64,000 nucleotides of DNA from Streptomyces sp. NBC_01381 (GTDB lineage Bacteria > Actinomycetota > Actinomycetes > Streptomycetales > Streptomycetaceae), in NCBI RefSeq assembly GCF_026340305.1, contig NZ_JAPEPI010000001.1, positions 1,426,001-1,490,000 on the forward strand. Direction: 5' to 3'. The position numbers and the translations under genes are program-made. The notes below the pieces were generated by a model. The model had not been told where the DNA came from. It did no database searches and saw nothing but the letters and a program-made list of their open reading frames with translations. Each line of letters begins with the position of its first letter. Positions within the stretch are counted from its first letter, which is position 1. Positions 1-64,000 of the stretch are shown in pieces.

Positions 1-2
1 TG

Positions 3-101
3 TGGATTCCTTACGCGCCGTTCTGGGCCATGGTCCTGATCGCGCTCAACGGCTTCGTGATCTGGGCGCTGTGCACGGCTCCCGGTCCGTCGGAGCGATG
101 A
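3..101 (+). CDS. C-terminus of a small membrane protein (partial)
   Basis: Only the last 32 codons are in the window; the start lies to the left. The reading frame gives a hydrophobic, Trp-rich segment (PFWAMVLIALNGFVIWAL) that looks like a final transmembrane helix, followed by a short polar tail and a TGA stop. The pattern resembles the last helix of small actinobacterial membrane proteins of the DUF7144 type, but that is a resemblance only. Function unknown. Confidence 0.5.
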   Translation, partial: WIPYAPFWAMVLIALNGFVIWALCTAPGPSER

Positions 102-177
102 ATCCGTCGGAGCCATGAATCCGTCGGATCGAAGAGCAGGGATGGCCTCGTAGCCGGATCGCGGATCGGAGACATGC

Positions 178-558
178 ATGAAGGACCTCAAGTTTGAGCA
201 GAAGCGCTCGCTGTCACGCCTGGAGGCGGCTGCCCAGCTCACGGCAATCGCGGCCGCGCTGAGTGAGGGCGGGGATGCCGAACTGGAACTCGGCGCCGGA
301 ACGCTGAGCCTGCGGATCCCCGACGACCTTCGCAGCGAGATAGAGGTCGAGATCGGTGACGGGGAGATCGAGCTGGAGATCGAGTTCAAGTGGACGACCG
401 CACCGACCCGGAAGGCGCCGTCGCGGAAGGGCGCAACCACGGAGAAGGCCACGAGACGCAAGAAGGTGCCCGCAAAGCCTCCCGCAAAGCCGGGGCGCAG
501 CAGTACGAGCACCAACAGAAGCAAGAGCGCGAAGCGGTCCGCCACGAAAAAGCCCTGA
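178..558 (+). CDS. amphi-Trp domain-containing protein
   Basis: 126 residues. Residues 1-75 form the amphi-Trp domain: an N-terminal K-F-E-Q-K-R segment, a helix, then a stretch rich in Glu and hydrophobic residues ending in an EIEFKW-type strand. Residues 80-126 are a Lys/Arg/Ser/Pro tail of the kind often seen on nucleic-acid-associated actinobacterial proteins. No enzymatic function is known for the domain. It stands alone, convergent with the MocR-type gene to its right. The ATG at 178 is the only sensible start, since it begins the domain. Confidence 0.75.
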   Translation: MKDLKFEQKRSLSRLEAAAQLTAIAAALSEGGDAELELGAGTLSLRIPDDLRSEIEVEIGDGEIELEIEFKWTTAPTRKAPSRKGATTEKATRRKKVPAKPPAKPGRSSTSTNRSKSAKRSATKKP

Positions 559-570
559 GCCGCACTGCAC

Positions 571-2052
571 TCAGGGGTGGCCACTGCTCCGGGGCAGTGC
601 GGTCCAGGCTGCGGAGAGGCGGTCGACCAGTGCTGCCGCGGTCTCCGGAGCGAAGGAGTAGGGGATGCGGACGTAGTCGTCATGGGTGCCGGTCGCATCC
701 ATCGTGGCGCCCGGGATGACCTCCGCGCCGTGGCGCAGCGCCAGCCGTGCGTAGAGCCGGGCGTCCGTGCCCGCGGGCAGCCGGACCCACAGCACGGAGC
801 CGCCCCGCGGTGCTTGCCAGCGCCAGTCCGGAAGCGCCTCGGCGAGCAGCCGGGTGATGGTGGTCAGCCGCTCGCGGAGGATGCGGGCCCGTTCGGGCGC
901 GAGGGCCGTGAGCGCGGGGAGGAGCCGGGCGGCGAGGGCCTGGTCGATGAGCGGGCTGCCGAGGTCGTTGAGTGCTTTGAGCCGGGCCAGGCGCGCCACC
1001 GTGTCCTGCGGTGCGCGGATCCAGCCGATCCGGAGACCGCCCCAGACGGCCTTTGTCAGCGAACCCACCGTCAGCACGGTTCCCCCGGCGGGGGTCGCGG
1101 CGATCGGCGGCGGAGCGTGACCAGGGGCGAGCCCCGCCGCGTGGGCGCTGTCCTCCAGGACGGTGACGCCGTGTTCGGCGGCGAGCTCGGCCACCCGGCG
1201 ACGACGTCCGGCGGACATCAGGGTGCCGGTGGGGTTGTGGTATGTCGGCATGACGTAGAGCAGCGCGGGCCGGTGTTCGGCGAGCGCGGTGGCGAGCCGG
1301 TCGATCCGTACCCCGTCGGAGTCGAGCGGGACGCCGACAAGACGGGATCCTGCCGCCCTGAGGACGTCCAGGCAGCCCGGCCACCCGGGGGATTCCACGA
1401 GGGCGGTGGACCCGCGCCCGAGGTACAGCTGGGCGCTCAGCGCGACGGCCTGCGTGGCACCCGTGGTCACCACCACCTGGTCGGGGACGGTCGGCAGGCC
1501 GTGAGCGGTGTGGTGGGCGGCGATCGCCGCTCGCAGCACGGGGAGTCCGGCCGGGTGGTAGCCCGACTCACCGACCATCCCGGGCAGGTCATCGCGGACC
1601 AGCTGAAGCAGGGCTTGAGCCAGGTCCGGACCGCCGGCCTCGGCCGCCTGCCCCAGCGAGATGAGGTCCGGCGGCTGTGTGATCAGCCGCTGGACCACCG
1701 CGGTGGCCTGACCGCCGCGTACCCGCCCGTCCACCGGAACCCGGTGTGCCGCGGCGCCTCCCGATACCTGAGTGCCGCTGCCCCGACGTGTCTCGGCCAG
1801 GCCCGAGCCACGCAGTGCGTCGTACGCGGCGACAACCGTCGCCCGGCTGACCGAGAGGGCGTCGGCGAGCCGCCGTTCGGACGGTAGACGGTCCCCGGTG
1901 CGCAGGTCCCCGGACCGTACGGCCCGGCCGACCGCGTCGGTGAGCCGCCGGTACAGCGGCCCCTCGCCCGAACTCCAGTCGCCCAGCAGGTCGATCAGCT
2001 CGTCCAGCTGGGGCGTCTGACGATTCCGGTCCACTTTCCCCTCCATTGGCAC
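571..2052 (-). CDS. MocR/GntR-family regulator with aminotransferase fold
   Basis: About 493 residues. Residues 30-100 are a GntR winged helix-turn-helix (LPSERRLADALSVSRATVVAAYDALR). The remainder is a fold-type I PLP aminotransferase domain with the PLP-binding lysine in GSLTKAVWGG near residue 332. This is the MocR/PdxR architecture: members sense PLP or an amino compound and usually control a neighbouring, often divergent, gene. Here the divergent neighbour is the DUF885 protein with an amino-acid exporter behind it, so these are the natural candidate targets. An internal ATG two codons in (MEGKVDR) is an alternative start. Confidence 0.88.
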   Translation of the reverse strand: MPMEGKVDRNRQTPQLDELIDLLGDWSSGEGPLYRRLTDAVGRAVRSGDLRTGDRLPSERRLADALSVSRATVVAAYDALRGSGLAETRRGSGTQVSGGAAAHRVPVDGRVRGGQATAVVQRLITQPPDLISLGQAAEAGGPDLAQALLQLVRDDLPGMVGESGYHPAGLPVLRAAIAAHHTAHGLPTVPDQVVVTTGATQAVALSAQLYLGRGSTALVESPGWPGCLDVLRAAGSRLVGVPLDSDGVRIDRLATALAEHRPALLYVMPTYHNPTGTLMSAGRRRRVAELAAEHGVTVLEDSAHAAGLAPGHAPPPIAATPAGGTVLTVGSLTKAVWGGLRIGWIRAPQDTVARLARLKALNDLGSPLIDQALAARLLPALTALAPERARILRERLTTITRLLAEALPDWRWQAPRGGSVLWVRLPAGTDARLYARLALRHGAEVIPGATMDATGTHDDYVRIPYSFAPETAAALVDRLSAAWTALPRSSGHP

Positions 2053-2087
2053 GGGAGCACGTGCCGCCGCGACGAGAGGCTAACGGC

Positions 2088-3658
2088 ATGACCTCCACCT
2101 CACCCGCTTCACCCCTCTCGCCCCTGCCACCCCTCTCGCCCCTCGACCCGCGGCTGGCAGCCGTCTGCGACCTTTCCGTTCTCGCGGCGCGGGACGGCGC
2201 CGGACGGCACGAGTACGACGGAACCGTCCAGGACCTGTCTCCGGACGCCGTACGACGCGGCCTCGCCGCACTCGGCGGCCCCGCCGGTACGAAGTCTTAT
2301 CCGGACCCGCACGACGAGGCGCACGCGGCGGCCGCGGAGGAAGCCCTCCGGGTCCGGTTCGGCGAGCTCGAACTGCACCGGAGCAACCCCCTGTGGCACA
2401 TCGAGAACCTGGATCTGACCGGCTACGACCGCCCCTACGCGCCCAAGGCCGAGCGGGACGCCGCCCGGTCGGCCCATCTGCGACAGTGGCCCGACGCCGT
2501 GGACGCGGCGATCGAGGCACTGGACCGCGTGCCCGCGGCGCTGGCCGACGCCACGCTGCCGTCCGCCCGTGGTCTGGCCGCCCTTCTCGACCCCCGGGGC
2601 GGCCCCGTCCACGCCGCCGCAGGGCGGGCGCACGCGCGGTTCACCGCCCACCTGGAGCGGGCCGCCGCCGAAGGCGCGCCGTCAGCGGCGCTCGGCGGCC
2701 CCGCTCTCGCCCGGCTCCTCGGCGCGGCCGAAGCCTGCACGATCGACCTCACCGCCCTGTCCGCCCGCGTGGATGCGGAACGGGACCGACTGCGTGCCCT
2801 GCTCGACGAGTCGCTCCGCCGCCTCGCCCCCGCGGCCACGCCCGCCGACACGGTACGGGCGCTCCAGGCCGACCACCCCGATGCCGACGGCCTGCTGGCG
2901 GAGTTCGCGGCACTCGTCGACGAGACGGTCGCCTGGACCGCCCGGCACGATCTGGTGCCCCACCACGATGTCGAGGTGGTGGTCCGGCCGATGCCCGACT
3001 CCCAGCGCCGGGCGCTGGCCGGCCTCTTCGCGTCCGCGCCCCACGAGGCCGACGCGGCCGCGACCTTCCGCGTCACCCTCCCGGGCGCCGCCTGGACGAG
3101 GACCGAGAGCGAGCAGTGGTTGTCGACCGGCTTCAACCGGACCCTGATGCCGAACATGGCGATCCACGAGGTGGCACCCGGGCACGCCAGCCACTTCAGG
3201 GCGCTGCGCCGGGCGGCGACCGACGTCCGCCGCACGCTCCACTCCGATGCCTTCATCGAGGGTTGGGCCCATTACTGCGAGGAGTTGGCCCTGGAGCAGG
3301 GCTTCCGCGACGGCGACCCGCGCGTCGCCGTCGCGGTCGCCCAGGACGGGCTGCGCAGAGTCACCCGCTTCGCCTGTGCCATCGGACTCCACACCGGAGC
3401 CATGACCCTGTCGGACGCGGCGGCACGGTTCACCGAGGATGTCTCGCTGGCCGGACCCGCGGCCCTGCACGAGGCCGAGCGCGGGCTGTTCGACCCCAGT
3501 TACGGCCGTTACACCTGGGGCAAGTTCGCCGTTCTCGACCTGCGTGAGCAGGCCAGGGCACGCTGGGGCGGCGACTTCTCGCTCCGCCGCTTCCACAGCG
3601 CCCTGTTCGACCTCGGTGCCCCGCCCCTCGGTCTGCTGCACACGGCACTGGAACGCGG

Positions 3659-3662
<4 letters not shown>
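2088..3662 (+). CDS. DUF885 family protein (putative metallopeptidase-like)
   Basis: 524 residues. The diagnostic DUF885 signature HEVAPGH (H-E-x-x-P-G-H) lies near residue 360, and a downstream E-rich segment (AHYCEELALEQG, around residue 395) could supply another metal ligand, as in gluzincin-like enzymes. No signal peptide is visible. The start at 2088 is chosen because the upstream in-frame stretch overlaps the divergent promoter region and the MTSTSP start begins a normal Pro-rich N-terminus. The stop overlaps the next start (ATGA), so it is probably co-translated with the LysE-type exporter. Peptidase activity is inferred only from the motif. Confidence 0.75.
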
Positions 3663-4336
<674 letters not shown>

Positions 4337-4505
4337 AGCCCGCATACGACCGCTGGGAGAACTACGCCCTCTGCATCAACTAAGGCCCTGACACTACGAA
4401 TTCACACATGTTCCATGTTTCACACCGCACCCCCTGGCCACGCGGCACTGGGTATTGTTCCGCCGGGGTTCGACCGGGCGGTGGGTCCGGTCGGGAGGGG
4501 GAATC

Positions 4506-5720
4506 GTGGCCACACGCGGCGAGCGTTCGCGGATCGTTCCGACGGAGGGCGACCATCGCGTCACGCCCGCCGAGCTGTTCTTCGACCTGGTCTTCGTGTA
4601 CGCCATCACACAGGTCACCGCGCTCATGGCGGCCGACCCGACCGCGCTGCGGCTGCTCGGCGGGGGCGTCGTGCTCGCGCTGCTCTGGTGGTGCTGGTGC
4701 TGTTTCGCCTGGCTGGGGAATGTGGTGCGGGCCGACTCCGGGGCGGTGTTCGGAGTGCTCGTCGCGGTCATGGCTGTGGTCATGGTGGTCTCGCTGACCG
4801 TGCCCGACGTGTATGAGGACGCGCCCGGCGGGCTGCCGGTGCCGCTCGTCTTCGTACTCTGTTACGGGGCTGTGCGGGTGCTGCATCTCGTCACGTACTG
4901 GATGTCTGCCCCGGATGACTTGGCGCTCCGGACCACCTTGCGGCGAACGGCGCTGCTCTCCGTGGCGCCGCCGTTCGCCCTGCTCCTGGCCGGCAGCGCC
5001 TTCAGCGGCCTCACACAGATTCTGCTCTGGTTCGGCGCAGTGGCGGTCGACTACTTCGGTATCTACCTCGTCGGCGGAGGCTCCGGCTGGCGCGTGGCCT
5101 CACCGGGCCACTTCTCCGAACGGCACGGACTGATCGTCATCATCGCGCTGGGCGAGTCGATCGTCGCCATCGGAGTGGGCGTATCCGGATTCGTTCTCAC
5201 CTGGCCGGTATTGGGAGCGGCCGCGGTGGGCCTGCTCGTGGTGGCAGGGCTGTGGCGGGTGTACTTCGGGCAGGTGAGCGCGGCGGCCGAGCACCGGCTC
5301 GCGGGACTCGGCGGCGACGACCGGATCCGCTTTGCACGCGACGTCTACACCTTCCTGCATCTGCCGCTCGTGGGCGGGATCGTGCTCACCGCACTGGGAA
5401 TGAAGAAGGTCCTCAAACAGATCGCCGACACCGCCCACTACGACCTGTCCGAGCCGCTGCACGGGGTGGTGGCCTGGGCGCTTCCGGGCGGTGTGGGAGT
5501 GTTCCTGGCCGCAGCGGCAGCAATCTTGTTGCGCACTGCCGGCCAACGCTCGGTGCCGCTGATCGCCGGGGGCGCGCTGTGCCTCTGCGCGGGGGTGGTG
5601 GTCGCGGCGATACCGGCGCTGGTGGCGCTTGTGGTGTTGGCGGGGGTGGTGGCGGGGGTGCTGGTTCTGGAGGAGCGGCGAGCCGCGGACACGAAGCCCG
5701 CTCAGCCTCAGGTGAGTTGA
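4506..5720 (+). CDS. low temperature requirement protein A (LtrA) family
   Basis: 404 residues, strongly hydrophobic with about 10-12 predicted membrane segments. The N-terminal TPAELFFDLVFVYAITQ motif and the later GHFSERHGLIVIIALGESIVAIG motif define the LtrA family. The family name comes from a Listeria cold-growth locus; the molecular role is unknown. The GTG at 4506 is chosen because a GGGAGGGGG ribosome site lies just upstream and the protein then begins directly before the conserved domain. The last 60 residues are Val/Ala/Gly-rich helices. It is flanked by intergenic DNA and probably monocistronic. Confidence 0.88.
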   Translation: MATRGERSRIVPTEGDHRVTPAELFFDLVFVYAITQVTALMAADPTALRLLGGGVVLALLWWCWCCFAWLGNVVRADSGAVFGVLVAVMAVVMVVSLTVPDVYEDAPGGLPVPLVFVLCYGAVRVLHLVTYWMSAPDDLALRTTLRRTALLSVAPPFALLLAGSAFSGLTQILLWFGAVAVDYFGIYLVGGGSGWRVASPGHFSERHGLIVIIALGESIVAIGVGVSGFVLTWPVLGAAAVGLLVVAGLWRVYFGQVSAAAEHRLAGLGGDDRIRFARDVYTFLHLPLVGGIVLTALGMKKVLKQIADTAHYDLSEPLHGVVAWALPGGVGVFLAAAAAILLRTAGQRSVPLIAGGALCLCAGVVVAAIPALVALVVLAGVVAGVLVLEERRAADTKPAQPQVS

Positions 5721-5744
5721 CCTCTGAGGGCCGCCGGGCGCGAG

Positions 5745-6278
5745 TCATTCGTCATGCGGGACTTCCAGTTCCAGGAGCCGCTCGGCGATGTCGTCGGCCC
5801 ACTCCTGGGCCCATCGGCGCAGTCCGGCGATCGCCTGCTCGTCGAGGCCGTAGGCGGCGAACTCGGTGTCGTCGATCCAGTCCGCGCCGGCGAGGCGGGC
5901 CTGGAGGTCGGTGATGTCGAAGGTGTCGCGGACGTGGCGTCGGCCGAGTTCTTCGAGTTCGGGGTGGCTCCAGCGGTCTGCCGCGGCGCGGACGTCGATG
6001 AGGTCGCGGGCCAGGCCGCGGTCGGTCAGCGCTCGTACTTTGGTGCCGACCACGTCTTCGAGGGAGAGGACCAGGCCGTACTCGGTCTGCACCGGGGGCC
6101 GCCAGAGGGCTTCCTTGAGGACGTCGACCTCACACTCTTCGCCGCTGTTCGGGTCGGTGACGATGAGCCGTGCGGAGAGGGGATCCGTCTCCAACACCCG
6201 CACCCGCCAACCTCGTTCCTCAAGGCTGGCGCGGACGGTGGCGGCGATCTTCTCCATCCCTTCAGGGTGCCACGGCGT
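5745..6278 (-). pseudogene. AbiEii-like nucleotidyltransferase, N-terminally truncated
   Basis: Roughly 170-180 codons remain. The retained part (SARLIVTDP..ECEVDVLKEALW, EDVVGTKVRALTDRGLARDLIDV) is the C-terminal two thirds of a nucleotidyltransferase of the AbiEii/AbiGii type. The N-terminal part that should carry the GG-type loop and first catalytic acids is absent. Homology seems to end at TPWH (6267-6278), exactly where the phage amidase fragment begins on the other strand. An ATG at 6257 could still start a short product. In intact systems the family is the toxin half of a defence toxin-antitoxin pair; no antitoxin is visible here. Confidence 0.6.
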
Positions 6279-6831
6279 CATCACCAAGGACGGCCGCGTC
6301 CACCTCGTCGGCTACGGCCGCGCCAACCATGCCGGCCTCGGCGACGACGACGTGCTCCGCGCGGTCATCGACGAGCACGCGCTGCCTGCCGACAACGAGG
6401 CGAACACCGACGGCAACCGGCACTTCTACGGGTACGAGTGCGAGAACCTCGGCGACGGCAAGGACCCGTGGCCGAAGGTGCAGGTCGAGGCGATAGTGCG
6501 GGCCTCGGCAGCGGTCTGCCGCCGTCATGGCTGGACGGCCGCGTCCGTGATCCGGCATCTCGACTGGCAGCCCGGCAAGGTCGACCCCCGCGGGCCCGGC
6601 CTGGAGTGGGCCGACATCCACAAGCGTGTGGACGAGCGGCTCAAGCACCCCGCGAGCTGGTCGCCGGGCGGCACCGCGACGTACACGGTCCGCAAGGGCG
6701 ACACCCTCTCTGCGATCGCCAAGGTCAAGCTCGGCGACGCCAAGCGGTGGCACGAGATCGCCGAGCTCAACCACCTCGAGGACGCCGACGACATCCGCGT
6801 CGGCCAGAAGCTCAAGCTCCCCAAGAAGTGA
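6268..6831 (+). pseudogene. Phage N-acetylmuramoyl-L-alanine amidase with LysM, N-terminus missing
   Basis: About 187 codons. Residues from CHGVITKDG through the YECENLGDG and IRHLDWQPGKVDP segments match the second half of a PGRP/amidase_2 catalytic domain, followed by a LysM domain (TYTVRKGDTLSAIAK...VGQKLKLP). Alignment by eye to the full-length amidase at 38058-39113 shows that about 80 N-terminal residues, including the first zinc-ligand His, are missing. The break coincides with the break in the AbiEii-like gene. It is followed directly by holin-like and accessory lysis genes, so this is the remnant of a phage lysis cassette. Confidence 0.7.
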
Positions 6832-6839
6832 GGACTCCC

Positions 6840-7064
6840 ATGACTGCGTCTGTAGAGAAGAAGGTCACCTCGGCGACCGCAGGTACGTACCTCGGTAGCA
6901 CTGGCCTGCTCGCAGCCCTTGAAGCCGTGCAGGACAACAGCGAGTTGGTCAGCTGGATGCCGTCGGGCCTCGCTCCATTCGTCCTCGCCCTGGTCCCCGC
7001 CGCTGTGACGTTCGTGTCGGGCTGGGCCACCAAACACAGCCCGCGCGGCCCGTCCTCGATCTGA
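6840..7064 (+). CDS. Holin-like small membrane protein
   Basis: 74 residues beginning 8 bp after the amidase fragment stop, with GAGGA as ribosome site. It has two hydrophobic stretches (about residues 15-30 and 42-62) separated by a short polar turn, and a charged C-terminus (TKHSPRG). Size, position after an amidase and topology fit an actinophage holin. Holins form the membrane lesions that release the endolysin. The family cannot be named from sequence alone. Confidence 0.55.
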   Translation: MTASVEKKVTSATAGTYLGSTGLLAALEAVQDNSELVSWMPSGLAPFVLALVPAAVTFVSGWATKHSPRGPSSI

Positions 7065-7084
7065 CCTGACAGGAGGGCCCGCGC

Positions 7085-7393
7085 GTGGCTGATGAGCCGA
7101 CGACCGGGGAGGTCGTCCGCCGCCTGGAGGACGTACGCCAGGATCTCAAGGAGGACATCCACGGAGTCGTCGCGCTCGTCGGCCAGAAGGTGGACGGCGA
7201 GATCCTGCGGCTCGGGCAAGAGGCGCAGGACGAGCGGCACACCACCCTCGTCGCCCGCGTCGCCAAGCTCGAGGAGCAGGCAGCCGAGAAGGAACGGCAG
7301 CGGCTCGCCGACCGAAGGCTCATCTTCTTCTCCCTCGTCGTGCCGGTGCTGCTCCTGGCCATCCAGCTGTACAACGCCAACCAGGGGACGTGA
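7085..7393 (+). CDS. Coiled-coil protein with C-terminal membrane anchor
   Basis: 102 residues from a GTG start preceded by GGAGGG. Residues 5-75 are highly charged and heptad-like (coiled coil); residues 78-97 form one transmembrane segment near the C-terminus. The architecture matches the gene at 39173-39532 in the second lysis cassette, although sequence similarity by eye is low. Such proteins commonly lie beside actinophage amidase and holin genes. A role in lysis timing is inference. It overlaps the next reading frame. Confidence 0.55.
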
Positions 7394-7395
7394 CG

Positions 7396-8016
7396 ATGAG
7401 CGCCCACAAGGCCGTGCGCCGCGACCCGATCGCGCTACTCCTCGGCGCCCTGCTCGCCCTGCTCCTGGCCTACATCTGGTGGCAGACCTCGCAGCTGTCC
7501 CACGGCCTACGCAACGCCAACACGGCTCGCGACGCCCTCGCGCGCCAAGTGCAGGGACTGGGCGAGAAGCCCATCGCAGGCCCGCCGGGAAGCCGCGGCG
7601 ATCCCGGCCGCTCCGTTATCGGCCCTCGCGGCCCGCAGGGCGAGCCCGGCCGCGCCGGCGCTTCCGGCAAGCCTGGCGAGGACGGCGAGGACGGGATTCC
7701 CGGTGACGATGGCGCCGAGGGTGTCGGCCAGCCGGGCGCCGATGGCGAGGCGGGCGCCCCCGGTGCCGATGGCACGGCCGGACCACCGGGTCCGCAGGGC
7801 GAGCCGGGGCCCGCGGGCCCGCAAGGCGAGCCCGGTCCGGCTGGGTCCGACGGGAAGGATGGACAGACGTGCCCGCCTGGCTACAGCCTCCAGGCCCCGG
7901 CAGCTGATCCGGACGCCCTCGTCTGCCGCCGAGACGGAGCACCCCAACCCGACGACCAGGACAACGGGAACGGCCCGCAGGCAGCCCTCGATCCCACCCG
8001 CCGTCAGTACTTGTGA
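7396..8016 (+). CDS. Collagen-like repeat protein with N-terminal membrane anchor
   Basis: 206 residues. Residues 10-30 form a single transmembrane segment, followed by a short coil. Residues about 60-155 are uninterrupted Gly-X-Y triplets ([27 protein letters not shown]), and the C-terminal 50 residues contain two cysteines ([15 protein letters not shown]) that could form a disulfide. Collagen-like triplets are common in phage fibres, but the membrane anchor here suggests a surface-displayed protein. The ATG at 7396 has an AGGGG ribosome site 8 bp upstream; the GTG at 7390 is an alternative overlapping the previous stop. It is the last gene before a strong terminator. Confidence 0.75.
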
Positions 8017-8022
8017 CAGAGT

Positions 8023-8048
8023 CCCCTCTCGCCTTCGGGCGGGAGGGG
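8023..8048 (+). terminator. Rho-independent-type terminator of the lysis remnant
   Basis: An 11-bp stem (CCCCTCTCGCC against GGCGGGAGGGG, one G-T pair) with a TTCG tetraloop lies 7 bp after the collagen-like gene stop and is followed by GGCCTTTCCTC. It should end the 6.8-8.0 kb transcript. Confidence 0.85.
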
Positions 8049-8063
8049 GCCTTTCCTCATGCT

Positions 8064-8078
8064 CAATTGCGCGCAATC
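8064..8078 (+). promoter_or_regulatory. Putative operator site 1 (CAATTGCGCGCAATC)
   Basis: It contains the perfect palindrome ATTGCGCGCAAT. Close copies occur at 8101 (13 of 15 matching site 3) and 9788 (14 of 15 matching this site), all in non-coding DNA around the DUF6879/XRE pair. The likely ligand is the XRE protein encoded at 8917. Confidence 0.5.
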
Positions 8079-8100
8079 AGGCATCAAGGGAGTACATCTG

Positions 8101-8115
8101 CAATCGAGCACAATC
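8101..8115 (+). promoter_or_regulatory. Putative operator site 2 (CAATCGAGCACAATC)
   Basis: Second copy of the CAATnGnGCnCAATC site, 79 bp upstream of the DUF6879 gene start. The spacing between sites 1 and 2 is 37 bp start to start. Confidence 0.45.
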
Positions 8116-8179
8116 CTTCAGCGCGGCTGTACGCAATGGGCGCATGCTGGTCACCCAACATCCGCTGATGGAGGTCCAC

Positions 8180-8920
8180 ATGACGCTGAGGTTCATCGGT
8201 ACCACCAGCGACGATGGCGACTGCCCGACCCTGTACGAGATTCCGGAGACTGACGAGATCCTCGTTCAGGGCGAGCGTGAGGCCGACCCCGAGCACCTCG
8301 CGCAGCTCCGCGACGTGAAGCCGTCCGAAACATTCGTCCGCGTGCCCCGCTCACTCCTCACCCAGTACGCACCCCGCGAGGCCGCCCCCGAGCTGGTGCC
8401 GTTCGCCGAGGTGTCCCACCTCTTCCGCGAGTTCCGGCACACCGCGTGGAGACTGGAGACCCGCCGCGGCTATGCCTCGGACCGCATCAGTCCGAAATGG
8501 GAACGGTGGCTCGCGGGCGAGGACGTCGCCAACGAGCCGCACAACGCGTGGCGCGAGAACGTCCGTGCGCAGGTCGCGCAAGGGAAGCGGTTCGAGCGCG
8601 TCCGCCTCGTCGACGAACCAGCCACACAGGGGCAGGAGTTCCTCATGGCGAGCGGCCTGGGTAACGTCGCCGCAGGCGAGGACATCCGCCACCTCACCCG
8701 CGCTGAGGCCGAGCAACTCCGGTTGCCCGACTTTGATTTCTGGCTCTTCGACTCCAAGACCCTCGTCCGCTTCGCGTTCGACGAGCAAGACACTACCCTC
8801 GGCGTGTACGTCACCGAGGACCCCGCCGACGTCCTCGCCGCATGCCAGGCCCGCGACACCGCATGGCACCACGCCGTGCCTACCAGCGAGTTTCAGAGGC
8901 AGGTACGTTCCAGTGTGTGA
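8180..8920 (+). CDS. DUF6879-type protein
   Basis: 246 residues. The second half (PFAEVSHLFREFRHTAWRLE..., FDFWLFDS, VRFAFDEQD, TEDPADVLAACQARDTAWHHA) follows the DUF6879 pattern often found immediately upstream of, and overlapping, XRE/DUF5753 regulators in Streptomyces. The first 75 residues are a separate segment (TLYEIPETDEILVQGE) of the short type seen in BldB-neighbour proteins. The stop overlaps the XRE start (GTGA). Function is unknown; the conserved pairing implies that it works with the regulator. Two candidate operators lie upstream. Confidence 0.7.
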   Translation: MTLRFIGTTSDDGDCPTLYEIPETDEILVQGEREADPEHLAQLRDVKPSETFVRVPRSLLTQYAPREAAPELVPFAEVSHLFREFRHTAWRLETRRGYASDRISPKWERWLAGEDVANEPHNAWRENVRAQVAQGKRFERVRLVDEPATQGQEFLMASGLGNVAAGEDIRHLTRAEAEQLRLPDFDFWLFDSKTLVRFAFDEQDTTLGVYVTEDPADVLAACQARDTAWHHAVPTSEFQRQVRSSV

Positions 8921-9756
8921 GTGACTTCCAGCAGGCCCGGCAGATCCTCGGCGCACGGCTCAGCGAGCTGCGCGCCGAGGCGGGTATGGAAGGCAAAGAC
9001 CTCGCCGCCAAGCTCGGCTGGCAGCCTTCCAAGGTGAGCCGTCTGCAGAACGGCAAGCAGACGGCAAGTGCCCCCGACATCGCGGCGTGGGCCGATGCCG
9101 TAGGCCGCCCGGACGTCGAGCCCGAGCTGCAAGGGCTTCGAGCGGGCGTGGAGTTGAAGCACCGGACGTGGCGTCGACAACTCGCCGGCGGGCACTCCGA
9201 GCGCCAGAAGCTCGCGATCCGCGAAACCGATGCGACGACCTTGATCCGAGCCCTCGAGGTTTCACGGATTCCAGGCCTGTTCCAGACACGCGAGTACGCA
9301 CGCGCCATCTTTGATGCGAACGCCAGGTTCCGCGAGATCCCGGCCACGACGGAGCAGGCCGTGGCGAACCGGATGCGGCGGCAAGAGGCCCTGTACGAGC
9401 CCGGCAAGGAGTTCCGGTTCCTCCTATGTGAGGCCGCGTTGTATCACCGCTCGTGCCCCAAGCCGGTGATGGCTGAGCAACTCGACCGCCTGTACGGCGT
9501 GGTGGGTATGCCCCGCGTGGACCTCGGGATCCTGCCGTTCGGGACCCAGCTGCGGCGCACGGCGCCGCATGCGTTCTGGATCTATGACCGTCGGCAGGTG
9601 ATCGTCGAGACGATCACCGAGGAACTGTGGCTCACCGCCGACGACGACATCCGGCTGTACGAGCGGGCCTGGGATTGGCTCGCCGAATCGGCCGAGCGAG
9701 GGACGATGGCGCGACGCCTGATCGGCCGTGCGCGGGCCTCGTTGGATCTCGCGTGA
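8917..9756 (+). CDS. XRE-family regulator with DUF5753 domain
   Basis: 279 residues. An N-terminal Cro/CI helix-turn-helix spans residues 5-65 (LAAKLGWQPSKVSRLQNGKQTASAPDIAAWA). The rest is the DUF5753 ligand domain, recognisable by IPGLFQTREYARAIF and MPRVDLGILPFG. This is the WhiJ-like class of Streptomyces developmental regulators. The GTG start at 8917 overlaps the DUF6879 stop by 4 bp. A candidate operator lies just downstream, ahead of the next gene, and two lie upstream, suggesting autoregulation and control of the 9.8-11.3 kb genes. Confidence 0.85.
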   Translation: MSDFQQARQILGARLSELRAEAGMEGKDLAAKLGWQPSKVSRLQNGKQTASAPDIAAWADAVGRPDVEPELQGLRAGVELKHRTWRRQLAGGHSERQKLAIRETDATTLIRALEVSRIPGLFQTREYARAIFDANARFREIPATTEQAVANRMRRQEALYEPGKEFRFLLCEAALYHRSCPKPVMAEQLDRLYGVVGMPRVDLGILPFGTQLRRTAPHAFWIYDRRQVIVETITEELWLTADDDIRLYERAWDWLAESAERGTMARRLIGRARASLDLA

Positions 9757-9787
9757 GCAACCCACGCAACTGACGGGCCGTTAGATG

Positions 9788-9802
9788 CAATCGCGCGCAA
9801 TC
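9788..9802 (+). promoter_or_regulatory. Putative operator site 3 (CAATCGCGCGCAATC)
   Basis: It differs at one position from site 1. It lies 41 bp upstream of the 9843 gene start, in the short gap after the XRE gene, where a repressor would block the downstream operon. Confidence 0.5.
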
Positions 9803-9842
9803 GATCACCAGCGCCGCGCTGCACCCCCCTAACGTCCTGGTC

Positions 9843-10307
9843 ATGGCCGCAAGCACTAGGAAAGCCGCGGAGCCCGAGCCGGGTGACACCTGGCTCGCGA
9901 ACTGCGCCCGGCGCCCTCAACTCGCGCACGAGGTCTGGGAGATGGGCGGGCTCGCGCCGATCCATTGCACGCAGTGGCTGGCTGCCGAAACGCAGCTCGT
10001 GACCGCTCTCCAAGCCGTACGACGCCTGCCTACCCGCGAGAGGGGTCCCCTCCTCATGGACTTCGGACTCGACACCGCATGGTGGCTGGTCCCCCTCGAC
10101 GCCGCCGAGCAGCTGGCGGACGTCCGGCTCATCACCCTGCGCCCCCACGGCTGGCCGCTGCACTGCCCGCCCACGCACCGCGCTGCCGCCGGCCGAGTCT
10201 GGCTGGAGGCACCGGACGGATCCGGCCGCGTCATCGATCCCGTATACCTCGCTGCCGTACTCGGCCCCGGCGGCGGCCCTCGACTGCCCGCGGAGGCATT
10301 CGGATGA
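9843..10307 (+). CDS. Hypothetical protein
   Basis: 154 residues, not recognised. It is mostly hydrophilic with conserved-looking segments GLDTAWWLVPLDAAEQLADVR and RPHGWPLHCPP. No membrane segments or helix-turn-helix. The ATG is preceded by a candidate operator. The stop overlaps the next start (ATGA), so it is the first gene of a four-gene unit (9843-11342). Confidence 0.6.
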   Translation: MAASTRKAAEPEPGDTWLANCARRPQLAHEVWEMGGLAPIHCTQWLAAETQLVTALQAVRRLPTRERGPLLMDFGLDTAWWLVPLDAAEQLADVRLITLRPHGWPLHCPPTHRAAAGRVWLEAPDGSGRVIDPVYLAAVLGPGGGPRLPAEAFG

Positions 10308-10780
10308 ACCAGGTGGCAGAAAGAGCCGCGTTCGATTGGCTGGCGCGCGCACAGGTCGCCCCCGAACAGGCGCACCGCGAGTGGACGGATCAGAAGGTGG
10401 CGTTACTTCCGCTCGGCGAGCGGTTCTGCGCCATCCGCCTACCCACCGCGCTCGTGCACGGGGCATTCGCGTCCGACGACATGGAGGCGATGGCCGCGCC
10501 TCTGGCCGACCTACTCAACGGCCCGCTGATCCGCGACCACTTCGGCCAGTACTACTACGCCTTGATCGAGCCCACGCCCAAGGAGCGGTGGGCGTACAAC
10601 AACGTGGCCCCGCTCCTGGGGGCGGGCACGTACTTGGGTGTCCCGGCCGCCTCCCGCCGGGAGGCGCCCGGCATCTACTGGATTGTGCCGCCGCGCTTCG
10701 CCGATGATCTGTGCGCGCCCAAGTCCGTCGCCGCGCTGATCGCTATCGGCCGCAGCCTGTCGGGCGAGGACGAGCAATGA
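10304..10780 (+). CDS. Hypothetical protein
   Basis: 158 residues, not recognised. An aromatic-rich centre (DHFGQYYYALIEPTPKERWAYNN) is followed by LGAGTYLGVPAASRREAPGIYWIVPP, which resembles the accessory-island proteins near bifunctional primase/polymerase genes, though no enzymatic motif is seen. It overlaps both neighbours by 4 bp and so is translationally coupled in the same unit. Confidence 0.6.
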   Translation: MNQVAERAAFDWLARAQVAPEQAHREWTDQKVALLPLGERFCAIRLPTALVHGAFASDDMEAMAAPLADLLNGPLIRDHFGQYYYALIEPTPKERWAYNNVAPLLGAGTYLGVPAASRREAPGIYWIVPPRFADDLCAPKSVAALIAIGRSLSGEDEQ

Positions 10781-10992
10781 GCACGCAGCCTCTGCCCGCC
10801 TCCAACCGTGCCGTCGAGCAGGCCTACGGCCGCTACCTCCAGCACCTCTGGGGCTGCCACCGATGCCGCCGCGAAGCGCCCTGCCAGAAGGGAGCCCGGA
10901 AGCGCCACATATGGCGAGCAGCACGCCGAGACTCCGCGGCCACCCCTGTCGCCGGGCCGGTCGCGGGAAGGAGGGCGGCCGCTCTGATCTGA
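10777..10992 (+). CDS. Small Cys-containing protein
   Basis: 71 residues, starting in an ATGA overlap with the previous gene. The central segment WGCHRCRREAPCQKG could bind a metal, but only three cysteines are present. The C-terminus is Arg/Ala-rich. Function unknown; retained because of coupling and codon pattern. Confidence 0.5.
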   Translation: MSTQPLPASNRAVEQAYGRYLQHLWGCHRCRREAPCQKGARKRHIWRAARRDSAATPVAGPVAGRRAAALI

Positions 10993-11036
10993 GCACGGGA
11001 GCGGCCGCCTACCCCCTGTTCACCGAGTGGAGAGCC

Positions 11037-11342
11037 ATGACCAACTCAGCGGGCCCGCCGGCGGTTGCCCAGCCCCGCCCCGAAGTGCTGCCCGTACCGT
11101 GCGCGCCGTGCCTGCGCGTGCTGCTGATGGGACAGCTCGACGAACCGCACGACTGCGAGCTGTCGACCGCGGTGAGCATCGACGGCAACCGCCTCGTTGT
11201 GGGGGCGCCTGAGGACTGGTGCCCGTGCCACTGCCAGAACGTGGCGGCTGAGGAGAGCGAAGCGCTGCGGGCAGCACGGGCCGATGCCCGCCGGGTGTCG
11301 GCGCCTGCTCGCCCGCTCGCCGAGCCACTCCAAGAGGGATAA
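11037..11342 (+). CDS. Small Cys-rich protein
   Basis: 101 residues. Cysteines in PCAPCLRVL, DCEL and DWCPCHCQN could form one or two metal sites. An acidic/Arg C-terminal helix follows. The ATG at 11037 lies 45 bp after the previous stop with a GAGTGGAGAG ribosome site. It is the last gene of the unit, followed by three hairpins. Confidence 0.5.
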   Translation: MTNSAGPPAVAQPRPEVLPVPCAPCLRVLLMGQLDEPHDCELSTAVSIDGNRLVVGAPEDWCPCHCQNVAAEESEALRAARADARRVSAPARPLAEPLQEG

Positions 11343-11350
11343 CCAGACTC

Positions 11351-11481
11351 CCCGCCGCCAGCTTGGTGATGCCGTGCGGCGGGCGAGAGGGTGGCCGCCC
11401 GCTCCGACTGTCTCAAGGGCGGCCGCCTGTGCCTGGTGGATGCCGGGCAGGCCCCGGCCGGAGCCCCGATCCGGTCGGGGC
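11351..11481 (+). terminator. Cluster of three GC-rich hairpins
   Basis: Three inverted repeats follow the 11342 stop: CCCGCCGC/GCGGCGGG (11351/11376), GGCCGCCC/GGGCGGCC (11393/11417) and GCCCCGA/TCGGGGC (11463/11475). None has a long T-run, but together they plausibly end the 9.8-11.3 kb transcript. The following 11482-11837 holds no convincing gene; it contains one more inverted repeat, TTTGGGT/ACCCAAA, near 11570-11590. Confidence 0.5.
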
Positions 11482-11837
11482 CGTTCTGTGTGGAAGTAGT
11501 GGGCGTGGTGGCATATGCCGCCGAGGTAGAGGTACCGTCCGGGGAATCGAACGTGCGTTCACGCTTTTGGGTGAATGACCCAAACGTGCCCCTCTGTTAC
11601 ACATGAGACGTGTGTGACCCATGAACGTGTCGGGCCGTCCCACCGTGGTGCCCCCCTCTGTGACGGCCCGACACTCGGGGCTGCCCCCGTGGCCCGCTCG
11701 CGCGGAGCGCGGGGGCGGTCTGCCGTGGGGCCGACCTGCGCAAAGTCGATGATCGTTTGGGCGATATTTGGACGATGATCTTCGGTAGTCAGCCTGTAGC
11801 GAGGCTGTTTAGAGCGGTAGTCAGAGTGCACACAACT

Positions 11838-11877
11838 AAGGCCCAGGACCGGAGACTTGCTCCGTGACCTGGGCCTT
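11838..11877 (-). terminator. Strong terminator downstream of the tRNA fragment
   Basis: Ten perfectly paired bases (AAGGCCCAGG/CCTGGGCCTT) with an inner GGAG/CTCC pairing. It lies 14 bp beyond the CCA end of the tRNA fragment in the minus orientation, as expected for the natural terminator of a tRNA gene. Confidence 0.85.
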
Positions 11878-11890
11878 TGCCGTTCTGACC

Positions 11891-11935
11891 TGGTGCCCCC
11901 GGCAGGATTCGAACCTGCGACACCCGCTTTAGGAG
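11891..11935 (-). other. tRNA-Arg(CCT) 3' fragment, candidate attachment site
   Basis: On the minus strand this reads CTCCTAAA, then the T-arm CGCAGGTTCGAATCCTGC, then CGGGGGCA-CCA. That is the anticodon loop (CCT), T-arm, 3' acceptor strand and CCA of a Streptomyces tRNA-Arg(CCT). The sequence to the right does not supply a D-arm or a 5-bp anticodon stem, so the gene is not intact. A displaced 3' end plus the native terminator is the usual footprint of integration into a tRNA gene. The element should lie to the right, with the intact tRNA at its far end. Confidence 0.7.
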
Positions 11936-12299
11936 CACGACCCGAAACGGTCTTGATCACGACCTCCGAATAGGCGCATTCGAGCAGGTCAGGGGGCATC
12001 GCCGCAGGTCAGAGGTTATGTCGAGTGCAGGATCACGGCCCCGACCCGCCGCCCGATCTTGCCCCCGCTTACCCTGTCTTTCCCTACTCGTCTGCGTCCT
12101 TCTGTCCCCCGCCTGTCCCCCGGACGCCCCCTGGGACCAGGTGTGATTCGCACCGCGGGGTGGGCGGAGACGTCGATGCAGGTCGTGGCCCTCGAAGAAT
12201 TTGAGTGACTACCGCTCCGGGTTCGCGGACTTGTCACACCCCGAGGTGACGCCCACGCCCAGTGCCTGCTCCCTTGTGCTGCAGCGCCGAACGTCACGG

Positions 12300-13142
12300 C
12301 TAGCGTCGGCTGGGGTCGATCCACTCTGCTGGGAGCTTGTGGGGAATTCCCTGCTCTCGCGCCTCGTACAGTTCGGCGTCGGTGGTGATGGTCGGGGCGC
12401 TCTCGTACGCCTGCGTGATGGCCTGGCGGCCCTCTTCTTCGCTGGTGAAGTGGTAGCTGGGCATGACGAGGTTCCCGGAGTCGAGGCGGGGGATCACGTG
12501 CACAGGGCGCCCCGCTGCAGTCTCGCGCTTGCATCGAGCGTTGGGGCCTGTGCAGTTGTGGGACGTCACCGTGATCTGCAGGTGAGCGGCCCGGCTTTGC
12601 GGTGCTTCTTCGACGGCCTTCTTGGGGGCCGTTGCGTCGAGGCTTCCGCTGGTCAGGTCCTCGATGGTGAGGCCGCGGCGACGCAGTTCCGTCAGGGTCG
12701 TGCTGTCCATCGACGCGGCGGGCGGGTTGGGGAAGGAGCCGTTGCCGAGATCAGCGTTCTCATGGGGGAAGTTGGCGCTTGAGGGAAGCAGAGTGGCTGC
12801 CAGTTCGGGGGTGAGTGGTTCTGTGCCGCTGTCGGAGGTGAGGTTCCATGCCCAGGCGTCGACGGGGGCGGAGTGGCTCCCCAGGTGGGGCACGGTGACC
12901 GTGAGGGAGCCTTGCGGTTTGTCTTTGGAGAGCAGATCGGCGAGGCGGTCGAGAAGGAAAGAGACGTCCTCGACTGGGAAGGTCATGAGGTAGTCGTCGG
13001 AGAGGTGCCCCTCGACGGAGACGGTGCCGCCAGTGGTATGGACGGAGATCGTCATGCGCTCGTCGTCTTCGAAGGCGATGTTGAAGGCGCCTAGGAAGAG
13101 GCCGGCGGCGCGGGCGTCGGGGGTGGTCACGGGGTGCTCCAT
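12300..13142 (-). CDS. Hypothetical protein
   Basis: 280 residues, not recognised. The N-terminal half has a small alpha/beta pattern (MTISVHTTGGTVSVEGHLSDDY); the C-terminal half contains SHNCTGPNARCKRE with two cysteines. It is the only gene under the left-most copy of the element promoter (13228-13257) and the gene closest to the attachment site. The 12000-12299 stretch to its left holds no gene I can support; two GCAGGTCAG direct repeats occur at 11984 and 12004. Confidence 0.6.
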   Translation of the reverse strand: MEHPVTTPDARAAGLFLGAFNIAFEDDERMTISVHTTGGTVSVEGHLSDDYLMTFPVEDVSFLLDRLADLLSKDKPQGSLTVTVPHLGSHSAPVDAWAWNLTSDSGTEPLTPELAATLLPSSANFPHENADLGNGSFPNPPAASMDSTTLTELRRRGLTIEDLTSGSLDATAPKKAVEEAPQSRAAHLQITVTSHNCTGPNARCKRETAAGRPVHVIPRLDSGNLVMPSYHFTSEEEGRQAITQAYESAPTITTDAELYEAREQGIPHKLPAEWIDPSRR

Positions 13143-13227
13143 GGGGTTGGGGGTGTTGCGGCGCCGTGCTTGGGCTTTCCTGTTGGCCAGGGTAGAGGGT
13201 GGTGGTGACAGGCCACTCTGGTGGACC

Positions 13228-13257
13228 TATTCTACTAACCGCGGCTGATGGGGGAAA
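13228..13257 (-). promoter_or_regulatory. Element promoter P1
   Basis: Core GTTAGTAGAATA (minus strand, 13239-13228) with -10 TAGAAT. The -35 is poor (TTTCCC at 17 bp). It serves the 13142 gene, with a leader of about 80 bp. It is the weakest of the seven copies. Confidence 0.55.
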
Positions 13258-13363
13258 GCGGGCGCAGGTCTCCTCGCCCTTGTTGGGCGAGGAGGCCACT
13301 GCTCTTTCCCGACCTGGCGTCGGGTCGGCCGTGCCCTTGGTCGCCCCGGCCGCCTTGATCCCG

Positions 13364-13837
13364 TCAGGGGTTCGCTCGACTCTGTTCACGGCAGCCGTCG
13401 CAGTGATCCGAGCACAGCATTGCTTCGCTTTGTGTCTGGCCTTTCCCGCAGGCTTGGCAGTTCGCCCAGGCGCGCACCGTGAATGCGACCTGATGTGAGC
13501 CGCAGTCGATGCAGCGCACCCCGTGAGCGCGTGGGGTCTTGCCGTCCCTGGCTGGCTCGCCGGTGGCGTAGCCGACGAATCGGACGTGGCCGCTTAGAAG
13601 GTCCACTTCGGGGATGTCGGGGCGTTCGCGGTTGAGGTAGAGCCACACCTGGTGGCCGACCGTCCGGTTCGAGGTGAGTGGGTGCGCTTCGACCTCGGTG
13701 GTCCAGCAGCGGCCGTTGTGTTGGTGTCCGGCGCCTTCGGGGTTGGCCTCGTAGAAGGTCACTTCCCATATGGCTAGCCAGTCGTCGCCCAGGCCGGGCC
13801 GTGTGGCGGTCGTGCGGGGAATCTTGGTTGTGATCAC
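13364..13837 (-). CDS. Cys/His-containing hypothetical protein
   Basis: 157 residues from a GTG that overlaps the upstream stop by 4 bp. C-terminal cysteines (RCIDCGSH, NCQACGKGQ, CSDHCDGC) look like one or two zinc-ribbon-like sites. The N-terminal half (DDWLAIWEVTFYEANPEGAGHQHNGRCWTTEVEAH) is unrecognised. Last gene of the P2 operon. Confidence 0.6.
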   Translation of the reverse strand: MITTKIPRTTATRPGLGDDWLAIWEVTFYEANPEGAGHQHNGRCWTTEVEAHPLTSNRTVGHQVWLYLNRERPDIPEVDLLSGHVRFVGYATGEPARDGKTPRAHGVRCIDCGSHQVAFTVRAWANCQACGKGQTQSEAMLCSDHCDGCREQSRANP

Positions 13838-14898
13838 TGGGAGGGTTGTTCCTTGTCGCGGGGCGAGGGCAGGGACATGCGCTGGGTCGAGGGGTTCCAG
13901 CGGCATTCGCGGTAGAGCCGGTTGAAGTCGTGCATGGCGCCTGGGTCGTCGGCGTTGCACGGTTCGTAGCCGTCGGGGGTGGGGCGGCAGTAGAAGCCGT
14001 ACTCGGTGCATTCGGCTTCGCCGGGCATGTGGCCGTCCCAGACGGTGTTGCAGGTGCTGCCCGGATGGCAGTGGGCGCGCTGGAAGCCCGTGATGGCGCA
14101 GCGCGCGATGTCGCATCGGTCGGCGTGGAGTGTGCCCGGTGGGGTGGCGCAGTCGGGGCAGCGGTCTGTGGGTGTCGGGTTGAGTTGGATTCGCGGGTCA
14201 ATGGTGGGGATGGCGAGTCGGCCGAGCCACAGCGTGCGGAGGGCGTCGTTGAGGTCACGGCTGCTGGCGATGGTGTGGAGGCCCAGGGCGCGGTGGATGA
14301 GTTCCTGGAGGAGTGTGGGCGGGAGTTGGGCTGTGGCCCAGTGCAGGGTGAGGCCGTGAGTTGGATGGTTGAGGGTCCAGTTGGTGCGCATGCGAGTGGA
14401 GAAGGTGACCGGAAAGCGGGAATTTGATCCGTATGGGGCGATCTGCGGCCGGTTGATTTTCAGCCATTTGCAACCCGCTTTGGCATAGAAATTGATGATG
14501 GTTTGGCGCGCTTCATCCACGTTCAGGATTCTGCTGCGTCGAAGGTGGAGCCAGTCGCCGGTCGAGGTCCGCGCCCGCTGGACGAGCGGCTCGACCTGGT
14601 CGTCGTCGGGGACGATTCGCAGACGGTGCGGTCGGCCGAGAACCTCGAATCCTGCGCCAGGGGCGAGTTCCTTGAGGGGGTTGTCGGGTGCGGTCTCGGC
14701 GAGGTGTGTGAGCTGGCGGTAGATCCACGAGCGTCGTCGCTCGACGAGGGCAGCGGCGTCCGTGTCGGTGGTGGAGCGCGGGCCGCGGACGATGATGCTG
14801 CCGCTCTTGGTGACGGTGACGGCCAGCGTGGCTCTGCTGCTGGTGCGAACGGTGACGTCGATGGTGCCGACGCGTATGGTGCGGTCGCTGGCGGGCAT
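13834..14898 (-). CDS. YgjP-like (WLM/SprT-type) metallopeptidase fold, active site incomplete
   Basis: 354 residues. Residues 1-230 follow the YgjP pattern: an N-terminal strand segment (IRVGTIDVTVRTSSRATLAV), a WIYRQL helix, a tyrosine/Trp core and the sequence before the zinc motif (LTLHWATAQLPPTLLQELIH). The motif reads QELIH instead of HELxH, so the first metal ligand is lost and activity is doubtful. Residues 240-354 add a Cys-rich region (CPDCATPPGTLHADRCDIARC). The start at 14898 begins the domain; the frame is open further upstream but that part is Arg/Pro-rich antisense-like sequence. Confidence 0.65.
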   Translation of the reverse strand: MPASDRTIRVGTIDVTVRTSSRATLAVTVTKSGSIIVRGPRSTTDTDAAALVERRRSWIYRQLTHLAETAPDNPLKELAPGAGFEVLGRPHRLRIVPDDDQVEPLVQRARTSTGDWLHLRRSRILNVDEARQTIINFYAKAGCKWLKINRPQIAPYGSNSRFPVTFSTRMRTNWTLNHPTHGLTLHWATAQLPPTLLQELIHRALGLHTIASSRDLNDALRTLWLGRLAIPTIDPRIQLNPTPTDRCPDCATPPGTLHADRCDIARCAITGFQRAHCHPGSTCNTVWDGHMPGEAECTEYGFYCRPTPDGYEPCNADDPGAMHDFNRLYRECRWNPSTQRMSLPSPRDKEQPSQ

Positions 14899-14954
14899 GG
14901 TCGTGGGTCCTTGAGGCGGGGGGGAGTTGGCTGGCTGACGGGGCCGTCGTGCGG

Positions 14955-15254
14955 CTAGTGCTGGTCGCAGACCCAGGTGTGTGGGATGCCGTGGACGGGA
15001 AGGTCGAGGACGCGTCGGCTGGTGCGGGCGCAGAGTTGGCAGGTGAGGTCGAAGGCGCGCAGCATGCGCAGCGGGCGTATCGGTTCGTCGTCGCGAAGCG
15101 TGATCGGCGAGTCGTGGCCTTCGAGGTCGAGGAGCCACAGCGGCTGAAGATGACGCCGCTTTGCGTGGATGATGAGGGCGCTGTCGTTGTCGAGGAGAGC
15201 GAAGGTGTCGCCTGCCTGGAGGGCGGCGGCGGCCACGGTCGGGGGGTGAGTCAC
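14955..15254 (-). CDS. Small zinc-ribbon-like protein
   Basis: 99 residues. A small beta-rich N-terminal part (GDTFALLDNDSALIIHAKRRHLQPLWLLDLEG) is followed by CQLCARTS and WVCDQH. The GTG at 15254 lacks a ribosome site. An AAGGAGGAG lies further upstream and would suit an ATC codon 36 bp before the GTG (ITTAPTKGFIVT...), so the true start is uncertain. It belongs to the P2 operon between the HTH gene and the YgjP-like gene. Confidence 0.5.
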   Translation of the reverse strand: MTHPPTVAAAALQAGDTFALLDNDSALIIHAKRRHLQPLWLLDLEGHDSPITLRDDEPIRPLRMLRAFDLTCQLCARTSRRVLDLPVHGIPHTWVCDQH

Positions 15255-15328
15255 GGTGACGATGAAGCCCTTGGTCGGTGCAGTGGTGATGGCTCCTCCT
15301 TGTGGGTGCGCGCGGATGTGGCGTGGGG

Positions 15329-15805
15329 CTACTGCTGACGTCGGTCAGTCGAGTGTTGGTTTGCTGCGGCGAGTTCGGCGTCCAGGCGTGCCTGGGCTCT
15401 GTTGAGCCGCTGCTGGGCGGTGCGCAGGCGTGCTTCTGCTCCGGTCAGGGCTTGCTTGTGCCGGTCGATGAGTTCGGTGAGGCGCTTGACCTGCTGCGTG
15501 TAGTGGGTGACTTCGTTCACTCGGAGGGTGAGGGTGGGGCGCTGTGTCTGCGGGGTTCGGTGGCCGCCGCGAGGCTTTTCAAGTTGGATGCGGGCGAAGT
15601 CGAGGAACTCTTCACGCACAACCCACTTGACCTGCTTGGTGGGTGGGCCGGTCAGCAGGGCGAGGGGAGGGAAGCTCTTGTGTCGCTTGGCCCAGTTGCT
15701 GACGGCAGAGCGGGAGACGCCGGCGAGGTTTGCCGCGGCGGAGAGAGTTATCAACTCGTCTTCGCGGCCTTTGTATTCGGACCTGAGCCAGATGATGGGG
15801 TCCAC
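15329..15805 (-). CDS. HTH DNA-binding protein with coiled-coil tail
   Basis: 158 residues. Residues 15-65 form a MerR/excisionase-like helix-turn-helix (LITLSAAANLAGVSRSAVSNWAKRHKSFPP). Residues 95-150 are a long charged heptad region (EVTHYTQQVKRLTELIDRHKQ...). The combination suggests a dimeric DNA-binding protein, possibly a regulator or accessory replication factor. P2 operon. Confidence 0.65.
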   Translation of the reverse strand: MDPIIWLRSEYKGREDELITLSAAANLAGVSRSAVSNWAKRHKSFPPLALLTGPPTKQVKWVVREEFLDFARIQLEKPRGGHRTPQTQRPTLTLRVNEVTHYTQQVKRLTELIDRHKQALTGAEARLRTAQQRLNRAQARLDAELAAANQHSTDRRQQ

Positions 15806-15862
15806 GAGGTGTCCTTGGTTGGTGCGTGATCAGGTGGGTGGGCGTGAGGGTGTGGCCGTGGC

Positions 15863-16330
15863 TCAGGTCGGCTGGGTGGGGCTCCATCGGGCAGATCGCT
15901 GTTGGGTGTAGGCCTTGGCTGTCTGTTCGTTGCCGGGCGAGTCGAGGGTGATGGCCAGCGCGATGAGCAGGCCGGTGATGACGGCTGACTGTTCGCTGCG
16001 GTGGGCGGGTGTCAGGCCCTGGCCGGGCGGTTGGTCGAGGTCTTGGTGGAGGCGGGCGCGGCGGTGGTTGATCTCGTCGGTGATCTGGTCGAGCACCGGC
16101 TGGAGGTGCTGGGCTCGCTGGAGTGCGTCGCGCGTGGACTGCTTGTGGTCTGTTTGCTGGAGTCGGTGGCAGTTGCCGCACAGTTCGTCGGGGGACGGTT
16201 TGGGGGTCTCGTTGAGGGTGAGTCGTCCGCAGCGGGCCAGGGCGAGTTGGTTGGGGTCGGTAGGCCATGTGGGGAGCGGCACGATGTGCGGCATGCCGGA
16301 GACGGATAGGCCGTAGATGAAGGCGTTCAT
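15863..16330 (-). CDS. Hypothetical protein with CxxC motif
   Basis: 155 residues. LARCGRL and DELCGNCHRLQQ give three or four possible metal ligands; a long charged helix follows (ALQRAQHLQPVLDQITDEINHRRARLHQ), then a hydrophobic helix. The ATG at 16330 overlaps, as ATGA, the stop of a short upstream frame that has a good ribosome site, so translation is probably coupled to it. Confidence 0.55.
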   Translation of the reverse strand: MNAFIYGLSVSGMPHIVPLPTWPTDPNQLALARCGRLTLNETPKPSPDELCGNCHRLQQTDHKQSTRDALQRAQHLQPVLDQITDEINHRRARLHQDLDQPPGQGLTPAHRSEQSAVITGLLIALAITLDSPGNEQTAKAYTQQRSARWSPTQPT

Positions 16331-16377
16331 GAGGCGTTGACGGTCGGGGGTGTACCGGCACGTTGTGTTGAGGGCAT
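16327..16377 (-). CDS. Possible 16-residue leader peptide
   Basis: A 16-codon frame (MPSTQRAGTPPTVNAS) with AAGGACTCCC before its ATG. Its TGA overlaps the ATG of the 155-residue gene, which has no ribosome site of its own. It lies about 90 bp after promoter P2. It could serve only to load ribosomes for the next gene. Confidence 0.35.
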   Translation of the reverse strand: MPSTQRAGTPPTVNAS

Positions 16378-16472
16378 GGGAGTCCTTGGTGCTGGTGGGC
16401 GGTGTGAGGGGTGGGGCGGGCAGGGGCTCTGCCCGCCCCAGTGAGGGGCGGGTTTCCCTCACTTCTAATAGT

Positions 16473-16501
16473 TATTCTACTAACGATAGGGGTGGGGTCA
16501 A
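16473..16501 (-). promoter_or_regulatory. Element promoter P2
   Basis: TTGACC (16501-16496), 16-bp spacer, TAGAAT (16479-16474), inside GTTAGTAGAATAAC. CTGACCTGCATG lies upstream of the -35. It drives the 16377-13364 operon. A dyad around the -10 is imperfect here. Confidence 0.75.
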
Positions 16502-16555
16502 CTACGTCCATGCAGGTCAGGAGGGGGGCAGTGGGGTTTGCGGGCGCCGCGCGGT

Positions 16556-18139
16556 TCAGGCTGCGGCCGGCTCGCTCGTGTCAGTGCCCGCCTCGTCCTG
16601 CTCGGCCATCTGGGCAAGCCCCTTCTTCAGGACCTCGGCCTCGAAGTCCTTGAGTGCGTAGCCCTCCTCCTTGAGGAAGGTCAGCCAGGCCACGGTCTGG
16701 GCGCTGATCAGGTTGCGCCATGCGGCGTCGTCCATGTGCTCCAGTTCGTACGCGGCCGCCACGTGCGCGAGCAGGACCCTCCATGCGCGCGCCGGGCTGG
16801 TGCGGGCGATCACCTCGGCGAACGGGGCTGGCACGCGACTCCACTTGCCCCGCCCCTCGTTGGGGTCTGGAACGCCCAGGAACTGTGCGACGAGGTCCGT
16901 CCGGTGGCGGCTGACGTACTGCTCGTACCAGTGGCTGGTCCCGGTGACCATGGACAGGATCAGTGGCCACACCCGCATGCTCGCCTCGGGCTGGCTGCAC
17001 AGGTCGGTGATGAACTCGTGGCGGACCGTGCGGGCCTGGCGCCACGACTTGTTGTTGGCGATGACCTCCCGGCGTGCGGCCTGCTCTTCCTCCCGGGAGG
17101 TGGAGGGTGTCTCGGACTGGGCTGCCTCGCGGGTGAGGTGGTGGCCGTGGCGGTGCCAGGCGGTGCAGACCCAGATCGCCGCAGCCTTGTCCCGGTCGAT
17201 ACAGGCCGCGTGCCCGGGGCAGGTCTCGTGCAGGTCTGCCGTCATCGGCTCGCGCTTGCCGGTGAGCAGATCAGTGAGCGGGCGGGTGGTGCGGCCGCTC
17301 CAGTTCAACTGCCAGTCGACGATGGGGATCTCGTCGGCCGTGAGCTGGTCGATGATCTGCTGCTGCGCAGCCTGGAGGTCCTTCGTTTCGCGCAGTTCCG
17401 TGAGGGCGTGCTTCCAGTGGCCGCCCTTGGTGTTCCCTTCGCGCTGGTCGCGGCGCTTGGCCTGCTGCAGCGTCCACAGGGCGTCGTCGATGTCCTCGAC
17501 TTCCTGGAACTCGGCCAGTTCGACCAGGTTGAAGTCGGCCTCCAAGGCCTCCGCGAGGACTTCGTCGGTGAGCTTCGCGGCCTTGGGGGCGGCGGCGATC
17601 TCGGCAGGTTTGAAGCCCATGGCGCGCGCGTGCCGGTTCCTGCGGGTCTTGCTGATGTCCATCAGAGCGAGCTGCTCGGCGGCTTCGATGTCGTCACGCA
17701 CGGTGGCCTGGCGGCGGTGCTTGTTCTCGATGAACGACACCGTCAGCGCCGCGTCGTCGACTCCGGCGAGGTCGTCACGGATGATCGCTGGAACCAGCTT
17801 GTAGGGCTGTTTCTTGCCCTTGGCCTTCCTCGCTGAGGCTAGGGCGGCGTTGTTGCGGCGCTGTCCGAAGATGATGCCGAGCTTGCCCTCTGCGTCGCCG
17901 CTCTGCGGGCGCAGTACCAACGGGGTGAGGACGCCGAGTTCGTCGACGCTGGCCTGCAGGTCCGCATCGGGCCGAGTGGTGTCCTCCTCGTCTTCGGAGC
18001 GGCGGTTCTTGCGGTGGTTGTACGGGTCGACGACCAGGTCATGGGGATCGACCCAGGCGAAGCGTCCGGAGAAGGCTTCAACCGCTGCCGGTGTCTGGGC
18101 ACTGCCCGTGGAGAGCTTGGTGGTCTTCGTGATGCTCAT
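16556..18139 (-). CDS. ParB/Spo0J-family protein
   Basis: 527 residues. Residues 28-150 carry the ParB N-terminal domain: LVVDPYNHRKN, ELGVLTPLVLRP, a nucleotide-site segment (FGQRRNNAAL) and SFIENKHRRQATVRDDIEAAEQLALM. A helical DNA-binding region follows. The C-terminal 250 residues are an extension with CPGHAACI that is not part of canonical ParB. No parA lies nearby. ParB-like proteins occur in actinobacterial plasmids, integrative elements and phages, where they partition or load on DNA. It is the last gene of the P3 operon. Confidence 0.8.
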   Translation of the reverse strand: MSITKTTKLSTGSAQTPAAVEAFSGRFAWVDPHDLVVDPYNHRKNRRSEDEEDTTRPDADLQASVDELGVLTPLVLRPQSGDAEGKLGIIFGQRRNNAALASARKAKGKKQPYKLVPAIIRDDLAGVDDAALTVSFIENKHRRQATVRDDIEAAEQLALMDISKTRRNRHARAMGFKPAEIAAAPKAAKLTDEVLAEALEADFNLVELAEFQEVEDIDDALWTLQQAKRRDQREGNTKGGHWKHALTELRETKDLQAAQQQIIDQLTADEIPIVDWQLNWSGRTTRPLTDLLTGKREPMTADLHETCPGHAACIDRDKAAAIWVCTAWHRHGHHLTREAAQSETPSTSREEEQAARREVIANNKSWRQARTVRHEFITDLCSQPEASMRVWPLILSMVTGTSHWYEQYVSRHRTDLVAQFLGVPDPNEGRGKWSRVPAPFAEVIARTSPARAWRVLLAHVAAAYELEHMDDAAWRNLISAQTVAWLTFLKEEGYALKDFEAEVLKKGLAQMAEQDEAGTDTSEPAAA

Positions 18140-18208
18140 GAGTGTCTTTCGGTTCTCGGCGCGGGGTAGCGGGCGTGGCTGCCCTTCGCCGGGTGGTCAC
18201 AGGCGTGC

Positions 18209-18811
18209 TCAGGCAGCGGCCGGAGCCGAGGGCGCGCTCTTCGCCTTCGGCTTCCTGGCCTTGACCGAAGCGGGACGCCGCGCTGGGGACTTGGCCTTGG
18301 TGGTCTTCGGCTTGCCCGACGTCTTGGCCGGGGCCTGCTCGACCGGCTGGCTCTCGCTGGAGGAGGGGGCGGGTTCAGCCTCAGGCTGGACGCGGGTGCC
18401 GTCGTGGCGCAGGCGCGGCCGGTGACCGTCGAATGCAGGCAGCAGCACGGTGCGTACAGCGGTGAGGAGTGACTCCAGAGGGGTCTCGCCGTCGATGAAT
18501 GTGACGCCGGTGCTGTACCGCACGCCCCTGGGCAGGCGGGCGCGATCCACCTCGCCCGCTTCGCCAGCGCCGGCCGGACCTTTGGGGGCAGTGGCGCCGA
18601 TCGCGAATGCCTGTACCGCACGGCCGTTGAACAGCAGGCGCAGACCGATTGCGCGGCGATCGGGAGCAGCGAGGTAGACGGAGGAGTCCTGGCCGGGTTC
18701 GAAGTCATCCACCACGTTCCAGGCGTCGAGTTGTCCGGCCAGGTCCTCTGCCAGAAGGTGCAGGCCGAACGGAGAGATGGCGATCGGCTGAGGAGTCGCG
18801 GTGTCGCTCAT
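18209..18811 (-). CDS. Hypothetical protein with Lys/Ala-rich histone-like tail
   Basis: 200 residues. Residues 1-135 form an unrecognised folded domain (PFGLHLLAEDLAGQLDAWNVVDDFEPGQDSSVYLA). Residues 140-200 are Lys/Ala/Pro-rich, resembling the DNA-binding tails of actinobacterial HU or Lsr2 partner proteins. The neighbouring parB and the tail suggest a DNA-associated role, which is inference. P3 operon. Confidence 0.6.
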   Translation of the reverse strand: MSDTATPQPIAISPFGLHLLAEDLAGQLDAWNVVDDFEPGQDSSVYLAAPDRRAIGLRLLFNGRAVQAFAIGATAPKGPAGAGEAGEVDRARLPRGVRYSTGVTFIDGETPLESLLTAVRTVLLPAFDGHRPRLRHDGTRVQPEAEPAPSSSESQPVEQAPAKTSGKPKTTKAKSPARRPASVKARKPKAKSAPSAPAAA

Positions 18812-18878
18812 GGAGTCGGGTTCCTTTCGGGAGGATGGCGGGAGGCGAGATGGTGCGATGTCCGTCCCGCAGGCGGGT

Positions 18879-19271
18879 TCAGCGAATGTGGACGATGGCC
18901 GGTATGCCGTCGGGCTTGGTCGGGCACAGTTCGCGGATCTCCGTGACCGCGTCCTGGGGGAGGTCTGCGAGCTCGCCGTCCTGCGTGTATCCGGCGAAGA
19001 CGACCGGGCCCTGGAGTTCGTGACCGAGACTTCCGGCCAGGCCGTGAACGGCAAGACCGGCGTAGAGGTTGGGGAGCTTGTTGTCGCGGTGCTCCCCGGC
19101 GAGCACGACGATGGAGGGCCCGCTCGTCCGCCTGATGAACTGCACGGCTTCCGCCGAGTCGAGCAGAGCACGTGCGATGACCTTCGACTGCTCAGTGAGC
19201 GTGGTGCCGATGTAGAGGTCGCGGACCTTGCCGTCGAGGTCGATGCGAAGGGCGCGGATAGCGTCGGTCAT
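18879..19271 (-). CDS. Hypothetical protein
   Basis: 130 residues, not recognised: an alpha/beta protein (IRALRIDLDGKVRDLYIGTT, SIVVLAGEHRDNKLPNLYAGLAVHG). It is acidic near the C-terminus. It is the first gene after promoter P3, with a leader of about 50 bp. The ATG at 19271 is preceded by GGAACG. Confidence 0.6.
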   Translation of the reverse strand: MTDAIRALRIDLDGKVRDLYIGTTLTEQSKVIARALLDSAEAVQFIRRTSGPSIVVLAGEHRDNKLPNLYAGLAVHGLAGSLGHELQGPVVFAGYTQDGELADLPQDAVTEIRELCPTKPDGIPAIVHIR

Positions 19272-19322
19272 GGGCGTTCCATTCGTTTGGGTGCTGAAGG
19301 AATTCCCTCCAACTAGTAAGGC

Positions 19323-19351
19323 TATTCTACTAACGTCGGGAGGGGGTGCAA
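19323..19351 (-). promoter_or_regulatory. Element promoter P3
   Basis: TTGCAC, 16-bp spacer, TAGAAT within GTTAGTAGAATA. CTGACCTGCATG lies upstream. CCCTCC/GGAGGG arms (19305 and 19339, plus strand) place a dyad centre at about 19324, over the -10. Confidence 0.75.
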
Positions 19352-19419
19352 CTCCGTTCATGCAGGTCAGACGGTATGTGCCGCAGATCTCGAAGCGCCG
19401 AGCATCGGCGAGACAGCGG

Positions 19420-20460
19420 TCAGGCGGCGATGGCCGAGGCCTGCTCCAGCAGGTGTTCCGTCTGGCGGAGAGCGGCAATGATGCGGGCCTTGCCGAGCAT
19501 CTCGTCGCGGTGCGCGAACACGGCGCGCGCGTGCTCCATGGCCTCCTCGACTGCGTTCGGGTTCGCGATCGAGTCAGCGCAGGCGACCGTCACGCGCGGT
19601 CCGAGATTCCAGATGATCGAGTTCACGGCGGCGCAGGCCGCGGCTATCTCGTCGATGTCGACCATCGACCACTGGAACTGCGCCGGGTCGAAGTCGTGTT
19701 CACGCAGGTACTGCGCCGCTGACCGCAAGAGTCCGCCACTTCCTGCAGCAGGGTCGTGGATGTGTTCTCCGGCCCGTGGCTCCTTGACGGCAAACGGGAT
19801 GCCCACGATGGTCCCGGCCGCAAGGGCGTCCGCGATCGGGGCCGGCGTGTGGTACTCACCGAGACCTTGTTGGGCGCCGCTGGAGCGTACGAGCGTCATG
19901 ACCGGCGACAGGACGTCGGTCTGCGCGCGCAAGTATGGATCCGAGTGGCCGGTGAGGTCGAACAGGCCTTGGGCCAGGGCCGCTTTGGTGACGGCTCGTA
20001 CGAGGTAGGCGCGGTGGTCGTCGATCTCCTCGTCGTTCAGCCACTCGTGCAGAATGCGGGCGCGGTCGATGAGGTCGGGCCGATGCATCCAGTGGGTCGA
20101 CCAGATCTCGCGGTACATCGCGATCAACTGCGTGCGGTCCTGGGCGAGGATCTGCGCCTTCAGGTCCGGACCGCTGCCGTCCTTCTGCCGGATCAGGGAG
20201 AGCGCGGCGACGATCCCGATGGGCACCTCGATGTGCGGACCGCCGTGCTGCCGGTGCCATACGCCCGCAACGGCCTCGCCGACCCGCATGGCGTGCCCGT
20301 GCGGGTCACCCGAAGGCTTCACTCGATGCGGCCGCGCTGGAGTCGCGGCCGCCGTGAGCGTGGGGCGGGACGGTGCGGGCGGCGCCTTGGGCGCGGTGAA
20401 GGCAGCCGGGATGGGCTTCGGCTCTTCTTCCAGAGCGGCGAACAGGTCGAGTTGCGTCAC
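19420..20460 (-). CDS. N6-adenine DNA methylase-like protein lacking the NPPY motif
   Basis: 346 residues from a GTG (MTQLDLFAALEEE). The HsdM-type features are present: YHTPAPIADALA, the SAM-binding motif I DPAAGSGGLLRSA, and DIDEIAAACAAVNSIIWNLG. After ACADSIANPNAVEE the protein ends with a helical segment, and no NPPF/NPPY/DPPY catalytic motif is visible. It may bind SAM or DNA without methylating, or act with a partner. No restriction subunit or specificity subunit is nearby. It is the last gene of the P4 operon. Confidence 0.7.
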   Translation of the reverse strand: MTQLDLFAALEEEPKPIPAAFTAPKAPPAPSRPTLTAAATPARPHRVKPSGDPHGHAMRVGEAVAGVWHRQHGGPHIEVPIGIVAALSLIRQKDGSGPDLKAQILAQDRTQLIAMYREIWSTHWMHRPDLIDRARILHEWLNDEEIDDHRAYLVRAVTKAALAQGLFDLTGHSDPYLRAQTDVLSPVMTLVRSSGAQQGLGEYHTPAPIADALAAGTIVGIPFAVKEPRAGEHIHDPAAGSGGLLRSAAQYLREHDFDPAQFQWSMVDIDEIAAACAAVNSIIWNLGPRVTVACADSIANPNAVEEAMEHARAVFAHRDEMLGKARIIAALRQTEHLLEQASAIAA

Positions 20461-20572
20461 GAGTTGATCGCTTTCGATGAGGGGTGTGGGTGTGCGAGGG
20501 CCCGCCCCCGCAGGCAGGGGCGGGCCGGGATGCTGAAATGGAGACGGCCATACAGGCCGGATGGGGCGCGGG

Positions 20573-21133
20573 TCAGCCCTGGTTGATCCAGACGACGCCA
20601 TAGGGCGTGTGCCAGGTGTAGGACAGCCCGGACTTGTGGATGTCGGCGCGGACGTCGTCCCATACGATGCGCCCGAGGCCGTCGCGGTACGGCTGAAGGT
20701 CCCAGCCCGCCTCGGCACCGGCCGAGGAAGTCAGGATGTCGGCGAGCGAGTCGCCGAAACCGATGACCCGCTCCCGGTACCGCTCGTGCATCTCCCGAAC
20801 CTGCTGACGCCACAGATCGTCGCGCTCACCGGACTCGGCAGCGTGCCATCCGCGAGCGTCGATCGCATCGTGCTGCACGAGGGCGACCCAGGCCACGGCC
20901 CGTTCCTGCGATCGCACCGCAGCCCGGTATGCCACCTCGCCGATGACCATCTCGCCCAAGGTGACCGGGTCGAGCATCACCGAAGCTCGATCGGTATGCC
21001 GGGCAGTTGCGGCAAGCCTGGCTGCTCCTTCGGTGCGTTCCTGCCAGTGGGGCACCAGGTAGGTGAATGTCCCCACCTCGCGCTCGGGGTGCCGCAGGGA
21101 GACGCTCCACATGCCGCGCATCCAGCCCGCCAC
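20573..21133 (-). CDS. Hypothetical protein
   Basis: 186 residues, not recognised: rich in Arg, Glu and Trp with helices (EMVIGEVAYRAAVRSQERAVAWVALVQHDAI, DDLWRQQVREMHERYRERVIGF). The GTG at 21133 directly follows the upstream stop; the ATG at 21121 is an alternative. P4 operon. Confidence 0.55.
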   Translation of the reverse strand: MAGWMRGMWSVSLRHPEREVGTFTYLVPHWQERTEGAARLAATARHTDRASVMLDPVTLGEMVIGEVAYRAAVRSQERAVAWVALVQHDAIDARGWHAAESGERDDLWRQQVREMHERYRERVIGFGDSLADILTSSAGAEAGWDLQPYRDGLGRIVWDDVRADIHKSGLSYTWHTPYGVVWINQG

Positions 21134-21134
21134 G

Positions 21135-22145
21135 TCATACCCCACCCGTCGTGCAGGAGTCCTGCCAGGCACTGAATCCGACAGGATCCCGCTGGCGCCA
21201 CTGCCGGATGTACTGGGCGGCGACGCTGGCGTGTCCAGTGCGCTCGGCGTCCGTGAACGACTCCTTGACCAGGGCGTGGCTGCGGGGGTGCGGCCATGTC
21301 GCCTTCATGGAGTTCGGGGCCGCCACAGCCAGGTGCCAACTCAGATTGGCAGCCAGGAGCGCAGGGCTCTGCACCTCGATGGGAGTGCTCTCCATCAGGG
21401 CTATGCGGTCACTGTTGGCGGAGAACTGCAGCGGACTGTCGTACACGGCATCGTCAGGCATGTGCACCCAGACCTGCGGTCCGTGCCGATCGTGGGGCTC
21501 GGTGTCGATGACGGTGCGGTTGTAGGCCACGCCGGGGCCGTGATTCTTCGACAAGTACTGGACGGCCACCCGGTCGCCGGGCAGATAGAGATCCACGGAG
21601 ATTCGTTCCTTTTCGCTGATGCAGTTCGCTGCCTGAACGTGGGCGGCGACCGCTGCCGCGCGCGCTCCGTTCGCCGGGCAGGGGGACAAGAGTTGGTCGA
21701 GCCCGATCACCAAACCCTGGACATTGCCGCGTACTTGAGCCTGAGCGACGGCATCGAAGGCCTGCGCAACCTGGGCGGGCGTGATCGCGTGAGGTACGGA
21801 GCACTCGCAGGTGCTGCGCGCTCGCTCGGCGAGCTTCGCCAGGACGGCTGGATGGTCCGCCTTCGACAGGCAGCCGGGGTGACGGCTGGCGGGGCGGGCT
21901 CGGCGCAGGTGGCTGTAGAAGCGGGTGCCCTCCCAGCCACAGACCAGGCAGCGCACGGGCCATAGGACGTCGCTGCCCGGATACCCGCCCAGTGGGGCCC
22001 AGCCGAGCTCGTCGATCCGGGCCAAGGCCTTGGCAGCTGAGGTCAGGTTACGGACGGTGGGTTGGAGCCCGGTGAGGTAGCCGCCGATGACCTCGGCGGC
22101 CGTTACAGCATCGGTGAGATGGGCGACCTGTTGCTGGAGCGTCAT
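21135..22145 (-). CDS. Hypothetical protein with zinc-finger-like segment
   Basis: 336 residues. WPVRCLVCGWEGTRFYSHLRRARPASRHPGC resembles the single zinc-ribbon segment of DNA-repair or endonuclease-like proteins. The middle (RISVDLYLPGDRVAVQYLSKNHGPG) has a D-x-x-x-Q-Y pattern of beta strands that could be a divergent PD-(D/E)xK core, but this is not secure. The ATG at 22145 is chosen; upstream frame is Pro/Arg-rich noise. P4 operon. Confidence 0.55.
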   Translation of the reverse strand: MTLQQQVAHLTDAVTAAEVIGGYLTGLQPTVRNLTSAAKALARIDELGWAPLGGYPGSDVLWPVRCLVCGWEGTRFYSHLRRARPASRHPGCLSKADHPAVLAKLAERARSTCECSVPHAITPAQVAQAFDAVAQAQVRGNVQGLVIGLDQLLSPCPANGARAAAVAAHVQAANCISEKERISVDLYLPGDRVAVQYLSKNHGPGVAYNRTVIDTEPHDRHGPQVWVHMPDDAVYDSPLQFSANSDRIALMESTPIEVQSPALLAANLSWHLAVAAPNSMKATWPHPRSHALVKESFTDAERTGHASVAAQYIRQWRQRDPVGFSAWQDSCTTGGV

Positions 22146-22176
22146 GGCTGGAGTAGTCCTCGCGGTGTGCGGTGGA

Positions 22177-22974
22177 TCAGTTGGCGGCGTAGGCGCGCAG
22201 TACGGCGTAGGCGGTGGCGACGGTGGCCTGCGGGATCGCGAGGGCCAGTGGCGCGTCCGGGGCGATGGCCGCGGCGTCATGGCGGATCTTGAGGTTGCTG
22301 CCGTGGGTCTGGATGATCGTGAAGCGGGGGCCTGCCAAAGACGGGGTGGCTCGAAGTCCGGGAAACGCGGCGAGCACGGTGTGCACCTCGGAGGCGATGA
22401 CGGCCGCAGAGGCTTCGACGTACGGCAGTTGCTCGTGCATCGCCGGTCGGGCGCAACGGATGGCCTGCTCAGCAGTGAGTCGCTCGAGGACCAGGCCGAC
22501 GTGTACGGCGCCGTGGCGCGGTGAGGTCATGACGATCGCGATGAGTGGATCGCCGCCTTCGCGTGCCTGCAGTTTGATCTCGGTGCGCTCCCGTGTGCCC
22601 TGGGCGATCGCCGGAATGTTCGCCTCGCGAAGCGGCAGGCTCAGCAGTGCCAACGCCTCGATGGCGTCCCGGCGGCCGAAGTGCGGCAGGACCGCGGAGC
22701 GGACGATGTCTGCGACTGCCGTTCCGTCTGCCTGTGCCATCGCCGTCGTGGTGACCACCGGCTCGACAGGCCTTTCGGGATCGGTGGTTGTGGGAACGAA
22801 GGCAGTGATGCGGAGCTGGTCTTTGTCGATGTCGAGGCTGCAGTGGAACCCCAGGCGATGGGAGAGGATCGCGGTCTGTAGAAGGCCGAGCACCTCCCAC
22901 TCCCGGCCCAGGGCGGTAGCGGTGTCGTGGGCAAGCGTGAGAAGGGGTGCGGGAACAAGTCGGGTGTCGTACAT
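22177..22974 (-). CDS. Hypothetical protein
   Basis: 265 residues, not recognised. Two Ala-rich halves; TEIKLQAREGGDPLIAIVMTSPRHGAVHVGLVLER is the most structured part. First gene after promoter P4. No motif of known function. Confidence 0.55.
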   Translation of the reverse strand: MYDTRLVPAPLLTLAHDTATALGREWEVLGLLQTAILSHRLGFHCSLDIDKDQLRITAFVPTTTDPERPVEPVVTTTAMAQADGTAVADIVRSAVLPHFGRRDAIEALALLSLPLREANIPAIAQGTRERTEIKLQAREGGDPLIAIVMTSPRHGAVHVGLVLERLTAEQAIRCARPAMHEQLPYVEASAAVIASEVHTVLAAFPGLRATPSLAGPRFTIIQTHGSNLKIRHDAAAIAPDAPLALAIPQATVATAYAVLRAYAAN

Positions 22975-23044
22975 CGGGTCTTTCTGTGCTGAATGGGGTG
23001 TGGTGAGCGTCGGGGCGGGCTTTCACCCCCACCCCTGTAGTAGT

Positions 23045-23073
23045 TATTCTACTAACGTCAGGGGTGGGGTCAA
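23045..23073 (-). promoter_or_regulatory. Element promoter P4 with perfect flanking dyad
   Basis: TTGACC, 16-bp spacer, TAGAAT within GTTAGTAGAATAAC. Eleven-base arms CCCCACCCCTG and CAGGGGTGGGG (23027-23037 and 23059-23069, plus strand) flank the -10, centred at 23048, with an inner TAGT/ACTA pair. It is the clearest operator-like arrangement of the seven. Confidence 0.8.
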
Positions 23074-23100
23074 CTGCGAAAGCCCAGCTCAGAGGGGGGG

Positions 23101-24105
23101 CTACGAGGTGTGAGCCTTGGCGAGCGCGGTCTCCATCTCCTCGGCACTGCGACGTCCGAACACCTCGTCGTAGGTGAGCAGCCACGTCCAGTCGACGACC
23201 TTGTTGTCCGAGGCGCGCACGACTCTCTCGCCGGTGCCGTTGTGGATGTGCGGGATGGTCACCGACTTGGCGTTCACGCGCAGGACTTCGAACCACGTCG
23301 AGCCCCGGCGGACGAAGTCGCCCTTCTTGAAGTCGGCCTTGGACCACACCTTGAAGCCGTTCTTCTCCGCCTCCGCGATGACCGCTTCCCAGTATGCGAT
23401 TTCCTCGGTGAGCTCCTCATGCCGGATCGTGAGCTCCAGTACGGTGTCCGGGTTGGCGATGTCCCGGTGGAAGCCACCGGCCGACTCTCCGCGCTGCCAC
23501 TTCTGAACGCGCCGCAGGTCGGCTTGCAGCTTCTCGATGCGGCGCAGCGTCCGCCTCGGCGCCTTGCGGAACTGCTCGTACCCTTCAGCCGCCTTCTGGC
23601 GTCCGGACCAGTAAGAAGCCTTGCCACTTTCGCTGATGCCGGTCCGCATCGCGTGATCCATGCGCTCGATGTCGCGGCGGGCGCGGCGCTCCGAGTGGTG
23701 GCCGACCAGCACAGGCTGCCCCATGGGGATGCCGTCGGCGATCTGGTGGCCGCGCTGGTGCGCGGACTCGGAGCGGGTGGCGGCATTGTCGGCGTAGCCG
23801 CTGAACCGCTCGGCACGCCCCTCGGCGCGCTCGACACGGTCCGCCTCGGCTTCGGCGAAGCTACGCCGGTCGCTCTCGTCGATCTGCACATCGACCTCGA
23901 AGCCGGCCTCACGCAGGGCGGACGCGGCCGCGTTGATGTACCAGGTCTTCGCGGCGCGGTCGCGGGATTGCCGGATACCGAGCTGACCGATGGAGGGGAA
24001 GTAGCGGAAGCCGTGCTGGCGGACGATTTCGTAAACGCCATCACCCTTCGCGCTGCCCTCGATGAGGGTTCCGTCGCTGCGTGTATGGATGATCTCGATG
24101 GTCAC
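23101..24105 (-). CDS. DUF3560 domain protein
   Basis: 334 residues from a GTG overlapping the upstream stop. The DUF3560 signature is clear: AEGRAERFSGYADNAA, QIADGIPMGQPVLVGHHSERRARRDIERM. A long coiled coil (RRTLRRIEKLQADLRRVQKW) and a C-terminal segment (FKVWSKADFKKGDFVRRGSTWFEVLRV) follow. DUF3560 proteins are widespread on actinobacterial plasmids, integrative elements and phages; their role is unknown. Last gene of the P5 operon. Confidence 0.82.
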   Translation of the reverse strand: MTIEIIHTRSDGTLIEGSAKGDGVYEIVRQHGFRYFPSIGQLGIRQSRDRAAKTWYINAAASALREAGFEVDVQIDESDRRSFAEAEADRVERAEGRAERFSGYADNAATRSESAHQRGHQIADGIPMGQPVLVGHHSERRARRDIERMDHAMRTGISESGKASYWSGRQKAAEGYEQFRKAPRRTLRRIEKLQADLRRVQKWQRGESAGGFHRDIANPDTVLELTIRHEELTEEIAYWEAVIAEAEKNGFKVWSKADFKKGDFVRRGSTWFEVLRVNAKSVTIPHIHNGTGERVVRASDNKVVDWTWLLTYDEVFGRRSAEEMETALAKAHTS

Positions 24106-24338
24106 TGCCGGGGTCCTTCTTTGAGTTCGGACAGGGGGATAGGGATGAGGGCCAGGCCGGTGTGCCAGCCGCCGAAGATGTCCTGCGCCGCGCGGTGAGC
24201 GGTGCGCAGCTGATACCAAGTGCCGTGGCCAGCCAGGGCTTTGGACGCAGTGATGCGGAACGCGACCGCCTCACCGTGCGTGTCGCGCACCGGCTGGTTG
24301 CCGTGACCGCGCAGCCACACGTAACCGCCGGGGTTCAT
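24102..24338 (-). CDS. Small hypothetical protein
   Basis: 78 residues. It overlaps both neighbours by 4 bp (ATGA upstream, GTGA downstream). The sequence (GGYVWLRGHGNQPVRDTHGEAVAFRITASKALAGHG) is unrecognised. Part of the tightly coupled P5 operon. Confidence 0.55.
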   Translation of the reverse strand: MNPGGYVWLRGHGNQPVRDTHGEAVAFRITASKALAGHGTWYQLRTAHRAAQDIFGGWHTGLALIPIPLSELKEGPRQ

Positions 24339-24781
24339 GACTCTTCCGGGGCCGCCGCGCGGGAGCACAGAAGCAGCGCCGTCTCCAGGGACACCAAGAA
24401 GTCGTCACGGTCGAAGGCGAGAGACGACGCGGCATGGCGTGCCGAGTGCGGGCCGGCGCAGAACGCGTTCGCGTTCCCGTCCGGGTGCTGCTCGGCCCAC
24501 GAGGACGCGTACTGGGTGAACGCCCACGCGTACTGGCCTGCGGACGAAGGAGATTCGAGCTCGGCCGCTGTGGCGGAGCGGGCCTCCCAGGCGGCTAGGA
24601 GGAGCACCTGCCGTCGTACTTCCGGGCGGGTCAGAGACCACAGGCTGGGCAGGCCGAAGACGACGAAGGCCTCCTCCATGTTGTTGTCCACAGCGGTGAT
24701 AGCCCGGGCAAGGAGGCGATGGAGCGAGAGGATCTCCTGCTCGCCGTCCTCGCTCTCGCTGTTGCTGATGTTGTCGTTCAC
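24335..24781 (-). CDS. Hypothetical protein
   Basis: 148 residues from a GTG with GAGGAACCC upstream; mostly helical, acidic at the start (ISNSESEDGEQEILSLHRLLARAITAVDN). The frame is open to 24982, so a longer product is possible. Between 24782 and 24926 an inverted repeat GTGGTGGCC/GGCCACCAC (about 24809-24832) could be an intra-operon hairpin. Confidence 0.55.
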   Translation of the reverse strand: MNDNISNSESEDGEQEILSLHRLLARAITAVDNNMEEAFVVFGLPSLWSLTRPEVRRQVLLLAAWEARSATAAELESPSSAGQYAWAFTQYASSWAEQHPDGNANAFCAGPHSARHAASSLAFDRDDFLVSLETALLLCSRAAAPEES

Positions 24782-24926
24782 GGGTTCCTCGTTCGTCGGT
24801 GACGGCGTGGTGGCCCAGGACGGCCACCACGTGGTGCGGGATTCGGGATTGTCGGGGCCGGGCCGGCGCGAGAAGTTGCAGGCCGCGCGCACCTGGTACT
24901 CCCACGAGCCGTCCGGCCAGGGGCCC

Positions 24927-25094
24927 TTACGGTCGATGACCGTGGCAGGCGCTGATCTCAGCGCGAACCTGCTGCTTGCCACGGCGCTTGAAGGCGCGGC
25001 GGGCTCGTTGCACGTCCCGCCGGGTGGGAAAGTCGTCGCTGCGGCTGCGATCGCGCAGTCCGATGCGGCCGATCTCTCGTGGAGTGAGGATCAC
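24927..25094 (-). CDS. Very small basic protein
   Basis: 55 residues from a GTG that overlaps the upstream stop (GTGA). Sequence ILTPREIGRIGLRDRS followed by an Arg/Lys-rich helix (RRDVQRARRAFKRRGKQQ). It looks like a small nucleic-acid-binding peptide. Accepted because of the overlap and the codon pattern. Confidence 0.5.
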   Translation of the reverse strand: MILTPREIGRIGLRDRSRSDDFPTRRDVQRARRAFKRRGKQQVRAEISACHGHRP

Positions 25095-25408
25095 GTCGCG
25101 CCCCCTGCGGAGCGCGCGGCTTCAAGATGGCGGGCCGCGGCGATCAGCGTGCAGGCCTCCGCATCGCGGCCGAGCAGGACCAGCCCGCACACTTCGAACA
25201 TCAACGACCAGTGACACTCGGGAACCGCATCGGCGAACTCCTCGAACGCCACAGCCTGTTTGGTCCGGCTGCGCCGGGTCCAAGCGCGGTAGACGATGCG
25301 CTGCATCGTGCGATTGGCCCGGCGAGTTTGGGCGCTGTTGAGGCCGAGGCTGCTGATGATCTCGGCGGCCGCCTCAAGCGGCAGGTGCTTGTCGAGCACG
25401 GTGGTCAT
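25091..25408 (-). CDS. Hypothetical protein
   Basis: 105 residues, alpha-helical (LDKHLPLEAAAEIISSLGLNSAQTRRANRTMQRIVYRAW), unrecognised. The ATG at 25408 begins the structured part. Its stop overlaps the start of the 55-residue gene. P5 operon. Confidence 0.55.
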   Translation of the reverse strand: MTTVLDKHLPLEAAAEIISSLGLNSAQTRRANRTMQRIVYRAWTRRSRTKQAVAFEEFADAVPECHWSLMFEVCGLVLLGRDAEACTLIAAARHLEAARSAGGAT

Positions 25409-25478
25409 CGTCTTTCGGGGATACGGATAGGCGGCGGTGCTGGCCGGGGCTGCGCCTCGGCGCGCCCCGCGGCGGGCA

Positions 25479-25787
25479 TCAGTGGGCGGCCACGCCGAAG
25501 AGCAGCCAGCCGTCCTCGCCGTCGTTCGTGGTGACTTTGAGTGCGCCGGCGGGCCCGTATTTGCGGCTGATCCGCGGATCATCGCCGTCGAGCAACTCCT
25601 TCGCGCGCGCTTCGGCGTCCTGCTCGCTGCGCTTCGGCTCGTCGAGCAGCACCACCTCGTCCTTCTCGGCGATGGTGCCGGTGAAGCCGGAGGTCCCGTA
25701 CTCCCACTCGGCATGCTCGTGAGCAGTGTTGAACGCCGTCTGCAGGTCGGGTCCGGCGGCGGTGGTGTAGAAGTCGAGAGCGCCCAT
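25479..25787 (-). CDS. Hypothetical protein
   Basis: 102 residues: MGALDFYTTAAG, then AFNTAHEHAEWEYGTSGFTGTIAEKDEVVLLDEP. It resembles a small single-domain protein found repeatedly on actinobacterial mobile elements. An AGGAG ribosome site (GGAAGGAGCC on the minus strand) precedes the ATG. P5 operon. Confidence 0.6.
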   Translation of the reverse strand: MGALDFYTTAAGPDLQTAFNTAHEHAEWEYGTSGFTGTIAEKDEVVLLDEPKRSEQDAEARAKELLDGDDPRISRKYGPAGALKVTTNDGEDGWLLFGVAAH

Positions 25788-25867
25788 AAGGAGGCTCCTT
25801 CCGTTCAGTTGAGGTCACGGCATGGCGCGGCCCGCCCCGGTGAGGAGCGGGCCGAGGGTGGTCCGAG

Positions 25868-26215
25868 TCAGCGGATACGTACGCGCGGGCGGTTGGTGCG
25901 CAGCGCGCGCCTGCGGTGCAGCAGATGTGCGTCCTGTTCGCGGTAGATCGTGTCGAGCACCTGGTCGGCGCCCTTGACCGCCTCTATCGCGTCCTCCAGG
26001 ACAGATCGGCGCTCCTCGGTGCTGATCAGGGCACCCCAACGCTCCATGGCTGCGCTGTCTTCGAGGCTCTGTCCCCAAAAGCGTGCGTACTCGCGCCACG
26101 CGTGGATCAGCATGTGCCCGGCCCAGGTCATCGCAGTTGATGCCTGCTCCTCCGAGATGTCGTGCTCGGTGGCGACCTGGAGGACGGCGAGGGGGTCGTG
26201 CTGCGTCTCGGTCAT
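25868..26215 (-). CDS. Hypothetical protein
   Basis: 115 residues, acidic helices followed by an Arg-rich end (LLHRRRALRTNRPRVRIR). First gene after promoter P5; ATG at 26215 with GAAAGGAACC upstream. No recognised domain. Confidence 0.55.
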   Translation of the reverse strand: MTETQHDPLAVLQVATEHDISEEQASTAMTWAGHMLIHAWREYARFWGQSLEDSAAMERWGALISTEERRSVLEDAIEAVKGADQVLDTIYREQDAHLLHRRRALRTNRPRVRIR

Positions 26216-26275
26216 GGAGGGTTGGTTCCTTTCGCGTTCCAAGAGGTCGAAGGGTTTCCCCCTCCAACTAGTTAC

Positions 26276-26304
26276 TATTCTACTAACCATGGAGGGGGTG
26301 TCAA
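26276..26304 (-). promoter_or_regulatory. Element promoter P5
   Basis: Perfect -35 TTGACA, 16-bp spacer, TAGAAT within GTTAGTAGAATA. Arms CCCCCTCCA and TGGAGGGGG (26258-26266 and 26290-26298, plus strand) form a dyad centred at 26278 over the -10. TTGACCTGGGC lies upstream. Confidence 0.8.
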
Positions 26305-26354
26305 ACCCGTTTGCCCAGGTCAAGAGGATGAATGCTCCGTGATGGTTTGGCCCG

Positions 26355-26813
26355 TCAGCAGGCGACTGCAGCCGCTTCTCGTCGCCGCGAGGCCCTCTTG
26401 CGGATACTCGCCGCACCCGCGCGCCGGGCCTCCGCCCGCTGCGCCGTCACCCGGCACTCCCCGCACAGTGCCTCCCCGATCCGCCTATGCCCGGCCACGC
26501 CGCTGCTCGTCCCGCACACTCCCGCCCGCGTCACCAACTTCGGCAACGGCGGCGCCTCATCGGCAGCGGCAACCGGCTTGCCGTTCACCCAGATCCGTCC
26601 CGCACACACCCCGTCGAACAAGCTCGACTCGGGCCGCACCCGCTCATGGCAGCGCAACGCGAACGGGCAAATCGCGCAGGCCTCCAGCAACGGCGTGCAC
26701 GCCTCGGCCAGGCGCCGGGGGTGGCGCACGAGGTCCTCGTCGGGCACGTAAGCGTCGATGCCTGCACATGGGGCAAGGGCCGTCCAGGCGGCGGAAGTTG
26801 TGGCAGTGATCAC
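26355..26813 (-). CDS. WhiB-family iron-sulfur transcription factor
   Basis: 152 residues from a GTG with GAGAAAG upstream. Cysteines at residues 16, 46, 49 and 55 fit the WhiB pattern C-x29-C-x2-C-x5-C for a [4Fe-4S] cluster. The following turn reads GVCAG, with Cys in place of the usual Trp. The C-terminus is long and Arg-rich, with two further cysteines (LCGEC). WhiB proteins act on the principal sigma factor; phage-borne versions are known in mycobacteriophages. Last gene of the P6 operon. A TTG at 26843 is an alternative start. Confidence 0.8.
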   Translation of the reverse strand: MITATTSAAWTALAPCAGIDAYVPDEDLVRHPRRLAEACTPLLEACAICPFALRCHERVRPESSLFDGVCAGRIWVNGKPVAAADEAPPLPKLVTRAGVCGTSSGVAGHRRIGEALCGECRVTAQRAEARRAGAASIRKRASRRREAAAVAC

Positions 26814-26846
26814 GAAGCGGGTCTTTCTCGCAGGGAACGTCAACGG

Positions 26847-27365
26847 CTAGAACAAGGAGGGTTGAGCCACTGCCGCGGGCAGGATCACGTCGAAAGCGGA
26901 GCTCGCCAGCAACTCCAGTGCTGACGCTCGCTTCGCCCACGGTCGGTAGAACGTCGCCTCCCATGCCTTGACCGTGCGGAACGGCACCGGGCTGGGCACG
27001 TAGGCAGCGTCATGCGCAGCCACCGCCTCGACGGCCTTTCGCAGTGCGCCATAGCGCACCGGCGTCAGTCGCGCCCCGGCGACCTGAAGGGCGACGTGCC
27101 AGGTGACAGGACCTCGGCGGCCGCCATCAGTGGCTTCAACCTCGTAGATAAAGCCGTCGTCGGCGGCAGTCCAGTGCGTCTTGCGGCCGGCGTCCGGCTC
27201 ACCTGCCAGGCGGCGCACGCTGCGCCCCCGGTTGGAACTCGCGAACTGCCGCGCGCCCCACGTGGCGCGCGCTTCGCGGTCGGGCAGGTCGAGGAACTCG
27301 AGTAGCGAAGAAGGGTCGAAGAAGTCGCGGACGGCCATCTTGAGGTCGTCACCGGTGAGGCTCAT
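26847..27365 (-). CDS. Hypothetical protein
   Basis: 172 residues, not recognised. A mixed alpha/beta protein: DFFDPSSLLEFLDLPDREARATWGARQFASSNRGR, and WHVALQVAGARLTPVRYGALRKAVEAVAAH. The ATG overlaps the preceding stop (ATGA). P6 operon. Confidence 0.55.
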   Translation of the reverse strand: MSLTGDDLKMAVRDFFDPSSLLEFLDLPDREARATWGARQFASSNRGRSVRRLAGEPDAGRKTHWTAADDGFIYEVEATDGGRRGPVTWHVALQVAGARLTPVRYGALRKAVEAVAAHDAAYVPSPVPFRTVKAWEATFYRPWAKRASALELLASSAFDVILPAAVAQPSLF

Positions 27366-27772
27366 GACCTCGCCGCGAGACTGTGGGTGCATGAGGTCAG
27401 GTGCCGGGTTACGGCGCTGAGGAGTGACTCCAGGTCCATGTCACCGTGAGGAGCCTGCAGGGCGCTGTCGGGCACGGTGTCGTGGACGAGGCAGCGCCAC
27501 TCGGGGGCGGGCCCGTCCTCGGGTACGTGGCTGACGTGCCAGCCCGTCAATGTCTCCCGCCGCAGGGGAAGGGCATCCTGGCCCGCGATGACCAGGAGCG
27601 TGCCGTTGCCGGCAACTGCGCAGACGGCGAGGCCTCCACGCGTCTCTATGTAGGGGTGAAGACCCGCGCCGTCGAGCGCGGAGTGCAGGTCGCGGTAGAC
27701 CTCCAGGGCCCGTAGTTCCTCGGGTCCGTAGGTGGCGCGGATCGTGGTGACTTCAGCGACAGGATTATGCAT
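27362..27772 (-). CDS. Hypothetical protein
   Basis: 136 residues, not recognised (LRALEVYRDLHSALDGAGLHPYIETRGGLAVCAV). It resembles a small mixed alpha/beta domain. A copy of the second element motif (27791-27807) lies 18 bp before its start. First gene of the P6 operon. Confidence 0.55.
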   Translation of the reverse strand: MHNPVAEVTTIRATYGPEELRALEVYRDLHSALDGAGLHPYIETRGGLAVCAVAGNGTLLVIAGQDALPLRRETLTGWHVSHVPEDGPAPEWRCLVHDTVPDSALQAPHGDMDLESLLSAVTRHLTSCTHSLAARS

Positions 27773-27790
27773 GACACGCCAATCAAATTA

Positions 27791-27807
27791 GATAAACACC
27801 GGCCTAT
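27791..27807 (-). promoter_or_regulatory. Second element motif, copy a
   Basis: ATAGGCCGGTGTTTATC (minus strand), 18 bp upstream of the 27772 start. The consensus of four copies is ATAGGCCGGTACTTATC. The 27808-27927 gap otherwise holds nothing recognised. Confidence 0.5.
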
Positions 27808-27927
27808 GTCTGGCGGTGGGTGAGGTGGAGGGCTTCCGTCGTTCGCTCTCGGGGCGGCACTAAAAGCACTGGTCGGGTCGCTTATGCGGTGACGTGACTG
27901 GCTAGTCACACCCTCGATCATTGAGTG

Positions 27928-27957
27928 TATTCTACTAACTACCTTCAGGGGTGGCAA
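27928..27957 (-). promoter_or_regulatory. Element promoter P6
   Basis: TTGCCA at 17 bp from TAGAAT, within GTTAGTAGAATA. CACCC/GGGTG arms (27909-27913, 27949-27953) place a dyad centre at 27931. Confidence 0.65.
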
Positions 27958-27979
27958 TCCACCCGCCGGAAGGTGAGTA

Positions 27980-27996
27980 GATAAGTACCAGCCTAT
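27980..27996 (-). promoter_or_regulatory. Second element motif, copy b
   Basis: ATAGGCTGGTACTTATC (minus strand) begins inside the stop codon of the 27996-28832 gene and lies 23 bp upstream of promoter P6. Confidence 0.5.
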
Positions 27997-28832
27997 TACG
28001 CGTGCCGGGTCGGCCGCTCACCACTCCCCTCGGCCGTTGCCGGACGCCCCCGCACGGCCCGCATCTCAGCGATCCGCTGCACCGCCACATCCGACAGGCC
28101 ATCAGCGTCAGGTCGCTGCCGCACCTCGGCCAGCACTCTCTCGTTCGACGCGCGCTCGGCAGCCTTGCACCGCTCCTTCTCTGCCCGTTGCTGCGACTGA
28201 CGCTGCTGCCGGGGGCTCGTTCCGCACCCACGGCACGAACTCCCCGGCCCTTCTGGATGTGCCGGACATGACGGCCCCACCAGGGCAGCCGCCTCTCCGC
28301 CAGCGTCAGCAGGCTCCCCTGTGGCTTCAGCCGCGGGGGTAGGGGGGTTCTTCTCTGGGTACTTGCTCTGGTTACTTCCTATGCCGCCTGAACCACCGGC
28401 GACCGGTGAACCGGCGACTGGTGAACCGACGCCTGGAAATCCGTCATCGGTCTCAGCCGGGTTCTCCTGCTCGAGCTTCCGCTTCACCTTGTGCGCGATA
28501 CGGCGCGCTTCCTTGTCCGCGTACTCCTTGGCCACCCACTCCTGGGCCGTGTCGTACACCTCGGTGACGCTGATGATGTGCCCGCTGTTGTTCCGCTCGT
28601 TCTCCACCCGGTAGTAGCCGAGCGTCTTGAGTTCCTTCACTGCCTCCCGAACGGCATCACGCCCTTCCACGCCGGCCTGGGCGATCGACTCCGTACGGAC
28701 CTTCCACGAGTCCGGCTTCGCTATCAGGTAGGCGAGGATGCCCCGCGCCCGAAACGAAAGCCGGGAATCTTCGAGAGTGGCCGTCGGCAACACCGTGAAC
28801 CCGGTGGTCAGATGACGGCGCAGAATCGACAC
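27996..28832 (-). CDS. Winged-helix protein, phage replication-type
   Basis: 278 residues. Residues 20-95 form a winged helix (LSFRARGILAYLIAKPDSWKV, AVREAVKELKTLGYYRVE) of the type at the N-terminus of phage replication initiators and DnaD-like proteins. The middle is Gly/Pro-rich linker; residues 190-210 hold CPAH...SCRGCG; the C-terminus is charged. Last gene of the P7 operon with the ATPase and nuclease, which supports a replication or recombination role. Confidence 0.7.
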   Translation of the reverse strand: MSILRRHLTTGFTVLPTATLEDSRLSFRARGILAYLIAKPDSWKVRTESIAQAGVEGRDAVREAVKELKTLGYYRVENERNNSGHIISVTEVYDTAQEWVAKEYADKEARRIAHKVKRKLEQENPAETDDGFPGVGSPVAGSPVAGGSGGIGSNQSKYPEKNPPTPAAEATGEPADAGGEAAALVGPSCPAHPEGPGSSCRGCGTSPRQQRQSQQRAEKERCKAAERASNERVLAEVRQRPDADGLSDVAVQRIAEMRAVRGRPATAEGSGERPTRHA

Positions 28833-28922
28833 GGAACATGCCTCCAGGGCAGCAGAGCTTCGAAGAGATCAAGAGAGGGGGCCGAACCCCGCACCACCTG
28901 TGCGGGGCCGCCACAGAGGCCG

Positions 28923-30068
28923 TCAGGCGGTCTTACGGGCCGGGCTGACCTTGATGGTGCGCGGCGTCTTCTGACCGGCAGCTACGCGTCGCGGGACGAC
29001 CAGCCCAGCACGGCACAGAACGTCGATCATGGCGTCCGTGTCCGGGAGCATGGGCACGACCAGGTCGGCGTCCTCGAACTGCTCCACCATCGCGGGCAGG
29101 TCCACCTCCTCCTTGGGGTTGCCGCCGCTCCAACCCAGATGGTTGGGCCCGTAGTTGCCCTCCGCGGAGTCGTGCAGCATGGCGCGGGCCTTCTTCTTGA
29201 GCCGGTCGCCCTCGCGGTACATCTCGTGCCCACGCACGTAGTCGGCCAGGGCCTGGGCGCGGTCGGTGTCGTCGTGAACAAGGACCGTCTGAGCAGGTGC
29301 CCCCGGTGTCGCGACGGGCCAGCACGCTTCGGCGAACGGGCAGTTGTCGCAGATCACCGACAGGCCGGGCCCGTCGTGGTCGCGGGACAGCTCTTCTGGT
29401 TCGGCGGCATCCAGTACGCGGTCCACCCACCAGCGGGCCTCATGCGCCAGCCACGGGTCGAAGTCGAACTCCGTGATGTGTTCCTCGCCGGTGTCGCGGC
29501 ACACGAACCGGAACCGGATGCGCTGGACGTCGATCGGTCCGAGGCGGTGGAGGTACCGCTGACCGGGCATGTCGGCGAACCCCGTCGTGCGCAGCAGGTC
29601 GGCGTACAGCAGGACTTGCCGCATCTCCGCCGCCGTCGGCCCGTACCGCAGGACCCGGTCCCAGACCCTTCCGGACTTCGTCTTCACATCCTCGACCGTG
29701 ATGACCTCAGCAGGCCGGATCGGCCGATGCCGCTTCGGCAGCCGTGCGGCCGTCGCTGTGTCCAGTTGGACCACGTCGATGTGGCCGCGCAGCACGTCGT
29801 CGGCGACGGTGCGCTCGATGAGCCAGTTGTATTCGTGGCGCGCGTCCTCGAGCAGGCCGCGGTGAATGTAGGTGCCGAGGATCGCCGCCCTCATGTCGGG
29901 CGATCCGGTCCGCTCGGTGCCGGCGAGGATGTATCCGGCCCGGCGTGAGCAGATCGTGTCGGAGGCGCCGAGCTGCTTCTGGCGCGAGCGAGGGCTGCGG
30001 GCATCCACCGCATGGGCGGCATCCCAGATCGACACCGCGGAAGGCGCGGTGATGGCGTGCGTGGTCAC
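28923..30068 (-). CDS. Cas4/RecB-type PD-(D/E)xK nuclease
   Basis: 381 residues from a GTG with GGAG six bases upstream (TTG at 30080 is an alternative). HRGLLED, HIDVVQLD and VEDVKTKS give the His, Asp and Asp-x-Lys of the PD-(D/E)xK core. Cysteines in TICSRRAG and CDNCPFAEAC form the four-Cys set of the iron-sulfur Cas4/AddB class. In phages this exonuclease pairs with a single-strand annealing protein. Here it directly follows the Sak4-like ATPase. Confidence 0.78.
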   Translation of the reverse strand: MTTHAITAPSAVSIWDAAHAVDARSPRSRQKQLGASDTICSRRAGYILAGTERTGSPDMRAAILGTYIHRGLLEDARHEYNWLIERTVADDVLRGHIDVVQLDTATAARLPKRHRPIRPAEVITVEDVKTKSGRVWDRVLRYGPTAAEMRQVLLYADLLRTTGFADMPGQRYLHRLGPIDVQRIRFRFVCRDTGEEHITEFDFDPWLAHEARWWVDRVLDAAEPEELSRDHDGPGLSVICDNCPFAEACWPVATPGAPAQTVLVHDDTDRAQALADYVRGHEMYREGDRLKKKARAMLHDSAEGNYGPNHLGWSGGNPKEEVDLPAMVEQFEDADLVVPMLPDTDAMIDVLCRAGLVVPRRVAAGQKTPRTIKVSPARKTA

Positions 30069-30147
30069 ACTGATCTCCAAGAAGGCATGCCGGGGCCCGG
30101 CCCTACGGGAGAAGGCCCCGGCAGCAGTGAAAGGGTGAAGGTGTCGG

Positions 30148-31254
30148 TCAGGCGGCGGCGAACTCGTCGACGGGCAGTTCCTCTACCGCGCCTTCGGCCT
30201 CGGCGTCCTGCTCCTGCGCTGCGGCAGCGGCACGCAGCTTCGCCGCGTCCCCGGTGGGATCCGACAACTCCTCAGGGTTCTTCAACTCGGCGGCCTGCCG
30301 CTCGATCGCAGCCCGCACCACGCGGATCTCCTCCCGGGAGAGGTCCTTGTCCGAACTCGCCTCGGACCACAGCTTCTTCAGCTCATCAAGACCGTCCTTC
30401 GCGGCCTTCTTGACCTTCGGCAGCCACCGCTGCGCAAGGTCACCGGTCAGCTCCGGGGTGACCCTGGGCTGCGTGTGGACGGAGCAGCCCATCAGGTCGA
30501 ACACGAGACGCTCGACGGTGAAGTCCGGCAGAGTCTTCGGCCTTCCGCTGCGCGGCACCTCGAACTTCAATGACCGCGCCCCGATGACCTGCGGATCACT
30601 GTCACGCTGCAGACGCACCCACACCGTCGCGTCGTACGCGAGGGACTTGTGGCCCTCCACCCGCCAGTCCTTCGTGTTCGGGATCGGATCACCATTGCCG
30701 TCCACGGCGGCCACTTCCTTGCCCCGGGCGAGCAAGATGACGATGCCCGGCATGGTGCGCACGAGATACATGACGGCCGCCCACCGCTCGTACGCGTCGT
30801 TCCACAGGTTCATCGTGGGCTTGATCTCGACGTCCGGGTCCTGGCGCAGCTTCGCCTGGTTCTTAGGAGTGCGGCGGGCCCGCTCGTTGGTCCAGTTGAC
30901 GAGCATCCGCCACAGCAGCGAAACCGAGTCGATGACCAGGACCACGGGCGGCTCCTTCGCAGCCGCAGCCCGCTTGGCTTCTGCATGCACGGCCTCGATC
31001 TGGCCGAGGATGTCGCGGTAGGAGCCGTTGTGGTCGATCAGCAGGTAGTCCGCGCCGGGGACCCCCGCGTACTCGTCGGCGGTGTCCTCGCCAAGTTCCA
31101 GCCAGTACGCCTGGCCGGTCCGCTTGGACCCGGTGAACTGCGCGGCGATAAACGACTTTCCGGCCTTCTCGTGACCCTCGATGAGGATCTTCGGCCACGG
31201 CACGATGCCGGTGGGCTTGCGTGTGCGCAGGGCTGGCACGGTCACGGTAGACAT
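30148..31254 (-). CDS. Sak4-like RecA-fold ATPase
   Basis: 368 residues. Walker A GHEKAGKS lies near residue 25 and Walker B VVLVIDSVSLLW near residue 100. The centre (YERWAAVMYLVRTMPGIVILLARGKE) follows the phage Sak4/AAA_24 pattern, and the C-terminus is acidic, as in many single-strand DNA-binding partners. Sak4 proteins anneal or exchange DNA strands in phage recombination. The ATG at 31254 lies 6 bp after GGGAG; 31260 is an alternative. A second-motif copy lies upstream. Confidence 0.78.
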   Translation of the reverse strand: MSTVTVPALRTRKPTGIVPWPKILIEGHEKAGKSFIAAQFTGSKRTGQAYWLELGEDTADEYAGVPGADYLLIDHNGSYRDILGQIEAVHAEAKRAAAAKEPPVVLVIDSVSLLWRMLVNWTNERARRTPKNQAKLRQDPDVEIKPTMNLWNDAYERWAAVMYLVRTMPGIVILLARGKEVAAVDGNGDPIPNTKDWRVEGHKSLAYDATVWVRLQRDSDPQVIGARSLKFEVPRSGRPKTLPDFTVERLVFDLMGCSVHTQPRVTPELTGDLAQRWLPKVKKAAKDGLDELKKLWSEASSDKDLSREEIRVVRAAIERQAAELKNPEELSDPTGDAAKLRAAAAAQEQDAEAEGAVEELPVDEFAAA

Positions 31255-31279
31255 ACACATCTCCCAAAAGAGTGGAGTG

Positions 31280-31296
31280 GATAAGTACCGGCCTAC
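31280..31296 (-). promoter_or_regulatory. Second element motif, copy c
   Basis: GTAGGCCGGTACTTATC (minus strand), 25 bp before the Sak4-like start and within 2 bp of the stop of the 111-residue gene. Confidence 0.5.
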
Positions 31297-31297
31297 T

Positions 31298-31633
31298 TCA
31301 GTGGCTGCGGAGCTGCCGGGTCTCGAACAGGGGCAACCACTCGGGATGCTGTTCCAGCAGGCGGCGCGCATAGCGTGAGCGGAAGTCGTTGTTCAGCTTC
31401 CACGGCTCACCGCGCGTTGCGCGCCCGTACTGCCAGCGCAGAACCTCGAACAGCATCCCGATGCCGACCCGCCTGAGCCCGCGGTCGACACAGTCGGCCG
31501 TCAGGACCTCGAGCTGCTCCAAAATCCACGGGTTGAGCCGATGGAACGCCTCGAAGCGTTCCTGGATGGTCAGCCCGTCTCCCGAAGTATCCGGATGCCG
31601 CAAAGGCGCGATCGGCAGCTCCAGCTGCATCAT
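31298..31633 (-). CDS. Conserved phage hypothetical protein
   Basis: 111 residues. The pattern F-x-x-F-H-x-x-N-P-W (FEAFHRLNPWI), then VGIGMLFEVLRWQYGRATRG and KLNNDFRSRYARRLLEQHP, is a conserved small phage protein found beside recombination genes; its function is unknown. The ATG pair at 31633/31630 has GGAGGGG five bases upstream. First gene of the P7 operon. Confidence 0.7.
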   Translation of the reverse strand: MMQLELPIAPLRHPDTSGDGLTIQERFEAFHRLNPWILEQLEVLTADCVDRGLRRVGIGMLFEVLRWQYGRATRGEPWKLNNDFRSRYARRLLEQHPEWLPLFETRQLRSH

Positions 31634-31650
31634 TGCTACCCCTCCAAGTA

Positions 31651-31667
31651 GATATGTACCGGCCTAT
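31651..31667 (-). promoter_or_regulatory. Second element motif, copy d
   Basis: ATAGGCCGGTACATATC (minus strand), 17 bp upstream of the 31633 start and just ahead of its ribosome site. Confidence 0.5.
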
Positions 31668-31717
31668 TGTGCGGCATGGGTGAGAGTGATCAGTGACCAC
31701 CCCTCAACCTCTACGCA

Positions 31718-31746
31718 TATTCTACTAACGTGACGGCGGGGGTCAA
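31718..31746 (-). promoter_or_regulatory. Element promoter P7
   Basis: TTGACC, 16-bp spacer, TAGAAT within GTTAGTAGAATA. GACC/GGTC arms (31695, 31741) again centre on the -10. It drives the recombination operon 31633-27996. Confidence 0.75.
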
Positions 31747-31827
31747 CTCCCCCCTCGTGTCACGACACCCGGTCACCGGCGCCACGCTCGAACCCGGAGG
31801 CGTAGCCGGCCCCTCGGGGGTAGGGGG

Positions 31828-32014
31828 TGTACTTCCGAAGGAAGTACAGGGGACGGGTCGGGTCGGGACCGCCGTGACGGGTCCGTACCGTCACGGCGTG
31901 ACGAGGCCCCCTGACGTGCAAAGTTGCCCGGAGAAGCGATCCGATTCGAGGAACTTTCGAGATTATCCGCCGCCGGATCGTCGACGATTCGCGCCTGATT
32001 CGCCGACGAATCAG
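31828..32014. repeat. Cluster of perfect inverted repeats in a non-coding region
   Basis: Between promoter P7 and the 32200 gene no coding region is credible. It holds TGTACTTCC/GGAAGTACA (31828-31848, 3-base loop), CGCCGTGACGG/CCGTCACGGCG (31870-31898, 7-base loop), the palindrome ATCGTCGACGAT (31977-31988) and CTGATTCG/CGAATCAG (31995-32014). ATTCG also recurs between the last two. The density fits a replication origin, transfer origin or complex operator. Confidence 0.6.
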
Positions 32015-32199
32015 AGGGGATATTGTCCCGGCGCTGCTGCCCGGCAGCGTCCCGCGAGCCCTAAGCGCGTCGTCATGTCCGGCGCCATGGACGGCACCGA
32101 ATGCCTGGCCATGGACGAATCGAGCATCCGCTTCCCGCGAGCCCCCAAGGCGCGAGGAGGGCACCCGAAGCGGGGCTCTCCCATCATGGGGAGGGTCGT

Positions 32200-32766
32200 T
32201 CAGCCGTCGGCGGTGCCGTAGTTGCCGCGCTTGGCGATCGACGAGCCAGGCCCCTCGTACCGACCCTCGCGCAACGCCTCGACCACGTCCTCGTGCAGCC
32301 TCCACGTACCCCCGCGCGAGCGCGCCAACGTCTCCTCGGCTGCTTCGAGGACCGAATCCAGCAGCCACACAGGGGAACTGGACAGCACGTAGTCGTCCGC
32401 AGCCACCATGCCCCCGCCCCGGCGGCGAGCCGACGACACTTGCTGCTGCGTCACTCCGAACAACGCGCCGTACTCCTGAAGCCCCACGAGAGCCGGCAAC
32501 TCGCCCTTCGAAGCAGGCCGGAAAGTAGCCCGCTGCTCCTTCTCCAACTCGCGCAGCACGGTCTTGTCCAGCTGCCGCTCCTTGCCGCCGTCCGGATGAG
32601 CGAAGGCCACCGCCAGACCGCCAGGCCAGAACGGCTTGCCAGAGACGATCGCAGCATCGTCGTACGAGAGGTCACCCCGAAAAACCCAGCCGTTGCTGAC
32701 CGTCGTGACGCCCACCCGGTACAACTTCGCGAACTCATGACGACCAACGATCAATGGCTTGGCCAC
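32200..32766 (-). CDS. Putative DNA-binding regulator
   Basis: 188 residues from a GTG with AAGGAGG upstream. It seems to contain two helix-turn-helix-like segments: residues 5-35 (GRHEFAKLYRVGVTTVSNG) and 93-120 (LQEYGALFGVTQQQVSSARRRGGG). The arrangement resembles duplicated excisionase/MerR-type folds. It lies at the right end of the regulon next to the dyad cluster, and a near-perfect core motif (32799-32810) sits in its own upstream region, so it is a candidate regulator of the seven promoters. Confidence 0.6.
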   Translation of the reverse strand: MAKPLIVGRHEFAKLYRVGVTTVSNGWVFRGDLSYDDAAIVSGKPFWPGGLAVAFAHPDGGKERQLDKTVLRELEKEQRATFRPASKGELPALVGLQEYGALFGVTQQQVSSARRRGGGMVAADDYVLSSSPVWLLDSVLEAAEETLARSRGGTWRLHEDVVEALREGRYEGPGSSIAKRGNYGTADG

Positions 32767-32798
32767 GACAGCCTCCTTCCCTCTCCACGACAATCCGA

Positions 32799-32810
32799 GT
32801 TAGCAGAATA
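32799..32810 (+). promoter_or_regulatory. Inverted copy of the promoter core (GTTAGCAGAATA)
   Basis: Eleven of 12 bases match the core GTTAGTAGAATA, but on the plus strand and with no -35. It lies 33 bp upstream of the 32766 start. It may be an operator copy rather than a promoter. Confidence 0.4.
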
Positions 32811-32890
32811 CTTCCACTGGTTGTGGATAACGCACCCGAGCCGGCCCCGCCCCCGCTGTTACGCTCAGCGAGCACTTTTCAAGAGGTGCC

Positions 32891-32932
32891 GCAAGGCCCC
32901 CGAACCCAGAAGCCGGTGCACGGGGGCCTCGC
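32891..32932. terminator. Hairpin terminator
   Basis: AGGCCCCCG/CGGGGGCCT with an 18-base loop, extended by GC/GC. It lies between the divergent 32766 and 33107 genes and would isolate the regulon from the accessory genes. Confidence 0.6.
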
Positions 32933-33106
32933 CATACCCCCGCCGACGGCAACGCCGACAGGCCTGGCCCACCTCCGCCCCATGCACCCACACCGCCTCG
33001 TCGGAAGCGTGGATGGCATCGTGGCCGGCCGAGAGGGGCAGAACCCCTTGTGCACTCCACATCCTCCGGCGGCACACGGCCGCACCACCGAGCGGACGGT
33101 GACTTC

Positions 33107-33946
33107 GTGATCCGTCCCTACCGCCCCACCGATGCCCACGCTCTTAGAGCTCGCATCAACGCCGATCGCCCCCCGGGTCAGCCAGCCTGCACAGCGCAGA
33201 CCCTCGACGAGGCACTGCGCGGCAACTCCACCCGTGACACGGCGTGCTGGCAGGAACTCGACGCGCCCCGCACCGACGTACTGGTAGACCACCGGGACTC
33301 CGTGACCGGAGCCGTCTCGTATGCGATCCGGCGCCGCGATGACGCTGTGGTCGTGCTGTGGATGCACTGCCGCGAAGAGGCCACGGCAAGCGGCCTGCTC
33401 ATTGACCATGTTCTCGAGCAGGCCCGGCTCCGCACGGTCCACGCCTTCGAGTTCGCCTCCGCCTTCTCCAGCCTGGAAGGGCTCCCCGCGCAGCATCGAG
33501 CCACCACACGACGTGTCCTCACAGCCGCGGGATTCACGCAGCGTGACCTGTGGCGCTACCTGCGAGCAGAACTCCCCATCACCGGACTCAAGCGCCTGGC
33601 CAACTACTCGACGAGCCCCACAAAAGACCAGGCAGGCAGACACCTAATGGTCCAGGATGCCGGCACCTTGATCGCGGAGGCCACCATCAGCAATCCCGTC
33701 GACGGCATAGGTGTTCTCCGCTGGCTGCACGTCGAACCAGAAGCGCGACGACAAGGCCTCGGCACGGCGGTCCTCGCCTCCGCCCTGGACCTGCTGGCTG
33801 GCCTCGGAGCCCGAGAAGTAGTCGCCTTCGTCGACGACGATGCCCCTGGAGACCCTGAACGTGACCGCAGCGCGGCCAACGCCCTCTACGACGCCGTGGG
33901 CTTCACAGAGGTAGACCGCCTGCTCTCGTTCACACGAAGGCCCTGA
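33107..33946 (+). CDS. GNAT-family N-acetyltransferase (tandem domains)
   Basis: 279 residues. Residues 1-125 look like a first GNAT-type half (IRPYRPTDAHALRARI). The second half carries the acetyl-CoA loop, LRWLHVEPEARRQGLGTAVL (Q/R-x-x-G-x-G/A), and a typical FTEVDRLLSFTRR end. The substrate is unknown. The GTG at 33107 starts directly at the domain. No nearby gene indicates its role; it is the first of the accessory genes. Confidence 0.75.
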   Translation: MIRPYRPTDAHALRARINADRPPGQPACTAQTLDEALRGNSTRDTACWQELDAPRTDVLVDHRDSVTGAVSYAIRRRDDAVVVLWMHCREEATASGLLIDHVLEQARLRTVHAFEFASAFSSLEGLPAQHRATTRRVLTAAGFTQRDLWRYLRAELPITGLKRLANYSTSPTKDQAGRHLMVQDAGTLIAEATISNPVDGIGVLRWLHVEPEARRQGLGTAVLASALDLLAGLGAREVVAFVDDDAPGDPERDRSAANALYDAVGFTEVDRLLSFTRRP

Positions 33947-34057
33947 CAAGGAGTGCCTCGCCGCCGGAGGGAGCGGTACAGCGGCGAGACACCCTCAGCC
34001 TGGGGTCACGCCCGGCTGGACTGCGAACTCTCAGCAGTCCTGGCCAGGCCGCGACCA

Positions 34058-34606
34058 TCAGGCCGCGTGATGGCCTGTACTGCCGTCGAGGGTGGCCAGA
34101 CCCGCTCCTGGCGCATCCGGGGGAGAGCAAGGGGGCCCATCCTGGGCCGGGCTACCAGCCTGCGGACATGAGCCCCGAGGAGAGGCCACAGAGTCCGAGG
34201 AGGCGGAAGCCACGGCGACCTCGAACCAGACGGTCTTTCCTGCCGAGTCAGGACGTCTCCCCCAAGCTGCGGAGAGTGCCTGCACCAGGAGGAGCCCGCG
34301 GCCGCCCTCATCATCCGGCGTCGCACGCACCGGGGTCGGGAACTCGGCGTCGACGTCAGTGACCTCCACGCGAACCCGTCGATCCGTGCGAAGCACGAAG
34401 ACGGCGCACGGCGCCTCCGTGTGAGTGACGGCGTTGGCGATCACCTCGCCAGCCAGCAACTCCAGATTGCACTGGGCCTCATCATCGAGTGGCGCGCCCA
34501 GTTCCTGAGCGACCGCGACAACCCGTCGCCGCGCGGGTGGCACTGCCTCCACGCACCCTGCGACCGTGAATCCGTGCGGCAGATACTGGAGCTTGCGGCG
34601 CACCAT
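34058..34606 (-). CDS. RsbW-like anti-sigma-type ATPase
   Basis: 182 residues. N-box ELLAGEVIANAVTHTEAP and G-box DDEGGRGLLLVQAL are those of HATPase_c_2 serine kinases. Streptomyces has many such proteins that bind sigma factors or anti-anti-sigma factors. A Ser/Pro-rich tail of about 50 residues follows the domain. No partner gene is adjacent. The stretch 34607-34860 is a divergent upstream region. Confidence 0.78.
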   Translation of the reverse strand: MVRRKLQYLPHGFTVAGCVEAVPPARRRVVAVAQELGAPLDDEAQCNLELLAGEVIANAVTHTEAPCAVFVLRTDRRVRVEVTDVDAEFPTPVRATPDDEGGRGLLLVQALSAAWGRRPDSAGKTVWFEVAVASASSDSVASPRGSCPQAGSPAQDGPPCSPPDAPGAGLATLDGSTGHHAA

Positions 34607-34860
34607 GACGGCAACCTCACTTAATAGCGGCGCTCACTGGATGTGAATGAACCATTCCAGGCGTGCAGCCGCGCACGCAGACAAACTGTCCACAGGCGCT
34701 CTATGCGTACGCCCTTGACGCTACAAGTGGGTGTGGTATCGGCATCCAAGTCGGCGAATGTGCCCCAGAGTTGGAGTCCACCACTACTGCACCAAACAGC
34801 GTATGGGGGTCGGCGCCGTAGCATCATCGCAACCCGAAGAACCGACCGCATAGGACCGCC

Positions 34861-35331
34861 GTGCCGCGCACAGAATTCTGGAACGCTCCCAACGCCCCGA
34901 CAGCCAACACCCTTATCCCAGCATCCAACATGCTGGTCGTCCGCGACGAAGACGGCGCTATCCTCCTCCAACGACGCCGTGACACCGGCCAGTGGGCCCT
35001 CCCCGGAGGGGCACAGGACATCGGAGAATCCCCAGCCGCGTGCGCCGTTCGGGAATGCTTCGAGGAAACGGGAATCAGAGCCGAAGCAACCGGGCTGCTG
35101 GGCGTCTACTCGCCACCCCAGCACATCGTCGCCTACGACGACGGAGAGATCCGACAGGCCTACGAAGTCACCGTTATCGGAAAGCCCATCGGCGGTGAGC
35201 CAACCATCAACGACGAAGCGGACTGCGTCGAATGGGTCCTCCCCGATGAACTCGACACGTTCGACATTCACCCCTCCATGCGCCGGCAGATCGACCACTA
35301 CCTGCGCGGGAACTACCCCCACGTGGACTGA
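34861..35331 (+). CDS. Nudix hydrolase
   Basis: 156 residues from a GTG. The Nudix box is complete: GGAQDIGESPAACAVRECFE followed by ETGI (G-x5-E-x7-R-E-x2-E-E-x-G). NTLIPASNMLVVRDEDGAILLQRRRDTGQWALPGG is the standard N-terminal strand set. It hydrolyses a nucleoside diphosphate linked to an unknown group. Confidence 0.88.
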   Translation: MPRTEFWNAPNAPTANTLIPASNMLVVRDEDGAILLQRRRDTGQWALPGGAQDIGESPAACAVRECFEETGIRAEATGLLGVYSPPQHIVAYDDGEIRQAYEVTVIGKPIGGEPTINDEADCVEWVLPDELDTFDIHPSMRRQIDHYLRGNYPHVD

Positions 35332-35482
35332 GACACGAACCGGCTCCGGGAGGGCTTAGCCTCCGAGACTCCGCCAACCGGAGCGTGAGCCTAGACATCA
35401 GAGGGTCGAGGGTTGCCTGAGCGGGAGCGAAATGCACGGTGGCCCCGGAACTGCTCGCGGGGTCACCGTGCATGCGATGAGA

Positions 35483-35824
35483 TCAGCGAGCGTTCTCGAA
35501 CGCCTCACGGACGTTGCTGGGCACACGGCCGCGATCGCTGACTTCGAAGCCGTTCGCCTTAGCCCAAGCGCGGATTGCCGACGAGTCGTCCTTGCCGCCA
35601 GAGGCCGCCTTGGACTTCCCCTTCGCTTTCGAGCCCCCACGGATCCTGCGAGCGCCGTCAGCCTGCAGGTACGGGTTCAGGAGCTCAAGGAGCTTCTCGT
35701 AGTTCTCATCCGTGAGGTCGATCTCGACCCCCGCTCCGTCAATGAGGATGCTGTGCGTGGCGATTTCCGACGATTCCTCGCCGGTCAAGTCGTCCACATA
35801 TGTTGTGACTACCTTCTGGGCCAT
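35483..35824 (-). CDS. lsr2: Lsr2-family nucleoid protein
   Basis: 113 residues. The dimerisation half (VVTTYVDDLTGEESSEIATHSILIDG, EIDLTDENYEKL) and the DNA-binding half (IRAWAKANGFEVSDRGRVPSNVREAFENA) with the RGR minor-groove hook are both present. Lsr2 silences AT-rich, horizontally acquired DNA. A copy inside an integrated element, rather than the core chromosomal copy, may help silence or protect it; that is inference. Confidence 0.9.
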   Translation of the reverse strand: MAQKVVTTYVDDLTGEESSEIATHSILIDGAGVEIDLTDENYEKLLELLNPYLQADGARRIRGGSKAKGKSKAASGGKDDSSAIRAWAKANGFEVSDRGRVPSNVREAFENAR

Positions 35825-35957
35825 GCGGGGGATCGTAGGCCACGTTCCGCCAGATCCGACAATCGCCTGCGCAGGGGCTGGGCTACGCCAGATCTCCCGG
35901 CTGCCACGTGCATGCGCGACGAGCTCAAATGCCGTTGCTCGATGTCAGCCAGAAACG

Positions 35958-36551
35958 TCACTGCCCGTGCGTAAGCCACGCACCCAGCGCCGCGACGACT
36001 GAGGCCTTCCGCCATTCAGCGAAGCACCGGTCCTGCTCGGTGGAGGGGAGCGCAGACAGAGTCGTTGCAGCACCCTGGGGTACAAAGATCGACCACAGGT
36101 CAGACCACGCCCGCTCTCCCTCCCCACGCGCAGGCTCCAGGGCGATGGTTCCCGGCTGCCTCGTGTCATCGGCGAAGACGTGGAAGTCTCCTGACGCATC
36201 CACGTAGACAGCGGCGCTCACGAACCGGCACACCCGTTCCTTCGTACGGTCTGCCAGATGAGTCAGCCCGCCAGGCCCCAATGCCTCCAGAGCATGTTTG
36301 ACCATGGGCCCGGGCCACCCACCGAACTCGTCGATGTAGAAACCGGAATCTTCTACGAACAGAGGCCGGCCCAGGCGAGCGAAAGCCTGCTGAGCCTTGT
36401 GCCGAGCGATCTCCTCAACCGACACCGTTTGGATCTCATCCAGTTCCATGGGCACCTGCTCGATCTCGATGCCCCATGGAGCCAGATGCTCCTGCGCGGT
36501 ACGAAACTTGCCTGGGTTTCCCGTGCACATCGCCAAGACATGACCGGACAC
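35958..36551 (-). CDS. RdgB/HAM1 non-canonical purine NTP pyrophosphatase
   Basis: 197 residues. CTGNPGKFRTAQ near the start, the DELDEIQ-like region, VEDSGFYIDEFGGWPGP and a FAEWRKAS C-terminal segment give the HAM1 pattern (S/T-x-N-x-x-K and E-D-S). The family removes ITP/XTP/dITP. The GTG at 36551 has GAGAGG upstream; the frame is open to 36617. It is divergent in sequence from a housekeeping RdgB and could be a second, element-borne copy. Confidence 0.75.
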   Translation of the reverse strand: MSGHVLAMCTGNPGKFRTAQEHLAPWGIEIEQVPMELDEIQTVSVEEIARHKAQQAFARLGRPLFVEDSGFYIDEFGGWPGPMVKHALEALGPGGLTHLADRTKERVCRFVSAAVYVDASGDFHVFADDTRQPGTIALEPARGEGERAWSDLWSIFVPQGAATTLSALPSTEQDRCFAEWRKASVVAALGAWLTHGQ

Positions 36552-36635
36552 GGACGAAGCCACCCTCTCTAACGCGCTGCACCGATAACTCGTTGAAGCC
36601 GATCGGTAGTTCACCACCGAACTTGGGACACAGGA

Positions 36636-37148
36636 CTAGCTGGTGGTCATTGGCCGCCGGGCAGCCTTCGCGAACATCCATACGGCCAGCGCCTGGACCG
36701 CGAGCAACGCCACAGTCCCTGCAGCGACGGCCGTGGACACGGAGGCACGGTGAGCGGAGGGCGCCGACGCCACCACCGACGCGCCGACCAGCAGGAAGGC
36801 GATGCCAGCGAGTAGCACCCCTACCAACGCGGCCGCGCGCCACACCAGCGCATGCCGCCATCGGACGAAGCCACCCCGCCAGGCGGCTTCGGCGGGCTTG
36901 GACTCGCACTCCGGGGTGAGCGCCTGTTGCACACAGCCGTGCGCATCTTGGGCCCGCATGTACATAACCCAGCCGCGCAGCAGCCACTCGTCGTGCTCCT
37001 CACGGGAGAGTGTCCCGTCCGCGGGCAGCACCTGCAGTGCGTCGTGCGCAGCGTCGAAGGCGGCCTTCGGACTGCCGCCGTGCAGCAGCGCGCCGGCGCG
37101 ATCGAGCAGCTCCTCAAACCGCATGAGCCGGGGGTCGTCGATCACCAT
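36636..37148 (-). CDS. Two-helix membrane protein
   Basis: 170 residues. A helical cytosolic part (residues 1-95, LLDRAGALLHGGSPKAAFDAAHDALQ) is followed by two transmembrane segments (about 105-128 and 136-160). No recognised domain. The ATG at 37148 is chosen. Confidence 0.6.
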   Translation of the reverse strand: MVIDDPRLMRFEELLDRAGALLHGGSPKAAFDAAHDALQVLPADGTLSREEHDEWLLRGWVMYMRAQDAHGCVQQALTPECESKPAEAAWRGGFVRWRHALVWRAAALVGVLLAGIAFLLVGASVVASAPSAHRASVSTAVAAGTVALLAVQALAVWMFAKAARRPMTTS

Positions 37149-37209
37149 GGCGGGGAGTCTGCCAGGCGGCACGGTGTTGCGGCAGGGGCTAGCGGTGGAG
37201 TCGTTAGGT

Positions 37210-37731
37210 TCAGGCACCGTCGAATTCGGCGACGAGTCCGGTCCGGATGCGGGCGAGATGCTCGCGAAGCGGCGTCCACGGGAACGGCTGGGTTTGATCA
37301 CCGGGCAGCACGATCACTCCCCACTCCTGGAGTGCGCGCAGCGATCTCGCGTACACGGGGTGGCTGCTCAGGCTGGCGTTGGCCCACGGCGCCACCACGA
37401 CGGGGCGTCGCGCGCCGATCGCCTCAGCGGCCACGGCCAGAGCGAGGGTATCGGCGGCCCCGACGGCGAGCTTCGTGATCGTATTGAACGTCGCAGGTGC
37501 CACGACCACGGCCTGAGCCTGCGGCAACTCCTCGGGCGCATCGGGGACGAAGTCCCAGTGCACTGCGTGCTGCGACTCGCCCTCAGCGGCCGCGACATCG
37601 AGGAAGCGCAGCCCTACGGGGCTGGGCACGATGTACGGGTCCCAGCCATCGCCCCGAAGCGCAGCCGCGAAGCCGGGAAGATCCCCGGTTGGACGTGTGC
37701 CGCAACCGACGAGATGAACCACAGGGCGCAC
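37210..37731 (-). CDS. Flavoprotein (phosphopantothenoylcysteine decarboxylase-like)
   Basis: 173 residues from a GTG with GGAGGAGGC 7 bp upstream. HLVGCGTRPTGDL at the start and QAVVVAPATFNTITKLAVGAADTLAL match the DFP/HFCD flavoprotein family (the N-T-x-x-K-x-A FMN pocket). Single-domain members in Streptomyces are often linked to decarboxylation of peptide or nucleotide substrates. The upstream mRNA can fold so that the ribosome site is paired. Confidence 0.8.
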   Translation of the reverse strand: MRPVVHLVGCGTRPTGDLPGFAAALRGDGWDPYIVPSPVGLRFLDVAAAEGESQHAVHWDFVPDAPEELPQAQAVVVAPATFNTITKLAVGAADTLALAVAAEAIGARRPVVVAPWANASLSSHPVYARSLRALQEWGVIVLPGDQTQPFPWTPLREHLARIRTGLVAEFDGA

Positions 37732-37737
37732 AGCAAA

Positions 37738-37782
37738 GCCTCCTCCCACCAGGTGCCGATCATGGCACCGTCAGGAGGAGGC
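37738..37782 (-). promoter_or_regulatory. Ribosome-site-sequestering hairpin
   Basis: GCCTCCTCC/GGAGGAGGC arms (9 bp) with an inner GGTGCC/GGCACC pair. In the minus-strand mRNA the 3' arm is the ribosome binding site of the flavoprotein gene, so the hairpin should limit its translation. Confidence 0.55.
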
Positions 37783-37837
37783 CGCAGGCCGCTTGGGACG
37801 AACCGCGTGGCCGCGACAGTCCGCGGCCGGCTCGGGT

Positions 37838-38053
37838 CTAGAGCCGTGTCGGGATCGGCGGCTCCTGATGGAGTGCCTTGGAGGTCTTACGGTCCTCAGC
37901 CCGCTGCACGGCCTCGCCGGTACCGAGGACCGCAGCGACCAGAGCAAGGATCAGTCCGGTTGGTAGCCCGTCCACGTAGTAGGCGACCAAAGAGAGCGCC
38001 GCGGCGGCGATGGCGTAGAGACGGGTGCTGTGGGCGTGAATGAAGTCGGTCAA
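37838..38053 (-). CDS. Holin-like membrane protein
   Basis: 71 residues from a TTG. Two transmembrane segments (ARLYAIAAAALSLVAYYV-like, then LILALVAAVLGTG) and a charged tail. It follows the amidase by 4 bp, matching the order of the first cassette at 6840. Probable holin. Confidence 0.6.
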   Translation of the reverse strand: MTDFIHAHSTRLYAIAAAALSLVAYYVDGLPTGLILALVAAVLGTGEAVQRAEDRKTSKALHQEPPIPTRL

Positions 38054-38057
38054 GGTG

Positions 38058-39113
38058 TCAGTTCCCGTAGGCGAGTTGGTGCAGGAGGTCCCAGCCGCGG
38101 CGGCCGATCGCCGGATCGTTGGGGCGGCCGGTGGTGAACAGGTTGTGCTTGCGGTTGAAGCCGGTCACGGCCTTCTGTGTCTGGGGGCCGTAGTTGTCGG
38201 CGAGCGGCACCGACCGGTCGAGCCAGCCGGTGTCCTTCAGTGCCATTTGCAGGCTCTTCGCAGACGGTGACGAGCGGCCCGGAGCAAGACCGTTCGGAAA
38301 CGGAGGCGGCGTGTACGTGCCCCCCGCTGCCTTCCCGGGGACGGTGAGCTTCTGGCCAGGCGTGATGACGTACGGGGCTGTGATCTTGTTGACCTGAGCA
38401 AGGCGCTCCCAGCTGACACCGAGCTTCTTGCCGATGCCGGAGAGCGTCTCCCCGCCCTTGACGACATACGTCGAACCGCTGGCACCCTGCGAGCCACCGC
38501 CTGAACTACCACCGCTCGGCTTGGACTTCAGACGTCCAGCAACCCGTTCACGCAGCCAGGCCATGGTGAAGCCCTTAGGGTCAACCTTTCCGGGCTGCCA
38601 CTCCTTGTGCCCGATCACGCTCGCCGCGCTCCAGCCGTGCGCCCGGCACAGTGCGGTAGCAGCCCGCTCGATAGCGTCCAACTGTGTGGGCGGCCAAGGA
38701 TCGTGGCCGTCGCCGAGGTTCTCGCACTCGAAGCCGTAGAAGTGCGTATTGCCGTCCGTATCAGCCTCGTTCGCTGCAGGCAGCGCACGCTCCGCGATCA
38801 CGGCCCGCAGAACATCACCGTCGCCCCGGCCGGCATGGTTGGTGCGCCCCTGTCCGATCAGGTGCACCGTGCCGTCCTTGGCGATCATGCCGTGGCACAG
38901 CGGACCCGGGAGACCCTCATATCCGCGCTCGACAATGCCGACGGTATTGCTGGTGCCGGAGGTCACGGTGTGGTGGATCATCACCCCGTTCACCGGACCC
39001 CACGGACCCTTGTGATTCCTGTTGTGGGTCTTCCAACCTGACCGTTCCACCACTCGCACGCCTTCGGCGCGCAGTGCGGCAGCGAGACGGTTGGCAGTGA
39101 TAGGTGTCGCCAC
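38058..39113 (-). CDS. Phage endolysin: amidase, LysM and peptidoglycan-binding domain
   Basis: 351 residues. Residues 25-185 form the PGRP/amidase_2 domain (VMIHHTVTSG, CHGMIAKDG, HFYGFECENLGDG, VIGHKEWQPGKVDP) with the zinc-ligand His residues present. Residues 212-258 are LysM (TYVVKGGETLSGIGKKL, ITPGQKLTVPG). Residues 275-350 are a peptidoglycan-binding domain (SLQMALKDTGWLD, TQKAVTGFNRKHNL). It cleaves the amide bond between muramic acid and L-Ala. It is related by eye to the truncated amidase at 6268. Confidence 0.88.
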   Translation of the reverse strand: MATPITANRLAAALRAEGVRVVERSGWKTHNRNHKGPWGPVNGVMIHHTVTSGTSNTVGIVERGYEGLPGPLCHGMIAKDGTVHLIGQGRTNHAGRGDGDVLRAVIAERALPAANEADTDGNTHFYGFECENLGDGHDPWPPTQLDAIERAATALCRAHGWSAASVIGHKEWQPGKVDPKGFTMAWLRERVAGRLKSKPSGGSSGGGSQGASGSTYVVKGGETLSGIGKKLGVSWERLAQVNKITAPYVITPGQKLTVPGKAAGGTYTPPPFPNGLAPGRSSPSAKSLQMALKDTGWLDRSVPLADNYGPQTQKAVTGFNRKHNLFTTGRPNDPAIGRRGWDLLHQLAYGN

Positions 39114-39172
39114 GTTCGGCGCTCACTGTTCTCCCCGCGCCCGAACTTCTCTGAGACAGCCCTCCACCAGGA

Positions 39173-39532
39173 CTACGGTGCGGCCCCGCGCGAGGCGAGC
39201 CACAACTGCAGCGCCATCAGCAACAGCGGCGACAGGAACGAACTGATCACCAGCCGCCGCGTCGCCGCAGCCTGCACCTGGTCCTCGCGACGCTGCTGCT
39301 CGGCACGCTCCGTCGCCTGGTCATGCTCACCACGCAGGCCCGCCAGCCCCGCTTCGATCTGGCTGATGCGCTGATCAACCGCACGCTGATCCGCCCGATA
39401 CACGTCCTGCGTGACCACCTGATCCAGGCGGGCGGCGAGCTGGGCGAGGTCGCCTCGCAGGTCCTCACGCAGCTGCGACACAGCACGGTGCAGCTCCCAC
39501 AGCGTGGGCTCCGCACTCGGCGGCACCGACAT
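39173..39532 (-). CDS. Coiled-coil protein with C-terminal membrane anchor
   Basis: 119 residues: charged heptad helix (residues 8-90) then one transmembrane segment (RLVISSFLSPLLLMALQLWLA). It is the first gene of the lysis cassette and a structural counterpart of 7085-7393. Confidence 0.6.
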   Translation of the reverse strand: MSVPPSAEPTLWELHRAVSQLREDLRGDLAQLAARLDQVVTQDVYRADQRAVDQRISQIEAGLAGLRGEHDQATERAEQQRREDQVQAAATRRLVISSFLSPLLLMALQLWLASRGAAP

Positions 39533-39687
39533 CAACGATCACTCCAGGCGGCCCCGCACCACTGTTGATCGTACGGCGCCCAAGAACACCATCGACCGGG
39601 TGAGGACACTGCGCCATCTCACCGACAACGAGATCACCCGACCTCAAGAAGCCTGGTCAGCGGCCGCACGGCTGCCAGCCTGACCAG

Positions 39688-40323
39688 ATGCTGCTGATGC
39701 TCACCGGATCGAGCTGCTCGGGGAAGTCGACCCTCGCGTTCGCCGCCGCCAAACACCTTCAATACCTCGCGGTCCACGACACCGACGAGAGCGGTGTTCC
39801 CGACAACCCGCCCCCACACTGGCGGAACCTCAATACCGAAGAGTGGATCAGGCGTGCGCTGGACTATCAGCAGCAAGGTATCGACCTGCTCCTCACCGGC
39901 CAGGCACCTCTCGGCGAGATCCTCGCAGCACCATCCGCCCCCTCGCTCAACGGCATCGCCGTGTGCCTGGTGGAAGTAGCCGAAGCCGAACGGCGCAAGC
40001 GCCTCGCTACTCGTGACCAGGGCCGCTGGTCCGAAGCCCAGACTGAGGCATTCATCAACTGGGCCGCCTGGCACCGAGCCCACGCGCTGGACCCCCATCA
40101 CCGCCCGGACGTCATTACCTCCAAAGGCGCACCCGAGACGGCCTGGCAGCGGTGGACATCGTGGGCGGCGGACGACCCCCGGTGGGACACGTACGTCCTG
40201 GACACCACCGAGCGGACCGAGGAGGAGTGCGTCGAGGAACTCGCACAGTGGATCACACGGCAGCGGGAGTTGGACTTGGCCGGACAGCTTCCCCTGAGCG
40301 GTGACTGGGCGACGCGCCTCTGA
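39688..40323 (+). CDS. P-loop kinase-like protein
   Basis: 211 residues. Walker A GSSCSGKST at residues 7-15 and a D-x-D at HDTDESGV; CLVEVAEAERRKRLATRD fits the LID segment of nucleotide or small-molecule kinases. Substrate unknown. It is on the plus strand between two minus-strand phage units. Confidence 0.72.
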   Translation: MLLMLTGSSCSGKSTLAFAAAKHLQYLAVHDTDESGVPDNPPPHWRNLNTEEWIRRALDYQQQGIDLLLTGQAPLGEILAAPSAPSLNGIAVCLVEVAEAERRKRLATRDQGRWSEAQTEAFINWAAWHRAHALDPHHRPDVITSKGAPETAWQRWTSWAADDPRWDTYVLDTTERTEEECVEELAQWITRQRELDLAGQLPLSGDWATRL

Positions 40324-40369
40324 CTTCCGCGGACGCCGAGGCCGTACTCGGGCCGCGCTGCACATGGTC

Positions 40370-40405
40370 GTGGGGCCGATCCCGCTTCGTCGAGATCGGC
40401 CCCAC
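40370..40405. terminator. Bidirectional terminator between convergent genes
   Basis: Twelve perfectly paired bases (GTGGGGCCGATC/GATCGGCCCCAC) with a 12-base loop, between the 40323 and 40446 gene ends. Confidence 0.8.
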
Positions 40406-40445
40406 CCTGAGCAGCTAGCACCGTGAGGCGGCCAGCTTCACAGCA

Positions 40446-40646
40446 TCATCGCGGTGCCTGCTCACGGATGGCTATGACAGCGATAGCCACATCCCGCAGC
40501 AGCCCCACAACCCCCAGGGCGACGAGAGCCCAGATCTGGGTCGGCGTGGTCACGTACCCGGTGGCGATGGCGACCGCACTGCCGCTGCTGCTCACTGCCG
40601 TCCAGCTCAGTCCGAAACGTGGGACTCTCAGCACGAAGAAGTCCAT
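40446..40646 (-). CDS. Small membrane protein
   Basis: 66 residues: MDFFVLRVPRFGLSWTAVSSSGSAVAI, then a strong transmembrane helix (IWALVALGVVGLLRDVAIAVIAI). Function unknown. Its start lies 3 bp from the start of the plus-strand gene at 40650, so the two cannot have separate promoters in between. Confidence 0.5.
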   Translation of the reverse strand: MDFFVLRVPRFGLSWTAVSSSGSAVAIATGYVTTPTQIWALVALGVVGLLRDVAIAVIAIREQAPR

Positions 40647-40649
40647 CGG

Positions 40650-40949
40650 ATGACCGCGCTCGACCGTCTGTCGATCGTTCTTCACCAAGGCCCCCAGGCG
40701 TCGTTGGTGCTCTCTTCTGGCTCGACAACGCGTTCGACGCTACTCGCCAACATCGGTGCGCGAAGGGGCTGTTCACTCGACCGGATGGCATATAGCGGAC
40801 GGGTCTTCCGCCTCGACGCGGCGGAGGTGTACCGTGCGGCGCCGCAACCCCTTGTAGTCCCTTCGGGTGATGAATCGCCCGATCTGCTTGACGCGGTGGC
40901 GCTACACCTCTTCGACTCCACGCTCGTATCTGCTGTATGTGGCTTTTGA
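40650..40949 (+). CDS. Hypothetical protein
   Basis: 99 residues (MTALDRLSIVLHQGPQASLVLSSG, GARRGCSLDRMAYSGRVFRLDAAEVYRAAPQPLVVPSGD). It reads as a normal soluble protein, with third-position GC somewhat lower than its neighbours. It is antisense to the decayed C-terminus of the XRE pseudogene, which supports it. Not recognised. Confidence 0.45.
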   Translation: MTALDRLSIVLHQGPQASLVLSSGSTTRSTLLANIGARRGCSLDRMAYSGRVFRLDAAEVYRAAPQPLVVPSGDESPDLLDAVALHLFDSTLVSAVCGF

Positions 40950-40974
40950 TCCTTGGTGGTGACCGGAGCCGGCA

Positions 40975-41222
40975 ACCGGGAGATCCCTCTTGTCAGCGAA
41001 GCGACGACGCGGCGGCCCTCGACCTCATAGACGCCGCCCAGGTCGTAGGCATTGCACTGGCCGATGGAACGACGGCCGTTCTCGAGGCGGCTGATCTTCG
41101 ACTGCGAGATGGGCATGTGCTCCGCCATCTCCGCGGCCGTCATGCCCTTGAGCCTCTGGGAGCCTACGCAGTTCCTAGCCCGATTGGCGTCGCCTGAGAG
41201 TGGGATTGACGCTGGACATCAT
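40975..41222 (-). pseudogene. Decayed XRE-family regulator
   Basis: The frame opens MMSSVNPTLRRRQSG and hits TAG where homologues continue; the same frame then reads ELRRLPEAQG. After a one-base shift it continues GMTAAEMAEHM, SQSKISRLENGRRSIGQ, DLGGVYEVEGRRVVASL, the standard N-terminus of Streptomyces DUF5753-type XRE proteins. The ligand domain is absent. So there is a stop, a frameshift and a truncation. Its start overlaps the stop of the zinc-ribbon gene (ATGATG). Confidence 0.65.
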
Positions 41223-41419
41223 GGGACGTCCACCTCCGGCCGCGTGATCTCCGAACTGACCGCTGCTGCCGGGTTGGGGGCGGGCACAAGGTCGGTGAGG
41301 ACCTGTCCGCATCGCATGCAGATACCCCGGTAGGTGGGCGGCTCGCTGTTCGCGTAGAAGGAGGCCGTGAAGGCCTGGCCTTCCACCGGGCACTCCGGCG
41401 TGCGGCACGTGGCGGTCAT
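41219..41419 (-). CDS. Small zinc-ribbon phage protein
   Basis: 66 residues: CRTPECPVEG and CMRCGQVLTDL give four cysteines of a zinc ribbon; YRGICMRCGQ is typical of small actinophage proteins after the fibre gene. Function unknown. Confidence 0.7.
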   Translation of the reverse strand: MTATCRTPECPVEGQAFTASFYANSEPPTYRGICMRCGQVLTDLVPAPNPAAAVSSEITRPEVDVP

Positions 41420-41448
41420 GGAGACCGGCGCTTCTTCGTCCACGGGTG

Positions 41449-42990
41449 TCAGTCCTCTCCCATGATCATCCAGTTGACCAAGGTCTTCGTGTTGTTGGTG
41501 CGGTAGAGCCAGATCGTCAGCCCGCTGGCCGAGACACCGGTGACGCCGACGCCCAGGACCTTGTCGCCAGGCGCCGAGGTGACCGGGGTGACGAAGGCGC
41601 GGTGGTTGGCGCCCTTGATATTGCCGCCGGTCAGAGTGACCGAGGTGGGCTTGTTCGGCACGGGGGTGATGGTGGAGGTACCGATGGAGATGTTGTCTGC
41701 CCGCAGTACGCCGGCCGCCCGGATGGCGGGCGCGGACACCGTTGCTGTCTTGTCCGTGAGGGTCAGGCTGCCGCCGTTGCCCTGGAGTTGTGCCACGTTC
41801 TTGTTGAGGAACAAGCGGCCACCCACCGCTTCGGCCCCCTTGACCGTGATGCGTTCCGCGGCAAAGAAGTCGTTGCCGAAGAACGTGCGCCACCTGTAAG
41901 TGCCCCCGCTGTCGGGGTCGGTGAAGCTGCCGGAGTTGATGCCGATGTTCGCATCCGAGGTGCTGCCGCTGACGTTGACGAACGCCTGGTTCGTTCCGTC
42001 CACGGAGGACCAGTAGATGTAGGGGTAGGCGGCGTTGGGTTCCATACCGATGCTGGAGCCGTTGCTGCCGATCGCCCGAAGCCGCGAGGCGCTGAGAACA
42101 AGCCGGGGCCCGTCTGCCGCGGTCTGGATGGTGGCGCCGGTGATGGTCTTGCCGTTGATCGCGTTTGCGTCGAGCTTCTCCGCTGTGATGGACCCGGTCT
42201 TGATGTGGGTCGCCTCGACCGCCCCTGCTCTGATCTTGGCGGCCGTCACCGAGTTCGCAGCCAACTGGTCGGCAGTCACCGACAGGGCAGCCAGCTTGTC
42301 GGTGGTGACCGCGAGCGTGGCGATCTTCTCTGCGGTGACACTGAGCGCGGTGAGCTTGTCGGTGGTGACAGCCCCCGCTGCGACCTTGGTCTCGGTGACC
42401 GCACCCAACGCGATCTTCGCCTCGGTGATCGCCTGCTGGGCGATCTTGGTCTCGGTGATGATCCCGTCGAGGACGTCCTGGGCGACGACAGCCGCTGGCC
42501 CTACCGGCCCCACGGTGCCGGAAGGCTGCGCACTGGCAGTGCCCGACAGGTTCCGAGCCAGCAGCCGCACATGGACAGGAGCCTCGGCAGGGATGGGTAC
42601 GGTGCCACCCCGCGGGGACTCGAACGTGCTGACCTGAGTCTCCTGAGCGGGCTCGAAGCCATCGGTGGCCGAGGCGTGGACCTCGACGCGGGAGAAGTCC
42701 AGCGGAGTCACATCGGCATCCATGAACAGGCCATCCCACGTGACGGCCACACCACCGAGGACCGGAGTGAGCGTGGGAGCGGTGGGTATGGGTGGGGGCG
42801 GTCCGTTGACGTGCACGATGCCGCTCGTGCCGTCTGCCTGCTGGCCGATGACCGCACGCAGCGAGCCGTTCTCGTCGTACACGTCGACGGCGCCGTTCTC
42901 GAGACTGGCGTTGGCGAGCTTGGGGGAGCGGATCGCCGTACGGAGGAGCTTCTCCAGGCGGGCGAGCCGAGTACCTATGTCTGAGGGCAA
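41449..42990 (-). CDS. Phage tail fibre/minor tail protein
   Basis: 513 residues from a TTG. N-terminal IGTRLARLEKLLRTA segment, a fibronectin-like region (residues 60-150), then repeated AVTTDKL/SVTAEKI/ITEAKI units (about 165-280) forming a regular fibre shaft, then a beta-rich C-terminal tip. The repeats are characteristic of siphovirus fibres that contact the host surface. Its position after the hub and distal genes agrees. Confidence 0.82.
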   Translation of the reverse strand: MPSDIGTRLARLEKLLRTAIRSPKLANASLENGAVDVYDENGSLRAVIGQQADGTSGIVHVNGPPPPIPTAPTLTPVLGGVAVTWDGLFMDADVTPLDFSRVEVHASATDGFEPAQETQVSTFESPRGGTVPIPAEAPVHVRLLARNLSGTASAQPSGTVGPVGPAAVVAQDVLDGIITETKIAQQAITEAKIALGAVTETKVAAGAVTTDKLTALSVTAEKIATLAVTTDKLAALSVTADQLAANSVTAAKIRAGAVEATHIKTGSITAEKLDANAINGKTITGATIQTAADGPRLVLSASRLRAIGSNGSSIGMEPNAAYPYIYWSSVDGTNQAFVNVSGSTSDANIGINSGSFTDPDSGGTYRWRTFFGNDFFAAERITVKGAEAVGGRLFLNKNVAQLQGNGGSLTLTDKTATVSAPAIRAAGVLRADNISIGTSTITPVPNKPTSVTLTGGNIKGANHRAFVTPVTSAPGDKVLGVGVTGVSASGLTIWLYRTNNTKTLVNWMIMGED

Positions 42991-43005
42991 AGAGATGGTC
43001 CTTGA

Positions 43006-44097
43006 TCAGGCGGCGGTGGCGTACTGGTGGGCGCCGGCCGGTTCGAGTTGGATGGTGGCGGTCTCGCCCTGGCTGGTGTCGGGGCGGATGGTGTAGCCGG
43101 TGATGCGGCACCACCCGGACCAGTTGGTCCACTGATCGCGGACACTGACCTGCACGTCATCACCGATCTGCCACGACCCGATCGGCGCAGAGGGATGGTC
43201 CCGGACAGTGATCTCCTCTACCTGCCCGAGGTTCTGGCGCCAGGCGCGCTCCGCTTTCGCCCGCTGCGCGAGCACGTCACGGCCGCGCACGTCGGGTAGC
43301 TCGATGAGGTGCTCCAGGCGCAGCCGCCTATTGCGGACGGCTTCGATGGCGCGCTGCTGGGCGCGGCCCTCACCGGTGCCGGTGGCGATGACAACCTGCG
43401 CGTATTCGTCGGCGCTGTAGGTGACCGGCGTGGAGTCGATGATGTTGATGCCGGACCCGAAGGCAATGTCCGTGCGGCGGGCGCCAAGCCGCGGGTAGCC
43501 GAGACGGATACGGCGTACCGGCTGGTGGTTGTGGTCCCACCAGGTGCCGCAGGTGTAGTCCGGCGAGTTCGGGTCCTTCACTAGATCGTCGAGCAGGTCG
43601 CCGAGTACCGGGTTCTCCCACCAGCGTGAATGCCACGGCTCGGCCGGTGTACCTACGGTCGCCTTCGACGTCGTGTTGTCCACGCTCACGCCGAGGTCCC
43701 CGTCCGGGACGGACTGCGCGTAGGCGGCAATGTCGCGGATGACCTTGCACGGGTCGGCGCGGACGTACGGGCCGCGGCCGCCGAGCTCCCCGTCGAGGTC
43801 GTGCCGGTGGTGGAAGTACGAGGACCAGCCTGCGGCCTCGATCTTCATCTCGTTGCCCTCGGGCTCGGTCTGCCAGATGATGCCGCCCCAGCGCAGCAGC
43901 CCGTTGCGCTCCACATACAGCAGCGTGTTGCCCGGGTCCGTGAGTTCGGGATGCGACCACACCAGTCGGGGTGAAAGAGCCCCTCGCAGCTGCCCCGGCC
44001 CATTCAGTTCGGGTCCGAACTCGACACCCGTCAAAGGGAGATGCGGGGAGAGCCATTCCCCGGTGAGGGCGTTCTGCGTCATGTAGCGGTAGGCCAC
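43006..44097 (-). CDS. Phage tail hub protein (Gp37-like)
   Basis: 363 residues from a GTG. LTGVEFGPELNGPGQLRGAL, LLYVERNGLLRWGGIIW, ADPCKVIRDIAAYAQS and a C-terminal QIGDDVQVSVRDQW segment fit the ReqiPepy6 Gp37-like tail-hub/tip family of actinophages. Membership places it at the tip of the tail tube. It directly follows the 44102-45034 gene. Confidence 0.78.
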   Translation of the reverse strand: MAYRYMTQNALTGEWLSPHLPLTGVEFGPELNGPGQLRGALSPRLVWSHPELTDPGNTLLYVERNGLLRWGGIIWQTEPEGNEMKIEAAGWSSYFHHRHDLDGELGGRGPYVRADPCKVIRDIAAYAQSVPDGDLGVSVDNTTSKATVGTPAEPWHSRWWENPVLGDLLDDLVKDPNSPDYTCGTWWDHNHQPVRRIRLGYPRLGARRTDIAFGSGINIIDSTPVTYSADEYAQVVIATGTGEGRAQQRAIEAVRNRRLRLEHLIELPDVRGRDVLAQRAKAERAWRQNLGQVEEITVRDHPSAPIGSWQIGDDVQVSVRDQWTNWSGWCRITGYTIRPDTSQGETATIQLEPAGAHQYATAA

Positions 44098-44101
44098 CCG
44101 C

Positions 44102-45034
44102 TCACACCGCGCCTTCGGTGAACTCGATGTCTGTGATGATCGACGTGCCGCCGTCCACGCTCAGGTCGCCCTTCCAGTTCGCGGACATGGACGCCTGCAT
44201 GTACAGGGTCTGCGTGGTTCCCCGGTAGGAGGCGGGCAGCGTGATGGTGTCGGCGACGACGGCGGTGGAGCGGCGTACGACCTTGCCCTGGTTGTCGTCG
44301 ACGACGGTGTCCTGGCCCTCGATGCTGCCGAACACCGGCTGCAGGCGGCCGTAGAGGGAGTCGAAGTCCATGCGCAGGCCGGCCAGGGTGATGGTGAGGA
44401 TCAGCTTCGTGGCCCACTCCGGCACCGGTATCTGCCAGCGGGCGTCCGGCGGCCAGTTGTGCCACTTGTCGTCATCGCGCCACGCCTTGGTGAGCTTGCT
44501 CGGATATGCCGTGTAGAGCGTGCGCTCGCGGCGGGGGTTGGCCACTTTCCGCAGGTCACGGATCATCGCTGCCGTGATGGTGCCGGTGTTCGCCGGGATG
44601 TCGAGGCGCGCCAACCCAACCCCCGTCACGCCCTTGGGCACCGAGGTGGTGGTGGAGGAGACGTTGGGGATGACGTCGAAGAAGTTGATCGCATCCTTTG
44701 CCGGATCCAGACCGCCCTCGAACTCCGGGTCCTGTACGCGCAGCACGATCAGGTCCGAACGCGGCACCGCACCCGTCGGCGCGATCGGCACCGTGGACGG
44801 GCCGATGTTGTACGCGGTGTAGGAGCCCTGCCACATGTTGGCCTTCCCGCGGATCACCGCCGAACCATCCCCGACCTGCACACCACCCCCAGGCACCGGC
44901 AGGGAAGTGACCTTCAGGTCGCCAGCTTCGGTGACCCCTTCAGCACCGTGACTGAGGTCCTTGATCATCTGCCGGAATGTCTGGGCAGAGTGGGTGGCGC
45001 CGTCCACCAGCAGAGGGGCTTGCGCGAGCGTCAT
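44102..45034 (-). CDS. Phage tail protein (baseplate/fibre base)
   Basis: 310 residues. LLVDGATHSAQTFRQMIKDLSHGAEGVT and VQVGDGSAVIRGKANMWQGSYTAYN are typical of the upper-baseplate protein that follows the distal tail gene in actinophages; GTITAAMIRDLRKV is a further recurring segment. Its C-terminal 100 residues are beta-rich. Confidence 0.72.
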   Translation of the reverse strand: MTLAQAPLLVDGATHSAQTFRQMIKDLSHGAEGVTEAGDLKVTSLPVPGGGVQVGDGSAVIRGKANMWQGSYTAYNIGPSTVPIAPTGAVPRSDLIVLRVQDPEFEGGLDPAKDAINFFDVIPNVSSTTTSVPKGVTGVGLARLDIPANTGTITAAMIRDLRKVANPRRERTLYTAYPSKLTKAWRDDDKWHNWPPDARWQIPVPEWATKLILTITLAGLRMDFDSLYGRLQPVFGSIEGQDTVVDDNQGKVVRRSTAVVADTITLPASYRGTTQTLYMQASMSANWKGDLSVDGGTSIITDIEFTEGAV

Positions 45035-45054
45035 TGAGGGAGGACTCCTTGTAT

Positions 45055-45939
45055 CTAGAGAGCGGTGTAAGCGGCACGCCAGGCCACGGTGAGGCGGGCG
45101 GATGCGGTCGGGTCGGACGCGGTCCAGCGGATCTCGCTGCGGCCCGGAGGCAGGCGGAAGGCCTCAAGGTTCGACGTGGTGGCGACACTGCCGCCGTTCT
45201 CCCGGGTCACCGTGCACCGGCCGGGCCGGGTATCAACCCGCGCCCACTGCCCGGCGGCGAGCGTCACGTTCAACGCCACCGAACGCCCCGTCTCCACATG
45301 CGTAATGACCGGGTTGGCGCACGGCCCATACACGGTGACCACCGGGTGCGTGTCGAGGTTCCCGACGTTGGTGACCCAGCCCGGCCGGTTCTGCCCCGAC
45401 GGATTACCGCTCGTCACACGGATCGGAGCCTGCACGGGCGCGGTGAAGCCACCGCCGGACAGCCAGCCCAGCCGCAACTGCTCCCGCTCCTCGACATCGG
45501 CGTAATACCGCGGATCGGTCGCGAACTCGATGTCCAGAGGGATCCACCCGAGGGCGGCCTTCTCCCACGAATCCTCCAGCTTCCGCAGCCTGCCGAACAG
45601 GACACGCACCGGGCTGCCAGGCCACTTGATGCGCAACGGCATCACCGCCCCACCCCGCGTACGGACCCGAGGGTCATCAGCGGCCAACTGGAGGTCGGCG
45701 AGTATCTGCCGTCCAGCAGCGGGATCGCCGGGGGTCTTGATGGCGCAGTCGATGCGGATGGTCCGCGCCTCATACCAGTCCGGGGCCGGCCACGCCCCAT
45801 CAGCGTTCGGCCGCTCCACCAGTTCCCCGCGCACCGCAGGCCGGGCCAGGCCAGTGATCTCCGCGATCGGAATCTGCGTGTTGTGGCCGAGCCGGATGCC
45901 ACCGAACTCGAGCTGAAAGTCCTTGAGTTCACTGCTCAT
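45055..45939 (-). CDS. Distal tail protein (Dit-like)
   Basis: 294 residues. MSSELKDFQLEFGGIRLG opens like siphovirus Dit proteins; DWYEARTIRIDCAIKT, PLRIKWPGSPVRVLFGRLRKLE and a galectin-like C-terminal half (GNLDTHPVVTVYGPC) follow. The ATG overlaps the tape-measure stop (ATGA). It forms the ring joining the tail tube to the tip. Confidence 0.8.
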   Translation of the reverse strand: MSSELKDFQLEFGGIRLGHNTQIPIAEITGLARPAVRGELVERPNADGAWPAPDWYEARTIRIDCAIKTPGDPAAGRQILADLQLAADDPRVRTRGGAVMPLRIKWPGSPVRVLFGRLRKLEDSWEKAALGWIPLDIEFATDPRYYADVEEREQLRLGWLSGGGFTAPVQAPIRVTSGNPSGQNRPGWVTNVGNLDTHPVVTVYGPCANPVITHVETGRSVALNVTLAAGQWARVDTRPGRCTVTRENGGSVATTSNLEAFRLPPGRSEIRWTASDPTASARLTVAWRAAYTAL

Positions 45940-48900
45940 CGCAGGACGCCTCCTCGGCGGGCCCGGCGCATCTGATAGGCGACCGTGGAGGCAATGTCGT
46001 CGGCGTTCGCTCCGGCGCGAGTGACGTGGATGGTCTGCTGGCCGATCGCCGGTGCCTGATGCACGACCACGACCCGCGCACGCCCATCGGTGGCATTGAC
46101 GAGGCGGCGTGGAGCCAACCCGCACCCGAACCGGTCCGCGGTCTCGGCAAGGACCCCCGTAGCCCGGCCCCGCTTCGCAGCAGCGTGCGGAATGTAGGAC
46201 TCGCCGCCCGTCTCCGGCTCCGCGAACTTGATCAGCCCACGCTGAGAGGAGTAGACGCCCGGCTCCCAAACGCCGCCGTCGGCATACGCCTTGCCCGCGT
46301 TGGCCTTGACGAGATCGGCGAGGAACCGGTCGGCCTTGCCCGTTTTCTTTATCTGCCCCTTTGCCTTGTTGGCGATCTCGATGAGCCGGTCCTCGTCGAT
46401 CCCCGCCGACTCGGCCACCGAATGAATGCCACGCCCCTTGGCCAGGGCACCGATGAGCTTCACGAAGTCGCCGAGCTGATCCGAATCGAGAGTCTTCCCG
46501 GCAGCCTGGGCCGCGCTGTTGGCCTGCTTCGCCTTCTTCTTGTCGCGCACGGCCTGCGCGGCGAGCACCTCAGCGTTCTCGTCGCCCTGCTCGGCCAGCC
46601 GCGTCGCCAAGGCCCCGTACCCGCTGGAGGCCAGTTTGGCGAGGTTGTTCTGGAAGGTCGTGGAGTCCTTGACCGCGTTCTGGAGCTGGCCTGTGTAGTC
46701 GCCCAGTGTCGCCTTCGCGGTGCCGGCGAGCTTGGTGAGCTGCGCGGCCATCGACTTCACGTACTTGTTGGAGCCGCGGGCCATCTTGCGGGTGAGCGCA
46801 ACACCGTCCTCACCCATCTCCTCCAACGCCTTGGCGACATCGGTACCGGCCCGTCGGGACACGGTCGCAAGGTCGTTGCGCCAAGCCGAGGCGGTACGCA
46901 CCGAGCGGCGCAGGTTCCGCTCGAACATGCCCAGGTCGAAGTGCTCGTTGCCGCCCTTGCCCTTGCGCTGCGACTTGGAGACGACCTCAGAGATCCCGAA
47001 CCCGGAATCACCGAGGGGCTGGTACGACCAATTCGACAACCCGCCGCCCGCGTACCACTCGACATCGCCGCCGAAGCGCCGCACGACCTCCTCGACGATG
47101 GCCTTACTGCGGGGCCGCTTGCCTGCGGCCAACGGCACGTAGGCCTCGCCGTGTGTCTCGGGCTCCGCCCACACCCGCATCGCACCGGCCGGTGCGATCT
47201 GCGCGACGTGGTTCTCGCGCACACCACCGTTCGCATAGAAGTCGAGGACAGACCCACGCGCCTGCGGGGCCTGGATCAAGTCCGGGACGCCGTTGCCGTC
47301 CCGGTCTGAACTCGTCGGCTTCAGAAAGACTCCGATGCCGATTGACCGGCCACTGATCCCATTGATCGCGCCCTGGATTCGGCTCGCCGCGTCCGTAGCT
47401 CCGGTCGTGGGCACGGTGACGGTGACGTTCTTACTGCCCGGCACCTCGGCGATCTTGAAACCGAGGTCCTCAAGCTGCTTACGAGCCGCCCCAGTCGGCG
47501 CGCTCACCGTGACGCTCTTACCGCCCGGGACACCGGCAATCTTCTGCTTAACCGCCTCCAGGCTGTCGATCGTCGCCTGCGTCGAAGCAGTCACGTTGAC
47601 GTGCTTGCCGCCCGGCGTCTGCGCGATCTTCGCGATCAGGGAGTCCAGATCCGTGCGCGCCAGGTCCGTGGGGGCGGTGACCTCCACCCTGCGGTCTTTC
47701 AAGTCCTTGATCTTGAAGCCGAGCTTCTCAAGATCCTCGCGCGCATCGTTCGACAGCGTGGAGATCGTGATGGTCTTCTTGTCCGGCTGAGCCTTCAACG
47801 CCTGCTGCACAGCGATGAGTTCAGCCATCGCCTCGTCCATGCCGGCCGTCTGCAGCAGGATCGACACCTGCGAGGGGACCAGACCGGCGTTGTCGGCGAG
47901 CTTCGCGGCCGCCTCGGCGGACAAGCCGAAGCCCTCAGCAGTGGAGATCGCCGAATCGCGGGCCGTCTCCATCTGCTTCTGCGCGGCCTGCAACGCCTCC
48001 GGAACGGACTTCCCGTTCGCCTCCGCGTACTGGTAGGCCGCGAGCGCAGCATCTGCGGAGTTCGTCGACAGGCCCTGCAGCAGGTCGTACAGCTTCTGCC
48101 CGTTGCGGGTGACCGTGGACAGCGAACCATCCATGTTCAACAGGGACTTGCCGTACCCCTGCGCGTTGTCGACGCCCCCCTTCAACGCCTCGGCCGCATC
48201 CGACACCGACCGGTTCAACCGTGCCTCGGCCGCGGACAGATTCACCGAGCCGCCAGCCAGGATGTTCAGCGCGTCATGGAGGGCTCGGGCACGGGTATCG
48301 GCGTCTGCCGTGGTGTCCGACAGGCGGCGCATCGCGTCAGAGAACTTCCCGAACGGACCCACCGCATCGCCTGCGGACCGGCCCGCGGCACCATTCACGT
48401 CAGCAAGATCGCGGGCATCCTGCACGGCCTCGGACATCTCACCCTTGACGGAGCCGAGGGCCTCCGCAGCATCATGTGCGCGCTGGCCCACGTCGTTGTA
48501 CATGACGCCGCCGCCCTTGACCGGCTCCAGGTTGATCGCGGCGACGTCCTCCATGCGCTTCTGGAGCTGTGCCAGGCCGTCGTCCTGGCTGAGGTAGGCG
48601 TCCGTGAGCTGCTTGATGGGCACCCCGGCCGTCTTCATGACGTCGACCAGGCGCTCCTTGCCGTCGAGGACCTTGGTGTCCATCAACTGCTGCGCGGCTG
48701 CGGTACGGACGCTCTCTGTCACGGCGCCGTTCGACTCGCGCAGCGCCTGGGTGAGGCTGCTGATCCGCGACTGGTGCTCGGCCGCCGCCTGGGCGGCTTT
48801 CTGCTGGTGGGAGGCGAGCATCGACAGCCCGACGCCTGCGGCGGCGAGCGCCACACCCCACGGTCCGCCGAGTGCACCCATGAGGCCGCGGGCCGCTCCA

Positions 48901-50888
48901 CCGACACCAGTGCCGATCGCACGCGCCACTCCGGTGATCGGTCCGTTGGCGTTGCGGAACGCGGATGCCATCTGACCCACTACCGGAATGCGGGTCTGCA
49001 TCACCGCGAGGGCCTGGCCGATCCGGCCGATGGACTGTCCCTGCGCGGCTGCGAGTGTCTGCTGGAGTTTCATCTGGTCCCCGAGGGACCGATATGCGCC
49101 CACGACGGGCCCGGACACGGTCTGTCCGAGCCGCGACATCATGGGTGCGACACGGCGCGCCATGAGCATCGCGATGATCGCCGTCTGTACTGGCCCCGGC
49201 AGCGCCCCGAACCCGCGCACCAGTCCGGCCACGACATGCCCGATCGGGACCAGCGCACCCGACACCGTGCGAGCAGCCGACGAGACCAGGTTCAGTGCGG
49301 TGACGATGATGTCGAGCGCGGTCCCGCCCGCATCGGCCTCCTCGGCCACATCGCTGATGGCGTCGGCGACGGGGGAGACGGCGGAGCCGACGTTGCGCAG
49401 GATGTCGATGACGGCGCGGCCGCCGTTGATGAGGACGTTGAACCCCGCAGCTGCGGCGTCGAAGGCAAGGTCCTTCAGCGGCCCGCCCAAACCGCCCAGC
49501 GAAGCACCGACCTCGGCAAAGCCCGCCGAGACAGCCTTGGACACCGACGGGCCGGCCAACGTGTACAGGTCGTGCACGTAGTCGATGGCGGCCGCCATGC
49601 CGGGAGTGGCAGCGGCCATCCCGGAGGTCAGGAGGCGTGTGACCTTCTCCAGGCCGGGTGCGGCCGCCGTGTAGAGGACCTGCCCGGTGTTCGAGGCTTG
49701 GGTCTTGAGCTGGCTGACCGCACCCGCCAGCCCCTTGGTCTGCGATGCGGCGATCTCCCCGGCCGCGCCGGTACGGGCGATGGCCGTGTGCATCTGGTCG
49801 AAAGACTCGACACCCTGGTGCGCCAGCGCCGACGCACCCGCGAGTGCAGGCTTGCCGACCACGTCGGCGAGGGAACCCAGGAAGTCCTTCTGAGACATCC
49901 GGTTCTGGGCCTGCTCGAAGCCCTCGATGACCGTACGCAGGCCCTTGAAATTGCCCTGCGTGTCCCACGCTTCGATGCCGAGCTCGGCCAGGCCCCGCTT
50001 CATCCGGGCCGTGGGCCGGGACAGGTTGGTGAGCATCCCGCGCAGGGACGTGCCTGCCTTGGAGCCGAGGATGCCGGAGCGGGCCAGCATCGCCACCGCA
50101 GCCGACGTGTCCTCGATCGAGATGCCCAGCTGGGCGGCGACCGGGCCCGTGTAGGACATCGCGTAGTAGATGTCCTGCAGCCCGCCAGAGGCGGCGTTCG
50201 CCGACGCTGCCAGCACATCGGCGGCACGGCCTGCGTTGTTCGAGCTGAGCCCGAACTGGTCCATGACGTCGCCCAGATACCGGGCGGCGTCCGCAGCCGA
50301 GAGGTTGTCGGCCGCGGCGAGCTGCATCGCAGCCCGCGCGTTCGCGATGGACGACGTACTGGTCTGGCCGGCCTTGGCCAGCTCCAGCATCGAGTCCGCG
50401 GCCTTCGCCGCGGACGTGCCGGGAATCTTGAGGTCGGCGCCAAGCTCGCGGGCCTTCGCCGCGGCCTGCACCATCTCCAGGCCGGAAGCGTTGGTGACCG
50501 CGCCCCACTTGTTGATCGCACGCTGGTACTCGTTGCCTTCTTTCGCGATCTCCGCGAGCCCGGCAACAATTCCTCCGCCGACCAACAGGCCACGGAGGTG
50601 GTGGGCTTCCTGGCGGGCGCCGAGCAGCCCGTGACGGAGCTGCCGCATCGACGTATGCCCGTCCGCACCAACACGGCGCAGACCAGCACGAGCACGATCG
50701 GAATCACGGGTGAGAGCCCGCAGCCCGTTAGAAGAGCCGCGGGCACCTGCCCCGATCTGGTTGAGATTCCGGTTGAGGGAGGCAGTGTCGCGGCCCAGGC
50801 CGCGCATAGCGCGGGAAGCCTGCCGGATCTCCGACAGGAGATGGGAGAAGTCCGCTCGCGCCTGAACGCTGAGCGTGTACGACGACAC
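45936..50888 (-). CDS. Tail tape measure protein
   Basis: 1650 residues from a GTG. N-terminal coiled coil (residues 1-120), then the TP901 core domain (TNASGLEMVQAAAKARELGADLK, DMHTAIA-like, GILGSKAGTSLRGML), hydrophobic membrane-like stretches around 480-600, repeated small beta units (KKITISTLSND, RVEVTAPTDLA, KHVNVTASTQ) and a C-terminal MRVWAEPETHGEAYVPLA-type element that occurs twice. The gene sets tail length; at about 1.5 Angstrom per residue, a tail near 250 nm would be expected. Confidence 0.92.
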   Translation of the reverse strand: MSSYTLSVQARADFSHLLSEIRQASRAMRGLGRDTASLNRNLNQIGAGARGSSNGLRALTRDSDRARAGLRRVGADGHTSMRQLRHGLLGARQEAHHLRGLLVGGGIVAGLAEIAKEGNEYQRAINKWGAVTNASGLEMVQAAAKARELGADLKIPGTSAAKAADSMLELAKAGQTSTSSIANARAAMQLAAADNLSAADAARYLGDVMDQFGLSSNNAGRAADVLAASANAASGGLQDIYYAMSYTGPVAAQLGISIEDTSAAVAMLARSGILGSKAGTSLRGMLTNLSRPTARMKRGLAELGIEAWDTQGNFKGLRTVIEGFEQAQNRMSQKDFLGSLADVVGKPALAGASALAHQGVESFDQMHTAIARTGAAGEIAASQTKGLAGAVSQLKTQASNTGQVLYTAAAPGLEKVTRLLTSGMAAATPGMAAAIDYVHDLYTLAGPSVSKAVSAGFAEVGASLGGLGGPLKDLAFDAAAAGFNVLINGGRAVIDILRNVGSAVSPVADAISDVAEEADAGGTALDIIVTALNLVSSAARTVSGALVPIGHVVAGLVRGFGALPGPVQTAIIAMLMARRVAPMMSRLGQTVSGPVVGAYRSLGDQMKLQQTLAAAQGQSIGRIGQALAVMQTRIPVVGQMASAFRNANGPITGVARAIGTGVGGAARGLMGALGGPWGVALAAAGVGLSMLASHQQKAAQAAAEHQSRISSLTQALRESNGAVTESVRTAAAQQLMDTKVLDGKERLVDVMKTAGVPIKQLTDAYLSQDDGLAQLQKRMEDVAAINLEPVKGGGVMYNDVGQRAHDAAEALGSVKGEMSEAVQDARDLADVNGAAGRSAGDAVGPFGKFSDAMRRLSDTTADADTRARALHDALNILAGGSVNLSAAEARLNRSVSDAAEALKGGVDNAQGYGKSLLNMDGSLSTVTRNGQKLYDLLQGLSTNSADAALAAYQYAEANGKSVPEALQAAQKQMETARDSAISTAEGFGLSAEAAAKLADNAGLVPSQVSILLQTAGMDEAMAELIAVQQALKAQPDKKTITISTLSNDAREDLEKLGFKIKDLKDRRVEVTAPTDLARTDLDSLIAKIAQTPGGKHVNVTASTQATIDSLEAVKQKIAGVPGGKSVTVSAPTGAARKQLEDLGFKIAEVPGSKNVTVTVPTTGATDAASRIQGAINGISGRSIGIGVFLKPTSSDRDGNGVPDLIQAPQARGSVLDFYANGGVRENHVAQIAPAGAMRVWAEPETHGEAYVPLAAGKRPRSKAIVEEVVRRFGGDVEWYAGGGLSNWSYQPLGDSGFGISEVVSKSQRKGKGGNEHFDLGMFERNLRRSVRTASAWRNDLATVSRRAGTDVAKALEEMGEDGVALTRKMARGSNKYVKSMAAQLTKLAGTAKATLGDYTGQLQNAVKDSTTFQNNLAKLASSGYGALATRLAEQGDENAEVLAAQAVRDKKKAKQANSAAQAAGKTLDSDQLGDFVKLIGALAKGRGIHSVAESAGIDEDRLIEIANKAKGQIKKTGKADRFLADLVKANAGKAYADGGVWEPGVYSSQRGLIKFAEPETGGESYIPHAAAKRGRATGVLAETADRFGCGLAPRRLVNATDGRARVVVVHQAPAIGQQTIHVTRAGANADDIASTVAYQMRRARRGGVLR

Positions 50889-50945
50889 CGTCCGGTGCCC
50901 CTACCTCCCCGCGCCCCTTCTCCTAGCCCCACCCTCAACCACCCA

Positions 50946-51287
50946 CTACCGCCGCACGGTGCGCGGCACCAGGCCGATCCGCACCCCGTACCCGTCCAGG
51001 CCGTCGGGCACCTGGTCCTGCTCGTGCGCGATCAGCTCACACCCAGTGCAGCGCACACTCGTGGTGACGTACGCGAACCGGTCACCACCCTGCTCCTCGT
51101 CCCACTCCGAGGCCCGGGTCCCGCACTGATCGCACACCGTCCGCTGATACGCCACGAACGACAGGGCCTTCGCCCGGTCCAGCTCAGTCCAGCGGCCATC
51201 ACCGGCGCCGAGGAACTGCGAATGCGGGATGCCCCAGCGGTCGCACAGCTCCAACTCAGTACGGAGCTGTACGTCCGTGATCAGCCT
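50946..51287 (-). CDS. Tail assembly chaperone GT extension, made by -1 frameshift
   Basis: 113 codons with no ribosome site or good start, in the -1 frame relative to the upstream chaperone. Reading through the slippery site GGGAAAA (51293-51287) joins VELGK to RLITDVQLRTELELCDRWGIPHS. The extension contains CDQCG and RCTGCE. The G plus extension product would be about 309 residues. This is the lambda G/GT arrangement, immediately before the tape measure. Confidence 0.75.
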   Translation of the reverse strand, partial: RLITDVQLRTELELCDRWGIPHSQFLGAGDGRWTELDRAKALSFVAYQRTVCDQCGTRASEWDEEQGGDRFAYVTTSVRCTGCELIAHEQDQVPDGLDGYGVRIGLVPRTVRR

Positions 51288-51874
51288 TTTCCCAGCTCCA
51301 CCGTGCTAGTTCGGACGATCTGCTGGGCCTGCCACGCCGCCGCGAACAGGGCATTCGACTCGGCGACCGGCCACGAGTCGAGGAGATCCTGGGCGTCCTC
51401 CTCGCTCATGCCGTCCACGGTGTTGTGGTCGTCGTCGCGCTCGATGTGCGCGGCGGCTATCAGCGCGGCGGGGAACGTTTCCGGGTTCCAGGCATCCCCG
51501 TCCTCGGCCTGCGCCTCGGTCGGAGGGAACCTCTTGATCAGCCCATCGAGGATCGGCCGGGGCAGTGCCTTGAATGTCAGCTCGATCGAGAGGTTGTCGA
51601 AGAACTCCTGCGCATCCTCGACCTCCTCTTCTGCCTTCGAGGTCGCGTCACTGTGGGCGCGGCCGTTCTCCGCATCCGCCATCCGGCAACGGGCCAGCTC
51701 GCGCAGGGTCTCGTCCAGGTGCCGCTTGGCGTCCTGGTCGTCGCAGATCACCAGCGTGTACTCGGGCAGCTGCCGGGCACGGAGCCGGGCCAGCTTGGCC
51801 GCCCAATGAGCGTCACGGGCAACAGCGTTCGTCGGCAGGGCAGGAGCAGTCTTGGTCTCCGTGGACACCGGCAT
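51281..51874 (-). CDS. Tail assembly chaperone G
   Basis: 197 residues. It lies between the tail tube and tape measure, the chaperone position. Acidic helices (EEEVEDAQEFFDNLSIELTFKALPRPILDGLIKRFPP) resemble chaperones of Streptomyces siphoviruses. The 3' end carries CTG GGA AAA GGC TGA, with a canonical slippery heptamer just before the stop. The ATG overlaps the tail-tube stop by 1 bp. Confidence 0.75.
   Translation of the reverse strand: MPVSTETKTAPALPTNAVARDAHWAAKLARLRARQLPEYTLVICDDQDAKRHLDETLRELARCRMADAENGRAHSDATSKAEEEVEDAQEFFDNLSIELTFKALPRPILDGLIKRFPPTEAQAEDGDAWNPETFPAALIAAAHIERDDDHNTVDGMSEEDAQDLLDSWPVAESNALFAAAWQAQQIVRTSTVELGKG
51287..51293 (-). other. -1 slippery heptamer GGGAAAA
   Basis: The codons are CTG GGA AAA, so the heptamer G GGA AAA is in the correct phase for tandem -1 slippage, 6 bases before the TGA. 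Confidence 0.75.
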
Positions 51875-52377
51875 CACTTCTCGACCTTCGGCGCCGCAGC
51901 GGCGGCGGCCGGGACGGCGGCGTCCTGGGTCGGCTTCTCTGTGATCGAGAAGTTCACGGTGAACTTGGCCGCTTCGTTGTCCGTCGAGTAGTTCGGCGAC
52001 CGCGAACCGATACGTACCGGGAAGACGTCCATGGACCGGGAGCCCGCGACGTCGCCCTTGCGGAGGAAGACGACCCAGCCGGTGTCGTCCTTCTTCAGCA
52101 ACTGCTCGATCTCGTCGGAGACCTTGTCCTCGTAGAACCCGAGGGAGGAGTCGTCTGCCTGATCGGTGCCGGGGATCTTCGACTCGAACGTCGAGCCGAG
52201 GTCGGGTGTTTCGATGGCCTGGTTCTGGAGCGTCCAGCCGTCGATCGCCGCGATCGCGTCGGTCAGGTCGGTGCCGGCTGTGAGCTCGGCGCGGGTGGGG
52301 ACGTGTCCGGTGTCGGTGACGGTCTTGAGCCACAGGACGCGGGTCACTCCGCGCCGGGAGAACTTCTTTACCTGCAA
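51874..52377 (-). CDS. Major tail tube protein
   Basis: 167 residues. KKFSRRGVTRVLWLKTVTD, TRAELTAGTDLTDAIAAIDGWTL, ESKIPGTDQADDSSLGFYEDK and GDVAGSRSMDVFPVRIGS are the standard strand set of actinophage major tail proteins; the Ala-rich end is a short linker. A stop lies 45 bp upstream in frame, so only a TTG at 52377 can start it. That start is weak, and the N-terminus may have been altered by the neighbouring insertion. Confidence 0.82.
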   Translation of the reverse strand: MQVKKFSRRGVTRVLWLKTVTDTGHVPTRAELTAGTDLTDAIAAIDGWTLQNQAIETPDLGSTFESKIPGTDQADDSSLGFYEDKVSDEIEQLLKKDDTGWVVFLRKGDVAGSRSMDVFPVRIGSRSPNYSTDNEAAKFTVNFSITEKPTQDAAVPAAAAAAPKVEK

Positions 52378-52672
52378 GGTCTGCTGTCCGATTCCGGGAC
52401 GGCAGCCAGGTCATGCGAGTTGGGGTGGCCCCGTCCCTCGACGACGTGTCGGGGAACCGGCCCATCCCGGTATCGGGTGGGCGTCCGCGTGGGGCCTCCG
52501 CGGTGAGGGAGCGAGCCAGGTCAGCCGGTGCCGGAGACCTCGAATCGCTACATACAGATCACGATACTGTCGCCAACGCTCAGATCTGCTAATGCTGACG
52601 AACGCCCTGCTGGTCGAGCTCCCGGCCCCGCAGACAGCACGCCCTACCTGGCACACAACTTTCGGAGGAGAC

Positions 52673-52963
52673 ATGGACCGTCCAGCCGAGCACCAGGGGA
52701 TGGCGGACGGGAACGAGCTGGGCAGTTGGCCACAATGCGAGAGCATCGACTATGAAGTGGCCCTTGAGCTGGTCAATCAGGTGGTCGCTGTCTACAGCTC
52801 GCTCTTCTTCTACGCGAGGACGGAGGAAGAGAGGGAACTGCACCGCGCGGAGGTGGCCAAGTACGTGCAGCAGCGAGAGGAGTTGGATTTCGTCGATAGG
52901 ACAGAGCTCCAGCGAGTCGTTGCTGAGTACGCAGAGACGCTGCGGAGGCACAAGGACGGATGA
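52673..52963 (+). CDS. Moron-like gene on the opposite strand
   Basis: 96 residues with GGAGGAG directly before the ATG. The product is acidic and helical (ALELVNQVVAVYSSLFFYARTEEERELHR, YVQQREELDFVDRTELQRVVAEYAETLRR). It is the only plus-strand gene within the late tail operon, with its own 290-bp upstream region (52380-52672). That layout is typical of a moron expressed in the lysogen. Function unknown. Confidence 0.6.
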   Translation: MDRPAEHQGMADGNELGSWPQCESIDYEVALELVNQVVAVYSSLFFYARTEEERELHRAEVAKYVQQREELDFVDRTELQRVVAEYAETLRRHKDG

Positions 52964-53016
52964 GCGGCTGACCTGCGCACCTTGACCCTCGAAGATCGAA
53001 CCGGATGGCAGGGGAA

Positions 53017-53451
53017 CTACGCACTTCCACTGGCACTGAGGCGATACCTCTGGGAACTGGTCACGATCCCCTCAACCGAAGCAGAGGCGTCAATTCCGTC
53101 GTCAGCGTCAAGCTCGCGCACCCACACATCAACTCCGAGTACATCGAGCGGAAACAGCCACGCGCCGGACGCTCCCCGCTCCAGGACGGCTCGCCGCCCT
53201 CGGTCAGCCATCCACTCGGCCTGATCGCCACGGCCGGCCACGGAAGTCAACTGATAGACGAGTTCCGCGTCCTCGGACGAGTCGGCCAGCGGAGCACCTC
53301 CTACCGATCCACCCAGCGGGTACAGCACGGTGTACGGGACCTCGGCAGGCTTCCCGTTCACCAACGGCAACTGCCCAAGACCACACGGCCGCCCCGTCGC
53401 CTTCGCGATCAGATCCATGAGCGCCTTCGACACTGGCGTGCGGTCGATCAC
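53017..53451 (-). CDS. Phage tail terminator/completion-type protein
   Basis: 144 residues from a GTG overlapping the upstream stop. LMDLIAKATGRPCGLGQLPLVNGKPAEVPYTVLYPLGG and an ELVYQLTSVAGRGDQAEWMADRGRRAV segment fit tail-terminator or tail-completion proteins of actinophages. It lies directly upstream of the moron and tail tube. Confidence 0.7.
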   Translation of the reverse strand: MIDRTPVSKALMDLIAKATGRPCGLGQLPLVNGKPAEVPYTVLYPLGGSVGGAPLADSSEDAELVYQLTSVAGRGDQAEWMADRGRRAVLERGASGAWLFPLDVLGVDVWVRELDADDGIDASASVEGIVTSSQRYRLSASGSA

Positions 53452-53687
53452 AGCTCGCCTCCGGCGAAGTACGCCGATGCAGGACCTTCGACGCTCAGCA
53501 CCCCGTATCGGCATAGGCCGAGCGCGTCCCACTCCATCACCCCAGGTGTGGTCAGGATCGACAGACTGCGCTCGCCGTCCTCGTCGAAGACCTCGGCGAC
53601 AACGACCGCCCGGGCCAGCAGACCCCGCTCATGCTCGGCCAACACGCCAGCAAGAGCGTCCTCGAGGTTGTTGCTCAAGTCACTCAC
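53448..53687 (-). CDS. Small phage structural-region protein
   Basis: 79 residues (SDLSNNLEDALAGVLAEHERGLLARAVVVAEVFDEDGERSLSILTTPG). It overlaps both neighbours by 4 bp. A DUF of unknown function common between head-tail joining and tail-terminator genes in Streptomyces phages. Confidence 0.6.
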   Translation of the reverse strand: MSDLSNNLEDALAGVLAEHERGLLARAVVVAEVFDEDGERSLSILTTPGVMEWDALGLCRYGVLSVEGPASAYFAGGEL

Positions 53688-54085
53688 AACGCCCCCGAGA
53701 CCGCTGTGCGAAGCTCCCGTACGAGGAGCGGCCCGAACGCATTGACTGCTGGCCCGAGGTGCGGGAACGGAGGCTGGTTGTAGTGGCGGCCGAGGCTGTC
53801 GACGCCCACGAACCCGAACTCCAGACGCCTTCCCTGCGGAGCACTTGTGCCGACTTCCGCAACGATGACGGGCCCGGCCCTGTGCACATCGGACTGCCAA
53901 GACGCCCGGTACTTGCCGGTGATCACCCGAGGTCCGGGCCGACCCGACGCATTGCGCTGCACCTGAACCACCAGCGCCTTCGCACCGTGCCGCATCGCGG
54001 TCTCAGCCGCGGACACCGCTCCCTTGCCACCACGGTTCAACGCTGCTGCCAGCTGGGATGGATCGCGAAACGCTCCGCCGCTCAC
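53684..54085 (-). CDS. HK97 gp10-like head-tail joining protein
   Basis: 133 residues from a GTG. FRDPSQLAAALNRGGKGAVSAAETAMRHGAKALVVQVQRNAS followed by VITGKYRASWQ and LEFGFVGVDSLGRHYNQPPFPHLGPAV is the gp10-type pattern (helical start, then R-x-E-F-G). It is placed between connector and terminator as expected. Confidence 0.72.
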   Translation of the reverse strand: MSGGAFRDPSQLAAALNRGGKGAVSAAETAMRHGAKALVVQVQRNASGRPGPRVITGKYRASWQSDVHRAGPVIVAEVGTSAPQGRRLEFGFVGVDSLGRHYNQPPFPHLGPAVNAFGPLLVRELRTAVSGAL

Positions 54086-54504
54086 TTCGCCACCGGCTTC
54101 CGGTTGTGTTCCTCCAGCCACACCGTGCGCAGCACTGGGAACGACGACACCTCGCCCAACGCCGACACCCTGTACGTGCGGCCGACCGCTTGCTCGTCGC
54201 GAGCCTCAACGATCAGAACGGTGTCGTTCTCCCACACTTCCGGAGCCTCAAGAGGCAGGAGCAGCCGGTACCCGGCACGCACCTCCTGGACGTACGCGCC
54301 GTCCTGCCCCGACCCCCTGCTGCGGATCCGCTCCTGGTGCGCGTACAGACCGGCCTTGTCCTCGTACACGACCGCCGGAGGGGCTGGCACAAGGTCACCC
54401 GTTCCCGGGTCCAGCACGTCCTCGCCGCTGCCCCGGCTGACCTGCACCTTGTCCGGCATCAGATGGCGCTCCGCAAAGCGGACGAGACCCGACTGATCAA
54501 GCAC
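54082..54504 (-). CDS. Head-tail connector-like protein (DUF6093-like)
   Basis: 140 residues. MPDKVQVSRGSGEDVLDPGTGDLVPAPPAVVYEDKAGLYAH and YRLLLPLEAPEVWENDTVLIVEA fit the head-closure/connector family of actinophages. It overlaps its upstream neighbour by 8 bp. Confidence 0.68.
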   Translation of the reverse strand: MLDQSGLVRFAERHLMPDKVQVSRGSGEDVLDPGTGDLVPAPPAVVYEDKAGLYAHQERIRSRGSGQDGAYVQEVRAGYRLLLPLEAPEVWENDTVLIVEARDEQAVGRTYRVSALGEVSSFPVLRTVWLEEHNRKPVAK

Positions 54505-54865
54505 CCGCAGCCCACTCCCTCAGCTGCGCCAGCATCCCGCGAGTCAGCTCACCAGGCCGCCCATCCAGATCGTCCCGGTCGAGAACGGCCTCGTCGAGCT
54601 TCTGCCAGTCCACCGCATCAAGGAACCCGATCACCACATGCCGAACATCCGCAGGCTCCACAACCACCTCGGCGAGACCCTCGAACTCCACACCCTTCCA
54701 GCCCTGTTGTACGTACAGGGTGACCTCAGGGCCCTCGTCGACGGTCTGCGTGATCCGGTACGCCTCCACAGCCGAGGCGACATCATGGCCGTCGATCTCG
54801 ATGACCGCGGACTCCTCGGGGCGGGCAGCGATCCGAACGCGCTGGGGCTCCAGGTACGTGCTCAT
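54497..54865 (-). CDS. Phage structural-region hypothetical protein
   Basis: 122 residues (MSTYLEPQRVRIAARPEESAVIEIDGHDVASAVEAYRI). It is the first gene of the late operon seen here. In complete siphoviruses the capsid gene lies at or just before this position; it is not present. Confidence 0.6.
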   Translation of the reverse strand: MSTYLEPQRVRIAARPEESAVIEIDGHDVASAVEAYRITQTVDEGPEVTLYVQQGWKGVEFEGLAEVVVEPADVRHVVIGFLDAVDWQKLDEAVLDRDDLDGRPGELTRGMLAQLREWAAGA

Positions 54866-54986
54866 GATCCCGACCCTAGGTGCGCGAAGCTCACCCGCTC
54901 CCTGGAGAACCTGGGAGCCCGTCTCCTTGCCTGCCGTAGCGTGAAGCACGTCCTATTCAAAGCAAGCTGGCTGCTGCTCGGACCAT

Positions 54987-55017
54987 GCTCTGCCCCGCCC
55001 ACAGCGGGGCAGAGCAT
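54987..55017. terminator. Perfect hairpin at the start of the late operon
   Basis: Thirteen perfectly paired bases (TGCTCTGCCCCGC/GCGGGGCAGAGCA) with a 5-base loop, 122 bp upstream of the first late gene. It marks the right edge of recognisable phage sequence. The 55018-55322 stretch holds no gene I can support. Confidence 0.8.
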
Positions 55018-55322
55018 TCTCGCGTAACGGCCCCGCGCGACCTCAGCTCACCGCGTGGCCGAGATCAACACAGACGCCTGGGCTCTGTCGCGCAACGCGG
55101 AATCTGGCCGACACCGGAGCGAGGGGCCATCCTGGCAGCCCTCGGCGTAGTGATCACAGGCATGGCCATCGCCTTCATCCTGCTTTCACACCGCGTACTT
55201 GGCAGCCACAACCGGCGAGACGCCGCCGGGCCAGGTTGCCCATAACCCCTTGTGCCCGTTGTCGCGCGCCGACGCCCACAGCAACCAGCAAGAACAGGGT
55301 TGCCTCGCCGGGGCGACGACAC

Positions 55323-56078
55323 CTACTCCATGTCGAGATCATCGCGGGGAACGTAAGGCTGTGGAGGCGGCGCCGGCCAACTGCTGCGCTCCGTGTCCGA
55401 CAAGGTCACCCGGTAGGGAACCCGTGCTTCGACCAGCTCCAGTTCCAACGGCGGCGGTGGAAGATCCTTCAGGAGCCGTTCGCGGCTGGACAGGTCCTGA
55501 GCGTTGCTGACCCACCACTGAGCCCATCCGTACAGGGCGGAGGCGTACAAGGTCAGCGGGCCGGGCTGTTCGCCGACGGTGCTCATGGTGACCGTGTAGC
55601 CGACATCGCGCTCGCTCTCCGGAGTGCCGGGTGGAGCCCAGAACTGCGTACGCAGCCCCACAAGACAGGTGTTGTGGTCGACGATCACACCGACCGCAGC
55701 TGCGCCGGGATAGCGGCGGATCGTGCTGTCCAAGACCAGCATGGGCGGCTGATCCTGGTCCACAGCGTGCGTGACCAGCACACTGGCACTCTGCGCGAGA
55801 CGCTCCAGCTCGGCCGACGTCTTCGCGCGCAGATACGGCTCCTCCACGCTGTACTGCGGAATGTCCGGCGCGAAGTCCTTCCACACTCGAGGATCCACCG
55901 ACATCAGGTGGACGCAACCGAGTGTGTCCGGCTCGCTGCAGCGCGGGCCTTCGACGAGGTAGCGCGTGAGATGCACCTGCAGGGTCCCGTCCGGGCCCAT
56001 CACGCAATGAGGGTCCACATGAGCTGTTGGTACCTGAACTCCCGGATAGAGGGCCCTCATCCACGGCTGCACTCGCAT
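55323..56078 (-). CDS. Hypothetical protein
   Basis: 251 residues, not recognised; beta-rich, Pro-rich C-terminus (PPPPLELELVEARVPYRV, WPAPPPQPYVPRDDLDME). No membrane segment. Single gene with a gap on both sides. Confidence 0.55.
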   Translation of the reverse strand: MRVQPWMRALYPGVQVPTAHVDPHCVMGPDGTLQVHLTRYLVEGPRCSEPDTLGCVHLMSVDPRVWKDFAPDIPQYSVEEPYLRAKTSAELERLAQSASVLVTHAVDQDQPPMLVLDSTIRRYPGAAAVGVIVDHNTCLVGLRTQFWAPPGTPESERDVGYTVTMSTVGEQPGPLTLYASALYGWAQWWVSNAQDLSSRERLLKDLPPPPLELELVEARVPYRVTLSDTERSSWPAPPPQPYVPRDDLDME

Positions 56079-56192
56079 CTCCCCTCCCAGGAATCAACTG
56101 ACTCTGCCGTCTGCTTTTCGGTCGGGCACGGTTCCTACCGAACACCATGCCCATCCAGCGAAGATCAACCCGGATGAGACCGCAAGGCGGTG

Positions 56193-57371
56193 TTACAAGG
56201 GCTCCGTGCGCTGGGAGACGAGGGCCCGCGCCTCAAGTTCGTTGAGCGCCGCATACCGCACAGGGGAAGGGTCATGGAGGTGAGCCTTGAACTCGACCTC
56301 CCACAGTTCGGCGACCTGGCCGTTGGTGAACTGCGAGGTCAACTGATACCAGTGCATGGAGAGTTGCCACGACACGCGGTTCGGCTTGGCAGCGGCGCCC
56401 GAGCCCATGTTCAGGTGGTGGTGCCCGTACGCTGCGGCGATGATGTCCCGCAGCGACGTGGGCACGATCTCAGGGTTGGACACGCGCTCCAACACGGCGG
56501 CCAAGTCTTCGGCACAGGACAGTGCGCGGAGAGCCGGTCCACGCCAGCCGGCCCTTGGATCTTCGTACTTGATGGTTCCCTCGGCGCGATCCGCCCAGTG
56601 CAGCCCATCTGCCCGGGAGCTCACTTCGTCGGCATCGAACCGCTCGGTGCCTGCCGCGTCGTCGAGATCGACAACGTATCCGGCCGGGCCGACGACTTCC
56701 TGGGCCCCGTCGTCGAACACCCACCCGAGTTCGCGAACGTAGCCGCACTGGCCCGAGTACGGCCCGTCGATGATCCGGACACGCTGGTGGATGGCGTAGC
56801 CGCTGCAGTCGGCGCTCAGCGTCTGCTGCACGGCGTGGGCCGCCCAGGATGTGCATACCTCCACGGCGGGATCCGGGAGCCCGTTGCCGATGCCGCGCGA
56901 CATGCCGCCCCACAGAGGCTCGGGCACAGCACTGACCGGACCGGGTGTCGGAGGCCCGTACCAGGGGGAGACGGCGGCCATTGTGCGCGAGAGTGGGGGT
57001 GCTTGCGGGTCCCATGTGCGGGTCAGCCACCGCCACCGCTCCACGACGGGATCATCCACGGCGCTGTCGGCGCTCTGCTCAGGCGCCAGACGGTGACCGG
57101 CGGCGGGCAGGACGTCCTCGACGAGGGTCCGCACGGTCTGGTCGTCGCGCAGGTGCCACAGCACCGACTCCCACTTGACGCGTTCCACCGGATGGCCGTG
57201 GCGAAGATGGAGGGCGTACAGGACGACCGCGATGATGTCGCGGATCGCGACGTCATCCCAGCAGTTCTCGTCCAAGCCGCCTGGCTGGCTGCGCTCCGTT
57301 AGGACCGTGGCGCGCTGTACAGCCAGCCCCCAGACGCCTCCAGCGGCGTCCGTGCCCTTACGCATGTCCAT
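56193..57371 (-). CDS. Hypothetical protein with KOW-like segment
   Basis: 392 residues. The N-terminal half has HGHPVERVKWESVLWHLRDDQTVRTLVEDVLPAAG; residues 210-260 contain QRVRIIDGPYSGQCGYVRE, similar to a KOW/SH3-like binding element. The C-terminal 60 residues (VSWQLSMHWYQLTSQFTNGQVAELWEV) are unrecognised. ATG at 57371 with GGACTCC upstream; it overlaps the next gene by 14 bp. Confidence 0.6.
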   Translation of the reverse strand: MDMRKGTDAAGGVWGLAVQRATVLTERSQPGGLDENCWDDVAIRDIIAVVLYALHLRHGHPVERVKWESVLWHLRDDQTVRTLVEDVLPAAGHRLAPEQSADSAVDDPVVERWRWLTRTWDPQAPPLSRTMAAVSPWYGPPTPGPVSAVPEPLWGGMSRGIGNGLPDPAVEVCTSWAAHAVQQTLSADCSGYAIHQRVRIIDGPYSGQCGYVRELGWVFDDGAQEVVGPAGYVVDLDDAAGTERFDADEVSSRADGLHWADRAEGTIKYEDPRAGWRGPALRALSCAEDLAAVLERVSNPEIVPTSLRDIIAAAYGHHHLNMGSGAAAKPNRVSWQLSMHWYQLTSQFTNGQVAELWEVEFKAHLHDPSPVRYAALNELEARALVSQRTEPL

Positions 57372-57591
57372 CGTGGAGTCCTGCTCTGCGGCTCGAGAAG
57401 GTGTACTCGCCGAACTTACCGGCCATCTCGGCGATTTCGAGGACTGTTTCGGCTTGATTCGGCACCACATCAGGCTGCCCGTACAGGTAGGCAATCAGCG
57501 CGGCCACGGCGTGAATCGTGGCCGGCGGACGCCCTGCATCGACTACCGAACCGGTCCGGTGATCAGTAGGCGGCCATGGGCTGGAGGACAC
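57358..57591 (-). CDS. Small hypothetical protein
   Basis: 77 residues from a GTG. Residues 25-65 (IHAVAALIAYLYGQPDVVPNQAETVLEIAEMAGKFGEYTF) form two helices. It overlaps the start of the 392-residue gene, suggesting translational coupling. Confidence 0.5.
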   Translation of the reverse strand: MSSSPWPPTDHRTGSVVDAGRPPATIHAVAALIAYLYGQPDVVPNQAETVLEIAEMAGKFGEYTFSSRRAGLHDGHA

Positions 57592-57615
57592 ACCGCACCC
57601 GCCAACGAGCAGGCC

Positions 57616-58530
57616 CTACTTCTTGCGCCGCTGCTGCTTGTGACGCTTGGCCCGCTTCGGCTTGTCCTTCTTCTTCTGGACCCCGCTGCGTGCAGGCGGC
57701 ACCGTCGAACCTGAGCGGTTCGCTTCCATCTGGGCGATGGCGCTTCGGAGAGTCTCGATGATCTGCCCCTTCAGCGCGCGGACCTGCGTGGGAGTGGTGG
57801 CGGAGGCCGGGGTGGTCAGCAAGTGACTCTTCATCAGCCCGATCACCTCCCGCTCGCCCACCGTCCACTCGCGTGGATCGGTGGGGAAGGGATAGGAGCC
57901 TGCTGGCGGGAACAGAACATCCAGGAAGGCGCGGGCCTCCGCGTCGGAGATCGAGGTGACCCTCTCCCGGTCCGGAGTGCCGTACGCGTCGGCGGCACTC
58001 TCGAGGATCCGCTTCAGGAGGATCTGGCGACTGTCCTGACGGACGGGGAACACATGGGGCTGGGTGGCCAGCCACGCCGCTGCTGCGGAGACTGCCAACA
58101 CGGTTCCCTCGTCGGAGGGCTTGCCACCACGGGCCAGGTTCATGTCCGACGTGCCGCCCGGTACCTCAGCGAAGTGCTCAAGGGCGAGCTCCTGGAATTC
58201 GACGGGAGCGTACTGCTCGATGAGACCGCGGGCCCCGGCCACGACAGCCGCGTTTTCGACGCCGCCGACTTCGTCGTACGCGTCGAAGAGAGTGTTGACG
58301 GTGCCTAGCACCTGCTTGACAGCGAAGTCGAAACGAGGCCCTGGAAACGGGAGGCGACCGGGGGCGTCATCCCAGGTTGCGATCTCGTCGAGGGTCTGGG
58401 CGATCTGCTCCCTGTCACCGTCGACGAAACTCAAAGCGACCTTGTGGCCGAGAGACTCCATCTGTCCCATTCGCTCAGCCATGCCCGGGGGCATGAGCGA
58501 AGCGAGACTTGCCCGGCTTTCGGAATTCAC
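57616..58530 (-). CDS. Hypothetical protein with Lys/Arg tail
   Basis: 304 residues from a GTG; the frame is open to 58581. Mostly helical with no recognised domain (DEIATWDDAPGRLPFPGPRFDFAVKQVLGTVNTLFDAYDEVGG, then FLDVLFPPAGSYPFP). The last 25 residues are strongly basic (KKKDKPKRAKRHKQQRRKK), suggesting nucleic-acid association. Confidence 0.55.
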   Translation of the reverse strand: MNSESRASLASLMPPGMAERMGQMESLGHKVALSFVDGDREQIAQTLDEIATWDDAPGRLPFPGPRFDFAVKQVLGTVNTLFDAYDEVGGVENAAVVAGARGLIEQYAPVEFQELALEHFAEVPGGTSDMNLARGGKPSDEGTVLAVSAAAAWLATQPHVFPVRQDSRQILLKRILESAADAYGTPDRERVTSISDAEARAFLDVLFPPAGSYPFPTDPREWTVGEREVIGLMKSHLLTTPASATTPTQVRALKGQIIETLRSAIAQMEANRSGSTVPPARSGVQKKKDKPKRAKRHKQQRRKK

Positions 58531-58659
58531 TGCACTTGCCCCCTGTGCTGGACTGACGCGATCCAAGAACGACGCTATCAACCGAGCTTTCCCAGCGGCT
58601 CACTTCGTATGTGTCCTCCTGCTTGCGCTCGCGGCTGGGGGCGGGGCTAGGGTCCGATC

Positions 58660-60336
58660 ATGACTGCGCACCCATTGGCCGACCACGCTGCCGCACTGCG
58701 GTCCAAGGCGCTTGATTTCCTCCGCTCTCCGCTGGCCGTTGAGGTGTGGTCAATGCTGCTCAATGAGGGCCAGGCGTTCACGATGCCGGCCCAGTGGGGT
58801 GCCCTGCCCAGGCAGCAGCAGATACAGCAACTGCTGAAGGCCGAAGGTCGTCGGATCGCAGACGGCACCACCTTCGCCGTGGACGTGGCAGTGGTGGCAG
58901 CAGCCAAAGCGGCGGGACAGGACCGCCAGTTGCGGCTGCCGTTCACAGAGGATCTGCTGCCCGCGCCATCCGGAATGTTCGTCTCCACGACATCCATGGG
59001 GGACTTGGTCAACGGCTGGCCGATGTCTGTGGTCACCTGGGGCCCGCCCATGGACGGATTCGCCCCTGGCGTGCATCTCGCCTGGTGGTCTATCCCGCCT
59101 ACTCAACCGTCGAACCCGGACCGTCGACTCCCGATCTATCCGGACTTCGACCTGCACTTGCCGCTCCCCCCGATCGTGGACGGCCGCCTGTGGGAGATCG
59201 ACGTACCGTCCGGGCATCGGTACTCGCAGATCCCGCTGCGCACCGTCGTGGCGACCTGGTACGCCCTGTCCACTGAGGCCGTGGAGGTGGCAGAGCGAAG
59301 GCCCGAACCCACTCTTGGGCGCGCACTTGCCGCGCAGAAGGCCAAGAGGCGCGGAGTTCAGGTCGCCACCGCCGCTGCTACGAATACGGTGCTGGAAGCA
59401 ATCACCGCAAAAGCTGCCGAACGCGCCGCCCGGCTGCAGGCTGACCACGGAGGAGAGTTCGGGGGTCTCGACTCCGTGGCACCGACACCACGGGTGGCCT
59501 CGCACGGCGTCTTCGCGCCGGCGCAAGATGGGGAACTCCAGCCAGAGCTGCGCAAGATCGCCCACTCGTATCGTGCAGCGGCCGAGCACTGGCATCGCCT
59601 GGAGGCAGAGGTCGACCAGGTATACCCGGGGATCTTCCCGCAGTTGGAGGAGCTGCGGGTGCGGGAGTACGGCGAGTGGCCGACGTGGTGCTGGGTGCCG
59701 AGCCTTCGACTCGGCGCGTTGCTCATGCACGTGTACGGGGCGACGGTAGATGAAGCCATGTGGGACGGGCCGCGCATCGCAGCGGTCGGCGCGTGGCTCA
59801 GCGGCGGCCGGCACGCCCTGCTGCCTGCGGCCGACTTGCCTCCACAACTCCCCGATGACCGCGCTCCGTTTGGCCTTGAGGGGCGCATGCCGGTCCCCGG
59901 AATGGGGCTGATCCTCCCGGGCAGCGGCGATGACCTTCTCCAGCTCACATTCATCGACTACGCCGAAGACAAACCTATGGGCGAGCTCGTCCTCGTATCC
60001 GATGAAGGCAAGCACGGCAACGGCTTCCGCGACCTGGCCAAGCACACGCTGTTCCTCGCCGACACCACATTGACCGAAGCGGTCAAGTCCACACAGATCC
60101 ACTATGACCAGGCCGCATTGAAGAACGGGGAGAAACCCCGCCCGGCCGACGATGCGCTGTACGCCCAGTACGCCGAGTGGTTCGGCTTCGTCACCGGACT
60201 GCTTGAAGCCGCATGTGCTCCCAACACCGTCACGGTGGATGCAGGTGCGCTGACCGGCCGCAAACCGGCACTCCCGTGGCCACCGGAGCCGGGACTGCTG
60301 GCGGAGACACAGCTGTGGCTCGTGAACACCCCGTAG
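58660..60336 (+). CDS. Hypothetical protein
   Basis: 558 residues, not recognised. Trp- and Pro-rich; a linker near residues 215-260 is Ala/Lys/Glu-rich (KAKRRGVQVATAAATNTVLEAITAKAAERAARLQ) and may be coiled. No membrane segment. Divergent from the 57.6-58.5 kb gene. Confidence 0.55.
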   Translation: MTAHPLADHAAALRSKALDFLRSPLAVEVWSMLLNEGQAFTMPAQWGALPRQQQIQQLLKAEGRRIADGTTFAVDVAVVAAAKAAGQDRQLRLPFTEDLLPAPSGMFVSTTSMGDLVNGWPMSVVTWGPPMDGFAPGVHLAWWSIPPTQPSNPDRRLPIYPDFDLHLPLPPIVDGRLWEIDVPSGHRYSQIPLRTVVATWYALSTEAVEVAERRPEPTLGRALAAQKAKRRGVQVATAAATNTVLEAITAKAAERAARLQADHGGEFGGLDSVAPTPRVASHGVFAPAQDGELQPELRKIAHSYRAAAEHWHRLEAEVDQVYPGIFPQLEELRVREYGEWPTWCWVPSLRLGALLMHVYGATVDEAMWDGPRIAAVGAWLSGGRHALLPAADLPPQLPDDRAPFGLEGRMPVPGMGLILPGSGDDLLQLTFIDYAEDKPMGELVLVSDEGKHGNGFRDLAKHTLFLADTTLTEAVKSTQIHYDQAALKNGEKPRPADDALYAQYAEWFGFVTGLLEAACAPNTVTVDAGALTGRKPALPWPPEPGLLAETQLWLVNTP

Positions 60337-60426
60337 CCGCGACGCGCGAAGGCGTCTGCCCTCTTCAGCTATGCCGGCCATGCACTCCGTCGAGCGGCCT
60401 GAGCTCCGTCGCCTGCCTCAGGCCAC

Positions 60427-60753
60427 TCATCGGCCGAGCAAGCGCGCCTGATGCCGGTGCTCCGGGCAGAAGGTGACGAGCGTGAAGTCGACTGACAGCC
60501 GCTTCCAGGCCCAACCCTCGGGCAGGTACGCCTCCAGCACGTCCTCGGTAATGGCCCCAGACGGCACGATCACCTTGCGTGGGCACAGCGATTCCAGCCC
60601 GCTGTGGTGGTGACACGTAATTTCGTTGTACGGCTTCGCTGCCTGCGCGGCCGGGCGTCGGCGGCGTAGCCCCGGAAAGTGCGGTTCGAGCACGGAGCAG
60701 AGCACGACGGCACCGAGAGCGCCGGCGAGGACGGGAAGCGCGAGAGGGTTCAT
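60427..60753 (-). CDS. Small membrane-anchored protein
   Basis: 108 residues. One N-terminal transmembrane segment (ALPVLAGALGAVVLCSVL) and a polar part with EITCHHHSGLESLCPRKV and FCPEHRHQARL, enough Cys and His for a metal site. Function unknown. Confidence 0.5.
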   Translation of the reverse strand: MNPLALPVLAGALGAVVLCSVLEPHFPGLRRRRPAAQAAKPYNEITCHHHSGLESLCPRKVIVPSGAITEDVLEAYLPEGWAWKRLSVDFTLVTFCPEHRHQARLLGR

Positions 60754-60815
60754 TGGCCTAGCGTCCTGGACGCTTCCAGCCCTGCGCCACCCTCGGGCTC
60801 GCGCAGTGCGCCGCT

Positions 60816-62033
60816 TCACAGGGCTACCGCGCTGTTGTGGAGGGCCTGAGCGATGATGCCCACCGTGGTCCAGTCGACCGTGAGTCCGTTGCGCGCGTCG
60901 AGGAGGTCGGCGACCCGCACAACCTCGACGTACGTCTGCTCACTCTCCTCAGCGTTGCCGTGGTGACCCTGGTCGCGACGAAGCCGATCCATTTCCGCCT
61001 CGGCCAACTCGACGGCGTACACGGTCTGCGTGTGGGAGGAAACCGTCCCGGCGCTCTGGCGCACAGCGACCAGACGCAGCCGTTCCGACGAGATCAGGAG
61101 CCCTGTCTCCTCACTCAGTTCGGCCGCCGCCGTCTTGCTCCCATCGGAGGCTTCGTCGGACGAGGAGCCACCAGGCAACTCGTGGATGTAGCCGTCCGGA
61201 GTCCTGGCCGGAGAGCGGAATTCCCGGACCAAGACCACCTCGCTCTCAGTCCATGTTGCGCCGTGCCGGTAAGCGATCACGGTAAACATGTCCGGGCGGC
61301 CGATGACCATCTCGTTGCTCTTGACCCGGCCCTCCGCAGCGACGAGCACTTCGGCCCGAAAGCCCCAGAACAGCACCAGCCGCTGCTGTGGCCCCACACG
61401 GAAAGTCCACTGCAGTTCGCCACCGACAAGCTGGTTGCCAGCATCCGCTTGAGCAGCCAACCACCGCTGGAAAGACTTGGCTCGCCACACCAGCAGCGGG
61501 ACGGACCGATGACCAGCTGATCTCAGGGAACCGGCCCCAACGCGCTTCAGGGCCAGGTCAACGGTCTCCGGCAGCTTGTGGGCGACAGGGACGTTGCAGT
61601 GCTCTGCTGTCGCGTGCAGATAGGCGATGTGGGCGGCCTCGGGCGGATAGCCAAGAACACACCGTCCGGAAGACTCGTACCGGCCGAACTCCACGTTCGT
61701 CGAAAGCCCCGGAAGGCCATTCATCGTCCGCGGTACCCAGAACAGGATTTCGTCGCTCTGGTCCATTACGGTGCGCTCCCAGGCGGCGGACTGGGCCGCG
61801 ACCACGGGCAGCGCGGTCCCGGTGCGCGCCTCAGGGACGAAGACCACCAGCAGGCCCGGATGCTGCCACTGCGCGGTGAGCTCCGCGATCGCCTCCGGTC
61901 GCCACGACGCCACCTCTGCTGTACGAGGGGTCGGCCCGGCCAGGAACACACTGGCGTGCCACTGATCCGGTGACTGTTCGCCGAGGTACACCACCTGTAC
62001 CTCGGCCTTGGCGGTCTCGCTGCCCTCGGCCAA
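60816..62033 (-). CDS. Nucleoside 2-deoxyribosyltransferase-like/Nudix fusion
   Basis: 405 residues. Residues 15-155 show the N-deoxyribosyltransferase pattern (ASVFLAGPTPR, VVFVPEARTG, ERTVMDQSDEILFWVPR, GLSTNVEFGRYESSGRCVLGYPP). Residues 215-385 are a Nudix domain with ELPGGSSSDEASDGSKTAAAEL followed by SEETGLL; the usual Arg before the E-x-x-E-E is Ala. The TTG at 62033 has GAGAGGAG seven bases upstream. Together they suggest salvage or sanitation of a modified nucleotide, possibly linked to defence. Confidence 0.78.
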   Translation of the reverse strand: MAEGSETAKAEVQVVYLGEQSPDQWHASVFLAGPTPRTAEVASWRPEAIAELTAQWQHPGLLVVFVPEARTGTALPVVAAQSAAWERTVMDQSDEILFWVPRTMNGLPGLSTNVEFGRYESSGRCVLGYPPEAAHIAYLHATAEHCNVPVAHKLPETVDLALKRVGAGSLRSAGHRSVPLLVWRAKSFQRWLAAQADAGNQLVGGELQWTFRVGPQQRLVLFWGFRAEVLVAAEGRVKSNEMVIGRPDMFTVIAYRHGATWTESEVVLVREFRSPARTPDGYIHELPGGSSSDEASDGSKTAAAELSEETGLLISSERLRLVAVRQSAGTVSSHTQTVYAVELAEAEMDRLRRDQGHHGNAEESEQTYVEVVRVADLLDARNGLTVDWTTVGIIAQALHNSAVAL

Positions 62034-62306
62034 TGGTTCGCTCCTCTCGATCACCACTTCGGGCCTGCACAAGGTCGCGCATCGACCGGCCCGGAACGCA
62101 TAGCCACCTGGCCGTCATCGGCCAGGCACTTCTAGCGGCGCGGTTGCGGCAGCCATGCTCTACGGGCCGTCGATGGTCAACTCGACTCCCGATCGCCGCC
62201 AGGCCATCGGTACACCAGCAGCTTTCCGAGCACCCCGATATGTCCACGTCCAGCCCGTCGAGTGCTGAGCCTGACCCTCCTCATCAATCTTGACGGACCA
62301 CCACAG

Positions 62307-62537
62307 TCAGCCGAACGGTGACGGCCGACCATCCGCGAACGGCGGTGCGAACGCGACAGCAGGCCGACTAGTCAACTCCGCGAGACTGGTGGCTGCTTTC
62401 TGCACGCTCTGCAGCTGCATGAACGCCTGGCGGGTGCTCTCACGATGCTGCTGACGGGCCCCTCTGGCGATACCAAAGAGGACGAACGCCACCACCGCAC
62501 ACACCGCCACGACCAGCGTGCTCCAGCCGATACCCAC
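62307..62537 (-). CDS. Small single-helix membrane protein
   Basis: 76 residues from a GTG: one N-terminal transmembrane helix (WSTLVVAVCAVVAFVLFGIA), then a charged helix. Function unknown. The 62034-62306 stretch holds no recognised feature. Confidence 0.5.
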   Translation of the reverse strand: MGIGWSTLVVAVCAVVAFVLFGIARGARQQHRESTRQAFMQLQSVQKAATSLAELTSRPAVAFAPPFADGRPSPFG

Positions 62538-62657
62538 CGCACCCCTCTCATCGCAGACCCCCCATGCCCGCAGATTCGCACGGCAGGGCTCGGTCCCTCA
62601 CGGTAGTGAGGTGTGATCGAGACAGCAGTCGATCCGAACGAATCCACGGTCTCGTCA

Positions 62658-63371
62658 TCAGATGCCCGATGCGCCAGATGATCGGCCGCTGTCCTCCACC
62701 GGTCCCGCCGAATTGTTCTCAGGGTGCCGGGAACGCAGCCCAATCTCGGCAACCCTTTCCCACGACATCTGCCAGGCGGAGCGACCGTCCGGCAACTTGT
62801 TGTGGTGGTAGGCGACATCGAGGACGTGCACGCGCGAGACCGTCCACGCAGCGTGCCGGGGAGTGATTGCACGCAGGGTGCTCTGAAGGGGATCGCTGTC
62901 CGCGGCGTCATAGGAGTACCCGATGGACGCGTGCGGACGACCCGTCTCATACAAGACTGCGGACGGACCTCGAGCGTCCAGGAGGGCCTTCCACACCAGG
63001 CCCTGGAGACCATCCAACTCGTCGTTGGGGAAGACATCCAGGACGGCACCGGCTTTGTTGGCGATGGGCGGACCGCACATGACTCGGAAGGCTGGGATGC
63101 CGGCCAGTTCCTTCCGGAGGGCGGCCACGAAGACGACGGTGTCCTGCTGGCTCATCTGGTCCGCAGGAACCGAGGTGTCCATCGCGATCGTGATATGCAG
63201 CAGGTCATCGCGCTGAAGGTCGATTGGGTACGACGCCATTGAAGAACGGCACGCCTCGACCAGAGCCAGCAACTCGGTGTCGGTGTTGCTCTCCGGAAGC
63301 GCGTATACGTGCCTGACCCGCATTCCGTCCCTCCACTGACGGGACTGGAACGAGGGAGTCCATTTCTTCAC
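62658..63371 (-). CDS. 2H phosphoesterase (2'-5' RNA ligase-like)
   Basis: 237 residues. Both family motifs are present: HITIA near residue 60 and PHASIGYSY near residue 150 (H-x-T/S-x). A 30-residue Ser/Gly-rich tail follows. The superfamily hydrolyses 2'-3' cyclic phosphates or 2'-5' bonds, and some phage members degrade cyclic-nucleotide signals. The actual substrate is unknown. Confidence 0.72.
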   Translation of the reverse strand: MKKWTPSFQSRQWRDGMRVRHVYALPESNTDTELLALVEACRSSMASYPIDLQRDDLLHITIAMDTSVPADQMSQQDTVVFVAALRKELAGIPAFRVMCGPPIANKAGAVLDVFPNDELDGLQGLVWKALLDARGPSAVLYETGRPHASIGYSYDAADSDPLQSTLRAITPRHAAWTVSRVHVLDVAYHHNKLPDGRSAWQMSWERVAEIGLRSRHPENNSAGPVEDSGRSSGASGI

Positions 63372-63528
63372 GAGTCTCCTTCTCTTTTCAGGCGTGATGG
63401 GCGACTAGCGGCACTGGGCGATCACGGGCATTCGGGTCGAGTTGTTGAAACCGAGACGGGCTCCCGCTGCAGCGATCTCCGGTTGCCGGACCAACAGCGT
63501 CTCCGTATCAGCGGCTTCGGGCATCGCT

Positions 63529-64000
63529 CTAGTCGGTGGCGCCACAAGCCAGGCGGAGTTCGTGGACCGGCTGGAACGTGTACGTGTTCCGGTCCGGGAC
63601 CTGCCGCTCCCACACCAGCCACACCGAAGAGACGAGGGCGGAGGTGCGGATGCCCGGCCGGATGGCTTTCCCTAGATCTGAGGCCAGCTGATCTGAACGA
63701 GCAGCCAGTTCCGGGGTGTCGGTGTCCTGGATGCCATACCCGCACGACATGTGACTCCAGAAATGCTCCTCCTCGGGCGGGAGATCCATGCCAGCGGCGA
63801 ACAGCCCACGGCGGACCCGGCGGTTGAGGAGCGCCGGACCCTCCTCCGGCCATATCTCGACGATCCCAGCGGACCCCGATGCCCTCGCCGGACCGATCTC
63901 AATACGGAACGGCTCCAGATCCGCCAGCTCACTCTGGACTGCGACCGCAGCCTTCTCAAGCTGCGTGCCGTCCACCCGTACACCTGCCGTGTTCAAGGGC
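63529..64000 (-). CDS. Second 2H-phosphoesterase-like protein (N-terminus outside window)
   Basis: At least 155 residues. LEPFRIEIGPARASGSAGIVEIWPEEG and HFWSHMSCGYG match the second half of the 2H fold, with HMS as the second H-x-T/S. The first motif would lie upstream, beyond 64000. It is adjacent to the previous 2H gene and may be a paralogue. Confidence 0.55.
   Translation of the reverse strand, partial: PLNTAGVRVDGTQLEKAAVAVQSELADLEPFRIEIGPARASGSAGIVEIWPEEGPALLNRRVRRGLFAAGMDLPPEEEHFWSHMSCGYGIQDTDTPELAARSDQLASDLGKAIRPGIRTSALVSSVWLVWERQVPDRNTYTFQPVHELRLACGATD

Follow-up and report, generated by a model that had tools for sequence, protein, structure and literature searches.

Organization of the tail module

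The window, by which we mean the whole stretch of DNA that was analysed (64 kb), is part of the 9.87-Mb genome of Streptomyces sp. NBC_01381 and harbors a phage tail module on the minus strand. Matches to PHROGs and Pfam gave the gene order major tail protein, G, T and tape measure protein. The gene for the major tail protein (51874..52377, minus strand; phrog_2491, E 4e-36) has a TTG start as given by the ORF tool, and its stop overlaps the ATG start of the following gene in the sequence TGATG. This following gene, G (51281..51874, minus strand), encodes an upstream tail assembly chaperone of 197 amino acids, which matches phrog_19248 (E 8.6e-31) and has a fold match to phage tail assembly chaperones (see below). 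T (50946..51287, minus strand; phrog_19456, E 4.7e-47) is an extension in the -1 frame and consists of 113 codons followed by a TAG. The tape measure protein of 1650 amino acids (45936..50888, minus strand; phrog_10780, E 6.3e-115; PF10145, E 1.5e-43) starts 57 nt past the stop of T. In PHROGs, phrog_19248 and phrog_19456 are two separate families, both of unknown function.

In phage lambda the G/GT chaperone genes are located before the tape measure gene and carry a shift site of the XXXYYYZ type, the heptamer GGGAAAG. The position of G and T is the usual place for such lambda-type chaperones. Because the tail module is located in a contig of 4.66 Mb, we call it part of a Streptomyces-type prophage, known here from its tail genes in the chromosome.

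Predicted slip site and reading frames

The end of G reads CTG GGA AAA GGC TGA. The slippery heptamer G GGA AAA (51287..51293, minus strand) is in phase with the G frame, as the initial annotation had stated, and is followed after 3 nt (GGC) by the TGA stop of G (51281..51283, minus strand); the distance of 6 bases that had been given is correct only if the stop codon is counted and does not hold as a spacing. The -1 frame opens just past one TAG (51308-51306) and stays open up to another (50948-50946, minus strand). After a slip of -1, reading would continue with AGG CTG ATC ACG GAC and comprise 113 codons (RLITD...TVRR) up to the latter TAG, in agreement with the earlier claim of 113 residues without a stop as far as 50946. 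The predicted G-T fusion is a polypeptide of 309 amino acids. Lambda-type pairs share this arrangement of a -1 frame that stays open past the end of G and an XXXYYYZ heptamer placed in phase within the overlap.

The heptamer GGGAAAA occurs once in the 64-kb window, both strands taken together. As shuffling predicts 1.96 copies, finding one is not informative in itself. What is unusual is where it lies and in which phase: when the codons of G were shuffled 5000 times, 0.94% of the trials had an in-phase XXXYYYZ sequence within the 25-nt overlap, and 0.02% had GGGAAAA there.

Conservation of the heptamer

Relatives were sought with the extension alone, using a query that begins after the heptamer, in IMG/VR (35 loci, and also the best 80 of 105 relatives), same-genus genomes, genome_contigs and phage records. 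The extension was matched in 51 of 392 same-genus genomes, a count that includes the source genome itself and several weak, distant matches. In genome_contigs, 22 loci with the extension were present in named genomes, all Streptomyces, and the phage records contributed ZL12 and a weak match to EvePickles. The 191 loci obtained included 182 that align from the start of the extension, and merging of those with identical 300-nt junctions left 130 distinct junctions, i.e. the window and 129 relatives; the flank filter removed 0 loci. The junction of the window also represents L001 and L039, and one of the 130 junctions, L037, has just 81 nt of extension. The identity of the extension protein to that of the window has a median of 58% and a lowest value of 49%.

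Direct reading of the seven bases at each junction revealed GGGAAAA at the same place in all 130 distinct junctions, down to relatives of 49% protein identity, and in all 83 junctions left once the set was thinned to <85% nucleotide identity. A lack of the slippery sequence in homologues, which the initial annotation had named as evidence against its reading, was thus not encountered in this set. The spacing between heptamer and G stop is 3 nt in 122 of the 130 junctions, 21 nt in seven and 6 nt in one. Elsewhere in the last 150 codons of G (73 sequences), GGA makes up 17 of 347 other glycine codons and AAA 8 of 307 other lysine codons. Since both codons are rare in the remainder of the G tails, the site is held at the nucleotide level, beyond a mere requirement for Gly-Lys.

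Nine loci do not align from residue 1-3 of the extension and stand outside the 130 (L003, L036, L083-L088 and L110). The heptamer is present in three of these, which are records of a single replicon, and absent in the six distant loci L084-L088 and L003, which have other heptamer-like sites in the overlap. The five loci L084-L088, from the same genus and with 30-37% identity, all have CCCTTTC in phase in the overlap, which is likely to be an exchanged shift site, as judged from sequence. This CCCTTTC is found about 42-45 nt before the aligned extension. The three records that retain the heptamer (L036, L083 and L110) belong to one 92.6-kb replicon in which the extension frame is broken near codon 18; this may be a broken chaperone extension, from which no whole fusion would be made, or a sequencing error. 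Additionally, seven same-genus genomes (G025, G036, G090, G180, G320, G374 and G387) gave two extension matches each, some of them weak or with an internal stop, which suggests an additional related prophage or a copy in decay. In G374, both match pieces come from a single copy whose frame is broken.

Start of the extension and alternative explanations

The first in-frame ATG, GTG or TTG of the extension is the TTG at codon 12 (51254). No Shine-Dalgarno match was found before this codon (duplex energy +0.5 kcal/mol, as compared to -10.7 for the tape measure start and -4.7 for the G start), which bears out the earlier statement that the extension is without a ribosome site. The CTG at codon 2 (51284) has a weak Shine-Dalgarno-like GGAG 11 nt upstream in the window (duplex -7.6), and GGAG is present within 10 nt before the heptamer in only 18 of the 130 junctions. 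The extension thus appears to be without a supported independent start, the sole weak alternative seen being the CTG with its poorly conserved Shine-Dalgarno-like stretch. Residues R1, L2 and R9 of the extension are present in 72 of 72 sequences and D5 and E11 in 99%. At D5, R9 and E11, the codons show a level of synonymous variation similar to, or above, that in the remainder of T. The pattern indicates that residues 1-11, which in the window precede the first ATG, GTG or TTG, are conserved as protein.

These observations bear on the possibility that T is a separate gene with a weak start of its own (TTG 51254, CTG 51284 or re-initiation past the stop of G) and that the overlap is ordinary gene packing. 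The gene is indeed annotated in this way in ZL12 and in four of six plasmid records, phrog_19456 is a family of its own, and the CTG with its upstream GGAG could serve as a start in the window. The annotated starts disagree among relatives, being placed at codons 84, 12, 51 and 80 in the four plasmids and at codon 20 in ZL12; the other two plasmids list no gene for the extension, in a gene table that is described as incomplete. The match of T to phrog_19456 begins at residue 12, i.e. at the mis-called TTG. A false TTG start from simple gene calling had been predicted, and the public records with their internal starts fit this prediction. For a separate gene an invariant heptamer would be unexpected, yet it is found in every one of the 130 junctions, and residues 1-11, which lie before the TTG, are conserved as protein. 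We consider a separate T gene very improbable.

Still less probable is a fusion that arises through transcriptional instead of ribosomal slippage. The site does contain a run of A, but this run is just four A after three G, and transcriptional slippage usually needs longer homopolymers; the invariant XXXYYYZ phase suits ribosomal slippage. A mutation or sequencing error that splits one gene can look alike in a single genome with two abutting frames, and as an explanation for G and T this is refuted to the point of being negligible, since 130 distinct junctions of numerous assemblies share the arrangement and the extension is conserved at the protein level.

The gene order, the lack of a supported start, the conservation of residues 1-11 and the fold match all agree with the lambda G/GT design that had been proposed from the sequence, and the invariant heptamer further supports it. 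On these grounds, G and T of this Streptomyces-type prophage almost certainly form a pair of tail assembly chaperones of the lambda G/GT type, expressed via programmed -1 ribosomal frameshifting.

A Shine-Dalgarno sequence was also considered as an upstream stimulator of slippage, as GGAG lies two bases before the heptamer in the window; with its restriction to 18 of the 130 junctions this candidate was dropped.

Downstream RNA structure

A hairpin (51238..51277, minus strand) that begins 9 nt past the heptamer was compared with synonymous controls and is a possible clade-specific stimulator. In the window, the 42-nt stretch with this hairpin has a folding energy of -26.4 kcal/mol, as compared to -14.0 in the synonymous controls. 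The stretch also reaches p<0.05 in L006, L007, L040, L042, L043 and L044; this level was not reached in the near relatives L004, L005, L045 and L046. Resampling of synonymous codons gave, for the 11 sequences of the near group (>=73% identity; the identity cut was set after the energies had been seen, and L037, a 27-residue fragment without the hairpin, is included), a mean z of -1.57 after the site and +0.67 in the control region. The other 62 sequences, which are more distant, gave a mean z of +0.64 after the site, i.e. less structure than their synonymous controls, and -0.51 in the control region; three of them reach p<0.05 for structure after the site. Over all 73 sequences, p<0.05 was obtained in 10 after the site and in 9 in the control region. 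When 60-nt windows were examined in 72 sequences, the mean z was -0.40 just past the site and between -0.16 and +0.21 elsewhere.

Among 11 distinct near relatives, 91.5% of the cells of the hairpin pairs are paired, as compared to 29.7-41.2% if the pairs are slid by 1-3 columns. Two-sided covariation was not found in these relatives (0 pairs changed on both sides, no excess over shuffles); single-side changes keep some of the pairs, and RNAalifold picked a different fold for the region. A family-wide downstream stimulator was rejected on the basis of the 10 versus 9 significant sequences, the lower structure in distant relatives and the lack of two-sided changes. The hairpin is at best an aid specific to one clade; it was noticed post hoc and occurs mostly in close relatives.

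Protein folds and domains

Structure modelling made use of 29 sequences of G and 32 of T. The resulting model of G (pLDDT 88.5, pTM 0.76) was matched, among viral protein models, by two forms of the chaperone of Arthrobacter phage Molivia (204 amino acids, E 2.3e-6; 358 amino acids, E 3.3e-5) and by the tail assembly chaperone of Arthrobacter phage Faja (E 1.4e-4). The TM scores of these matches, normalized to the query, are moderate (0.41-0.45). As modelled, G would resemble known tail assembly chaperones in its fold. Comparison of the G model with solved structures gave no match at E<=0.001; 3klu (YqbN) aligned with 106 residues spread over most of the model (Z 7.8), tied with unrelated entries. 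In curated Pfam the only match of G was MMADHC (E 0.16, below the cut-off) and in NCBIfam there was none; T had no match above the cut-off in Pfam or NCBIfam, so that neither protein falls in the curated tail assembly chaperone families of these collections.

The extension contains two C-x2-C pairs (51039..51134, minus strand; residues 52, 55, 80 and 83), and these four cysteines are invariant in 45 aligned extensions, the window included. The pairs suggest a zinc ribbon or metal-binding T domain. This stays a suggestion because the T model is weak (pLDDT 72.9, pTM 0.38) and the zinc-finger matches in Pfam and NCBIfam are below threshold. The fold search with T gave no match at E<=0.001, the best one being again the Faja tail assembly chaperone (E 6.6e-3). 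When solved structures were searched by sequence, no convincing relative emerged.

Relation to known frameshifted chaperones

Frameshifted G/GT chaperones have been described as widely conserved in long-tailed phages (PMC5009743). Similar to lambda gpG/gpGT, G and T overlap in two frames, the predicted shift falls shortly before G ends, and a longer minor product is expected (PMC5009743). The ratio given for lambda is 30:1 (PMC5009743). Unlike lambda, the heptamer in the window is GGGAAAA, and T carries the C-x2-C...C-x2-C pair. The heptamer GGGAAAA has been published as the shift site for TM4 (PMC4626039), and for Microbacterium phage Bush it is given as a -1 shift site in the tail assembly chaperones (PMC11749239); the feature that these two phages share with the window is the heptamer. 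Tail assembly frameshifts have also been reported for the Streptomyces phages Salutena (PMC8407740) and Sycamore (PMC8407750). The site of Sycamore is described as a variant of the CGGGGGCG of Mu (PMC8407750), as opposed to GGGAAAA here.

A tblastn search with G or T against 50,697 phage records (E<=0.01) retrieved only ZL12 and EvePickles. ZL12 is a described plasmid-phage (cited in PMC4487206). Its proteins pZL12.53c and pZL12.52c are homologs of G (38% identity) and T (57%), with the same heptamer and the same 3-nt spacing, and were deposited separately as hypothetical proteins with no link between them; the second begins at codon 20 of the extension. The paper PMC4487206 annotates pSLE1 after pZL12, and the words 'frameshift' and 'tail' are absent from its text. 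In Arthrobacter phage EvePickles, gp16/gp17 are annotated as a joined tail assembly chaperone with a weak homolog of T (32% identity, E 7e-3), and the overlap has CCCAAAA in place of GGGAAAA. If CCCTTTC and CCCAAAA are shift sites, the heptamer was exchanged while the arrangement stayed. Literature searches, the coverage of which mostly excluded subscription journals, retrieved no paper on the shift site of the G/T family. G and T are a further case of a well-known kind of frameshifted chaperone, with the fusion missed in the records examined; the least ordinary features are the invariant AAA together with two lysine tRNA species (see below), the hairpin of the close relatives and the CCCTTTC of the distant branch.

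Proposed mechanism and host lysine tRNAs

Most ribosomes would read G as far as its TGA. A minority would slip when tRNA-Gly occupies the P site on GGA and tRNA-Lys the A site on AAA; both tRNAs would move back one base in tandem (GGA AAA to GGG AAA), and translation would continue with AGG CTG ATC for 113 more codons to yield the 309-residue fusion. By analogy with lambda, the two products would be formed at a set ratio, as the initial annotation had proposed; G would coat the tape measure protein, and the less abundant G-T would recruit the major tail protein.

The tRNA genes called in the source genome include one each for tRNA-Gly(UCC), tRNA-Gly(CCC) and tRNA-Lys(UUU) and three for tRNA-Lys(CUU). 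The 69 tRNA family matches all lie inside stretches that were run through ARAGORN; L258 has no clear anticodon and C1:967785-967856 was not called. According to a review, the sequence A_AAA_AAG is very slippery with the sole tRNA-Lys of E. coli, and of the two lysine tRNAs present in Thermus, one should bind AAG tightly and dissociate poorly (PMC5009743). By the logic given for Thermus, a host with two lysine tRNAs should favour AAA at the A site. We infer such a preference here, where AAA is found in 130 of 130 junctions and the tRNA set of one host was read; among the other lysine codons of these G gene ends AAG accounts for 97%.

A tentative explanation, which we hold to be somewhat doubtful, is that AAA is frozen since the CUU tRNA-Lys re-pair poorly, that the rarer UUU tRNA sets the chaperone ratio and that the hairpin of the near relatives tunes it further. 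The tRNA-Lys(CUU), with three genes, would decode AAG and form only poor pairs with AAA once it has slipped; the tRNA-Lys(UUU), with one gene, would read AAA and could re-pair. If this is true, a silent change of AAA to AAG would abolish slippage in Streptomyces and not in E. coli. The G/T family provides a clean natural test of the constraints that the lysine tRNA set of a host places on slippery sequences.

Plasmid carriers and annotation

With G and T read as a frameshifted pair, two genes that are common in Streptomyces (51 of 392 genomes, 34 PLSDB plasmids) acquire both a function and a fused product, and two halves that PHROGs keeps as separate families of unknown function are brought together. 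The 34 plasmids with the extension comprise 33 from Streptomyces and one from Kitasatospora. Those listed (30 of 34, for example L191-L196) are about 85-152 kb in size and typed as non-mobilizable. Six plasmid records (85-152 kb) all contain the heptamer. In these six records and in ZL12, G and T are hypothetical proteins, the extension is sometimes unlisted, and a joined G-T product is present in none of the seven. Since an annotated tape measure protein or a long hypothetical protein adjoins the extension, the plasmids look like plasmid-phages related to ZL12; the neighbour is annotated as tape measure protein in three of the six and as a long hypothetical protein in the other three.
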